A stretch of DNA of 49,940 nt from NCBI GenBank assembly GCA_005239955.1, contig SBAW01000036.1, forward strand, positions 1 to 49,940, read 5' to 3'. Made by a program: the position numbers and the translations under genes. The notes below the pieces were generated by a model. The model was not told where the DNA came from. It saw nothing but the letters and a program-made list of their open reading frames with translations, and ran no database searches. This DNA is from a bacterium (GTDB taxonomy: Bacteria > Patescibacteriota > Minisyncoccia > Phycocordibacterales > SBAW01). Position 1 is the stretch's first letter; each line of letters begins with the position of its first letter. Shown piece after piece: positions 1-49,940 of this stretch.

Positions 1-595
1 CAAAATAGTCAGCGCCAAACCGATCAATGACACCGAGCCTCTCGACGTGTCGATCCGCAACATTCGTGGGGAGGACGCGAAGGAAACCGAGAAGCCAAAA
101 GAGCATACGAAGAAGGAAGAAGTAGGCTTCGCGCAAGGTGCCGCGGAGTATTCCTCCGTGTCTCGCGCGCAGCTGTCGTATTCGATTACGAAACGATAGA
201 CGGATATGTTTGTAGGCACTGCTTTGCTGGCACCATTGGAGGGCTTTTATTGTTGCCCCTTCCCTCTTCGCAATGGCAAAAACGGCCCGCATAGGCTCTG
301 AAATAGTAGTTTCCGTGAGGATGATCGAGGGGTGAGTTTTCCGAAAGAGCCGCCGTGCATTTTTGAGAAGCTTCGCATAAGCCAGGATATGTGAGACGAA
401 AGGAATGAGTGCCCTCTTTCGAGGCAAAAGATCTTCGACGAAGGGAAGATTTTTGCTGCGAAGGTAGGTGCACATGCCGTTATCCTCAAGAAGGAGAAAC
501 GAGACGTCGAAGCGCTGCGTGAGGTCAGGCAATAATTTTTCAAAATATTTAAGCGGCGCGATATAACGCGGCGTAATGTAGAGAATCGGTTTCAT
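1..595 (-). CDS. Partial glycosyltransferase-like protein running off the left edge (MKPILYITPRYIAPLKYFEKLLPDLTQRFDVSFLL...)
   Basis: Open frame from ATG (595-593, minus) to the window edge; start overlaps the TAA of the upstream gene (TAATG). Confidence 0.6.
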   Translation of the reverse strand, partial: MKPILYITPRYIAPLKYFEKLLPDLTQRFDVSFLLLEDNGMCTYLRSKNLPFVEDLLPRKRALIPFVSHILAYAKLLKNARRLFRKTHPSIILTETTISEPMRAVFAIAKREGATIKALQWCQQSSAYKHIRLSFRNRIRQLRARHGGILRGTLREAYFFLLRMLFWLLGFLRVLPTNVADRHVERLGVIDRFGADYF

Positions 596-1308
596 TATCG
601 ATTCCGGATATTCCGGATGGCCAGAATCTCTTCAACGCGCTTCACGTCCTCGAGGGAGTCGATATCAACGCTCTCCTCTTTCGTCATAACGATTGACGTT
701 GTCTTCGGCGGGAAGAATGTGGGCTCCTGAAGGAATGTTTCCGATCGCACAATATACACCGCGCCGTTTGAAAGATACACATCCGGAAGCGCTTGGCGGT
801 TCATGAAGGGAAAATCATTGCCTGCCGCCCCGCGCAATAACCCATTCTCGTCGCGGAAGAAAGTTTTTAGCGCTCGTTTGTCATAAGGAACGAGCGAAAT
901 AAGTCCATCGGCCCCACTTTGAAGCAACTCTTCGAAAGCCAGGGTGAGGTGCGCGCTCGTTCGAAGTGGCGAGGTTGGCTGAAGATAGACCATAAACGTC
1001 GGAGGTGCCCCCTCTTCCCGCAGATGCAGGAGTGCGTGGGTAACGACCGGCTCCGATCGCGCCGTATCATCAGAGAGTTCTGCGGGACGTTTGTGCGCTT
1101 CGGCCCCATACTGTTTCGCGACACTGAGAATTTCATCGTCATCTGACGATACGATAATGCGGGAGATAAACGGGCACCCCTTTGCCGCTTCAATACTCCA
1201 CACCAAGAGTGGTTTGCCGCCGACCGGCATAATATTTTTTCGCGGAATGCTCTTGGAACCTCCGCGAGCAGGAATAAGGGCGACCGCGGTAAATGCAGGA
1301 TTATTCAT
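595..1308 (-). CDS. neuA: Acylneuraminate cytidylyltransferase (CMP-nonulosonate synthetase)
   Basis: ALIPARGGSKSIPRKNI...GGKPLLVWSIEAA motif, 237 aa. Confidence 0.9.
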   Translation of the reverse strand: MNNPAFTAVALIPARGGSKSIPRKNIMPVGGKPLLVWSIEAAKGCPFISRIIVSSDDDEILSVAKQYGAEAHKRPAELSDDTARSEPVVTHALLHLREEGAPPTFMVYLQPTSPLRTSAHLTLAFEELLQSGADGLISLVPYDKRALKTFFRDENGLLRGAAGNDFPFMNRQALPDVYLSNGAVYIVRSETFLQEPTFFPPKTTSIVMTKEESVDIDSLEDVKRVEEILAIRNIRNR

Positions 1309-2578
1309 GGAATTTTTTTTGAAGCGACATGCTTTTCACATCGAGCGACGCAAGGATCTCGGCGATCCGTGGCCCTGACGTACCATCACCAAAGCGAAAA
1401 TCAGGCGGGCACACACCGCGCTTGGACTGCGAAACAATTGCGTCTTTGATCTTTGCTCGATCATGAGGAACCTCAATAACATTATCTCCCCGCTCGCGCC
1501 CCGCCTGGCGGTCGCCAACAAGAACAACCGGAATACCAAGGTATGCTGCTTCTCGCAAAAAGCTTGAAGAATTACCGACGGCAACCGCCGCATTCTTCAT
1601 CAGACGGTAGAACGTAAAGAGAGGCACACTCTTATAAAAACGAGTACGATGCGCCCCTTCAAGGGCAAACTGCCAAATGCGATCGGAAATAAAGGACGCG
1701 CCGGCATCAACGTTCGAACCTACGATGACCTTCTGGAGGGGGTGTTCTTGGAGTGCCCCGAGGAGTTCCTCAACATCGGTTTTGTTATGCTCGCCGCGGG
1801 TTGTGACGGGGTGGTAGATCACCAAGACATAGGGCTCCGAAAAATCGAGCACACTTCCCTGACCGTTATCTTGTGTATCCGGATTCTGAGGCTCGTTCGC
1901 GGTAAGCTCTCGAAGCATGTCGATGACTGGCATGCCAACGGTAAAGACACGGTCAGGATGCTCGCCCATGCGAAGCAGGCGCTCATGGCTCTTTTTTGTA
2001 AGTGGAAAATGGATATGGGCAAGTTTTGAGAGCGCGTGGCGCACACTTTCATCAATCGTACCCGACACATCACCTCCTTCGATATGCGCGAGCGGAATAT
2101 TCTTGAGGGCAGTCGCCATCGCTATGGGAAGAAGTTCAAAGCGATCGCCATAGATAAGAACGACGTCCGGAGAAAGTTGATCGAGTATGTTCCCAATCTT
2201 CCCGAGTGTCGCGGATGCCCCCATTAGCATAGCGCTCGTGTCGCCACCTTTGCGAAGGACGGGGATTCGGGCATCAATCGCGAAGCCGTCTTTGGCAAAA
2301 AGCCGTGCGACATAGGAGGGGTCGGTAACCTCCTCCCCCTTCCCAAGGAGTCGCGCGAAGAGAAGCTCAAGGCGCCAAAAGAGAAACTGGAGTGCGCGCA
2401 TAATATCGCCATGGCGGAGCGACCACCACAGTGAATTAACAAACGAGTTGGTACCGACGATAGTGAGAAGACGAAGATCCACTCGTTCCCGAATCGCGCG
2501 CATGACCGGAAAGAGCCGTCCGTAATCGGCCCGGCTTGTGGCAACAACCGCGATGGTTTTTACGTGAGAGGTCTCCAT
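1301..2578 (-). CDS. neuC: UDP-N-acetylglucosamine 2-epimerase (hydrolysing), NeuC family
   Basis: TSRADYGRLFPVMRAI...VYGDRFELLPIA...GNSSSFLREAAYLGIPVV. Confidence 0.88.
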   Translation of the reverse strand: METSHVKTIAVVATSRADYGRLFPVMRAIRERVDLRLLTIVGTNSFVNSLWWSLRHGDIMRALQFLFWRLELLFARLLGKGEEVTDPSYVARLFAKDGFAIDARIPVLRKGGDTSAMLMGASATLGKIGNILDQLSPDVVLIYGDRFELLPIAMATALKNIPLAHIEGGDVSGTIDESVRHALSKLAHIHFPLTKKSHERLLRMGEHPDRVFTVGMPVIDMLRELTANEPQNPDTQDNGQGSVLDFSEPYVLVIYHPVTTRGEHNKTDVEELLGALQEHPLQKVIVGSNVDAGASFISDRIWQFALEGAHRTRFYKSVPLFTFYRLMKNAAVAVGNSSSFLREAAYLGIPVVLVGDRQAGRERGDNVIEVPHDRAKIKDAIVSQSKRGVCPPDFRFGDGTSGPRIAEILASLDVKSMSLQKKFHE

Positions 2579-2583
2579 TCTTG

Positions 2584-3636
2584 TTATGCAAGGTCCTTCC
2601 GCCGAAGCTGGACATCCGCCGGAATATTTCGAGTTGCTCGTCTCTTTAGTACGCGCGGAAAATCAATTGCTTTGATTTCACCGGTGCCCGGACGCTTGAC
2701 CCACACATTCTTCTTACTGAAGCGCTCTCCTTTCTTGATGGGAGCGATGGAAACAACACAGGCATAGGCAAAATCAATCGTCACCTGCTCCTCGGGAAGA
2801 ATAGTTTTTTTGCCTCCAAGCGCACGATGGATAGCCTGCGAACCGAGAACCAATTCATGAAGCTCTTTGGGATCAATCGAGATCGGTACATCGGGTCCTT
2901 TCCAGTGCTTGTTGGAAGTGAAGTGTTTTTCAAGAATCGATGCGCCGAGTGCGACGGCAGCGAAACAAGTGTATAGCCCAAGTGAATGATCACTTTGCCC
3001 AAGCACTGCATCTGGAAACGCCTTCCGAAGATCGGCGATACCGCCAAGGCGGACTTTTTCATATGGTGTCGGGTACATTGACGTGCAGTTGAGAAGCGCA
3101 AATGGCGTCTTGTGTTTGCGAAAGATAGCAACCGCTTTACGCACAGACCTTATGTCGTTCATACCAGTTGAAAGAATGACTGGTTTTCCAAAGCGCGCGA
3201 TATGTTCAATGAGGGGATAGTTATTACATTCTCCCGAGCCAATTTTGTACGCTTTTACCTTGAGGCGCTCGAGTCGATCCGCGGCGGCGCGCGAAAATGG
3301 TGTCGAGAGATAGATAAGTCCAAGGCGCTCCGTGTACGTTTTCAGTTCCCGCTCTTCCCGCTCTGAAAAGGCACAACGCGCCATAATTTCCCAAATAGAA
3401 ACGCGCGCATTCCCCGGAATGACTTTCTTTGCCGCAGGAATCATCTCGTCCTCAATGACATGGCTTTGGAATTTCACGCACTCGGCTCCGGCCGCTTTTG
3501 CGTCCCGGACCATGCGCTTGGCTTTCGCCATGCTGCCTTCGTGGTTAATTCCGATTTCCGCAATAACGAAGGGTGCTCGGGTTTTACCAATGGCTCGCCG
3601 CCCAATCGATAGTGTTGGTGTCGTAGGTGATCGCAT
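2584..3636 (-). CDS. neuB: N-acetylneuraminate/nonulosonate synthase, NeuB/SpsE family with C-terminal SAF domain
   Basis: FVIAEIGINHEGSMAKAKRMV...GQSDHSLG...EKHFT. The ORF-track start at 3750 overlaps the next gene; start placed at MRSPTTP. Confidence 0.9.
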   Translation of the reverse strand: MRSPTTPTLSIGRRAIGKTRAPFVIAEIGINHEGSMAKAKRMVRDAKAAGAECVKFQSHVIEDEMIPAAKKVIPGNARVSIWEIMARCAFSEREERELKTYTERLGLIYLSTPFSRAAADRLERLKVKAYKIGSGECNNYPLIEHIARFGKPVILSTGMNDIRSVRKAVAIFRKHKTPFALLNCTSMYPTPYEKVRLGGIADLRKAFPDAVLGQSDHSLGLYTCFAAVALGASILEKHFTSNKHWKGPDVPISIDPKELHELVLGSQAIHRALGGKKTILPEEQVTIDFAYACVVSIAPIKKGERFSKKNVWVKRPGTGEIKAIDFPRVLKRRATRNIPADVQLRRKDLA

Positions 3637-3643
3637 AGGTCTA

Positions 3644-3988
3644 TTACGCGCGGACCGCGACGTTTGTGACGACGTTCTCTGTATCGATGATCGGAAGGAG
3701 GTTGATGCCGGGATGTTCCGCAAAGAGTTTTTTGCTTTCTTTTTCGGCACCCTTCCCCTCCGCTATGGTGAGCACGTTCATATTGAGTACTTTTTCAATC
3801 GGAGCAAGGGTGGTGGCACCTTTAACAAGCGCGCGTCGTATATCGCCATCAGCGACCACGCCACGAAGTCGGTTGTTGTCCCCCGTCACAATGACCGCAC
3901 CACGTTTATTCTCCGTAATAACGCGGAGCGCATCAGCAATCGTACTTTTCTCCGAAATGATGAAGAGAGCGCGGTCGAGTGGTTTCAT
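3644..3988 (-). CDS. Stand-alone CBS-domain pair protein
   Basis: IADALRVITENKRGAVIVTGDNNRLRGVVADGDIRRAL...LLPIIDTENVV, 114 aa. Confidence 0.8.
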   Translation of the reverse strand: MKPLDRALFIISEKSTIADALRVITENKRGAVIVTGDNNRLRGVVADGDIRRALVKGATTLAPIEKVLNMNVLTIAEGKGAEKESKKLFAEHPGINLLPIIDTENVVTNVAVRA

Positions 3989-3997
3989 GAGATTTGC

Positions 3998-5242
3998 TTA
4001 ATAGGTAATCTTTTTAACAAGGAGTTTTTCATCCGGTGGTGTATTCACAATTATATCAACGACACGTCTGGCGGAGCGGCCATCGCCGTACGGATTCACG
4101 CAATTCTTCAGAGATTTCTTGAATGCTGGAGAAAGTGCTTTCTGTATGGCCTTTGCAATCGCACGACGCTCATGAGGCGCATTAATGACGTTTTTCCCCT
4201 GAAGTCGTCCCGCTTCACGGCGTCCAATATTGACTGCGGCGAGCTTAAATGAGGGTGCTTCGAGGATTCCTGAAGAGGAATTGCCGATCATAACATCAGC
4301 GGCGGCCATAAGACCCGCATAATCTTGTCGCGGAAGACTGGGGAAGATTTTCATCGCCGCGGTTCGCTCTTCGTTGATCGCTTCCGCGACAAGGCTCGCA
4401 CCCGCATCAGAATTGTTGAGAATAACTACAATCTGCGCATCGAACTGCTTCACTGCTTCAAGCGTCTCGACCATCTGCGTCTTTGCCTTTTCAAACTCTT
4501 CGGTTACTGGGTGCTGCAGAACGAAGATAAGCGGTTTCCCGTTCTCCAGAAGGCCGAGTTTTTTAAATAGCTCCTTACGTGGAGTAACTTTCCCATTAAT
4601 GAGATCGTCGAGCTGGGGAGCTCCGACGGTGTGGATGCGAAATGATTCTTCCCCCATTTTGCGCACGCGGTCCGCGGCATCCTTATTCGCGGCAAAATGG
4701 AGATGGGCAAACTTCGTGATGGCATGGCGAGAGACGCCGTCGATATTGCCAGAGACTTCGCCCGACTGGATATGACCGACTGGAAGATAGAGGTGGGCGC
4801 CGACAATCGCTGCCATGAGCTGCTCGCCGCGGTCGCCACCGACAAGAAGAAAATCTGCGCCCATCTGATGAAGCATCTCCGGAAGCTGAAGCATAAAGAT
4901 GGAGAGCGACTTCGCCATCGTGAGGCGGTTGTAGCCATCGAGCGTGTTGTGAAGGACCGCCTCGATCTTGAATCCCTCGCGTTTGATCTCTTCCATCGTC
5001 GAACCAAACCGGTCGAGAACATGCATGTTGCTGACAATGATGCCGTAATCAATGTCCTTGCGTCGGCTAATCTCCTGAATTACCGGACGGTAATAGCCCC
5101 ACTCCCCGCGGGAGCCGGCAATAATCGCGACCTTCTTTTTCTTTTTATGGTTGCTGGCTTTTGGCACGGATGTGGAATGTGGAAAAACAATACAATAAAA
5201 AATCAATAATGGCAAATCCCCGTCAGTATATTTATGGAACAA
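3998..5242 (-). CDS. Second UDP-GlcNAc 2-epimerase (hydrolysing), NeuC/LegG family
   Basis: VAIIAGSRGEWGYYRPVIQEI...GDRGEQLMAAIVGAHL...GNSSSGILEAPSF; exact start uncertain. Confidence 0.87.
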   Translation of the reverse strand: MFHKYTDGDLPLLIFYCIVFPHSTSVPKASNHKKKKKVAIIAGSRGEWGYYRPVIQEISRRKDIDYGIIVSNMHVLDRFGSTMEEIKREGFKIEAVLHNTLDGYNRLTMAKSLSIFMLQLPEMLHQMGADFLLVGGDRGEQLMAAIVGAHLYLPVGHIQSGEVSGNIDGVSRHAITKFAHLHFAANKDAADRVRKMGEESFRIHTVGAPQLDDLINGKVTPRKELFKKLGLLENGKPLIFVLQHPVTEEFEKAKTQMVETLEAVKQFDAQIVVILNNSDAGASLVAEAINEERTAAMKIFPSLPRQDYAGLMAAADVMIGNSSSGILEAPSFKLAAVNIGRREAGRLQGKNVINAPHERRAIAKAIQKALSPAFKKSLKNCVNPYGDGRSARRVVDIIVNTPPDEKLLVKKITY

Positions 5243-5268
5243 AGAACTGGTGAGAAAAGTTCCTTTTG

Positions 5269-6273
5269 TTAGCGCTTTTTGGCGGCGAAGATAAGCGTAT
5301 CGGCGATGCCGAGCTTTTTGAGAAGCGCTTTATAGCTTTGATCAACTCCGGCAATCCATTGATCAAGTGCCTGTTTATTTTTTCGATAAGACGGGAGCGT
5401 GGCAACACCAATGCCGCCTTTCTGATGCTTGTGAAGCGGATGATAGCGGAGCGAAGAAGGCGACCAGCAATCAGCGACCGAAGGGGCAAGCTTCCCGGCA
5501 AACATGGTTGTCAGGTGGGTGGTTGGATTCACAAACTGATGAAAATAGGTCTTCCCCGTGAGTCCCGCCCTCTTCCCCACCGCCTTAATAGTTTTTGGCG
5601 AGAAGTAGTAAATATGCGGTTCGCGATAATAGAAGTCATTAAATTCCGTGAGGTTATACATCGAGACTTCGACATCATCGATATTCGGTACCTCAACAAC
5701 GATATGGCCTCCTGGCTTCAGCGCTCGTACGGCGTGTTTTAGAAATGATACTGGGTCCGGAATATGCTCAAGGGTCTCGAGGATGAAGATGGTGTCGAAA
5801 TAGTTCTCTGGCAACGTGTCTTCCTCAAGCGGGTCGGTATACACCTTGATCTTGAGCTTCCGGCGCATAAAGGCCGCATTTTCGATATTAAGCTCAAGTC
5901 CTTGCGCCTCTCTCACCAACGGCTTCACCGCACCCAGAAATTGACCCGCCGATGCGCCGATCTCGAGGATACGGAAGTGTTTTTTGATGTACGGCGCAAA
6001 GGCTTTGAGACGTTCCCCTTGATACGGCGTATAGAGATCAAAAAGTTCTTGGGATGGTGAACGCTTCCCTAAGATGGGAGTAAACTTCTTCCGGTAATCG
6101 CCCCGGTAATATTCGTTCAGGTTCTCCTTTTTTGGCGCAAGCTGTACCAAACTACAACGCTGGCATTGATAGACTGCGCGCTTGATGCCATGGCGCACTT
6201 CCCCGCGCACGCGCGAAAGTTTTTTATTGCCGCACAGATAACAAGTAATGGACTTAAGTGCTAGGGATGCCAT
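5269..6273 (-). CDS. Class I SAM-dependent methyltransferase with N-terminal zinc-binding motif (C-methyltransferase-like)
   Basis: CYLCGN...YQCQRCSLVQL and FRILEIGASAGQFLGAVK. Confidence 0.82.
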   Translation of the reverse strand: MASLALKSITCYLCGNKKLSRVRGEVRHGIKRAVYQCQRCSLVQLAPKKENLNEYYRGDYRKKFTPILGKRSPSQELFDLYTPYQGERLKAFAPYIKKHFRILEIGASAGQFLGAVKPLVREAQGLELNIENAAFMRRKLKIKVYTDPLEEDTLPENYFDTIFILETLEHIPDPVSFLKHAVRALKPGGHIVVEVPNIDDVEVSMYNLTEFNDFYYREPHIYYFSPKTIKAVGKRAGLTGKTYFHQFVNPTTHLTTMFAGKLAPSVADCWSPSSLRYHPLHKHQKGGIGVATLPSYRKNKQALDQWIAGVDQSYKALLKKLGIADTLIFAAKKR

Positions 6274-6278
6274 AGAAG

Positions 6279-7382
6279 TTAGGCGACGTCTTCCCAGGTA
6301 AGCATGGTGTCCTTCGGCATGTCGCGAGCTGCCTTTTTTCCGATAAGTTTTTTTTCGTACATCGGGTCAAGATATTTCGAGGGGATACCCTCAACTTTTT
6401 TGCCGTCTATCTCCATCGTACGTGGCCGACGCTCGATAAGGTTCGCGGTAGTAAACGCTTCTCCTTTCTTTACATCACGAAACGTGGTTGCGGTATGAAA
6501 TGCCCAATCGCGGACAACTTGTTCCTCTTTCGTAATAATTTTTTCACTCCCGAGCGCCACTTCGATTTTTCGGATGCCATCGACAAGGTCGCGAAGCATA
6601 TGCGGTTCAAGCGCAATAAAATGATCCGGGCCTTTTTGTTTTCTCGAGAGGGTGAAGTGCTTCTCAATCACTTTGGCACCAAGTGTTACGGCCGCATAGG
6701 CGGTGTAATTGTCCATCGTATGGTCAGACTGGCCAACGATCACACCAAAATCCTTTTGAAGTCGCGGAATAAGTCCGAGGTTCGCATGGGAATAGTCGTT
6801 TGGCGGATACTCCGACGTGCAGTTGGTGAGGATAAGATTCTCCTTTGCGCCCTCCTCTTCGTAGACTTTCACGGTGTCCGCAATCTCCTCCCACGTGCAC
6901 ATACCCGTTGAAACGATAACCGGCTTCCCGGTCTTCTTTGACACTTGCGCAAGTCGACGATGCTGCGGAAGGTTGTCGAGTTCCCCCGAACCAGTCTTAA
7001 AGGCTTTCACGCCGATATCATTTAAAACATCAACCGCCGCGGTACAAAAAGGCGTACAAAGATATTCGATCCCCACCTTCTCACAGTACTCCATGATCTC
7101 TTTGTGCATCGGAAATGTAAAGAGATTACGCTGCAAAATATCATAGAGCGGCCCGTCCCACATTTGAATGGACCCGGGAATCATCTCATTTTTTCCATCA
7201 ACCTCATTCTTTCCGACAAGGTGAAGTTGGAACTTCGCGACGTCCGCTCCCGCTTCTTTGGCAGCGTCAACGAGTTTCTTCGCCGTCTCCATGCTCCCGT
7301 TGTGGGAATCGGCGATTTCAGCAATAACAACGACGCGCTGTCCGCCGATTTTCAATTTTCCAAACGTCAGTTCCTTTACCAT
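6279..7382 (-). CDS. Second NeuB-family nonulosonate synthase
   Basis: VVVIAEIADSHNGSMETAKKLV...GQSDHTMDNYTAYAAVTLGAKVIEKHFT. Confidence 0.9.
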   Translation of the reverse strand: MVKELTFGKLKIGGQRVVVIAEIADSHNGSMETAKKLVDAAKEAGADVAKFQLHLVGKNEVDGKNEMIPGSIQMWDGPLYDILQRNLFTFPMHKEIMEYCEKVGIEYLCTPFCTAAVDVLNDIGVKAFKTGSGELDNLPQHRRLAQVSKKTGKPVIVSTGMCTWEEIADTVKVYEEEGAKENLILTNCTSEYPPNDYSHANLGLIPRLQKDFGVIVGQSDHTMDNYTAYAAVTLGAKVIEKHFTLSRKQKGPDHFIALEPHMLRDLVDGIRKIEVALGSEKIITKEEQVVRDWAFHTATTFRDVKKGEAFTTANLIERRPRTMEIDGKKVEGIPSKYLDPMYEKKLIGKKAARDMPKDTMLTWEDVA

Positions 7383-7412
7383 GTCGTCTGCATTGTACGA
7401 AGGAGAGCGAGA

Positions 7413-7443
7413 AAAGCAAAGGGCGCGCCAGAGAGGCGCGCCC
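7413..7443 (-). terminator. Rho-independent terminator of the DMT-transporter cassette
   Basis: Minus strand GGGCGCGCC TCTCT GGCGCGCCC TTTGCTTTT. Confidence 0.8.
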
Positions 7444-7467
7444 GAGTTTGGGATGCGAATTATTTTT

Positions 7468-8397
7468 TCAGCCTGTCACCACCAGCATGAGGCCGGCGGC
7501 GATGAGGCCGAGGGCTGGAATCCGGGTCACGAGACTCTTCTTCTCCTCCGTCCCGTAGTGACTCTTGAGCCCGAGCCATCCCAAGACGATGGCGCTCGTG
7601 CCGCCGATGACGGCAGTGAGACTCTCCTTGATCCCGATGACGTAGGACACCGTCGGAATCCAACTGAACGCGGCGATGTGCGCGATCACTGACACCGCAA
7701 AGAGGGTGCCGAAGATCGCGCAGAAGCCGAAATTCCGCCAGGAGACGACGCCTTTGTACTGCGCGGGACGCCAGAGCCAGTCGAGAGCGGCCAAGATGAG
7801 ACAGCCGATACCGACGAAACTGTGGCACACCACGAGGTAGAAGGGGCCACTCGCTGCTTTTGCCGCAATGTAATCGAGGTTCGACGTGACCATGAAGATC
7901 ATGACGACGCCGAGCTGCATAAGCGCCCCACGTGAATGAGCAATCGCCCGAAAAGGCCCCCAGACATCCATTCCCTTCTCGAGGTTGAGGAGGTACACGG
8001 CGCCGACCATCATGGCGATGCCGATCGTACCTCCTTTCCCCGGCAGGTCCCCCACCCCCATGGCGATGCTGAGGATCAGCACCGCAACAGGGGTGAGTGC
8101 GCCGATCGGTCGCGTGAGGATGAGCGGCGCGCATTTCGGTATCGCCGCGAGCATAACGAACGCGACCACGAGAAGTGCAGCGTTAATGATGGTCACGCTC
8201 CAGAACTCCGGTTTGACCGTCTCCGGCATCCCTGCGGAGAAAAGCCACACCGCCTCAAAAGGAACGGCGATCAAGAATCCGGCCCCAATGAAGGCGAGCG
8301 ATGGAATACGCGTGAAGGCGGGAACCGCCCACGCGAACCCGTTGAGCACGCCGGCGATAACCGGCAGTGCCCAGATGATCCAATGGGTGTCCGCCAT
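7468..8397 (-). CDS. EamA/DMT-type multi-pass membrane transporter
   Basis: 309 aa, about 10 hydrophobic segments; preceded by GAGGGAGGG SD. Confidence 0.7.
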   Translation of the reverse strand: MADTHWIIWALPVIAGVLNGFAWAVPAFTRIPSLAFIGAGFLIAVPFEAVWLFSAGMPETVKPEFWSVTIINAALLVVAFVMLAAIPKCAPLILTRPIGALTPVAVLILSIAMGVGDLPGKGGTIGIAMMVGAVYLLNLEKGMDVWGPFRAIAHSRGALMQLGVVMIFMVTSNLDYIAAKAASGPFYLVVCHSFVGIGCLILAALDWLWRPAQYKGVVSWRNFGFCAIFGTLFAVSVIAHIAAFSWIPTVSYVIGIKESLTAVIGGTSAIVLGWLGLKSHYGTEEKKSLVTRIPALGLIAAGLMLVVTG

Positions 8398-8502
8398 GGC
8401 GGCCCTCCCTCACTTGGTTACCAGGATTGAGCCTGGCACTCATAAGCCCCGGGCTACCGGGGCATCCAGAGCTTATTTAAGCACAAAAAAATAAAAAGTC
8501 AA
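8398..8502 (-). promoter_or_regulatory. Promoter and structured 5' leader of the DMT transporter
   Basis: -35 TTGACT (8497-8502), 17-nt spacer, -10 TAAATA (8474-8479); hairpins at 8446-8463 and 8421-8436; SD GAGGGAGGG. Confidence 0.65.
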
Positions 8503-8509
8503 TCGCTCG

Positions 8510-9235
8510 CTAACTGATCCCCCACTTTCGGCGCATTTTAAATTCAGCGAGATCCCATTCTTCCTGCGTATCGATATCAGCGATGCCGCTCCCGTCCATC
8601 ACGTAGCCGTAGGTACTGTCTCCCCAGAGCTTGCGATCCCCTTCAAACAGATTTTTTGTGCGGAAGGCATAGATCGCAGAATTGCCCACGTACGATTTGG
8701 CAACATCTTGATTGCGGTGTGTGATCGCCTTTAGCGGCGCTCCATCCCCGACGCGGCCAAGGAGTCCCCCTTCTCCAATATGATACTGCTTGAGGTAGCT
8801 GTAGTGTCCGGGTGTCTCGGAAATACCGAGGAGTGAGTCAAAATCTTTTCTGGTGGCCATAATCTCCGCGACTTCGCGAATATGCTTCGCTTCCCTGCCA
8901 ACCGACGAAGGTTCAAGAAGCACAAAATGTTCCGGAGCGTAACCACCCTTTTTTAACTCTTCAAGGGCAAAACGAAGCGCGTCAGCCACATACGCCGTAT
9001 CGCCAGCAAGTTCTTTGGGTTCCATAAATGGCACCTCGGCGCCGTATCTTTTAGCGATAGCGGCAATTTCCTCATCGTCAGTCACCACAACAACGTGATC
9101 AAACGCGCCGGATTCTTTCGCCACTTCAATCGTCCACGCGATAAGTGGCTTGCCGAGAAAATCTTTAACATTTTTGCGTGGTAGTCGCTTTGAACCGCCG
9201 CGCGCCGGAATGAGAGCGAGAGTTTTTGACGTCAT
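8510..9235 (-). CDS. Second acylneuraminate cytidylyltransferase-family protein
   Basis: MTSKTLALIPARGGSKRLPRKNVKDFLGKPLIAWTIEVAK; the ORF-track N-terminal extension to 9535 overlaps the neighbouring gene and is unlikely. Confidence 0.88.
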   Translation of the reverse strand: MTSKTLALIPARGGSKRLPRKNVKDFLGKPLIAWTIEVAKESGAFDHVVVVTDDEEIAAIAKRYGAEVPFMEPKELAGDTAYVADALRFALEELKKGGYAPEHFVLLEPSSVGREAKHIREVAEIMATRKDFDSLLGISETPGHYSYLKQYHIGEGGLLGRVGDGAPLKAITHRNQDVAKSYVGNSAIYAFRTKNLFEGDRKLWGDSTYGYVMDGSGIADIDTQEEWDLAEFKMRRKWGIS

Positions 9236-9245
9236 CGTTTTGCCA

Positions 9246-10607
9246 TCATATAGGAAGGCAGGAAAGAATGCATTCGACAATACGTTTCCCTGATCCCCCG
9301 TCAGTAAAAACACACTGATCGGCAACGATTTTCCTTCGCCCTTCGCTTCCTCGTGCTGGATTTTCGAGGAGCTCATGCATGTGTCGGAGTAACTCTTCCG
9401 GTGAGTGTGCGAGAAACACACCTCCCGTATCGACGATTGGTTTAAAGTGGGTGTAATCGTAATACTGACGTACCGACTCGTCGTAAGGTCGCTCCCTCTT
9501 CCCATCAAACGCGATATTGATAATCGGTTTATCAAAGATCGAGGCTTCGATATTCATGGTCGAAGCGGTCGCAATAACAAGATCGGCGTAGCGCGTGAGG
9601 CGCATGAGATTTTGGAGTTCATCATCGGTGAGCTCTGCGCTCTTATAAACCCCGCTTGAAGTTAAGACCCCGAACCGGTGCACGAGAGTGTGACGAAGCT
9701 TCCCGAGTGCGGATTCATCAACAGGGTACGCGGGATGAAGGCTCATGAGGACCTGGACGCTCTTCCCCATCAGGTCTTCTTCGATAAAGCGGTCAAGAAG
9801 CGGCCACACATCATGTCCATGAGGAGCGAGAAGAAGCCCCGGTTCGAGATAGAGAATAAGTTTTTTATTGGGGTCAAGTCCGAACATTTTGAAAAACGCG
9901 GCACGATCAGTCGTGTCGGGCTGGAAATACATATCGTATTGCGGTACGCCCGCAACAAATATTGAAGAAGTGGGATAGTCGTGGAGTGAGCTGACTTCTC
10001 GCTTCATGCGCTCGGTATTGACGATCATACGGTTCGGATGAAAACGGATAAGCCCTTTACTGGTCGGGTTGTCAAAACCTTTAAGCATCCCAACTGTCTG
10101 TACGCCACGACGCGCAGCTTCCCGAAGCATTCGTACGTCCGCGGTTGAAAGAATGTTGCCGGCAAAGACAAGGTCAGGTTGGTATGTTTCAAAGAGCTGC
10201 GTGTATCGCGCTCTCATAAAGAGTATCGAGTCGAGTGCACGCACCAGAGCGTGACCAAGTGGATTATTGAGAAGAAGCTGATAGGTGCGAATAATGAAGC
10301 GCGCAAGGAGTCCCTTCTTTGGGGAGACCGGTCCCCCGCCCATTTGAATATCGATTGTCTCTGTACGAACGAGGTTCCGGAGAAACTTCAACCACAATCG
10401 CTCAAAACGACCGTGGTGACGGATATCGACGCCTTCAACGCGGACGTTTTCGCTCCTGAATCGAGCGGCATAGTCTTTTACCTTCTTGGTATCGGTGATG
10501 ATAACGATCTGTAAATCTTTTTCTGAAACAAGCGTGGGGAGTACATCTGTTGCAAGAATGTTTTTGGCAATGAAGCCGTCATCAATGACAAGAAAAATGG
10601 TTTTCAT
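9246..10607 (-). CDS. GT-B-like / CDP-glycerol glycerophosphotransferase-like protein
   Basis: 453 aa; LVIATASTMNIEASIFDKPIINIAFDG-type C-terminal motif. Confidence 0.55.
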   Translation of the reverse strand: MKTIFLVIDDGFIAKNILATDVLPTLVSEKDLQIVIITDTKKVKDYAARFRSENVRVEGVDIRHHGRFERLWLKFLRNLVRTETIDIQMGGGPVSPKKGLLARFIIRTYQLLLNNPLGHALVRALDSILFMRARYTQLFETYQPDLVFAGNILSTADVRMLREAARRGVQTVGMLKGFDNPTSKGLIRFHPNRMIVNTERMKREVSSLHDYPTSSIFVAGVPQYDMYFQPDTTDRAAFFKMFGLDPNKKLILYLEPGLLLAPHGHDVWPLLDRFIEEDLMGKSVQVLMSLHPAYPVDESALGKLRHTLVHRFGVLTSSGVYKSAELTDDELQNLMRLTRYADLVIATASTMNIEASIFDKPIINIAFDGKRERPYDESVRQYYDYTHFKPIVDTGGVFLAHSPEELLRHMHELLENPARGSEGRRKIVADQCVFTDGGSGKRIVECILSCLPI

Positions 10608-11746
10608 GTGTTTGGCGCAGCATGACGGATAAATTCTACAATCGTTTCTCCGCGTTTTGCCCAGGTAAACTGCTCCACACGCTTGCGCGCCTCTCTTGCA
10701 AGGCGCTCGCCCTCTGCCTCATCGGCAAGAAGCGCTTTAATGGCCCGGGCAAACGAATGTGGGTCGTCAGCCTCCGCAAGCATTGCAGTATTTTCTGAAA
10801 CAACCTCACGGGTTGACGGAAGATCGCTCGCAACAATAGGGCGACCGCTCGCCATATATTCAAGGAGCTTCATGGGCGAGGTGTAGTGGCGGCCAATACT
10901 CGCTTTCCCCGATGTGGGAAGTACAAGGATATCCGCGGCTCTCTGCCACAGGGGTATTTTTTCGTGGGGTTGATGTCCTATGATTTTTATCCGCGGCGAA
11001 GATCCATATTTTCTTGAAAATGTAGCGACATCTGCCAGTGTCCCGCCGACAAAGACGACGAGCGCGCTGCCTTGAAGGAGTACGGCAGCCTGAGCCAGCG
11101 TTTCAACTCCCTTCCATTCGTAGAGATGCCCAGTATAGAGGACAATCGGTGCATCAAGCGGGAGGTTGAGTGTTTTACGCGCCTCTTCCTTTTCCATATC
11201 AATCGAAAATGCCGTGACATCAACCCCACCTGGCACATGGATAATACGCCGTGGCGCTATGGCAAAGGTTCGTGTTAATTCGTTTGCCATCCATGCCGTA
11301 ATGGCTACGATGCCGCGCATACGACGTAGCAGCGTGCGAAAGAGAAACGTCTTTCGTGTCGGAAACACATGGAGTTCGTAGAAGCAGTGTGGGAAAAAAA
11401 GTGAGACGAGAGACATTGCTTGTGGTTCATTAGAAAAAATCGCGTCGGTCTTTTGTGCGTGTCGAAGAAGATAGATGAGTGTTGTCACTCCAAAGGTGAC
11501 TGAGCTTATCCAGAATGCCAGGGACCGGAGAGGTGGTATTCCAAAGAAATCAAGTGTTTTAAGGTACGCCACCTCAGTATGTAAAAGATGTGAAGGCCCG
11601 GCCGATACACCTAGCCGACGTGGTGCGAGTATAGTCACGGAGGCTCCCGCCTCTCTCATCGCACGAGCCGTCTCCCTCGTCCACAACGATGCCGCTTTCT
11701 CGCTGGGGAAACGTCCGTGAAAAATGTACCAAATAGGTGTCGACAT
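10604..11746 (-). CDS. Glycosyltransferase family 4
   Basis: VLYTGHLYEWKGVETLAQAA...LVLPTSGKASIGRHYTSPMKLLEYMASGRPIVASDLPS. Confidence 0.85.
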   Translation of the reverse strand: MSTPIWYIFHGRFPSEKAASLWTRETARAMREAGASVTILAPRRLGVSAGPSHLLHTEVAYLKTLDFFGIPPLRSLAFWISSVTFGVTTLIYLLRHAQKTDAIFSNEPQAMSLVSLFFPHCFYELHVFPTRKTFLFRTLLRRMRGIVAITAWMANELTRTFAIAPRRIIHVPGGVDVTAFSIDMEKEEARKTLNLPLDAPIVLYTGHLYEWKGVETLAQAAVLLQGSALVVFVGGTLADVATFSRKYGSSPRIKIIGHQPHEKIPLWQRAADILVLPTSGKASIGRHYTSPMKLLEYMASGRPIVASDLPSTREVVSENTAMLAEADDPHSFARAIKALLADEAEGERLAREARKRVEQFTWAKRGETIVEFIRHAAPNT

Positions 11747-11772
11747 GAGTTTCTGTGGTTCGTATTCTTTAC

Positions 11773-11785
11773 TATACTGCCTCTA
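11773..11785 (+). promoter_or_regulatory. -10 box (TATACT) 6 nt before the start codon, implying a leaderless transcript
   Basis: actaTATACT-like element ctTTACTATACTgcctctATG. Confidence 0.6.
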
Positions 11786-13008
11786 TGATTGAGAGGGTGA
11801 CGTCGTGCCGTGTGTGCGGAGGGACTAGTCTGACGCCGTTTTTTGATCTTGGGGAGCAGCCGTTTGCGAACGCGCTCCTTAAAAATCCGAATGACCCTGA
11901 TCCTCGGTATCCCCTTGCACTTTTATTCTGTAACACCTGCTCGCTGGTACAACTGACACATCGCGCCTCGGAGCGGGAACTGTTTGCTCATTATGTGTGG
12001 GTGTCGGGCACATCAACCGCGATACACTCCTTTAGCGAACAATTCTCCGATGAACTTCTCCGCCGCGCACCTTTGGCAAAGAATGGGTACGTCCTCGAAA
12101 TTGCCAGCAACGACGGCACCATGCTGAAGCCCTTTCTTAAACGTGGGTTAGAGGTCCTCGGTATCGATCCGGCAGAAAATATTGCGGCGATGGCGAACCA
12201 AGCCGGCATACCAACCGAGCCCGTCTTTTGGAGTAGGGAGGCGGCTCGCGACCTCGTGACTCGTAAAGGTCCCTCCCCCATCATCTTCGCGCGCAATGTG
12301 CTCCCTCATGTGAGCAATCAGCGCGATTTCGCTGAAGGTCTATCAATCGCGCTTGCGGAGGACGGCGTTCTTGCGATCGAGATTCACTACGCGGGCGTCA
12401 TCCTCAAGGATCTCCACTACGACTCGATTTACCACGAACATCACTGCTACTTCAGTCTCAGAGCGGTCGAACGACTCCTTAGCGAATGTGGACTCCAGGC
12501 CTTCGACATCATGCAAAGCCCCATCAATGCCGGTAACATCATTCTCTACCTTCGTAAGGGTCCGCAGTCACCCTCTCCTACTCTCGCCACCTTGAGAGCG
12601 GAAGAAGAGGCGCAAGGCGTACATCAACTTGGTCCGTGGCAGGAGTTTGCAATACGGGCAAAGCACCATAAAGAGGAGCTCGTTGCCCTCCTAGGGAAAC
12701 TCCTGAGCGAGGGAAAAAGTATCGCGGGGTATGGGGCCTCCGCGCGAAGCTCGACAATGCTTAACTTCTGTGGAATAGATAATGAGATCCTGCCCGTTAT
12801 CGCAGATAAGAGCCCGCTCAAGCAAGGACTCGTGACTGCGGGGACGCATATCAAGATCGTGAGCCCTGCCGAGATGCTCAAAGAAGCTCCCGACATTGTC
12901 ATGCTCCTCGCGTGGAATTTTAAAGAAGAAATCGTCGCGGAACTTCGAAATTCTTACGATTACACGGGTCGCTTCCTGACACCGTTCCCCACTATCTCTA
13001 TTGAATAA
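11785..13008 (+). CDS. NDP-hexose C-methyltransferase-like SAM methyltransferase (TylC3/NovU-like)
   Basis: CRVCGGTSLTPFFDLGEQPFANALL, ICSLVQL-type zinc motif, VLEIASNDGTMLK, EIHYAGVILKDLHYDSIYHEHHCYFS. Confidence 0.85.
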   Translation: MIERVTSCRVCGGTSLTPFFDLGEQPFANALLKNPNDPDPRYPLALLFCNTCSLVQLTHRASERELFAHYVWVSGTSTAIHSFSEQFSDELLRRAPLAKNGYVLEIASNDGTMLKPFLKRGLEVLGIDPAENIAAMANQAGIPTEPVFWSREAARDLVTRKGPSPIIFARNVLPHVSNQRDFAEGLSIALAEDGVLAIEIHYAGVILKDLHYDSIYHEHHCYFSLRAVERLLSECGLQAFDIMQSPINAGNIILYLRKGPQSPSPTLATLRAEEEAQGVHQLGPWQEFAIRAKHHKEELVALLGKLLSEGKSIAGYGASARSSTMLNFCGIDNEILPVIADKSPLKQGLVTAGTHIKIVSPAEMLKEAPDIVMLLAWNFKEEIVAELRNSYDYTGRFLTPFPTISIE

Positions 13009-13010
13009 CT

Positions 13011-14018
13011 ATGATCATCGTTCGAGCACCCCTTCGCATTAGTTTTGTCGGCGGCGGTACCGATTTGGCTACCTTCTATCGGCAATCGCCCGGGCGCGTG
13101 CTTTCTGGTGCTATTGATAAGTATGTTTATGTGACGATCGCCGAGATTCCGTTTAAAAAAATTGCGGTCCGGTATGCGGAAGGCGAGCGCGTCGACCATC
13201 CACGGGAGCTGAAGCATAAGCGCATTCGCGAGGCACTCCTTGACCTCGGGCTCGAAAGCCATCTGGAGATCGGCACCTTCTCCAATCTCCCGGGGCAAAC
13301 AGGTCTTGGTTCCTCATCGGCCTTCTCCGTTGCGCTCATTAAAGGTCTTAATCTCCTGAAGAAAAATAAGATTGATACCGCGACATGCGCGGAAGGTGCT
13401 TGCCGACTCGAGATTGATCTTGTCGGAGAACCAATCGGTAAGCAGGACCAATACGCCTCTGCCTTTGGCGGAATAAATGTCATTCAGTTCAATCCTGATG
13501 AATCAGTGACAGTCGAACCCCAGCTCCTCGGGTTTAAGGAGCGTCTCGACCTCGAAAACAATCTCGTCCTTTTCTTTACCGGCATCACGAGGGAAGCCGC
13601 GTCAGTTCTTACTGAGCAAAAGCAAAAGACGACGAGCGGTATTAATATCGAGACGCTCAAAAAGATGGCCGACTCCGTTTCTGATTTTAAGGATGCACTG
13701 TTCGCCGGTGATTTTAAACGTCTCGGAGCGATGCTCCACGAAGGATGGCTCCGGAAAAAATCGCTCGCCTCAAATATGTCGAACCCCGCAATCGACGACC
13801 TCTATGACTCGGCACTCGCCTCTGGTGCCTGGGGAGGCAAGATCCTGGGCGCCGGTGGAGGCGGATGTCTCCTTTTTGTTGTTGACCCACAAAAACGAGG
13901 AGCGGTGGAAGAAACTCTCCGAAAGGTGGCGAGGAAGCATGGACTCAGTGATGCAGACGTCATCCCCTTCTCATTCGTTCATTCCGGTGTTGAAGTAGTG
14001 ACAAATAGTGCTCATTAA
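13011..14018 (+). CDS. hddA: GHMP kinase, D-glycero-D-manno-heptose 7-phosphate kinase-like
   Basis: IIVRAPLRISFVGGGTDLATFY...LPGQTGLGSSSAFSVALIKGL; neighbours GmhA- and GmhB/HddC-like genes. Confidence 0.85.
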   Translation: MIIVRAPLRISFVGGGTDLATFYRQSPGRVLSGAIDKYVYVTIAEIPFKKIAVRYAEGERVDHPRELKHKRIREALLDLGLESHLEIGTFSNLPGQTGLGSSSAFSVALIKGLNLLKKNKIDTATCAEGACRLEIDLVGEPIGKQDQYASAFGGINVIQFNPDESVTVEPQLLGFKERLDLENNLVLFFTGITREAASVLTEQKQKTTSGINIETLKKMADSVSDFKDALFAGDFKRLGAMLHEGWLRKKSLASNMSNPAIDDLYDSALASGAWGGKILGAGGGGCLLFVVDPQKRGAVEETLRKVARKHGLSDADVIPFSFVHSGVEVVTNSAH

Positions 14019-14021
14019 AAT

Positions 14022-14627
14022 ATGGAGTCATTTATTAAAGAGTTCTCGGCAAAAGCGACACAGGCGATTCTTGCATTGCCAAGCAAGGAAATCGCCAAGG
14101 CGCTCGCGATTCTTCAGGGCGTCTATGAGCGGGAAGGCCGTATTTACGTGTTTGGAAATGGCGGGTCGCTTGCGCTTGCGACTCATTTCGTCGCCGACCT
14201 CAATAAAACGGTTTTTAGCCACAATCTTGATAAGCACACGAGGCGCTTCCAAGCGATTCGCCTTCCGTCAACCGAGTCCGAACTAACCGCATGGGCGAAT
14301 GACGTTGGCTACGACATGGTATTTGCCGGGCCACTCCAGAATTATCTCCAAGACCATGATGCGATCATCGCGATTTCAAGTTCAGGGAACTCGCCGAACA
14401 TTATAAAAGCGGTTGAGCTGGCTAAGAAAAATGGCAACCCCGTTATTGGTATGTCAGGATTTGATGGCGGGAAGCTCAATCAACTCGCTGATGCGAAGAT
14501 CTTGGTGACAACGCCAAAGGGTGAATACGAGGTCGTCGAGGGCGTACATGCTGTTGTCCTTCACCTTATCGTCAAATATTTCAAGAACTATTTCGACTAC
14601 TTGGTAGAGCTCGGGAAAGCAAAATGA
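14022..14627 (+). CDS. gmhA: SIS-domain phosphoheptose isomerase-like
   Basis: GRIYVFGNGGSLALATHFVADL...AISSSGNSPNIIKAVE. Confidence 0.85.
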   Translation: MESFIKEFSAKATQAILALPSKEIAKALAILQGVYEREGRIYVFGNGGSLALATHFVADLNKTVFSHNLDKHTRRFQAIRLPSTESELTAWANDVGYDMVFAGPLQNYLQDHDAIIAISSSGNSPNIIKAVELAKKNGNPVIGMSGFDGGKLNQLADAKILVTTPKGEYEVVEGVHAVVLHLIVKYFKNYFDYLVELGKAK

Positions 14628-15661
14628 AACGGACAGTATTGGTCACCGGCAACCGCGGCTACATCGGCTGTGTGCTGACTCCCCTCCTCATGGAGCGTGG
14701 TTACCGCGTCATTGGACTTGATACCGGCTACTACGACGAGGTGGCGATGCCGCGCGTCCCTGAACCAAGTCAGCAGGTACGAAAAGATATTCGTGATGTC
14801 TCTGCGGACGATCTCGCGGGAGTCGAAGCGGTTGTTCATCTTGCGGCACTTTCAAACGACCCATTAGGTGAGCTCACGCCAGGCATCACCGAAGAAATAA
14901 ACCGTGATGCAACGATACGGCTTGCGAAGCTCGCAAAAGAAGCGGGAGTGAATCGGTTTGTCTATGCCTCGTCGCAAAGCATGTACGGCGTTTCCGATAC
15001 TTCCTCCGAAATTACGGAAGATATGGGAAGTGCCGAACATTCCATTACTGCCTACGCGCGCACGAAATGGGAAGCGGAAGTAGAGCTCAAGAAATTGCAC
15101 GATGATACGTTTACCGTGGTGTGCCTCCGTCCTTCAACAGTGTTTGGGGCAAGCTCACGACTCCGTACCGATATCGTTTTTAATAATTTTGTCGCTTGTG
15201 CATATACAACCGGAAAGATTGAAGTCAGAAGCGATGGGAGCCCATGGCGCCCTGTGATCCATGTACGCGATACCTGCGCGGCGTTTATCGCTTGTCTTGA
15301 AGTCCCAAAAGAACTGGTCGGCGACGAATCATTCAATGTAGGAATTCCGGGAGGCAATTACACGGTGCGGCAACTTGCGGAAGCGGCACAGCGGGTGGTT
15401 CCCGGAAGTACACTCACTTTTACCGGCGAACATACCGACGGCCGAAGTTATCGCGTATCCTTTGAAAAAATCCTGTCGGTACTGAAGGACTATTTCAAAC
15501 CGGAGTGGAATCTTGACCGCGGCGGAAAGGAGCTTGTGGAATTTTTTAAAAAAATCAACTTTACCGAAACGCAGTTCCGCGGCCGTGATACGAACCGCCT
15601 TAAACAAGTTAACTTTTTATATCAGAACGACCGACTTACAAGTGAGCTTCAGTGGAAATGA
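14624..15661 (+). CDS. NAD-dependent epimerase/dehydratase
   Basis: VLVTGNRGYIGCVLTPLLMERGY. Confidence 0.85.
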   Translation: MKRTVLVTGNRGYIGCVLTPLLMERGYRVIGLDTGYYDEVAMPRVPEPSQQVRKDIRDVSADDLAGVEAVVHLAALSNDPLGELTPGITEEINRDATIRLAKLAKEAGVNRFVYASSQSMYGVSDTSSEITEDMGSAEHSITAYARTKWEAEVELKKLHDDTFTVVCLRPSTVFGASSRLRTDIVFNNFVACAYTTGKIEVRSDGSPWRPVIHVRDTCAAFIACLEVPKELVGDESFNVGIPGGNYTVRQLAEAAQRVVPGSTLTFTGEHTDGRSYRVSFEKILSVLKDYFKPEWNLDRGGKELVEFFKKINFTETQFRGRDTNRLKQVNFLYQNDRLTSELQWK

Positions 15662-16857
15662 GGATTCGCCAAGCAGTCATTCTCGCGGGAGGACAAGGAA
15701 CGAGACTTCGACCGCTTACTCTCACAACGGCGAAACCCATGATCCCCTTCCATGGGAAACCATTTGCGCATTACCTCGTTGACCTTTTGAAGAAAAACGG
15801 GATTGAAGAGATTATTTTTTTAACGGGGTACCTCGGCGAGCAGTTCCCTGCCTATTTCGGCGATGGGTCAACTTTTGGACTCAACATTAAATACAACGAC
15901 ACGCCGCTTGAGGACGATACAGGAACGCGCGTGAAAAAAGCGCGTCATCTCTTTGACGAACGATTCCTCCTTATGTACGGCGATAACTACTGGCCGCTTG
16001 ATCTTCCCGCACTCGCCGCCTTTCACGAAAAACGAAAGGTGCCTCTTACGGTAACGGTGTATGAGCGGCCACATTCGGAAGCGAAGAAGAACAATATGCG
16101 CGTTGATGCTGAAGGATTCGTTACGACGTACGATAAAAAACGCGAGACGCCTGGGCTTAACGGTGTTGATATTGGTTTTTTCATTGTTGAGAAAGAAGCG
16201 CTTAATCTTCTTCCCGAATCAAACAGTCTCTTTGAGACGAATGTCATGTGGCCATTAATCCCAAAACACAAACTCGGCGGGTTCCTCTCGAAGCATCCAT
16301 ATTGGGGCTTGACCGACGCCGAACGACTTCCTGGAGTCGCACGCGCGCTCGACCCTGCGCGCAAAGTTGCGTTTCTTGATCGCGACGGCACCATTAACCG
16401 TCGCCCACCCAAAGCAGAATACGTGAAGAACTGGGGAGAGTTTGAATTTCTTCCCGGCTCAATTGACGGCATGAAAATGCTGTCCGAGGCTGGCTATGAA
16501 CTCTATGTCATCTCAAACCAATCGGGGATTGCACGTGGTATGGTCACCCCGGAGGCGCTCGAAGATATTCATTCGCATATGAAGACAGAACTTGCAAAAC
16601 ACGGCATCACTATTCAGGACATTTATTTCTGCCCGCACGGCTGGGACGAGGGTTGCCCGTGCCGAAAGCCTGCTCCGGGCATGCTCTACCAAGCCGCGAG
16701 GGAACATGACATTGATCTCACGCGCGCCATTCTCATTGGGGATGATGAGCGAGATATCGAAGCGGGACGGGCGGGAGGCTGTGCGTCAACATATCTTGTA
16801 TCCGAAGAAGAAACGCTTTTTTCTGTCGCGAAGCAGTTGGCTTCGCAGGCTGCCTGA
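15652..16857 (+). CDS. Fusion: sugar-phosphate nucleotidyltransferase (HddC-like) plus HAD heptose-bisphosphate phosphatase (GmhB-like)
   Basis: N-term QAVILAGGQGTRLRPLTLTTAKPMIPFHGKP; C-term AFLDRDGTINRRPP...CPHGWDEGCPCRKPAPGM. Confidence 0.88.
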   Translation: MEMRIRQAVILAGGQGTRLRPLTLTTAKPMIPFHGKPFAHYLVDLLKKNGIEEIIFLTGYLGEQFPAYFGDGSTFGLNIKYNDTPLEDDTGTRVKKARHLFDERFLLMYGDNYWPLDLPALAAFHEKRKVPLTVTVYERPHSEAKKNNMRVDAEGFVTTYDKKRETPGLNGVDIGFFIVEKEALNLLPESNSLFETNVMWPLIPKHKLGGFLSKHPYWGLTDAERLPGVARALDPARKVAFLDRDGTINRRPPKAEYVKNWGEFEFLPGSIDGMKMLSEAGYELYVISNQSGIARGMVTPEALEDIHSHMKTELAKHGITIQDIYFCPHGWDEGCPCRKPAPGMLYQAAREHDIDLTRAILIGDDERDIEAGRAGGCASTYLVSEEETLFSVAKQLASQAA

Positions 16858-16881
16858 ATATTGCTAGGATGGGTTTTACCA

Positions 16882-17415
16882 ATGGTATTTAAGCCGCAAA
16901 AAATTCCGGGCCTTTTTGAAATAGAGCCAGAACTAAAGGGTGACGAGCGAGGCTACTTTGCGCGCATTTTCTGCGAGAACGAACTGAGAAAACAAGGCAT
17001 TGAATTTGAGGTGCGGCAGGCAAATCGGTCATTTAACAAAACAAAGGGGACCGTCCGCGGAATGCACTTTCAAAAAGAGCCGAAGTGGGAATCAAAAATC
17101 GTGACCTGTATTCAAGGGGCTATCTACAACATCATCGTTGATCTTCGACCCGACTCCCCAACTTTTAAACAGTGGGCGCCAATTGAACTTTCGGCGGAAA
17201 AAAAGAATATGATGCTCGTTCCTAAAGGATGCGCCAACGGTTCGCAGACGTTAACTGATAACTGCGAGGTTTTGTATTTTATGTCAGAGTTTTACTCTCC
17301 CGAGCACGCGACTGGGATGAGCTACAAGGATCCGGAGTTCAACTTCGTGTGGCCCCTTGGCAAACCAACCGTTATCTCGCCTAAGGATGAGGCGCTCCCC
17401 TTCTATGCACATTGA
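16882..17415 (+). CDS. dTDP-4-dehydrorhamnose 3,5-epimerase family (RmlC-like)
   Basis: IPGLFEIEPELKGDERGYFARIFCENEL...RQANRSFNKTKGTVRGMHFQ. Confidence 0.87.
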   Translation: MVFKPQKIPGLFEIEPELKGDERGYFARIFCENELRKQGIEFEVRQANRSFNKTKGTVRGMHFQKEPKWESKIVTCIQGAIYNIIVDLRPDSPTFKQWAPIELSAEKKNMMLVPKGCANGSQTLTDNCEVLYFMSEFYSPEHATGMSYKDPEFNFVWPLGKPTVISPKDEALPFYAH

Positions 17416-18175
17416 TCCCAAAAAAGGCATGATCACCTTTGATGACGGGAGCGAAGTAGCCCTTTACTCTCCCGAAGGCTTCCGCATTATCTCTGACTTG
17501 TGGATCAAGGTCGGATGGGATCAAAAGCATCTCTACTCGTTCACGTGGATGGGGCGGCCCATTATCCAGATCCCCGACGATATGGTACGGCTTCAGGAAG
17601 TCATCTATCAGTTGAAACCCGACGTGGTAATCGAAACGGGGATCGCGCACGGCGGCGGACTTATTTTCTATGCATCGCTTCTTAAAGCGATGGGCAAAGG
17701 AAAGGTTATTGGCGTTGATATTGAAATTCGCCCGCATAACCGCAAAGCGATTGAGGAACACGAGCTCTCCCCGCTCATCACCATGATCGAGGGAAGCTCG
17801 GTTGATTCTGGCGTCGTTGGTAAGGTGCGAGAGCTTATCCCGGGAGGTGCGACGGTCCTCGTCATTCTTGATTCAAACCACACACACGATCATGTGCTCG
17901 CTGAGTTGCGTGCATACGCTCCCATGGTTTCCGTAGGCTCCTACATCGTTTCGACCGACGGCTCGATGGAGTACCTTATGGACTCGCCTCGTGCGCGAAA
18001 GCAGTATCCCAAAATTGATGACTGGGCGTGGGATAATCCCAAAAAAGCAGCGCTCGATTTCGTCGCAGAAAACAGCAACTTCATCATCGAAGAGCCCCCG
18101 TTCCCCTTCAACGAGGGTGCAATTAACTTCCGTATCACACACTGGCCAAGCGCGTACGTGAAGCGAGTCCGCTAA
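17405..18175 (+). CDS. Cephalosporin hydroxylase (CmcI) family putative methyltransferase
   Basis: VVIETGIAHGGGLIFYASLLKAMGKGKVIGVDIEIRPHNR...LDSNHTHDHVLAEL. Confidence 0.8.
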   Translation: MHIDPKKGMITFDDGSEVALYSPEGFRIISDLWIKVGWDQKHLYSFTWMGRPIIQIPDDMVRLQEVIYQLKPDVVIETGIAHGGGLIFYASLLKAMGKGKVIGVDIEIRPHNRKAIEEHELSPLITMIEGSSVDSGVVGKVRELIPGGATVLVILDSNHTHDHVLAELRAYAPMVSVGSYIVSTDGSMEYLMDSPRARKQYPKIDDWAWDNPKKAALDFVAENSNFIIEEPPFPFNEGAINFRITHWPSAYVKRVR

Positions 18176-18181
18176 CAAGGT

Positions 18182-18973
18182 ATGCGCGTCCTTGTTACCG
18201 GTGCGACTGGTTTTATCGGGAAAGAAGTACTAAAACAGCTGCGTGCCAGAAAGCACCGGGCGGTCGGGCTGCGCTCACGGCTTTCAAACGAACGCAAGGT
18301 GGAGCGTGAGCTCATCCGGGTAAAACCAGACGTCGTCATACATCTCGCATGGGAAGGAATCCCTGATTTGAGTGCGCGAATGAGTGCCAAGAATCTCCGC
18401 ATGAGTTCACGTTTCCTCCGACTTCTCGCAAAACATAACGTCAAGAAAGTGATTGGGGTTGGAACGTGCTGGCAGATCGAGCATGACAAAACGCATGATG
18501 CGTTCGTGGCGGCGAAGGACGGAGTGCAAGCTACCGGCGAAGCGCTTATGAAGAAAAGCAGTGGCGTGTTTGTGTGGACGCGGCCCTTTTTTGTCTACGG
18601 GCCCGGCAAACGTCATGGGTCCCTTATCCCTGCGCTTATAGGAATGGCAAAGAAAGGCGAGGTACCGCTCCCGCGCACTCCAAACGCCTGGCATGATTTT
18701 GTATACGTGACAGATGTTGCAGAAGCACTGGTCCGTCTTGCGACCAAGAAAGTCGCCGGAGGCGTCTATGACATCGGAATGGGGAAGCTCACTCGAACCG
18801 GCGACATTGGCCGCACCATCGCGCGCGCCTTTACACTCCCCTATCCAAAACTTCGGAAACGCAAGCCGCAGGGGCTTCGGGCTGACACGAGGGCCCTGCG
18901 GCGCGCCACTGATTGGCAGCCGCGCGTTTCTATTCGCGAAGGCTTAAGAAAAACGATACAATCGCTCTCGTGA
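18182..18973 (+). CDS. NAD-dependent epimerase/dehydratase
   Basis: MRVLVTGATGFIGKEVLKQL. Confidence 0.83.
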   Translation: MRVLVTGATGFIGKEVLKQLRARKHRAVGLRSRLSNERKVERELIRVKPDVVIHLAWEGIPDLSARMSAKNLRMSSRFLRLLAKHNVKKVIGVGTCWQIEHDKTHDAFVAAKDGVQATGEALMKKSSGVFVWTRPFFVYGPGKRHGSLIPALIGMAKKGEVPLPRTPNAWHDFVYVTDVAEALVRLATKKVAGGVYDIGMGKLTRTGDIGRTIARAFTLPYPKLRKRKPQGLRADTRALRRATDWQPRVSIREGLRKTIQSLS

Positions 18974-20061
18974 AGCGTGTCCTCGTTACAGGATCACTTG
19001 GCTATGTAGGGAGCGTCCTCGTACCCTATCTTCTCTCCCAGGGACACAGCGTCCGCGGTATTGACGTCGGCTTCTTTAAAGATGCACTTCTCTATCCCGC
19101 TCCCCCCTACGAGACCATCATCAAGGATGCTCGCGATATCACAAAAGAAGACCTTCGCGGATACGAGGCGGTTATTCATCTCGCGGCGATCTCAAACGAC
19201 CCCTTCGGCACCCTGACCGAGAGCCAGGTATACGGCCCAACGCGAGACTATGCACAAAAGATCGCCGCCGTCTGCAAAGAACTCGGTATTGATTTTATTT
19301 TCGCATCGAGCTGTTCGGTGTATGGGGCGGGTTCTACCGAGCTCTTCGATGAGCGCGCGAGCGTCGTTCCTCTGACGCCCTACTCGCGAAACAAGTTGCA
19401 GATCGAGGAAGACCTTCGGGCACTCGCCGACGACTCTTTTTCGCCGCTGTCGCTGCGCTTTGCGACCGCATATGGCCTCTCGCCGCGGATGCGTTTCGAC
19501 ATCGTTATTAATATGCTCTGTGGCATGGCAGTGGCGCGCCGCGAGATCGTGCTCAATTCCGATGGTCGTGCCTGGCGTCCGTTCATTCATGTGGAAGATA
19601 TGGCGCGCGTTTTTGATGTGGCGCTCTCTCGCGCCACGGGGAACGGGCTGACAATTCTCAATGTCGGTCTTGATAGTGATAACCTGCAGATTATTGATGT
19701 TGCGCGCATGGTTGAACAGACGGTGCCGGGAGCAACGCTTCGCTTCCTCACCACGGCCGACAAAGAAGGTGGGGCGGCCGAGCTTGTCCGAGACCGCAAG
19801 GTTCAAGACGGCGTCGACAAACGCACCTATCGCATTTCTTTTGCGCGCCTCAAAGAAGTTCTCCCCGCTTTCACGCCAGCACATACCGTAGCAGCGACTA
19901 TTCCCCAGATGACAAGGGCGCTTGCCGAAATGGGCTTTTCAGAGAATGATTTCAAAAAGAGCGGATTTTATCGCCTACAGCAGATGGAGAGCCTCTTCTC
20001 TCAAGGCGTCATCGATAGCGAGTTTCGCTTCAAGAAACCACAACCTCATGTCTACCCCTAA
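18970..20061 (+). CDS. NAD-dependent epimerase/dehydratase, GTG start
   Basis: KRVLVTGSLGYVGSVLVPYLLSQGHSVRGIDVG. Confidence 0.85.
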   Translation: MKRVLVTGSLGYVGSVLVPYLLSQGHSVRGIDVGFFKDALLYPAPPYETIIKDARDITKEDLRGYEAVIHLAAISNDPFGTLTESQVYGPTRDYAQKIAAVCKELGIDFIFASSCSVYGAGSTELFDERASVVPLTPYSRNKLQIEEDLRALADDSFSPLSLRFATAYGLSPRMRFDIVINMLCGMAVARREIVLNSDGRAWRPFIHVEDMARVFDVALSRATGNGLTILNVGLDSDNLQIIDVARMVEQTVPGATLRFLTTADKEGGAAELVRDRKVQDGVDKRTYRISFARLKEVLPAFTPAHTVAATIPQMTRALAEMGFSENDFKKSGFYRLQQMESLFSQGVIDSEFRFKKPQPHVYP

Positions 20062-20842
20062 ATTATTTCTTCTTGCCGATTACCCAGGCGGTGTTGCAAT
20101 CGCACGCTACCTTAAGGAGCAGGGCGAAACGATTGTCGGCCTCGGCATTCACGGCAAGGAGGTGGAAGGTCCCATCAACCGTGGATGTACCGAAGAAATT
20201 CTTCGGATCCTCAATCTCCCTGCCGATCGCGTATTTCACTGCGCGGATATCGATAGTGGGTCCGCACTCCCGACAATCAAAGCGTTAAAGCCCGATATTG
20301 CGCTCTCGCTTTTTTGGAGCAAGATTTTGAAACCAGAGTTTCTTGAGATCCCACGACGGACGTACAACCTCCACCTCTCCTTCCTCCCCTACAATCGCGG
20401 TGCCAATCCAAACGCGTGGGCCATTGTTGATGGGACGCCTGCTGGGGTAACAATTCATGCGGTTGATCCTGGCGCCGATACGGGCGCGATCCTCGCACAG
20501 CGAGAGGTTCCCGTAACATCGATCGATACAGGGGAAACCCTCTACAAAAAGCTCGTTGCCGAGGCGGTATCGCTCTTTACAGAGTCATGGTCGAGCATTC
20601 GAGATGGCAACGTAGCCGAAATTCCACAGAAACGAGAGGCGGGGACGTCCCATCGACGGAGTGATTTTTCAAAGCTCGACGTCATTGACCTCGATCGGCC
20701 AACAACCGCACGAGCAGTCATTGATCACCTGCGCGCTAAAACATTTCCGCCGTTTCCGGCCGCGCATTTCGTTGATAGAGACGGCAAAAAGGTTAACGTA
20801 CGAGTTCTGCTTACCTATAGAGACCATGAAGAAAAAAAGTAA
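20050..20842 (+). CDS. Formyltransferase (Fmt/ArnA N-terminal type), probably sugar N-formylation
   Basis: NLHLSFLPYNRGANPNAWAIVDGTPAGVTIHAVDPGADTGAILAQREV. Confidence 0.83.
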
Positions 20843-21968
20843 CCGCATCCCCTCAGCCGGGCCCTCGATCACGATGCGCGAAGTGCGCCTTATTGCCGAT
20901 GCCGCAAAGACGGGCTGGTACGAGAATCGTAACGACTATCTCAACCGTTTTAACAAGAAGTTTGGGGCGCTCACCAAGCGTCGATTTGTTCTTCCCACCG
21001 CGCACTGCACCGACGCTATCCACCTCGCGCTCCTCACCTTGGGGATTGGCAAAGGCGACGAGGTTATCGTGCCGGACATCAGCTGGATTGCGTCCGCTTC
21101 CCCCATCACCTATGTGGGGGCGACCCCGGTCTTTGCCGATATTGAGGAAGCGAATTGGTGTCTCTCGCCAGAATCTCTCGAGCGCGCCATTACGAAGCGC
21201 ACAAAAGCGGTCGTGGTTGTCCATACGTATGGCTCCATGGCGCGCATAGAGACAATCATGCGGATCGCAAAAAAACATCAGCTTGCGGTTATTGAAGATG
21301 CGGCGGAGGCGTTAGGATCTTCGTATCATGGCAGACCCGCAGGATCGTTCGGGGACGTGAGTGTTATGAGTTTTAATGCGACAAAAATTGCGACCGCGGG
21401 GCAAGGAGGCGTGTTTGCCACCAATGACAAAGCACTCTATGAGAAAGCACGGCGATTCGTACGCCACGGCATGGTTCCCTATACACCCAACCGAACCTTC
21501 TGGGCTGACCAGATCGGCTATAACTACGAATGGACCAATATGCAGGCGGCATTTGCTCTGGGGCAACTCGAACGCCTTCCTGAATTAGTGCGCTTCAAGC
21601 ATCGCGCGTTCTCGTGGTACCAGAAATACCTCCATCGTTTGCCGCTCACGCTCAATCCGTCCCTTCCCCGCACGAGGAGTAATCACTGGCTTGCGGTCGC
21701 TCTTTTTGATCGAGGTACGAAGGTGACGAAAGAAGCAATGGTTGCCTTTTTGCAAAAGTCAGGCATTGATGGCCGTCCCTTTTTCTACCCCATGAGCTCA
21801 ATGCCGGCGTTTCGAAACTGGACAAAAGGAAAAGGATACGCGAAACGAAATCCGATATCGTATGACCTATCGCGGCGAGGATTGTGCCTCCCCAGCGCCT
21901 TTTCCTTGACTTCGAGCCAAGTAAAAACAGTTGCGCAAGTGCTCCGACAGATGCTGGCCCGCCGATGA
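20826..21968 (+). CDS. DegT/DnrJ/EryC1/StrS-family PLP aminotransferase
   Basis: VLPTAHCTDAIHLALLTLGIGKGDEVIVPDISWIASA...IEDAAEALGSSYHGRPAGSFGDVSVMSFNATKIATAGQGG. Confidence 0.9.
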   Translation: MKKKSNRIPSAGPSITMREVRLIADAAKTGWYENRNDYLNRFNKKFGALTKRRFVLPTAHCTDAIHLALLTLGIGKGDEVIVPDISWIASASPITYVGATPVFADIEEANWCLSPESLERAITKRTKAVVVVHTYGSMARIETIMRIAKKHQLAVIEDAAEALGSSYHGRPAGSFGDVSVMSFNATKIATAGQGGVFATNDKALYEKARRFVRHGMVPYTPNRTFWADQIGYNYEWTNMQAAFALGQLERLPELVRFKHRAFSWYQKYLHRLPLTLNPSLPRTRSNHWLAVALFDRGTKVTKEAMVAFLQKSGIDGRPFFYPMSSMPAFRNWTKGKGYAKRNPISYDLSRRGLCLPSAFSLTSSQVKTVAQVLRQMLARR

Positions 21969-22918
21969 ACCAACGCGCCCGGCTTATTATCCCAACCTAT
22001 AATCGCCCGGCGATGCTCCGGCGCGCGCTTTCCTACTATGCGGAATCTTCGGAGAAATTTCCGCTCACCATCGCCGACTCGAGCGAGCCTCATTTCGAGG
22101 AAGAAATAGCAAAGATCATTGGTATGGCGAGCAGGGAGCTCGCGATTATTCATGATCGCTATCCTTCTTCCCTCAATCCTCACTACAAGTTCGCCGCCGC
22201 GATGGCGAAGGTAGTGGAACCGTATGTGATACTTGCGGCCGATGATGATTTTGTTGTGCCGCATTCAATCAAGAGAGGCATTCTGTACCTTGATGCCAAT
22301 CCCGACTACGCGATGGTTCACGGAGCCTATGTATCTTTCCACGCCGATCGAAGTGCACATACGTTTCGCTGGCAGCCAATCTATGGGCACCAAACCAGAG
22401 CGGAGATTGATGCGGTGGCGCGGATGAAGAACCATATCGCCCACTATTACCCGACGCATTTTGGCCTTTCTCGGAGCGCCGCCGCAAAGGAAGCGTATGG
22501 GGCGCTCCATACCAACAAGATTGACCCGGTGCTCTGGGGGGAGCTTATACCCTCTTTTCTCCTGCCGCTTATGGGGAAGCAACGTGTCTTACCAATTCTC
22601 TGGTCGATTCGCGACGCGCATTCGTCGGGGCGGGATACCTGGCCAACTCTTGATGAGTTTAAGCGGCAAGGGCGATACAAAAGTGAATATGAGCGGATGC
22701 GAAACGCTGCGCTCCCCTACCTCACGAAGTATGCGTCACTCCGAGGTAATGCAGCGGAGCGTTTTATGGATGAGACACTTGCCATCTACATCGCTCGTCT
22801 CGGGGCTCCAAAGACGCGATCGATAGGAAAACGGATTTACGAACGGATACGAAAAACAATGACGCGAGGACGTTTCGGCGATGAGATAGAGCGCGTACGG
22901 GCTCTCGTGCTAAAGTAG
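21965..22918 (+). CDS. TIGR00180-type glycosyltransferase domain protein
   Basis: RLIIPTYNRPAMLRRALSYY...PYVILAADDDFVVPHSI. Confidence 0.72.
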   Translation: MNQRARLIIPTYNRPAMLRRALSYYAESSEKFPLTIADSSEPHFEEEIAKIIGMASRELAIIHDRYPSSLNPHYKFAAAMAKVVEPYVILAADDDFVVPHSIKRGILYLDANPDYAMVHGAYVSFHADRSAHTFRWQPIYGHQTRAEIDAVARMKNHIAHYYPTHFGLSRSAAAKEAYGALHTNKIDPVLWGELIPSFLLPLMGKQRVLPILWSIRDAHSSGRDTWPTLDEFKRQGRYKSEYERMRNAALPYLTKYASLRGNAAERFMDETLAIYIARLGAPKTRSIGKRIYERIRKTMTRGRFGDEIERVRALVLK

Positions 22919-22924
22919 CGCCAC

Positions 22925-23896
22925 ATGAAAAGGACCTCGGAGAGTATCGTTGTTCTCATCGGCGCAGGATCGCTCGGGAGACGGCACCTCGAAGGATTAC
23001 TCAGTGTCCGTCGTCCACTTCTTATATATGTCATTGATCCGTCTCTAGAAGCGCTTCGCGACGCAAAAAAACTAACGGCTCGCACACGCCACAAGGTCTT
23101 TTGTGCCACACGCATCCCAGCTCTGTCGCGAGTCGATCTGGCGATTGTTGCCACTACATCGCAACATCGGGCGAATATGGTCCGTGAATTACTTCAAAAA
23201 AGTGAAATAGTACGATATATCGTACTAGAGAAGATTTTGTTTGATAAAAAGTCTGATTATGCGGCGATCCAGAAACTTCTGCGCAAACGTCGCGTACGCG
23301 CGTGGGTCAATTGTCCGCTTCGCCTTTTTCCACTCCAGCACCAGCTTCCGCACCTTCTTGGCATAGGACCTATTTCCTGCCACGTGAGCGCCGGCGCGCG
23401 CTATGGGCTTATGACAAACATTGTTCACTATGCCGACCTTATGTGCTTTTTGACTGGCTCCAATCGCTTTACTACCGACACGTCGCTCCTCTCGCCTCGC
23501 GTGGTCCCCTCTAAACGCCAAGGATTTAAGGAGCTCCAGGGCTCGCTTACTCTTCGATTCCCCGGAGGCTCTCGACTTATTGCAACGACGCTTCCTCAGG
23601 GCGGAGCGCGAAGCACTACAGTGCTCGGCAGTAGGGCGCGAGTGATTCTCATTGAGACTACGCAAACGGCAGATATCGCAGAAAAACGGACGGGTTGGAA
23701 ATGGAAAGAGGTTCCTGCGCCATTTCTCCTTCAGAGCAAGATGACGGGTGATATCGCAAGCCAGATTCTTATCAGAGGTATGTGCGAACTACCAACTCTT
23801 GAAGAATCCTCACGAACTCATCTACAAATTCTTGAGTCGGTGCAGAAGTTTTTGAGGAAAAACGGCTATCGTAAAACAGCCTATCCATTCACATGA
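22925..23896 (+). CDS. Gfo/Idh/MocA-like oxidoreductase
   Basis: IVVLIGAGSLGRRHLEGLLSVRRPLLIYVIDPS. Confidence 0.7.
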   Translation: MKRTSESIVVLIGAGSLGRRHLEGLLSVRRPLLIYVIDPSLEALRDAKKLTARTRHKVFCATRIPALSRVDLAIVATTSQHRANMVRELLQKSEIVRYIVLEKILFDKKSDYAAIQKLLRKRRVRAWVNCPLRLFPLQHQLPHLLGIGPISCHVSAGARYGLMTNIVHYADLMCFLTGSNRFTTDTSLLSPRVVPSKRQGFKELQGSLTLRFPGGSRLIATTLPQGGARSTTVLGSRARVILIETTQTADIAEKRTGWKWKEVPAPFLLQSKMTGDIASQILIRGMCELPTLEESSRTHLQILESVQKFLRKNGYRKTAYPFT

Positions 23897-24834
23897 AAAA
23901 ACAACCGATTGCAATCGTTGGTACCGGACGGATGGCACGAGAGCATGCGAAGGTGCTTAAAGCGATGCGCATTACGCCAATAGTCATTGGCCGAAGCCGT
24001 GAGGGCGTTGCGGCATTTGAGCAAGAAACAGGGCTCTCGGCGGACGTAGGAGGTCTTCGGGGGTATAAAGGCACGTTACCAAAAACAGTCATCATCGCGG
24101 TAGATGCCGACTTGCTGCCAACCGTTGCGAAAGACGCTATACGACGTGGCGCACGACGGCTTCTTCTTGAAAAGCCTGGCGCACTTTCTTTTGCGGAACT
24201 CAAAAAGATGGATCGTGTTGCTCGCGCACATCGCGCACAAGTGTTTATCGCCTACAATCGCCGCTTTCTTGCTTCCGCATTGAAGGCACGAGAGCTGATC
24301 AAAAAGGATGGCGGCCCGGTCTCTTACACATTTAATTTCACCGAGCGGCTTACGGCGAAAGAATCAATCAAGAAGCTCGGCATTAGCCGTGCGACAGAAA
24401 AACGATGGTTCATCGCCAATTCGACTCATGTGGTTGATCTTGCCTTCTTTCTTGGCGGGACACCTCGGGTTATATCGGGTTTTGCCAAAGCAGGCCCTCT
24501 CTGGAGCCCACACCCATCGCTTTTTGCGGGGTCAGGGGTAACAACGCAAGAGCACCCATTCTCCTACCGCGCGAACTGGGAGCTCCCAGGACCGTGGAGT
24601 GTGGAGGTAGGAACAAAGAAGCGTCGCCTTATCCTTGAGCCTTTGGAGACCCTGCGGGAAGAGGTGGACGGTGCGGTGAAGCCAGTTCAATTCGACGGTC
24701 GTTTGGATAAGAAATTTAAACCGGGCTTTTGCCGACAGATGGAAAGTTTCCTTGGCGATGGAAGGGATCTCCCGACCCTTGCCGAGCAAATCGAGCAGTT
24801 CTCGTGGTACGAACAAATCGAGGGCGGTTCGTAA
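23893..24834 (+). CDS. Gfo/Idh/MocA-family oxidoreductase
   Basis: PIAIVGTGRMAREHAKVLKAMRITPIVIGRS...LLLEKPGALSFAEL. Confidence 0.8.
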   Translation: MKKQPIAIVGTGRMAREHAKVLKAMRITPIVIGRSREGVAAFEQETGLSADVGGLRGYKGTLPKTVIIAVDADLLPTVAKDAIRRGARRLLLEKPGALSFAELKKMDRVARAHRAQVFIAYNRRFLASALKARELIKKDGGPVSYTFNFTERLTAKESIKKLGISRATEKRWFIANSTHVVDLAFFLGGTPRVISGFAKAGPLWSPHPSLFAGSGVTTQEHPFSYRANWELPGPWSVEVGTKKRRLILEPLETLREEVDGAVKPVQFDGRLDKKFKPGFCRQMESFLGDGRDLPTLAEQIEQFSWYEQIEGGS

Positions 24835-24837
24835 GTG

Positions 24838-25821
24838 CTACGCGCCGAGGAGTTTTTTGAAGACGCGGATGTTGTAAAAACGATCTTCCTCAAAGGGGAA
24901 TGAGGGGCCAACATGTAGGTCGAGCCCGGCAAGAATGGTCTCGATTGAACCCGTTGGGGCGAACATAAGTTCACGCTTTGCTTTTTCGGTCGACACACGA
25001 TAGTTGCGGACGTCGGGGACTTTGTTGATCACCAGTTCAACTGTTTTGCCGTGGCGTGCTTTCAGATGATCGACAACGACCTCAGCGACATTTCCAACGG
25101 TGTAGTTGTCGGAGCCGACGTTGTAGGTTCCGCTGATGCCCTCTGGCGCCTCAACGGCCTGTATGTACGCGTGTGCCGCATCTTCGATTGCGAGGACTGG
25201 CCGCCAAATCTCCGGATTATTGACGGTTACTTTCCCTTCCATCATCGCCGTCTTATAAAGGGTGTTAACGAGAAGATCAAAACGCATGCGTGGGGAATAA
25301 CCGCATACCGTGCCCATGCGAAGTCGAATAACAGAAAAATTCTTATCCGCAAGCGAGGAGACCGCGAGTCCACCACAGAGTTTCGAGATGCCATAGGGAT
25401 AAAAACAAACCGTGCCGTCTTCCTCGGTCGAAAGAGAGTTGTCGGTATAGCCATACACGGCACAGGATTCAGCGTAGATGTAGCGCTTCACGCCTGCCGC
25501 TTTAGCCGCATGGGCGAGGTGTGCCGCTGCCGCGACGTTGTGAACATAGTTAAGAGCTGGCGCAAGATTCGCCATGGGGTCGTTCGAGAGTCCCGCAAGA
25601 AAAATGACCTGATCGTAACCTTTGAGATCTTCCGTCCTGAGGTCCATGACATCGCGAATGATGACATTCACGTCCTTCCCGAGATGGTTACCAAACCACA
25701 AGAGATCAACAACGGTCACCTCATGGCCGGCCGTCATAAGCTCTGGCACGAGACGGGAGCCCACAAAGCCCGCACCGCCGGCGACAAGAATTCGCTGTTT
25801 AGTATTTGTTGAGGAAGGCAT
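24838..25821 (-). CDS. NAD-dependent epimerase/dehydratase
   Basis: RILVAGGAGFVGSRLVPELMTAGHEVTVVDLLWFG. Confidence 0.85.
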   Translation of the reverse strand: MPSSTNTKQRILVAGGAGFVGSRLVPELMTAGHEVTVVDLLWFGNHLGKDVNVIIRDVMDLRTEDLKGYDQVIFLAGLSNDPMANLAPALNYVHNVAAAAHLAHAAKAAGVKRYIYAESCAVYGYTDNSLSTEEDGTVCFYPYGISKLCGGLAVSSLADKNFSVIRLRMGTVCGYSPRMRFDLLVNTLYKTAMMEGKVTVNNPEIWRPVLAIEDAAHAYIQAVEAPEGISGTYNVGSDNYTVGNVAEVVVDHLKARHGKTVELVINKVPDVRNYRVSTEKAKRELMFAPTGSIETILAGLDLHVGPSFPFEEDRFYNIRVFKKLLGA

Positions 25822-27036
25822 CGAAAACTTCTTTCATCCGCGCAAGGTGTGCGGGGGTAAGTCCGTGGCGGCAGCCAATGAGGAATCCTTTTTTCATAAT
25901 GCGATCAGCGACTGGATATTTCCGCTCCTTCACTCCGGCGGCCTTGAGCGCTTTTGCAAAGCCAGGCTGCTTAAAAATATTACCGGTAAAGATTGGCCGC
26001 GTCTGCACATTTTGTTCTTCAAGATACTTCGTCAGCTCATATCGACTAAAGGGTGCCCCTTCGCGAATCTCAAGCGGGAACGCGAGCCACGCAGTATCGC
26101 TCTTCGGGTGCGTTTCGGGAAGGATGAAGAACTGCTTATAGCGTCTAAAGTAAGCGGTCAGCGCTTTAAAGTTCGCTTTTCGGCGGCGCGCAAACCCGGG
26201 GAAACGCTGAAGCTGCTCGAGGCCAAACGCTGCCGGAATCTCACTACTTTGAAAGTTGTAACCAACCTCGCTAAAGATAAACTTCGCATCATAAGGCTCC
26301 CCATCCAAAGTTCCCGCAAAACGCTTTTTGATAGCCTCTGATTCTTCATAGACTCCAAAAAGTGTTGATTCTCTCCCCCAATTCGAGATAACGAGCGCGC
26401 GGCGCGCGAGCTTCCGGTCATTGACGCAGACCATCCCGCCGGTAGCTGCCGCGGTAATGATGTGCGAGGCGTAAAAGCTCGTTGCGGCGACGTCGGAGTA
26501 AGTGCCGGTTGGCTTCCCCGCAAAGCGGCCTGCGAGCGTGTCGCATGAATCTTCGATAATCTCGAGGTTATGTTTTTTTTGCAATGCGCGCGAGGCGCGC
26601 CATGTCCGGAATGCTTCCGATAAGGAGCGGGATCATGAGCGCGCGGGTCTTCTTGGTAATACGTGACTCAAGCTCATCGATATTGATGGTGTACTTCCCT
26701 GCTTCAACATCGGCGAAAACGGGGACGAGCCCTTTCTGGAGAAGGGGCGCAACGGTAGTTGAAAACGTGAGGGCGGGAGTAATGACTTCCGAGCCTTTGG
26801 GGAGATTAAGCGCTTCAACAGCCGTGAGATTCGCCGACGAACCCGGAATTAACCATAATGCCGTGCTTCTTACCGAAAAGCGCGGCAACGGCGCTTTCAA
26901 ACTTTTTTACTCGATGTCCGGCCGCAAGCTGGAGCGGGTTTTCGAGCACTTCGGCAACTGCACGCTTTTCCTCGCGACCGTATACGGTAGCCGCATAGGG
27001 TACGCGAAGTGGTTCTTTCATTCCTTTCTTTTTCAT
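25799..27036 (-). pseudogene. DegT/DnrJ-type aminotransferase split into three frames by two +1 shifts (GGG at 26842-26844; A8 on minus at 26573-26580)
   Basis: ORFs 26815-27036, 26568-26900 and 25799-26584 join as ...GIMVNSG|SSANLTAVEALNLPKG...ARIAKK|HNLEIIEDSCDTLAG... Confidence 0.8.
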
Positions 27037-27117
27037 ACAAAAGCGTCGTTTATTCTAACCGACAACGCCCATTTCGCAATGTGTTAAGAGGACAAAAGGA
27101 CTGGAGCCGACCTCAAC

Positions 27118-27146
27118 CAATGATGGACATCGTATGTCCATCATTG
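27118..27146. repeat. Perfect 13-bp inverted repeat with 3-nt loop
   Basis: CAATGATGGACAT CGT ATGTCCATCATTG. Confidence 0.95.
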
Positions 27147-27156
27147 TTCGCAATGC

Positions 27157-27185
27157 AAAAGGCGCGCGCCAAACCGGCGCGCGCC
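27157..27185 (-). terminator. Rho-independent terminator of the NUDIX cassette
   Basis: Minus strand GGCGCGCGCC GGTTT GGCGCGCGCC TTTT. Confidence 0.85.
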
Positions 27186-27191
27186 CCTCGG

Positions 27192-27719
27192 TCACCTCCT
27201 TCGCCATGCCCCTACCGCAGCGGGTATGAGCGTATCGCGGTGGTGCTCTACCATGCGGCGCGGAAGAGCCAGTGGATGAAAGAACCTCGCCTTCCGACCT
27301 GACAGCTTAGCCAGCTCCTCCGGCACTTGTGCAACGTGGAGGAGAGCGATATAGCGTCCGCGTCTCACGCGCAAATCGAACCATTGCGTGAAGCGTGGCG
27401 TGACACGAATGTCAGCGAGCTCGTCATACCACAAGCGCTCGAGTGCAGTGGTCGGCGACTCGCTTGGCCCATGCGTCACACCGGGCATATTCCATTCATT
27501 CGGCCACGGTTCGGCCGGATTCTCCCGGCGGGTTGGGCGTTTGACGAGCCAGATTTCTCCGGCCCCATTGAAGAGCGCCAACTCTGTTGACACACCCCTC
27601 GTGGAAAGCTGCAGGGCTTCGTAGACGGCAGACGGCAACTGCCGACGCTTCACGTCACGAGCGATGACGCGAAGCAACTGAACGGCCGTTTTGATGCGGT
27701 CGTCGGTCCAGAATGACAT
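27192..27719 (-). CDS. NUDIX-like hydrolase
   Basis: IWLVKRPTRRENPAEPWPNEWNMPGVTHGPSESPTTALERLWYDEL; SD AGGAGGG 4 nt before ATG. Confidence 0.65.
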   Translation of the reverse strand: MSFWTDDRIKTAVQLLRVIARDVKRRQLPSAVYEALQLSTRGVSTELALFNGAGEIWLVKRPTRRENPAEPWPNEWNMPGVTHGPSESPTTALERLWYDELADIRVTPRFTQWFDLRVRRGRYIALLHVAQVPEELAKLSGRKARFFHPLALPRRMVEHHRDTLIPAAVGAWRRR

Positions 27720-27752
27720 CTGTCCCTCCTATCCTTAACGAACAACGGATGT

Positions 27753-27781
27753 AGTAGATAGGATTTCTTTTGAGATGTCAA
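27753..27781 (-). promoter_or_regulatory. Promoter of the NUDIX gene
   Basis: -35 TTGACA, 17-nt spacer, -10 TCTACT. Confidence 0.6.
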
Positions 27782-28581
27782 AACCTCCGTATCCGCCCGA
27801 ATAGTGCTCTGAGAAGCGCTGCTTGATACCACTGTCGCGCGAGTTCATGTGCGAGCGGCAGTTTTGTGCCGCGACAAAAGAGTCGCGTGCGAAGAAGTCG
27901 AAAGAGAAATAGTCCGGCAATAAGAGATTCGCGCCAGGCAAGCCGGAGCCACAAACGAAGCGAAAGATTGGTACGTCGTGCCGCTTCAAGTGCGATATAG
28001 CCACGCCACTTCTCTTTCAGATCTTCGACGTCATCGGGAAGTGGCGTATAGAGGTTTGCGGGAAATACCGGCATCGTAATCCCCTTCTTCGGAACGACAC
28101 GCTCGTGAATGGGTTTAATCCACCCTTCAATCGCATCTTTGTGATAGAGCCTCACCTGGCGGGACGGGTACGTACTCGCGCAATCGATCTCCACACCCCG
28201 GACCACATAGATTCGGTTGAGCCAGTAGGCTCCGACTGCCCCCGACGCAATAACCCGCCGCAACTCATTCTTGAAATCGTCCTTCAGGTAATCTCCCGTG
28301 TCGATATTGAGCACCCAGGCCTCGCGCGCAATGTCGGTGCATTGATTACGAATGCCAGAAAAATCCTTTATTGATCCATCCTCACGCAAATAGCGTTTGT
28401 CCTGCATTTCTACCCGAACGCCATAGCGCTCCGCCACCCCGCGCGTCTCATCCCTTGACCATCCGTCACAAATAGCAACATCAGAAAAGTCTTTGACGGA
28501 CTCGAGGAGTATCGGCAATTCTTTTGCCGAATTGTGAGTAGGTATGACCACGGAGCATGGGATAGGCTTGTTGTCATTCAT
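27778..28581 (-). CDS. Glycosyltransferase family 2
   Basis: CSVVIPTHNSAKELPILLESVKDFSDVAICDGWSRDET. Confidence 0.82.
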   Translation of the reverse strand: MNDNKPIPCSVVIPTHNSAKELPILLESVKDFSDVAICDGWSRDETRGVAERYGVRVEMQDKRYLREDGSIKDFSGIRNQCTDIAREAWVLNIDTGDYLKDDFKNELRRVIASGAVGAYWLNRIYVVRGVEIDCASTYPSRQVRLYHKDAIEGWIKPIHERVVPKKGITMPVFPANLYTPLPDDVEDLKEKWRGYIALEAARRTNLSLRLWLRLAWRESLIAGLFLFRLLRTRLFCRGTKLPLAHELARQWYQAALLRALFGRIRRF

Positions 28582-28586
28582 GGCAA

Positions 28587-29579
28587 TTATTTGATCTCTT
28601 CGCGGAGGCGCTCTGCGAGCGCCGTGAGGCTTTCGTGCTCGCGAACATAGGCGCTTTGACGACGGGCCACTTCCTTACGCTCGGCGGGAGAAAGAGAAAG
28701 GGCCGTAGAAAGAGCGCGTGCCACGTCCCCGGAATCATTCTTCGAGCGAAACCTCTCCTCGACAAAATCGAAGGCTTTGCTCGACGTCACGATGGGCACG
28801 CCGCAGGCTGCCGCCTCAAGAACCACTTTATCGTAATTACCGGGGGCGGTGAGATTAATGAGCGCACCAGCCTTTTGATACACCGCGGGCAGCGCATCAT
28901 ACGGTAACGGACCGTGGAATACCACATCGTGACCTTGCGCTTTTTCGCGCAGATGCATTTCATGCTTTTTGTCGGAGAACGACCCCACAATATCAAGCGG
29001 GGCATCAATTGAAACTGCCGCCTCGACAATAATATCGACACGTTTTGCCGGAGCGACGCGCCCCACGTAGAGGGCGCGCGATGGCGCCGTACCATTTTCG
29101 TGCGGCAAAAAGAGTGATGTATCGATGCCCGCCGGCATACGAACCGCATTTCTAAATTGGCTCGTATAGGCGAGAGGGGACGTATGAAAAACGCGCTCTG
29201 CGAGGCGGCTTGCGAGCGATACCTTCCACCCTCCACGATCATGGTTGTACCAAAGATAGAAGGACTTTCCCCAGAGCCACCAGAATAGGAACCCGAGCAG
29301 AATGTATTCCGGGTTCATGTGGACCAGCACGCTGTCATAGTCGCGGCGCAAACGCGTGATAAGTGTAAAAAAGCGCAAGAGATAGGTCATTCTTCCCTTC
29401 CCTTCCTCCTTACCGAGCGAGTGGAGGATGACGTTCCCTGGCAGACTGTAATTACCGCGGCGAAGGCAAATGATCGTGATCTTCTCAAATCTCTTCGCGA
29501 ATTCGTTGGTCCACCGATGGAAGAATCCGAGGACCGGGTCGTCGCGGTCGACGGCTTGAGTCACGATGAGAAGTCTCAT
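28587..29579 (-). CDS. Glycosyltransferase family 4
   Basis: RALYVGRVAPAKRVDIIVEAA...VVLEAAACGVPIVTSSK. Confidence 0.83.
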   Translation of the reverse strand: MRLLIVTQAVDRDDPVLGFFHRWTNEFAKRFEKITIICLRRGNYSLPGNVILHSLGKEEGKGRMTYLLRFFTLITRLRRDYDSVLVHMNPEYILLGFLFWWLWGKSFYLWYNHDRGGWKVSLASRLAERVFHTSPLAYTSQFRNAVRMPAGIDTSLFLPHENGTAPSRALYVGRVAPAKRVDIIVEAAVSIDAPLDIVGSFSDKKHEMHLREKAQGHDVVFHGPLPYDALPAVYQKAGALINLTAPGNYDKVVLEAAACGVPIVTSSKAFDFVEERFRSKNDSGDVARALSTALSLSPAERKEVARRQSAYVREHESLTALAERLREEIK

Positions 29580-29588
29580 AGGCTACGG

Positions 29589-30446
29589 TTACTTTTTGAG
29601 ACGCGTGGCGCCATAGACGCCCTTAAGGAGGTCGCGATCCTTGTTGGTTGAAAGAAGAAGGTCGATGTTCTTGTCCTCGAGCGCACGCAAAAAGGCCCTG
29701 CCTTTTTTATCTTTTATGTACAGTCGGTCGTAGAGGCGCGCGAGAGAAGCAACGTCTTTAATGAAACAACCTCCACCAGCGCCGCGACCTTTTTTATGGA
29801 CGGGGTTCGCATAGCGGTTTGGAATAAGCGGGTCAGCCGCTATGGCCCTTGCGATAGGTTTCCAATCGACACCGAGGCGTCGTCCCAGATCGTAGATGAT
29901 ATTAAAGGCGATGATTTGAGTGTAGCCGCTAAAATTGTGAGCGTACTTGATGAGCTCCGCTTCTTCGCTGCTACAGGTAAGCGAGAAGTCCGCTTTCGGG
30001 AGAAGTGAGTGGATGAGCTTCGCGGCCGCAATGTGACGCGGTCTGCGCTCGGGCATCCCGACGATCGATGAAAAGGGGTGATCGGTATCGCGCTGCGCCG
30101 TTGCGACACTTAAGAATTCCGGTGAACAAAGAACCGTTATATGTCGAAACTTTTTCTGGAGGCGTCTGGTGATGCCCGGCTGAAGCGTCGATTTGATGAC
30201 GGCGATCTTTCCCCTTCCGACCTGTGAAAGTCCCTCCTCGACAATTCGCGCGTCGAAGCCACGCGGGGTGGTTGGTGTTGGAACGCAGACAAACACCACA
30301 TCGCAGTCCTTGATGCGTTCCTTGTTGACCCGGTACTTCGGTTCAAGCGAGTAGCGGACAACATCGAATTTCCGACGTTCGAAATTGTTGGCATAGCTCC
30401 CGCCCACATATCCCTGCCCAATAAAACCAATTTGTACCTTTTTCAT
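29589..30446 (-). CDS. Short nucleotide-sugar (UDP-glucose/GDP-mannose) dehydrogenase-like protein
   Basis: IGFIGQGYVGGSYANNF...VVFVCVPTPTTP...GRGAGGGCFIKDVASL (catalytic Cys retained); about 285 aa. Confidence 0.78.
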   Translation of the reverse strand: MKKVQIGFIGQGYVGGSYANNFERRKFDVVRYSLEPKYRVNKERIKDCDVVFVCVPTPTTPRGFDARIVEEGLSQVGRGKIAVIKSTLQPGITRRLQKKFRHITVLCSPEFLSVATAQRDTDHPFSSIVGMPERRPRHIAAAKLIHSLLPKADFSLTCSSEEAELIKYAHNFSGYTQIIAFNIIYDLGRRLGVDWKPIARAIAADPLIPNRYANPVHKKGRGAGGGCFIKDVASLARLYDRLYIKDKKGRAFLRALEDKNIDLLLSTNKDRDLLKGVYGATRLKK

Positions 30447-30466
30447 ATGCTTTGTAACGCCAATTC

Positions 30467-31012
30467 CTATGACAAGTTTCCTAGGAAAGCGTCTAATTCT
30501 TCCATCGATTCTACCGGTGTGCAATCAACGGTTGGCGCGGCACGCACGAGGACGCGACGCATCCACACCCGCATAACCTCTGGTACTTCGGCCGCAACTG
30601 AATCAAGTTGCATACCGTCGTCATCCACAAACACAATCGGCTGCGGGAGTGGTAGGAGTTTCTTAATCGCATGCCCCTTTAATTCTGACGTGTACACCAC
30701 CCTACTAAAGCGATCAACAATGCCCGTACTTTCTACCTTCGAACGCTGGAGATCTTCATTGCCCCACGTCAGGATCGCAAGATCCTGTGGATTTCGCTTT
30801 TCAAGAAACGCCATGACATCGGGATAAAGAAACTGCCGTAGTTCGCCTGGCTCAAACCGCAAATTGCCATTGAGGATATGAGAATTTGCGAGGGCAGCAA
30901 GCTCCAATTCTTCCCCTATGTGATCTTTGAGAGAGGGTAACTTCTTAAAACAGTAGTCGATAAAGGTATCTGTGTCGAAAATAGTGCGATCAAAATCAAG
31001 GAGGACGGTCAT
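30467..31012 (-). CDS. HAD-like hydrolase
   Basis: TVLLDFDRTIFDTDTFIDYCF...IVFVDDDGMQLDSV. Confidence 0.75.
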   Translation of the reverse strand: MTVLLDFDRTIFDTDTFIDYCFKKLPSLKDHIGEELELAALANSHILNGNLRFEPGELRQFLYPDVMAFLEKRNPQDLAILTWGNEDLQRSKVESTGIVDRFSRVVYTSELKGHAIKKLLPLPQPIVFVDDDGMQLDSVAAEVPEVMRVWMRRVLVRAAPTVDCTPVESMEELDAFLGNLS

Positions 31013-32001
31013 AGAAGTGCGGTGAGTGCCTTTGCGAGCTTGTCAGAGTCGTGACGAATGAGGCTTCGCTGAAGTACGTCACCTGAGGGTTTTTTAATCT
31101 CTTCAGGCGATAAAAAATTTTCCCGAATAACACCTCCCTTAAAGGTCCCGATATCATCAACAATCGGAAACTCATGCTGCTCTTTGTACCGCGCAATGAT
31201 GGAGTCAGGGAGTGACGCACTGTTGACGAGCACGTAGTCGGGCGCTCGCCCCACATATTTTTCAATCTCCCGGACGAAGTCCCCGGTTGTGAAGCCGTGC
31301 GTCTGGCCGAACTTGCTCATGAGGTTGGTTATGTAGATGAGCTTGCCTTGCGAAGCACGAATAGCCTGCGGCATGCCATCAACGACGATATTGGCAAGTG
31401 TCGAAGTGTAGAGATCTCCCGGCCCAAGGACAATGAGATCTGCTTCTTTGATGGCCCGCTCCGCCTCCTTCGTAGCCTTCGCCGACGGATCGATCCAGAG
31501 GCGTGTGATGCGCAGCTTTCCATCTCGCCCCGCAACTTCATCGATCGGATCTTCACCCGCAATAACGGTTCCATTCTCAAATTGTGCCATGAGCGTCACA
31601 TCTTTCGTGGTGACCGGAATGACTTTCCCTTTGATGCGCAACACCGATCCGGCAAACTCAATCGCCTTCTCCTCTGAGCCGAGGATGTCCGTCATGGCGA
31701 CAAGGAAAAGGTTGCCGAAATTGTGCCCTGAAAGTCCGTTTCCCCGATCAAATCGATACAAAAAAAGCCGCCGCAGGATGTCGTTGTCATCGGCGAGTGC
31801 CGCGAGCGCCATGCGAAAATCCCCGACGGGAAGATAGCCGAATTCGTCGCGGAGTCTTCCCGTTGAGCCGCCATCATCGGCAACGGTCACAATCGCGGTA
31901 AGCCGCACCCCATCTTTAACATATTTGCGAAGACCAGAAAGCACGGTGTAGGTTCCCGTGCCGCCTCCAATGACAGCGATGTTTTTTGTTCCATTATTCA
32001 T
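31009..32001 (-). CDS. yvcK: YvcK/CofD-like family protein (gluconeogenesis factor)
   Basis: IAVIGGGTGTYTVLSGLRKY...VTVADDGGSTGRLRDEFGYLPVGDFRMAL...VLGPGDLYTSTLANIVVDGM. Confidence 0.92.
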   Translation of the reverse strand: MNNGTKNIAVIGGGTGTYTVLSGLRKYVKDGVRLTAIVTVADDGGSTGRLRDEFGYLPVGDFRMALAALADDNDILRRLFLYRFDRGNGLSGHNFGNLFLVAMTDILGSEEKAIEFAGSVLRIKGKVIPVTTKDVTLMAQFENGTVIAGEDPIDEVAGRDGKLRITRLWIDPSAKATKEAERAIKEADLIVLGPGDLYTSTLANIVVDGMPQAIRASQGKLIYITNLMSKFGQTHGFTTGDFVREIEKYVGRAPDYVLVNSASLPDSIIARYKEQHEFPIVDDIGTFKGGVIRENFLSPEEIKKPSGDVLQRSLIRHDSDKLAKALTALL

Positions 32002-33106
32002 GGTGATGTGGAGTGCATAGAGCCCACGTATCTTTAAGCGCCCGGAGGTATTCGTCAAGTGTCCACGGATGAATCGCTCGCGCGCACTCTTGTAGTTGTT
32101 TTGCCTTATGTCCCCTGTCTGCCGTTTTCTGTCGGAGCGACGCAATAAGACCCTCTGCGATCCCTCCTGTGTTTCCGATAGGTACTACCTCGATGAGATC
32201 GCGCGGGAGGCCGTGCCCGATTATACCAACATCAGTTGAAACAATGGGGCACAAGGCGCGTGCCGCCTCAAGAAGAACAAGTCCATATCCTTCCGAGGGG
32301 GCGGTATGAAGAAGGAGTGCGGCGTGACTCATAAGTGCCGCCGTGTCGGCGCGCCAACCAAGAAATGTCACGTGTTTTTCAATGTTCAGTGTGCGGGCAA
32401 GGGCTTCCAGGCGGCCGCGCTCGCGGCCGTCGCCAGCGATCACCAGTTTGAATTCGGGAAATTGATGCGCCATGCGCGCGAAACCTTTGATTGCCATATC
32501 GACCCCCTTCTCCTTTTCAAGACGAGATACAACCAAGATAAAGGGAGAAGGGGGTATGGAATCGACGGAACCCTTGTCATGCTCGCGCGCATAAACCGGG
32601 AGAACGACGACAGGGTGAACCTTCGGAAAGCGAGACATGACTGAATGTTTTATTCTATCGGATACAACTCGGACGCAGTCAGCTCGTGGAATGATGAAGC
32701 GCGCAAGAAGCACACGGACAAGGTTGAGAAGCGAGTGGGGTCGAAAGTGTGGGCTGAAGATGTCAGCATGAATTTGTACCTGAAACGCGATCGGCAAACG
32801 TCTTTTGAGCATGAGCCCCACAAGACCAGACTCGAAGGGGTCCTGTGTCGTTACCAAATCCGCCCCTCTTCCCTCCCTCTGACCGATCCGCACGGCATCA
32901 GTGATATAGAAGAACCGAGAACGAGAGTTGGTCGGCACTACCCGCACGTGGGTCCCGATTTGTCGCGCCTGAAGCCCAAGCTCTCGCTTCGCAAAGACGA
33001 TAATGAGATGGGAATCGAGGAGCTGTGATTGCTCGAGCGTCCGGCGCACCACATCGCTTTCCTTGTCAAACAGCCGGCGATCCGATCCGATGGTGATGAG
33101 CCTCAT
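31994..33106 (-). CDS. Glycosyltransferase family 4
   Basis: FILVVSRLEKEKGVDMAIKGFARM...HTAPSEGYGLVLLEAARALCPIVSTDVG. Confidence 0.87.
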   Translation of the reverse strand: MRLITIGSDRRLFDKESDVVRRTLEQSQLLDSHLIIVFAKRELGLQARQIGTHVRVVPTNSRSRFFYITDAVRIGQREGRGADLVTTQDPFESGLVGLMLKRRLPIAFQVQIHADIFSPHFRPHSLLNLVRVLLARFIIPRADCVRVVSDRIKHSVMSRFPKVHPVVVLPVYAREHDKGSVDSIPPSPFILVVSRLEKEKGVDMAIKGFARMAHQFPEFKLVIAGDGRERGRLEALARTLNIEKHVTFLGWRADTAALMSHAALLLHTAPSEGYGLVLLEAARALCPIVSTDVGIIGHGLPRDLIEVVPIGNTGGIAEGLIASLRQKTADRGHKAKQLQECARAIHPWTLDEYLRALKDTWALCTPHHHE

Positions 33107-34107
33107 AGTGCCAAAGCGATTCCCTCTAAGTCACTAACGACATCCCCCCACAAGCGCACGTAGGAGAACGCTCTCACACGCTCGCGTGCCGCCGTATAGG
33201 TTTTTTCATCAAGGAGTTCCTCGATGGCCCGTGCGAGTGCCTTTTCGTCGCGGGTGTCAATAAACGCTCCGATAGCGCTAAGTCTCAGGAGGGCGCCGGT
33301 GTCTCTCGTCGCAATGAATGGTTTCCCCGCACGAACGGCATCAGCGAGGGTGTTGGGGTTTACTTCGGAATGGGACGCAACGATGAGTGCGTATGATAGA
33401 GCGACACGGGCACGATGTTCTTCCGGCGGGAGTGCTTTGGTATCGAGTGAAATATCCGGATATTGTTTCTCTATCTCCTTGAAAACTCGCTTCAGGCGTT
33501 GGAGGTTCTTCAGCCGAATAGGTCGGCCGGCAGCAACAAATACCCTGGAACGCGGAAGTTTCTCGGCATCACGCTCCGGAAATACGTTTTCAAGGACATG
33601 GGCTCGCGCCGCATTAAAGCGGTATGCCACGTGCCAAATGTCGCGCTGCCACGCCGTTGTAAAGAGCACCGCATCGGCATACGTAAGGAGGCGTTTTGTT
33701 AATCGGCGAATAAGTCGTTCCTTCAAAGAAAGTGGCCGCGGTGCCAGGTAAAACTCCGACAAGAGGATTTCCTTTCCCGTTCGCTCGACGTAGGACTCCC
33801 ACAGGTAATCGCCGCCGATGCGCACCATAAACTTCTTCCGGAAAAGTCGCGCGAGGAGAAGTGCCGGGAATCCAACACTCCATGTGTCGAGCGCCAAGAC
33901 AATATCCGATCGCATCAGTGCTGGCAGAAGCCGAAGAGCGTATACGAGATGGCGAAGACCGGGCGGAAGAGCTCGCTCAAGCGCTCCATAGGCGACAACG
34001 CGGATAACATGCCCGCGGCGTTTAAGCTCTGCGGCAATCCCTTCGGCGTATTGGGCCGGCCCTGCGACCGCAGGCGGGAGCGACGGTGTTGCGATGAACC
34101 AGTTCAT
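33103..34107 (-). CDS. Glycosyltransferase family 4
   Basis: MNWFIATPSLPPAVAGPAQYAEGIAAELKRRGH; start moved to avoid overlap. Confidence 0.78.
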   Translation of the reverse strand: MNWFIATPSLPPAVAGPAQYAEGIAAELKRRGHVIRVVAYGALERALPPGLRHLVYALRLLPALMRSDIVLALDTWSVGFPALLLARLFRKKFMVRIGGDYLWESYVERTGKEILLSEFYLAPRPLSLKERLIRRLTKRLLTYADAVLFTTAWQRDIWHVAYRFNAARAHVLENVFPERDAEKLPRSRVFVAAGRPIRLKNLQRLKRVFKEIEKQYPDISLDTKALPPEEHRARVALSYALIVASHSEVNPNTLADAVRAGKPFIATRDTGALLRLSAIGAFIDTRDEKALARAIEELLDEKTYTAARERVRAFSYVRLWGDVVSDLEGIALAL

Positions 34108-35315
34108 GAGGAAGACAAAAGGGTGGCAAAAACTTTTTGTCGCATGTCGCGGGCGATAATGTCCCAATCGTATTTTTCAATCACCATCGCTTTGGCGGTC
34201 GCTACAACTGCACGAACTTTTTCCGGGCGAGCCATAATCTCTGTAATGGCTCCCACAATCTGTTCGGGAGCATTTTTGTCGACCGCGAAACCGGTAATTG
34301 GCTGTCCCGGGTTTCGTTTTTCATCAAAGAGAAAATCAGCGATGCCTCCTTCCTGTGTCGCAATAACCGGAAGTCCGGCGGCCATGGCTTCGACAAATGA
34401 CGCACCCATTCCCTCCGAGCGACTGGGGCGAATGAATATGTCGCAAGCCTGCAGGTAGGCGGGCATATCGGTATGGCTTACTTGTCCTACGAAAGTGACG
34501 CGTGATTCAACGTCGTGCTTTTTTGCCAGTGCGCGAAGCATTTCCTCATCGGGACCAACGCCAAGAATAATGAACCGCACCTGTGCGGGCAGATCGGGAA
34601 GGGCGCGAATGACATCGTCAAGAGCATTCTTCCGAACGAGCCTCGACGTCGTGATGAGGAACACGTCACCCATCCGTTTCCCGAGGACATCCTTGATAGA
34701 GTCGATCACGCGCGTCGGATACTCCTTGGAGAAGTGCGCCACATTGACGGCGTTCGGGACGAGCACAACGGGTCCACGGAACCCTCGACGCCGCGCCCAT
34801 TTGCTCAAGAAGGTGGAAATGACCGACACGATCTTTGCCCGCGTGAAGGCGCGAGAAAACAAGGGCCACAGCGGACGCATCTTTCTTTCAATGTATTCCG
34901 GCGGATCTCCTTCCTGGAGCTCAAGGATGAGTGGGACCGTGGGTACTAAGAGTGAAAAAAGGGCCGCAGGGGCGCCGCATGAGTGCGCCATCATGGCCCA
35001 GCTTGCGTCGTAGTGGTAACGCCGATGGAGAAAAAATGCTCTAATCCCTGCGGCGATTTGAAAATACATTTTATTGAGATGGAGTGGAAAGCGCCGCAGC
35101 TCTGCCATGGAAGGGTTGTTGCGCGAGAAACCAATTCGATGGACGAGTACATTGCCAACGCGCTCCACTTTGGGAAGCGTTGAGTCAAAACGCAGACAAA
35201 TCATATGAAATTCGATGTCGCTCATGCGATCCGTTTTTTCCTTTATAGCAACCTCCGCTCCCCCGACGTGCTTGGGGAAATAGGCGAGCGAAAAGATAAG
35301 TACTTTCTTTTTCAT
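34104..35315 (-). CDS. Glycosyltransferase family 4
   Basis: KVLIFSLAYFPKHVGGAEVAIKEKTD...IFIRPSRSEGMGASFVEAMAAGLPVIATQEGG. Confidence 0.87.
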   Translation of the reverse strand: MKKKVLIFSLAYFPKHVGGAEVAIKEKTDRMSDIEFHMICLRFDSTLPKVERVGNVLVHRIGFSRNNPSMAELRRFPLHLNKMYFQIAAGIRAFFLHRRYHYDASWAMMAHSCGAPAALFSLLVPTVPLILELQEGDPPEYIERKMRPLWPLFSRAFTRAKIVSVISTFLSKWARRRGFRGPVVLVPNAVNVAHFSKEYPTRVIDSIKDVLGKRMGDVFLITTSRLVRKNALDDVIRALPDLPAQVRFIILGVGPDEEMLRALAKKHDVESRVTFVGQVSHTDMPAYLQACDIFIRPSRSEGMGASFVEAMAAGLPVIATQEGGIADFLFDEKRNPGQPITGFAVDKNAPEQIVGAITEIMARPEKVRAVVATAKAMVIEKYDWDIIARDMRQKVFATLLSSS

Positions 35316-36760
35316 ACCATTGATCGAGCGACGATATCGGCGTAGGCAAAACGAAGCGCGTTACCAAACGCGTCGCCGTCGCCGAGACTCCCGCGTGGGA
35401 GCGCTCTTTTAGAAACCGCGCGCGCCTCCTTTTCTTGCAGAATAGATGAGCCATAAACTTGGTCAGCGCGACCTAAAAGCACGGCGAGTGCTGTTTTTCG
35501 TATGACCCCTAATTCGGCAAGCCGTTGGTCAGCAAGAGTAATGAGAAGCGAGAGAGGCGAAAAGAGATGCGTGAAGAGCGCGGCAAGTGCGCCATAGCTT
35601 GCCATAATACTCCAGAGAAAGAGGTAGCGATGTTTCCGCACAAGGCGTGCGCCGACCACCGCCCCGAAAAACGGCAGGAGAAATTTGTCAACGCGAGCGC
35701 CAATCCCTACGCGATGGAGCGTCATATTAGGGACCGGGGCTTTCGTGGCTGCGCCGGGCACAAAACGGGTGGTGACCACGTCAAAGTGAACACCGGGGAG
35801 CTCCCGCGCAAGAGCAACCAGTGCGTCCTCTGCAAGACCGGAAACGGGAGCAAAGGTGGTCGAGAACACGAGGACTCGCTTTTCTCGCGGCGCGGCGCGC
35901 TTGGTTGTCGCAATAAATGCTTGCACATAATCGGCCAGTGATCGATGGGGTTGCCAACCAAGGGCCTGTGTTTTGCTGCTGTTGAGCGTCGACGTCGTGC
36001 GGTTACCGCGACGCTCAGGAAAAAACACGATGGTGTCGTCGGAAAATTCGAAGAGTTGCGCCAGATTCAAAATCGAGTGCGCTTTGTCATTCCCCACTCC
36101 ATATTCATCTCCCTGTCCTCCTTCGCCCACACGAACTAACGCATCCACAATATCTGCTACATGGGTAAAATTGCGCTCTTGGGTCCCTGGGCGCACGATG
36201 GCGCACGGTGCGCCCGAAGCGTACATACGTCTGAATTGCTCGACGACAGTGCCATAGACTCCCGCACGCTCGCGCGCTCCGAACACGTTGTAAAAGTAGA
36301 CAATGGAGTATGGCAGATTCTCGTTCTCACCAACACGCTTCACGAGTTCGGAATTCTCGGCCTTCGTGCGCGCATAGGGCGAGGTATGACGTGCAGCCCC
36401 CCCGTCACCAAACTTGGTCGATGAGCCGGCATACACGAGTTTACATTTGTGCATGCGCCAGAATTCAATGACCGCGGCCGTGCCGCGCGTGTTGAGATCT
36501 TCTACAATGTCGGGTTCGAGCACGCTTTGCTCAACGCGCGCATATTCACCGAGGTGATAGAGGAGATCCGGGCGTTCAGGAATACGCGCCGCAATATGTT
36601 TGGTGTGGCCTTCGCGATACTCCACCCCCTCGATGTGGTTGTCGCGTGAGCCGGTGAAATAGTTATCAAGCGAAATAACCCGGTGACCCTGTGCCACCAG
36701 CCGCTCACATAAATGAGACCCGATAAATCCGGCACCACCAGTGACCAGTATAGTTTTCAT
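35312..36760 (-). CDS. Fusion: NAD-dependent epimerase/dehydratase plus N-terminal half of a GT4-like glycosyltransferase
   Basis: MKTILVTGGAGFIGSHLCERLVAQGH... then REKRVLVFSTTFAPVSGLAEDALVALAREL with no GT-B C-terminal domain. Confidence 0.75.
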   Translation of the reverse strand: MKTILVTGGAGFIGSHLCERLVAQGHRVISLDNYFTGSRDNHIEGVEYREGHTKHIAARIPERPDLLYHLGEYARVEQSVLEPDIVEDLNTRGTAAVIEFWRMHKCKLVYAGSSTKFGDGGAARHTSPYARTKAENSELVKRVGENENLPYSIVYFYNVFGARERAGVYGTVVEQFRRMYASGAPCAIVRPGTQERNFTHVADIVDALVRVGEGGQGDEYGVGNDKAHSILNLAQLFEFSDDTIVFFPERRGNRTTSTLNSSKTQALGWQPHRSLADYVQAFIATTKRAAPREKRVLVFSTTFAPVSGLAEDALVALARELPGVHFDVVTTRFVPGAATKAPVPNMTLHRVGIGARVDKFLLPFFGAVVGARLVRKHRYLFLWSIMASYGALAALFTHLFSPLSLLITLADQRLAELGVIRKTALAVLLGRADQVYGSSILQEKEARAVSKRALPRGSLGDGDAFGNALRFAYADIVARSMV

Positions 36761-36864
36761 ACATACTGCGAGCCAACCTGTCCCGTAGCCAACGCGAAGC
36801 GTCGTGGTACTGGGATGAAGCCCGCGCCTCCCGTTATGAGGATTGTTTTCTTTGACTCTTCCAT
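36757..36864 (-). pseudogene. Truncated remnant of an epimerase N-terminus
   Basis: 36-codon ORF MEESKKTILITGGAGFIPVPRRFALATGQVGSQYV* overlapping the next ATG. Confidence 0.6.
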
Positions 36865-36876
36865 TGATCTTCTCCG

Positions 36877-38313
36877 TTAATCTGTTTCTTCTATGATTTC
36901 GATCCGCTCCTGCGTTTGACCTTTGCGCACCAAAAGTGTGGCGCTGACACCTGCCAGAATAATGCCAATAAGTGCGAGAACCAACCAGAGCGTGCGATCT
37001 TCCTTCTCGTTTCCACCTCCCGTCGAAAGGATGACGGCAGCAGCATTTGCTTCTTCGAGCACGGGACCCTCCCCAACTGCTTCTGGCTCCTCTGTTGTTT
37101 CGAGGCGTGGCGGCACCGACACTTTTTGCTCTTCTCCCCGGAGAGATGCTGCTTCAGCTTTACTGAGGGGAGTGGGTGCAGGTGGAGGAAGGGACGGCGG
37201 AGGAGGCGGCTCTGCGAGTATGCCGTTTGGGTAAAAGAGGAGCGGCACACTGCTCATATCAAGGAGTCGCGTTGTTCCAACGGCGAATCGAACACCTGCC
37301 TCAGGAAGAAGAACTGTATCGGGGGGAATTGTAAAGGAGGTAGGGCCTCGCTTTATGATCCACCCCCCAATAGCAACCTCTCGCGCCTCGTTATTTAACA
37401 ACACAATAGAGCCATCAGTTTCAGGCATAATCTTGATGTTCGCCGATTTCGCGTCTACGATAAGCCGGCCCGTAGCGGTGCCATCAAATCCTGAAGCAGC
37501 AACGTAGATGAGGTAGCGCCCCGGATATGTGTACGCGTAGAGTATCGATCTTCCTTCCCGTGTATCGCCATTCCCAAAACTCCACACATAGCGTGCACCT
37601 TCCATTGCTTTGCCGGAAGGACTATAGAGTTGTGCCTCAAAAACACTGTCCGCGCCTACTGTCGGAACCGAGAGACCTTTCACTATGACCGTATGTTTTG
37701 TTGGTTCTCCTGCCAGCGCTTCAACCGTCGAAGGGGTTGGCGAGGGTGTGGGTGTAGGAGTTGGTGATGGAGAAGGCGACGGCGTGGGCGTTGGAGTTGG
37801 TGACGGAGATGGCGAGGGTGATCCCAATGGATGAGAACCGGGAGTTGGCGATCCCCCCACAAAGGTAGTACCGGAGCGAGAAAGAGACGTACCATCCCCT
37901 GCCCCGCCCATGGTGCTATCGTAGGTTGCTGAATCTTCATCGGTTAAATCAGCACGCCGTATGACGAGTGTCTCGCCGGTATTACTTAACGAAAACGAAC
38001 TGTCAAAAAGAATGCCGGTAAATGTCGGCCAATCAATAAGAAATTTTACCGTATCATCGGCAATAACGGCGCTCTCTCCAGCAGGCAACGTCACGACCCC
38101 TTGCGTAAGGGTGAGCGTGTGGTTGGTGGTCGCTTCGTAGAGTTTGTAGTCGGTGAGGTCGACGGCACTTGTGCCATCGTTGGTGATCTCAACCCACTCC
38201 CGGCCCGAGTCCGCGCCATCGAGGTCGTACATGACCTCGGAGAGGATAATGGAAGCCTCTACCGAAGACGGTAGAAAGAGAAAAGGGAGTAATAGAAAGC
38301 TACGAGCTGTCAT
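36877..38313 (-). CDS. Surface-anchored lamin-tail-domain/PKD-domain protein with Pro/Ser/Thr linker and C-terminal TM segment
   Basis: SIILSEVMYDLDGADSGREWVEITNDGTSAVDLTDYKLY; SPSPTPTPTPSP linker; YVWSFGNGDTREGRSILYAYTYPGRYLIYV; C-term LWLVLALIGIILAGVSATLLV. Confidence 0.85.
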   Translation of the reverse strand: MTARSFLLLPFLFLPSSVEASIILSEVMYDLDGADSGREWVEITNDGTSAVDLTDYKLYEATTNHTLTLTQGVVTLPAGESAVIADDTVKFLIDWPTFTGILFDSSFSLSNTGETLVIRRADLTDEDSATYDSTMGGAGDGTSLSRSGTTFVGGSPTPGSHPLGSPSPSPSPTPTPTPSPSPSPTPTPTPSPTPSTVEALAGEPTKHTVIVKGLSVPTVGADSVFEAQLYSPSGKAMEGARYVWSFGNGDTREGRSILYAYTYPGRYLIYVAASGFDGTATGRLIVDAKSANIKIMPETDGSIVLLNNEAREVAIGGWIIKRGPTSFTIPPDTVLLPEAGVRFAVGTTRLLDMSSVPLLFYPNGILAEPPPPPSLPPPAPTPLSKAEAASLRGEEQKVSVPPRLETTEEPEAVGEGPVLEEANAAAVILSTGGGNEKEDRTLWLVLALIGIILAGVSATLLVRKGQTQERIEIIEETD

Positions 38314-40144
38314 CTAACTTCAACATCTGCCTCAGGACCTCCTCGGGCACTTCCTTTGGTTTATCGTGCGGTACATTGGCTGGTTCTTCTTGGCGCGGCA
38401 CTCCTTCTACCCCCGCTTTTGCCAGTACCCCTTGAAGTTCCTGTCCCTTTTTCTCTTCAATACTTTTGCGCTCCGCCGCTACGGTACGCTTTGCACGCTC
38501 AATAGCCTCGCGAAGACTTGTTCCTCCTTCAAGCGGGGGTTTTTTCTTTGCCTCAGGTTGCGAAGGCTGTGGTGGTCGCGGACGTTCTCTTGGTGGTTGA
38601 GTTTGTGGTTGAGGCGGACGAGGACGCTCTTCTCGTGGCTGCTGCGGGAAACGCAGCGGCATCGGCCTTTCTCCTCGTGGCGTTGCGGGAAAAGGCTGTC
38701 CTCCGCGTGATGCGCCTCCCGGATTCCCTCCAACCCCGCTCGGAGCAGGGGGAGCACTTCGCACGGGAGCACTTCCGCGCGGCGGGAAACCCGCTTGAGT
38801 ACGGTAGTAGGCAGAGCGCTCTTCGGCAGGTTTGGGGCGCTGCTGCATCGGTGTCTCTTCTTGAATGCGTTTAATTTCCGCTTCAACTGATTGGCGCTGG
38901 GCGGCATAGGTCTGCCGAGAAAAGTCTTTGACTTGTTCCGCGTAGGTTGTGGGGGGGAGATCAAAGGGTGGCAGTGTTGTCGCAGAAAACGGGGCACTTC
39001 CCACACCATCAATCATGAGGGTGAGGTAAATCTGTGCAAACCCTAAGTTGAGCAAGTCTTCTGGCACAAAGTGGGGTTTAAAGACTGTTTCGAGAATCTC
39101 TGCGTCAAAAGGACCGACACGAAACACAATCGTTGAGCCGACGTTCCCGAAGACGGCGCTTCGTACTTCCTCCTCCATCTGCTCAATGTATTGATGCGCA
39201 ATGATGAGGTTGAGTTTATATTTTCGTGCTTCGGAGAGAATGTCGGAGAATGATTGGTTTGCAAATGACTGAAACTCGTCGACGAAAAAGTAAAAGTTGG
39301 GAAGCTTCGCGAGTTCACTGCTTGAAGCGTCGGCACGGCTCATGGCCGCGAGATAAATCTTGGTGACGAGCATAGACCCAAGGAGCTGTGCATTGACTTC
39401 CCCGACCCGACCCTTAGAGAGGTTCATGATGATAATTTTTCGGCTATCCATCATCTCGCGGAAATCAAAGGATGATTTTGGCTGCCCCACAATGTTACGA
39501 ATCAAGGGGTTACTCGTGAACTGCCCAATCTTGTTTTGAATCGCCGGGGTTGCCTCTTGCGTATAGCGGTCGGTATAGGTCGCAAACTCATCGAGCCAAA
39601 AGCTCTTTACGATAGGGTCCTTCGCATGTTCAACGACCTTCTTCCGATATTCCTTATTGACGAGCATGCGGTTAACATCAAGAAGTGTTGAGCCAGGATA
39701 CTCAAGGAGCGCGAGAAGTGTGTTTGAGAGGATGTATTCCATGCGCGCACTCCACGCATCAACCCAGATCTTCCGAAAAGCCGAAAGAAGCCCGGAGACA
39801 ACGAGGTGTCGTTTGTCATAGCCAACATCTTCCATGATGTTGAAGGCTATGGGGTAATCCATATCAAAAGGCGCAAAATACAGCACGTCTTTAATCCGGT
39901 GCTCAGGTACGTACTCAAGAATCCGATCAGCAGTCGAGCCGTGGGGATCAATAAACGCAATGCCCTCGCCATTTCGAATATCCTGAATCGCCATGTTCTC
40001 GAGCATGGTTGATTTGCCCATACCCGTTTTCCCAACGACATACACATGGCGCGCGCGGTCTTTGCGCTTAATGCCAAAAGGAATTCGCTTACCGCGCGAG
40101 TTGGTAGCAGCAAAATAGGCTATTTGCTCGGGGTCCTCCCGCAT
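38300..40144 (-). CDS. TraG/VirD4/HerA-like ATPase with Pro-rich C-terminus
   Basis: HVYVVGKTGMGKSTMLENMAIQDI...IAFIDPHGSTADRIL...NFYFFVDEFQSFANQSFSDILSEARKY. Confidence 0.85.
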   Translation of the reverse strand: MREDPEQIAYFAATNSRGKRIPFGIKRKDRARHVYVVGKTGMGKSTMLENMAIQDIRNGEGIAFIDPHGSTADRILEYVPEHRIKDVLYFAPFDMDYPIAFNIMEDVGYDKRHLVVSGLLSAFRKIWVDAWSARMEYILSNTLLALLEYPGSTLLDVNRMLVNKEYRKKVVEHAKDPIVKSFWLDEFATYTDRYTQEATPAIQNKIGQFTSNPLIRNIVGQPKSSFDFREMMDSRKIIIMNLSKGRVGEVNAQLLGSMLVTKIYLAAMSRADASSSELAKLPNFYFFVDEFQSFANQSFSDILSEARKYKLNLIIAHQYIEQMEEEVRSAVFGNVGSTIVFRVGPFDAEILETVFKPHFVPEDLLNLGFAQIYLTLMIDGVGSAPFSATTLPPFDLPPTTYAEQVKDFSRQTYAAQRQSVEAEIKRIQEETPMQQRPKPAEERSAYYRTQAGFPPRGSAPVRSAPPAPSGVGGNPGGASRGGQPFPATPRGERPMPLRFPQQPREERPRPPQPQTQPPRERPRPPQPSQPEAKKKPPLEGGTSLREAIERAKRTVAAERKSIEEKKGQELQGVLAKAGVEGVPRQEEPANVPHDKPKEVPEEVLRQMLKLDDSS

Positions 40145-40153
40145 ACAGCGTTC

Positions 40154-40159
40154 AGTATA
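40154..40159 (-). promoter_or_regulatory. -10 box TATACT 9 nt before ATG
   Basis: Minus strand GCTATACTgaacgctgtATG. Confidence 0.5.
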
Positions 40160-40179
40160 GCAAAGGAAAAGCCTTGATT

Positions 40180-41436
40180 TTAGGGCTCTTGGGGCCCGAC
40201 GACTTGTTTGAGACTTCCGTATTTATTTGCCGGATCCCAAAACATCCACGAGGTAAGTCCTGCGTCATAGGTCGCTTTGATTTGGGCCTCGATGTCTGCC
40301 GGAAGGTAGTCCTTGCCGTAGTCAAAATCTTGGAGCCACGGCCGCATCTTAAGCGCGGAGTAGGCTGGTTTGCTGTAGGTATAGGGAGAGGTGGTTGTCG
40401 AAAGAAGTTGGTGCGTAAGGGCCGTGACAGTTGTGGTCGTTGCGACGGTACGATTTACGGCTTCGGTCATTGAATAATTCACCACCCTGTACGGATCTCC
40501 GTTTGGATTACTAAGCCCCAGAAACGACTTGGGGTAATGCGATGGATAGACCATGGGTGCAATGAAATCAAAGTACGGAAGCGCCCGCTCAAGAACTTGC
40601 CCAATATTGAGGTCGTCTACATTGGTGGTTGTCATACCAAAAAGGTCAGCGGACATCACGACGCCTGTCGGCTTCACGTGGGCCTGAAGATAGACGAAAA
40701 ATTCTTCGAGCGCCTGTGCGCGATTGCCGCCCAGATAGACGATGTCAGACATGGGACCATCTGATGGCCACCGAATGTAGTCGTAGTTCAGTTCGTCAAA
40801 ACCAAGAGCGTACGATTCTTTTGACAGCTCGACAATGTATTCCCAAAATGGTTTTGAAGAAACCGAAACAAACGAAAGTCCTTTGTAATCTTTCCACGGC
40901 TCTCCGGGGCGCGACTTACTTTGGACCGATTGATCGGGGTATTTTTTCGTGTAATACGGGTCCTGAAATACCGTGATGCGACCGATGACAAAAATATTTT
41001 TAGCGTGGAGGCGGTCAATGAATGTTTTCATGTCTCGCGCACCACATTGGTCGGAAACTGCATGCGCGAGTTTAGGATTGTCGGTCGTAAATGCAATTTT
41101 CCCCGTGTAATCTTTTATATCAATGACAATCGCATTAAGTTCCGTCTCATCAACGAGTTCTACGAGAGTGTCGCGAAACGATGGCGTCCCCACCACACAT
41201 TGACTCATGTAAATAGCCTTAACCGCAGCAGGAAGTGGCACGTGAGTAGCGGAGGATGGCGTTGGCGCGGGAGATGAGGCTCCCGGAGAAGTGTCGTCGC
41301 CAAGGGTGACAGAGGTACGAAAGAGATTCGGCGAATAGATAAAACCGCCAAGGGCAAGGGCGATAGCTGCCATGCTTCCTCCAAGAAGAAGGAGCGAGTT
41401 CCCCCGTCTTGCCTTACCGCTGCGTCGTGCCGCCAT
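40180..41436 (-). CDS. DUF4015-family putative glycoside hydrolase with N-terminal signal anchor
   Basis: LNAIVIDIKDYTGKIAF...RLHAKNIFVIGRITVFQDP...ELNYDYIRWPSDG...DFIAPMVYPSHY. Confidence 0.85.
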   Translation of the reverse strand: MAARRSGKARRGNSLLLLGGSMAAIALALGGFIYSPNLFRTSVTLGDDTSPGASSPAPTPSSATHVPLPAAVKAIYMSQCVVGTPSFRDTLVELVDETELNAIVIDIKDYTGKIAFTTDNPKLAHAVSDQCGARDMKTFIDRLHAKNIFVIGRITVFQDPYYTKKYPDQSVQSKSRPGEPWKDYKGLSFVSVSSKPFWEYIVELSKESYALGFDELNYDYIRWPSDGPMSDIVYLGGNRAQALEEFFVYLQAHVKPTGVVMSADLFGMTTTNVDDLNIGQVLERALPYFDFIAPMVYPSHYPKSFLGLSNPNGDPYRVVNYSMTEAVNRTVATTTTVTALTHQLLSTTTSPYTYSKPAYSALKMRPWLQDFDYGKDYLPADIEAQIKATYDAGLTSWMFWDPANKYGSLKQVVGPQEP

Positions 41437-41650
41437 GAGTATTCACATTGCTTTCAATGAAAACGCCACTGCGGCTCGCTTCTCTGCGGCGCTCCCGTGC
41501 CATAAATTCTCGGCGAAGCGAAATGGCAACCACGACAATAATGATGCCGAGGACGACAAATATAATTTCTCGCCAGGATTGCGGGAATCCCAAGAACGGG
41601 AGTATGCCAACCCCCAGTCCGCACAAAAAGAGAATCGTATCTTTGGACAT
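41414..41650 (-). CDS. Small membrane protein
   Basis: TILFLCGLGVGILPFLGFPQSWREIIFVVLGIIIVVVAISL. Confidence 0.55.
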   Translation of the reverse strand: MSKDTILFLCGLGVGILPFLGFPQSWREIIFVVLGIIIVVVAISLRREFMARERRREASRSGVFIESNVNTHGGTTQR

Positions 41651-41662
41651 GGTGGAGCTATT

Positions 41663-42352
41663 TTAGTACGAGCCGGAAATGAGCACAACAAACTCCCCTC
41701 GCACACTGTCAGGACGGGCAGTAAACGACGCCATAAGTTCTTCCGGCGTGCCAAAGCGGAATTCTTCATGGATTTTGGTGAGTTCTCGCGCAATGGCGAC
41801 ACGCCTTGTGGGTACTACCTTCGCGAGCGATTCGAGCGTCTTCATGATACGATGGGGCGATTCATAGAAGACAACGGTGCGAGAAGTTTCAGCAATTTCT
41901 CCAAACAGAGTCTGTCGCCCCTTTTTGTGAGGCAAAAACCCAAGAAAGAGAAAATCAGAAGAAGGAAAGCCGGACGCTGAAAGCGCCGCGGTAACCGCTG
42001 CGGCCCCGGGAATAGGAACCACGGCCACCTCAGGGAGCTCTTCACGAATACGTGCGACGAGTTTTACTCCAGGGTCAGAAATGGTTGGTGTTCCCGCGTC
42101 AGAGACAAGTGCCACCCCCTTCCCTTCCCGGAGCACTGCCACAATTTCATCTTCTTTTATTGCAGAGCTATGCGCGTGGTAGGAGCGTGTCTTTGCGTTG
42201 ATGCCGTGGCGCTCTAAAAGTACGCGCGTGGTACGGGTGTCCTCACAAAAGATGACATCGACTTCTTTGAGTATGCGAAGTGCCCGAAGCGTAATGTCTT
42301 CAAGATTCCCAATCGGTGTCGCCACAATATAGAGTTTTCCTTTTTCATCCAT
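41663..42352 (-). CDS. rsmI: 16S rRNA (cytidine1402-2'-O)-methyltransferase
   Basis: LYIVATPIGNLEDITLRALRILKEVDVIFCEDTRTTRVLL...VSDAGTPTISDPG. Confidence 0.95.
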   Translation of the reverse strand: MDEKGKLYIVATPIGNLEDITLRALRILKEVDVIFCEDTRTTRVLLERHGINAKTRSYHAHSSAIKEDEIVAVLREGKGVALVSDAGTPTISDPGVKLVARIREELPEVAVVPIPGAAAVTAALSASGFPSSDFLFLGFLPHKKGRQTLFGEIAETSRTVVFYESPHRIMKTLESLAKVVPTRRVAIARELTKIHEEFRFGTPEELMASFTARPDSVRGEFVVLISGSY

Positions 42353-42362
42353 AAAATAGAGT

Positions 42363-42632
42363 TTATTCTAAACTTCTCAAGAACTTTAGAACTTGGGAGG
42401 CACGGCTGGTAATTTTATGGCGTACGCTGTGTCCGTCACTACGCTTCAATAAGAGCCCGGCAATTGCCAGACGTCGCATGTGGTCTGAAGCAGTTTTAAA
42501 GTTTATGGAAAGCGCCCCCGCGACCTCTTCCAACGAGAGCTCTGGTTCTTTGCGAAGAAGTTCCAAAATTTCAATGCGCCGATGGTTTGCAAACCCTTTA
42601 ACCAAACGCTCTAGTTCTCTAAATTTCCTCAT
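42363..42632 (-). CDS. ArsR-like winged-helix transcriptional regulator
   Basis: RRIEILELLRKEPELSLEEVAGALSINFKTASDHMRRLAIAGLL. Confidence 0.82.
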   Translation of the reverse strand: MRKFRELERLVKGFANHRRIEILELLRKEPELSLEEVAGALSINFKTASDHMRRLAIAGLLLKRSDGHSVRHKITSRASQVLKFLRSLE

Positions 42633-42635
42633 GTT

Positions 42636-42673
42636 ACTTTGTTCTAAAGTTCTTGAGAACTTTAGAACAAAGT
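42636..42673. promoter_or_regulatory. Perfect 18-bp inverted repeat with 2-nt spacer; likely operator
   Basis: ACTTTGTTCTAAAGTTCT TG AGAACTTTAGAACAAAGT immediately upstream of the ArsR-like gene; TATACT just upstream on minus. Confidence 0.8.
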
Positions 42674-42680
42674 CAGTATA

Positions 42681-43970
42681 TCAGTGCGCAATCAATTCAG
42701 CGACCTTATACACATCCCCCGCTCCAACGGTCATGACAAGATCCTCCGGTCCGGTGTGTTTGAGGAGATATGCTGCAATCTCATCAAATGAGTGGAGTGC
42801 TTGCACATTCTTATTTGTCTTTGAGATTGCGCGAGCGAGATCGTTGCTCGTAACCCCAGGTATTGGTTCTTCACGAGCGGGGTAAATAGGTACCAGAATT
42901 ACATTGTCAGCTTTCGCAAGTTCAGTCACAAATCCGTCAAAAAGGTCCCTCGTGCGTGAGTAGAGATGGGGGTGAAACACAATGGTAATCTTTTTATCCG
43001 AAAATTTTTGACGTGCCGCTTTGAGTGTTTCGCGAATCGCGGTTGGGTGATGCGCGTAGTCATCGTATACCAAGGCTCCAGTCTTTGTTTTGCCTTTCGC
43101 TTCAAAGCGTCGCCAACTGCCATTAAAAGAAGCGAGTGACGTATCAATGACGTTGTGTGGAAGCATGCCATCGAAGGCGCACGCCGCTGCCTTTGCCGCA
43201 CGTGCATTCTCTTCATTAAAGGAGCCGAGAAGTTTAAGCGCCGGCACCTGCTCTTTCGTGTAATCAATAATGCGTGCTCTCACCCCCGCAACGATAGGCA
43301 CTATGGCGGGGTGGACGGGATCTGTGACAATGGCGCCGTGGGACGGCAGCGCGAGAGCGGCTTTCCGATAGGTGTCTTGAAGCGCCTGAAGATCTTTAAA
43401 GAAATCAGTATGATCCCACTCAACATTGGTGAGCACCAGAATCGTTGGCGAAAGATCAAGGAGGTGGTTGCGATACTCACAGGCCTCCACAACAAAAAGA
43501 GAGGGATTACCGGCAAGGAAATTTGATTCAAAATCTTTAACGAGACTTCCCACAATTGCGGTAGGTTTCTTTCCAGCATCGGCGAGGATTTTGGCGATCA
43601 TGCCGGTTGTCGTCGTCTTTCCGTGGGTCCCGGTAATCGCAATCGTATAGGCCTCACGCGATGCCGCTCCGAGTGCTTCAAAATAGGAGAGCATGGGGAG
43701 CGTACGCTTCATCGAAGCGGCACGTTCTGGGTTATCGCTCCACACCGCGTCGCTATAGATGACCACGTCGACATGAGAAGGAATATTTTCTGGGTTTTGA
43801 CCAATGGAAACCTTCGCTCCCCTTTTTTCAAGCAGCTCGGTAACGACTGATGCTTCTCTGTCAGAACCAGTCACGACGACTCCTCGGGAAAGAAATAATT
43901 GTGCAAGTGCCGACATCCCAATGCCGCCAATCCCAATGAAGTGTGCTTGTTTGACAGATTCAATATTCAT
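42681..43970 (-). CDS. murC: UDP-N-acetylmuramate--L-alanine ligase
   Basis: AHFIGIGGIGMSALAQLFLSRGVVVTGSD...IAITGTHGKTTTTGMIAKIL. Confidence 0.95.
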   Translation of the reverse strand: MNIESVKQAHFIGIGGIGMSALAQLFLSRGVVVTGSDREASVVTELLEKRGAKVSIGQNPENIPSHVDVVIYSDAVWSDNPERAASMKRTLPMLSYFEALGAASREAYTIAITGTHGKTTTTGMIAKILADAGKKPTAIVGSLVKDFESNFLAGNPSLFVVEACEYRNHLLDLSPTILVLTNVEWDHTDFFKDLQALQDTYRKAALALPSHGAIVTDPVHPAIVPIVAGVRARIIDYTKEQVPALKLLGSFNEENARAAKAAACAFDGMLPHNVIDTSLASFNGSWRRFEAKGKTKTGALVYDDYAHHPTAIRETLKAARQKFSDKKITIVFHPHLYSRTRDLFDGFVTELAKADNVILVPIYPAREEPIPGVTSNDLARAISKTNKNVQALHSFDEIAAYLLKHTGPEDLVMTVGAGDVYKVAELIAH

Positions 43971-44386
43971 GAGCCGTATACCTGGTCAACCGCCTGAGCG
44001 AAAATAGGCAAAAATGTCTTCACCGCCTGACTTTGATCATACGGAATCGATCCTTTCTTTCCGGTTATAGGAAGACGATCCATCATGGCTGACTGCACAT
44101 CAATCTTGCTAAATCCTGTCGCTTTAAGAAGTGTGCAGAAAGCTATGTAGTGTGCCACCGTACCGTTGTTTTGACGAACAAATGCCGCAAATGTTGGATC
44201 GGGTGAAGGAATGCGATAGGAAGAATCTTTTTGAATCTCATCTCGGACTTGTAACAAAAAGTCCATGCATTCGCCGCAGGTCTTTCCTTCCTTCTTATTC
44301 GGGAGGAGAAAACTCAAAGGGTTTTGTGCAATCCTTGTTATTAAAGCCTGTCGTTCAGGGTCTTTTTTATCAGGTTTCTCTTTCAT
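43967..44386 (-). CDS. Uncharacterised 139-aa protein between murC and murD
   Basis: Short-overlap ORF in the mur operon; CGEC motif. Confidence 0.6.
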   Translation of the reverse strand: MKEKPDKKDPERQALITRIAQNPLSFLLPNKKEGKTCGECMDFLLQVRDEIQKDSSYRIPSPDPTFAAFVRQNNGTVAHYIAFCTLLKATGFSKIDVQSAMMDRLPITGKKGSIPYDQSQAVKTFLPIFAQAVDQVYGS

Positions 44387-45696
44387 AAGGCATGTATAGC
44401 TGTGATAAACTGTTCCCCTCTATCATATTCATTTTTAAACATTCCAAATGATGCGAACGCGGGGCTAAAGAGGATCGTGTCTCCGCTTTTTGCTTCATGA
44501 ACTGCCGCCTTCACTACATCTTCTATATTGCGATATATCGCAATATTGGGTAATTGCGATTTTATTTGGTCCGTGCCAGTTCCAGCGAGGAGTATAAGAC
44601 TTTTGGTACGGACTTTTATCTCCTCAAGGAGCGCATTCATAGTGAGACCTTTATCATAGCCTCCCATAATGAGGATGACGTTTTTGTTACCGCGATCAAG
44701 CGCGCGGAGGCCAGCAATTGTCGCTTCTGGAGTCGTTGAGGTGGTGTCATTATAGATTTTTATGCCGTTTTTTTCTGCCACAAGCTCGAGGCGACCCGGA
44801 ACTCCAGGAAATTTCTGCAACGCTCTTTGAATAATCTCATCATCAACTCCGAATTCTCTCGCTGCTGCTGCGGCCAAGCTCGCGTTGTAGCGATTATGCT
44901 CTCCGGGGATAGCAAGTTTCCATGACTTCGGTAAATCTTTCGCCACAACAACATGGCTGCAGATTTTGCTTCTGTATTTCTCTTTAATGATCGGTGCGAC
45001 TTGAGAGCCCACAACAAGCGTGTCGTCATCTTCTTGGCAAAGAAAGACAGCCGCTTTATCAGCAAGATAGCGATCCCTGTTGCCATAGTAATCAAGGTGA
45101 TCGTCGTAAAATGTCGTAAAAACGCTTATTTCTGGGCTTATTTTCTCGTCCGCAAATCCTTGGAGTTGCCACGAATCAAGTTCGAGTACCGCGACCGAGT
45201 CGCCGCTTACCTTAGAGAGGAGCGCGAGCGTTGAGACGCCAGCGATATTACCGGCAAGAATAGCGTCATCACCCGCCTCTTTAAGTATTGCGTGGATCAT
45301 TGTAGCGACAGTTGTTTTGCCTCGCGTACCGGTCACGCCAATCACTGGAATCTCTGCGAGCTTCGTGAAAAGCGCTGTCGACATTGTGACAGGGATTTTG
45401 TTTTTCTTCGCTTCAGCGATATAGGGGGAGTCGAGCGGAACTTTGGGACCCTTGATGATAAGGTCGCGATCGCGGAAATCCTCGAGCTTATGTTCACCGA
45501 GCGTATAGCAAATATTTTTGTATTGCGTTAACTTCTCGAGCGAAGATGCAAGCTCTTTCTGGCTTTTCATATCAGTGACGATGAGGTCTGCACCGCACTC
45601 CGCAAGAAATGCCGCGTCCCCTACCCCACGCCCAAGGAGCCCCAATCCCATAAGGGTTATTTTCTTGCCGTTGAAATAAGTGCGGTAATCAATCAT
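44383..45696 (-). CDS. murD: UDP-N-acetylmuramoylalanine--D-glutamate ligase
   Basis: KITLMGLGLLGRGVGDAAFLAECGADLIVTD...IGVTGTRGKTTVATMI...YNDTTSTTPEATIAGL. Confidence 0.94.
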   Translation of the reverse strand: MIDYRTYFNGKKITLMGLGLLGRGVGDAAFLAECGADLIVTDMKSQKELASSLEKLTQYKNICYTLGEHKLEDFRDRDLIIKGPKVPLDSPYIAEAKKNKIPVTMSTALFTKLAEIPVIGVTGTRGKTTVATMIHAILKEAGDDAILAGNIAGVSTLALLSKVSGDSVAVLELDSWQLQGFADEKISPEISVFTTFYDDHLDYYGNRDRYLADKAAVFLCQEDDDTLVVGSQVAPIIKEKYRSKICSHVVVAKDLPKSWKLAIPGEHNRYNASLAAAAAREFGVDDEIIQRALQKFPGVPGRLELVAEKNGIKIYNDTTSTTPEATIAGLRALDRGNKNVILIMGGYDKGLTMNALLEEIKVRTKSLILLAGTGTDQIKSQLPNIAIYRNIEDVVKAAVHEAKSGDTILFSPAFASFGMFKNEYDRGEQFITAIHAL

Positions 45697-45711
45697 GCCA
45701 GAAGAGCTACT

Positions 45712-46503
45712 CTATACTGTTTTGAGCACATGATAAACAGGTGGGGCCACTTCAATAGAATAGTCCGTTCCACCAAAAAGTTCTGCGACATAGGACGAGA
45801 AAACGGAAGATTCTTTCGAGATAAGGAATTGCAGCTTCCCTGTTCCTTCAATTGAGAAGCGTTTTATCACTTCCTGTGCCACAGCATCTGCAGGATCAAA
45901 GAGTTCGATAGTGCTTCTCTGATCTTTGAGACACTCCGCAAATACATCGGCAACAAAAGGATAGTGGGTGCAGGAGAGTGAAATAATTTCTGCGCTATTT
46001 TTTAAAGCACTCTCAACCGCTTCGCGTACCGCGGCCTTAATTTCGCCTTGCGAGGCGCCTGACTCGATAAGACCAGCGAGGGCGGGAACAGCAATGGGTA
46101 CAATCTGCGTTCCCCCTTTTTGAAATGCGTCCTGATAAATACCGGAACGGATAGTTGCCTCTGTGCCAAGCACCGCGATCTTTTTCTTTCGCGGCGCAAG
46201 CGCCGCAACCGTAGGCTCAACCATTTCGATAACGTCAAAGACATGGAGCCGCAGAAGATCGATGGGGACGGCATGAACCGAAACTGACGCACTATTACAT
46301 GCGCTCACAATTTGAGTACAGCCCGCCGCATGGAGATACCGCAGTGTCATGCCAATAAGATCGGCTATTTCGCTTTTACTCTTTGGCCCGTAGGGCGCAT
46401 TTGCGGTATCGCCAAAATAGACGATGTCGGCTTTCGACGCTCGCTTGCGAATGGCCTGAAGCACTGCAAGCCCCCCTACTCCAGAGTCAAATATCCCAAT
46501 CAT
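45712..46503 (-). CDS. murI: Glutamate racemase
   Basis: MIGIFDSGVGGLAVLQAIRKR...YFGDTANAPYGPKS...SLSCTHYPF; start moved from 46527 to MIGIF. Confidence 0.93.
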   Translation of the reverse strand: MIGIFDSGVGGLAVLQAIRKRASKADIVYFGDTANAPYGPKSKSEIADLIGMTLRYLHAAGCTQIVSACNSASVSVHAVPIDLLRLHVFDVIEMVEPTVAALAPRKKKIAVLGTEATIRSGIYQDAFQKGGTQIVPIAVPALAGLIESGASQGEIKAAVREAVESALKNSAEIISLSCTHYPFVADVFAECLKDQRSTIELFDPADAVAQEVIKRFSIEGTGKLQFLISKESSVFSSYVAELFGGTDYSIEVAPPVYHVLKTV

Positions 46504-46664
46504 GTGGGCGCGAGAGGACTTGGTCACCAGTTTCTAAGTCGCTTTGCTCCATAAGAACTGTCGGCCCCGGCTCGTCCGCTTCGCAGACTCCGCCCTTCAA
46601 ACTCCTTCTCGCCTCACAATGATAACTCGTTCAGACTGCCCCCGGCAGTCTTCACGAATCATTG

Positions 46665-46746
46665 TGGGCGCGAGAGGACTTGAACCTCCATGCCTTGCGG
46701 CATACGCTCCTGAAGCGTACGTGTCTACCAATTCCACCACGCGCCC
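46665..46746 (-). tRNA. tRNA-Leu (CAG)
   Basis: GGGCGCGTGGTGGAATTGGTAGACACGTACGCTTCAGGAGCGTATGCC...GGTTCAAGTCCTCTCGCGCCCA. Confidence 0.92.
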
Positions 46747-46750
46747 GTTG

Positions 46751-46780
46751 CATGGGATCGAACTTTTGTCTTTCCCTTAT
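46751..46780 (-). pseudogene. Degenerate 3' half of tRNA-Ile
   Basis: gggatcgaacttttgtctttcccttatc vs intact gggatcgaaccttcgacctttcccttatc. Confidence 0.65.
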
Positions 46781-46822
46781 CGGCGGCAGCGAGCGAGGGC
46801 TGAAAACAGATAACTCGCTGTG

Positions 46823-46894
46823 TGCGGGCGGAAGGGATCGAACCTTCGACCTTTCCCTTATCAGAGGAATGCTCTACCACTGAGCTACGCCCGC
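46823..46894 (-). tRNA. tRNA-Ile (GAT)
   Basis: GCGGGCGTAGCTCAGTGGTAGAGCATTCCTCTGATAAGGGAAAGGTCGAAGGTTCGATCCCTTCCGCCCGCA. Confidence 0.93.
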
Positions 46895-46955
46895 ACACAA
46901 GGAACTATTTTGTTTTCAAGCCCGAGCGAGCGAACCGCCGATATGCTTTGCATAT

Positions 46956-46998
46956 CAGAGGAATGCTCCCTGCCTGCGCAGGCAGGTACCACTTCAGC
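46956..46998 (-). pseudogene. Degenerate 5' half of tRNA-Ile with an 18-nt palindrome inserted in the D-loop
   Basis: atcagaggaatgctc[cctgcctgcgcaggcagg]taccacttcagcta vs intact atcagaggaatgctctaccactgagcta. Confidence 0.65.
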
Positions 46999-47057
46999 TA
47001 GCCTGCAGTTTCGAACCTTCTATATCTATCAGGAAACGCGCTCTCACGCAAAAGCCC

Positions 47058-47084
47058 GCCTCGCGGCGGGCTTTTGCTACAGCA
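47058..47084. terminator. Bidirectional terminator downstream of the 16S gene
   Basis: AAAAGCCCGCC TCGC GGCGGGCTTTT. Confidence 0.85.
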
Positions 47085-47390
47085 TCTTTCTTTTGTTTCG
47101 TTCATCACCAGTGTCGGTATGTCTGGCGAACCGAGCGCATTTTAAAGATATCGCGCCACTATCTCTCTCGATTGCTCGAGCGATCGACTGTCAGTCATCC
47201 TGATGCCTTGCGGCAGAAGGACAACGTTTTCACCTTGAATGAATCCACGAACAGCTTCCGCTACCCGTGCCTTGTTACGACTTACTCCCTGTCACTGAGC
47301 TTACCGTGGGCCTGCGCGAGGCAGGACTTCGGGCACTCCCAGCTCCCTTGAGTTGACGGGCGAGTATCTTCGCAAATCTACGAATTAATG

Positions 47391-47430
47391 TTCCCACCGT
47401 ACGTGCGGCTTTCCCGCATACGGCGAGTTC
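47391..47430 (-). ncRNA. Group II intron domain V
   Basis: Lower helix CUCGCCGU/ACGGUGGG with CGC triad and G-U wobble, 2-nt bulge, upper helix GCGG-GAAAG-CCGC. Confidence 0.82.
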
Positions 47431-47878
47431 AGTGCATCCGCTGCTTCAACAAAAGCAGCCGCTGAACGCCGGCATCCGTCCGATGAATTTCTTTATTCAG
47501 AAGTTTCATCATCGTGCAAAATACCGTAAAGTCATGTCGCTTCGATGCAAATCGAAGCGTATGCTTCGTGAAAAACGGAATAATAATATCCGTTAAATCA
47601 CTCCACCGATATACCTCGAACCGGTAGCAATTTTGGTGATTGGGCCGTGTGTCTTTCTGAAAATACACACTGCCACAGCCAAAATAATCTCGGAGTTTAA
47701 AGAGAATCTTTTTGTCTCGCTCGATGAGTTTGATGTAGAACTTTGGTTCTACAACTACTCGTCGAGCTGCCGTTTTTACGTTCGAGGGATCTCGAACATA
47801 TACGGTAAAGCTCCCTTCTCCGTCTACTAGTCCGACAATATAGTCGGGCGTTAGCGATTCACTGAATGAGCCCTTCAT
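47429..47878 (-). CDS. LAGLIDADG homing endonuclease encoded in the intron
   Basis: YIVGLVDGEGSFTVYV motif; stop codon abuts domain V. Confidence 0.88.
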   Translation of the reverse strand: MKGSFSESLTPDYIVGLVDGEGSFTVYVRDPSNVKTAARRVVVEPKFYIKLIERDKKILFKLRDYFGCGSVYFQKDTRPNHQNCYRFEVYRWSDLTDIIIPFFTKHTLRFASKRHDFTVFCTMMKLLNKEIHRTDAGVQRLLLLKQRMH

Positions 47879-49024
47879 TGCATTCCTGCAGTTACTATGA
47901 CTCAGCTGACTTCTGACGCTGCGTCAGATTTATTCTACCGTGCATTGGCACGATAACAGCGTCAGATCTCCACAGGTTACGCATTGCTCCTTTCCAAACA
48001 TCCATACCAGATTTGATTCTCGATCTTCCCTACCCTCACCGCCCATCTGGCAGGTCGATCAATCTGTTGCTTTGTATGGCTATTTTTTGCATCCGGACCC
48101 TCCGCCACCATCCTCACGGAATAGTGACTGTCCTTCTGCTACGCTCCCAGAGACGATCCGGGAGGCGCGGATTTTAACCGCGTGGCGCAATGCGCTGCTG
48201 TGCGCGTTTATTGTGAGTACAAGACTTGAGAACGTATTCACCGCGGTATAGCTGACCCGCGATTACTAGCGATTCCGACTTCATGAGGTCGAGTTGCAGA
48301 CCTCAATCCGAATTGGGCCAACCTTTCTAAGGATTTGCTCCGTCTTACGACATTGCGTCCCGTTGTAGTTGGCATTGTATCATGCGTGCAGCCCAGGGTA
48401 TCAGAGGGACATGCTGACCTGGCGTCATCCCCACCTTCCTCTCCCGTGAGGGAGCAGTCTCGCCTGACATGTAAAACAGGCAACGGGGGTTGCGTTCGTT
48501 ACCCCACTGAAGGGAACAGTTCAAACCACGAACTGACGACGGCCATGCATCACCTGTGATGCCGCCTTGCGGGGGCTCTCCTTTCAAAGAGCTTTCGTCA
48601 TCATTTCTAACCCTGGTAAGGTTCTTCGTTTACCATCGAATTAAGCCGCATGATCCACCGCTTGTGCAAGTCCCCGTCTATTCCTTTGAGTTTTAATCTT
48701 GCGATCGTACTACCCAGGCGGTTCTCTTAACGCGTTAGCTTCGCCTCTCAGAGGGTCGATACTCCGAAAAGCCAGAGAACATCGTTTAGGGCGTGGACTA
48801 CTGGGGTATCTAATCCCATTCGCTACCCACGCTTTCGTATCTCAGCGTCAGGAAATGTGCCAGTGTGCTGCCTTCGCATTTGGTGTTCCCCAAGATATCA
48901 ACGGATTTCACCCCTACACCTTGAGTTCCGCACACCTCTCACATCCTCGAGTTGTGCCGTTTCTCCCGCGCTTCCGCTGTTGAGCAGCGGGCTTTTACGA
49001 GAGACTAACACAACCGCCTACATA

Positions 49025-49057
<33 letters not shown>

Positions 49058-49781
49058 GGGCCTCTGTATTACCGCTCCTGCTGGCACAGAGTTAGGAGCC
49101 CCTTATTCTTGGAGTAACGTCAATAATTTCCTCCTCCATAAAAGATGTTTACGTCCCGAAGGACTTCGTCCATCACGCGGCGTCGCTCCGTCAGGCTTTC
49201 GCCCATTGCGGAATATTCTTGGCTGCAGCCATCCGTAGATGTATGGGCCGTGTCTCAGTCCCATCGGTGGGGGTCAAGCTCTCACTCCCCCTAGCCGTCA
49301 TAGCCTTGGTAAGCCATTACCTTACCAACTAGCTGATAGCCCGCAGGCTCTTCCCTCAGCGGATTGCTCCTTTACTCTCTCGAGACTATCGGGGATTACC
49401 TCGCCTTTCGGCGAGCTATACCCGACTGTGGGGTAGATTCCTACGTATTAATACCTCGTCTGCCGCTCCCTTGCGGGCGCTCGACTTGCATGCCTTATCC
49501 ACGCCGCCAGCGTTCACCCTGAGCTAGGATCAAACTCTATTTTATGAAGCTCCACGCTTGCGCGCTTCGCCTCGATGAACGAAACAAGAGAAAAACGCTG
49601 TTGTGTCTTTCTGTTTGTTTCAATTGGAATTTCCTAGACTCTAGTCGGAAGTAATCTGGTGATACTTCCTTTTTTGGTTTCTTGTCTTCCGAGCCGCCGT
49701 AGCTCCTACAGTCACGGTGGTCGGATTTGCTGTGAATCTATTCAGTTGTCAACGAACCCCTCCCGCTCTCCGGACTTGAAC

Positions 49782-49799
49782 AAAAAACCGCCGAAGCGG
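49782..49799 (-). terminator. UUCG-tetraloop hairpin plus U6 in the rRNA leader (possible attenuator)
   Basis: Minus strand CCGC TTCG GCGG TTTTTT. Confidence 0.4.
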
Positions 49800-49811
49800 A
49801 AGGTAGAGGCT

Positions 49812-49839
49812 ATTATATAGACGACGAGCCAAGAGTCAA
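49812..49839 (-). promoter_or_regulatory. Strong sigma70-like rRNA promoter
   Basis: TTGACT, 16-nt spacer, TATAAT on minus. Confidence 0.8.
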
Positions 49840-49896
49840 GCGACAGTCTTCTCCAACGCAAGATGACACCCAAATCGGGGACGATTCTAGCGTAAA

Positions 49897-49916
49897 GGGA
49901 GCCGAAAATGGCTCCC
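49897..49916. terminator. Hairpin GGGAGCC GAAAAT GGCTCCC
   Basis: 7-bp perfect stem near the right edge. Confidence 0.4.
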
Positions 49917-49940
49917 CACGCGAAGTCGCCGTAGCATGCC

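Follow-up and report, generated by a model that had tools for sequence, protein, structure and literature searches.

How does a 16S rRNA gene work when 850 nt separate the two halves of its decoding centre, and how did such an insert reach that place? This question is raised by a locus near one end of the window, which is the whole stretch of 49,940 nucleotides that was analysed; all window features given here lie on its minus strand. The insert (47363..48212) begins with 5' AATAAACGCGCA at 48212, ends with 3' GCGAAGATACT at 47363, and splits the gene between C1399 and C1400. We read it as a mobile IIC-like group II intron that would remove itself from pre-16S rRNA and would be moved at the DNA level by a LAGLIDADG protein, and we put the probability of this reading, judged from sequence comparison, at about 0.88. 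Intron boundaries were set by exon homology. The 5' exon (48213..49550; RF00177, 1266.8 bits) ends with TTGTACTCAC (C1399), and the 3' exon (47228..47362, its end approximate) starts with CGCCCGTCAA (C1400). When joined, the exons align without gaps to E. coli rrsH 16S across A1398-C1399-C1400-G1401, and also across the junction to the intron-less relative L062, which makes exact the split that a preliminary description had placed at about C1399/C1400. The genome (716 kb, 91.6% complete) has a single 16S match, so the interrupted gene must work. The uninterrupted sequence TTGYACTCACCGCCCGTCA is present in 76 of 147 genomes of the same order, all intron-less, so the empty site is common there. 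An assembly artefact or a foreign contig might be suspected in a 56-contig assembly; this is hardly credible because a search of CPR 16S genes for the same site, a check proposed at the outset, shows about 30 independent assemblies, of several origins, to have homologues at this bond, and these are divergent and tree-like.

General RNA models point to a group II intron, with modest scores. The match of Rfam group-II-D1D4-1 (RF01998) at 47940-47870 scores 35.5 bits, where the gathering score is 35. The domain V model Intron_gpII (RF00029) matches at 47425-47395 with 28.3 bits (E=0.0023 in a short search), below its gathering score of 40. The Rfam check that had been proposed gave a match at the gathering score for D1-D4 and a weaker one for domain V. 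Because these matches are marginal, relatives were gathered in two rounds, first by protein and later through R1, a covariance model that spans domains V and VI plus the 3' exon. Matches to R1 occur in 37 of the 197 genomes searched in the order and in 35 of 381 in the phylum, a few of the latter comprising domain V only. The compared set consists of 69 distinct sequences between two 16S exons; the relatives are Parcubacteria-group MAGs, and the genomes compared are uncultured assemblies throughout.

Covariation in these relatives supports the group II fold. Domain V (47393..47427) has standard pairs in 98.7% of pair cells over 27 relatives, with double compensatory change in 64 cells compared to 19.5 in shuffles, and sliding the partner strand by 1-3 columns destroys the pairing. 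The CGC triad, G-U wobble and 2-nt bulge described earlier for domain V are all present. In 25 of the 27 relatives the triad's wobble pair is GU; L052, L053 and L057 have CGU as the triad, with a compensatory change. The cap is a pentaloop, GAAAG in the window and GAAAU in most relatives. RNAalifold gives a DI-DIII fold of 80 pairs for 19 main-clade introns, with double compensatory change in 61 of them. This fold places domain I at 47971..48202 and domain II, UCUGACGCUG ... CAGCGUCAGA, at 47912..47966. Domain III (47870..47910), which lies within the RF01998 match, carries a CAUAGUA motif and runs into the start of domain IV. The CGC triad of domain V marks group IIC. Among recognition elements in the intron RNA, EBS1 alone was noticed, with no EBS2, and by just these two characters the RNA looks IIC-like. 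LAGLIDADG ORFs are typical of group I and archaeal-type introns, which could suggest an intron of group I or of the archaeal bulge-helix-bulge type. We regard this as extremely improbable, since Rfam gives zero group I matches up to E=5, the D1-D4 and domain V models do match, and the EBS1/IBS1 test given below fits group II only; the better group I fit that was once named as grounds for abandoning the group II assignment is therefore missing from Rfam at that threshold. Some relatives (L054, L056, L058, L118 and L119) have extra hairpin sequence of tens of nucleotides between domains V and VI, which is an unusual insertion place. Tandem domain V matches about 32 nt apart (G037 C1:7461-7583 and G543 C11:923-1044) possibly represent the same kind of insertion.

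Domain IV is filled by an ORF of 149 amino acids (47429..47878) for a single-domain LAGLIDADG_1 homing endonuclease (LHE; PF00961, E=3.2e-17). LAGLIDADG group II introns are a minority class that occurs mainly in rRNA genes of fungal mitochondria and some giant sulfur bacteria. The ORF starts at the end of the domain III match, and its stop codon ends 1 nt before domain V, where the preliminary description had the two touching. The broader claims of that description, that the ORF encodes a LAGLIDADG protein instead of a reverse transcriptase and that a group II intron with such an ORF occupies a CPR 16S gene, agree with the PF00961 match, the Rfam results and the covariation; the 850-nt insert has no reverse transcriptase. 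The reading frame is intact, as is the LAGLIDADG motif GLVDGEGSF with its acidic residue, and the best PDB sequence matches are halves of I-PanMI, I-SmaMI and I-OnuI. In pairwise ORF comparisons dS is saturated or nearly so and dN is 0.22-0.38; dN well below dS indicates purifying selection on the ORF. Short introns of 384-420 nt with little or no ORF (L083, L085, L101 and L110) retain both domain V and EBS1, so their RNA fold persists independently of the protein. A second LAGLIDADG_1-like ORF of the same genome lies inside the 23S rRNA gene (L009, G000:C54:10770-11153).

This RNA is linked to its insertion point by the complementarity of EBS1 to the 5' exon. A domain ID hairpin (48025..48057), whose stem is kept in relatives with compensatory changes (alignment A2, columns 186-218), presents the EBS1 5'-GUGAG-3' (48035..48039), which is complementary to IBS1, CUCAC (48213..48217; 16S 1395-1399), the final five nucleotides of the 5' exon. 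The EBS1 5-mer ends 6 nt ahead of a GAA in the hairpin. Relatives are inserted after 1395, 1396, 1397, 1398 or 1399, and in each case EBS1 matches the five nucleotides that precede the site: GUGAG after 1399 (exon CUCAC), UGAGU or UGUGU after 1398 (ACUCA, ACACA), GAGUA after 1397 (UACUC), UGUAC after 1396 (GUACA) and, in a single case read by eye (L031), GUACA after 1395. A register test was made on 43 introns with an unambiguous site, in which the hairpin was found by its stem and flanking CGA/TGA alone, blind to the exon. At the true site 39 of the 43 showed full complementarity, under an anchor spacing taken from the very data tested, and none of the 43 did so at any shift of 1-3 nt. In 2000 permutations the mean was 18.9 and the maximum 27, and all four misses are cases in which the wrong hairpin was picked. 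A first EBS1 candidate, CCGUGAGG (within 48130-48104), was rejected as a GNRA-type hairpin loop, conserved as GCGA/GUGA on a covarying stem.

The exon side of this pairing includes an unusual host nucleotide. Position 1396 in the decoding centre is, as far as we know, a near-universal A, and in the window (48216) it is U. U1396 occurs throughout the order, including the 76 intron-less genomes, and also in part of the phylum. By this distribution U1396 is the ancestral state of the order and does not stem from the intron, and co-conversion of U1396 with the intron, which was considered, is ruled out by the intron-less relatives that carry it. The intron thus followed its host and did not introduce the change. 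The EBS1 base opposite 1396 is U in 9/9 hosts with A1396 and A or G in 40/40 hosts with U1396; this covariation represents about three changes on the tree, too few for significance by independent contrasts. A separate peculiarity of these 16S genes is that the anti-Shine-Dalgarno CCUCC is absent from the 3' end in the window (47235-47280, ..GUGGAUUCAUUCAAGG). It is also missing in most relatives of the order (L003-L005, L016, L039-L050, L054-L057 and the intron-less L062), and ACCUCCUUU is kept at the 3' end in L011, L015, L022, L030, L031, L033, L052, L053 and L058. A brief literature search gave no match for loss of the anti-Shine-Dalgarno in 16S here.

The intron termini are less orthodox. 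In the main-clade alignment a 5' terminal linker, AAUAAAC (48206..48212), of which AAUAAA is invariant among main-clade introns, precedes GCGCA (48205-48201), the equivalent of GUGYG and present in its place, and the 3' end is ACU, giving CU and not AY. Such deviations from GUGYG and AY could suggest a decayed insertion that stays unspliced, with a ribosome that uses inserted or fragmented 16S as in RNase III-cut intervening sequences. We consider this very unlikely for an insert placed in the decoding centre of the only 16S gene found in the genome, with a covarying core and an EBS1 that tracks the site in all groups. Altered splice sites and branch-point loss are documented in accepted LHE group II introns (PMC13190283), so neither standard ends nor a branch point is required of all members.

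The branch point of the window intron also appears to have changed. Domain VI (47363..47392) has no unpaired A at -8 or -7 in the predicted fold and by a structural criterion; unpaired probabilities are 0.03 at -8, which is an A, and 0.23 at -7. The 1398 introns carry an unpaired A at -8 that separates a 4-bp basal helix from an inner one, 3 nt from the exon. By the structural criterion a bulge of this kind with an A is found in 16 of 19 introns at 1398 but in 1 of 31 at 1399. Folds of domain VI were made on short stretches, and those of several main-clade members are ambiguous. The structural criterion was added because the naive domain VI fold was too noisy as a lone branch-point test, with nine changes on the tree. 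These results indicate that most of the 1399 clade, including the window, has lost the bulged branch-point A that is kept at 1398, in which case the first splicing step would probably be hydrolytic. A rather unlikely alternative is that the same intron still branches to form a lariat, with another domain VI adenosine or one in an internal loop at -6. Lariats are formed by rns-952, an LHE group II intron of fungi, and in some 1399 members a small internal loop of domain VI could hold an A; against this are the lack of any unpaired A on the domain VI 3' strand in the predicted window fold and the contrast between the two sites.

The preferred reading, a self-removing mobile intron with a probably hydrolytic first step, gives the following sequence of events. 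Domain I would hold the 5' exon by pairing EBS1 (GUGAG) with IBS1 (CUCAC, 1395-1399), and domain V would catalyse both splicing steps. With no bulged A in domain VI, the first step would probably be hydrolysis and the intron would be released in linear form. The spliced product should have the joined-exon sequence GUACUCACCGCCCGUC, which is expected in cDNA. The 149-aa enzyme, presumed by analogy to act as a homodimer, would cut intron-less 16S near 1396-1400, and repair of the cut gene from an intron copy would install the intron.

Trees of the RNA and of the LHE suggest how the site may have moved. The RNA tree unites the 30 introns at 1399 in one clade (support 99/98; 93/93 with EBS1 masked) nested inside a paraphyletic 1398 group. 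L012 and L106, inserted at 1399 with a bulged A that is still present as read by eye, fall outside the group of the remaining 28 (97/83), and their LHEs do not group with the main 1399 clade in the LHE tree. L030 is a 1398 intron whose LHE groups with 1396-type LHEs, likely through a swap of the endonuclease module. These disagreements between RNA and LHE trees (L012, L106 and L030) indicate LHE exchange or parallel site shifts. The window intron neighbours L003, from the same family, in both trees. A spare C is present at the junction of L068, L070, L078, L108 and L109, which look like intermediate states of a site shift, and L078 lies close to the main 1399 clade in both trees. CPR introns at the 1396 bond are L022, L074, L081, L083, L085 and L086. 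A second group II subfamily inserted after 1397 (L033, L087-L089, L091, L111, L113-L116 and L120) has a distinct 5' end, mostly GGGUCGCC.., and EBS1 GAGUA where identified; its LHEs form one clade (100/94). We lean slightly towards a history in which related LHE group II introns at five consecutive bonds (1395-1399), with a sliding EBS1, record single-nucleotide retargeting while one LHE target was kept, and in which branching was lost in the 1399 lineage, the last to move.

Introns of this kind have been reported from CPR bacteria. Tsurumaki et al. 2024 described 53 group II-like introns at position 1400 (16IS9) of CPR 16S; LAGLIDADG ORFs occur in 39 of these and a reverse transcriptase in none (PMC11270868). 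The window intron has in common with these its CPR host, site, group II-like RNA, single-domain LAGLIDADG_1 protein and lack of a reverse transcriptase. The kind of intron was therefore already known, and the window adds a case; the preliminary description expected a copy in a CPR decoding site to be notable, but such introns are no rarity in CPR bacteria, as the published examples and the R1 matches show. 16IS9 is treated as one site in that work, whereas five consecutive bonds are told apart here, with the window in the 1399/1400 clade, and no analysis of fold, EBS1 or branch point was found for 16IS9 in its main text. In the main texts searched we met no account of an EBS1 register series, of the order in which site shift and branch loss took place, or of CPR introns at the 1396 bond.

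Other known systems share parts of this design. The survey of 753 LHE group II introns by Liu et al. 2026 lists one bacterial family, rns-1396 of Thiotrichaceae (Salman et al. 2012, as cited), which is of IIC type, has a 5' linker and encodes a single-motif LHE within domain IV; the survey mentions neither CPR bacteria nor Patescibacteria nor the 2024 authors (PMC13190283). The window intron resembles rns-1396 in its place in the 16S decoding region, its single-motif LHE in domain IV and its 5' terminal linker, and a CGC triad, with no EBS2 recognised, is in keeping with the IIC backbone described for rns-1396. The two differ in site and host, as rns-1396 is inserted after 1396 in Gammaproteobacteria and the window intron at 1399/1400 in CPR. 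With LHE group II introns of fungal and green-algal mitochondria (IIB1, IIB2, IIA1) the window intron shares the replacement of the reverse transcriptase by an LHE. Many fungal and algal IIB1 families also combine a 5' linker with branch-point loss, and the linker and branch-point change of the window resemble those of fungal LHE introns that splice upstream of GUGYG. These organellar introns differ in having other backbones, other sites and mostly double-motif LHEs, some of which lie in DIII or DIB. The preliminary description named fungal mitochondria and some giant sulfur bacteria as hosts of the class; by its CGC triad and with no EBS2 noticed, the window RNA looks IIC-like, as in the Thiotrichaceae family, and not like the IIB1 introns of fungal mitochondria. 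I-PanMI, I-SmaMI and I-OnuI (PF00961) are LAGLIDADG_1 proteins like that of the window, but they are two-domain monomers compared to its one domain of 149 aa. The comparative set makes it testable how a group II intron retargets one nucleotide at a time, and also whether branch-point loss is tolerated because the LHE, and not lariat reverse splicing, moves the intron. CPR bacteria extend the 2026 survey of LHE group II introns (PMC13190283), in which Thiotrichaceae are the only bacterial hosts.
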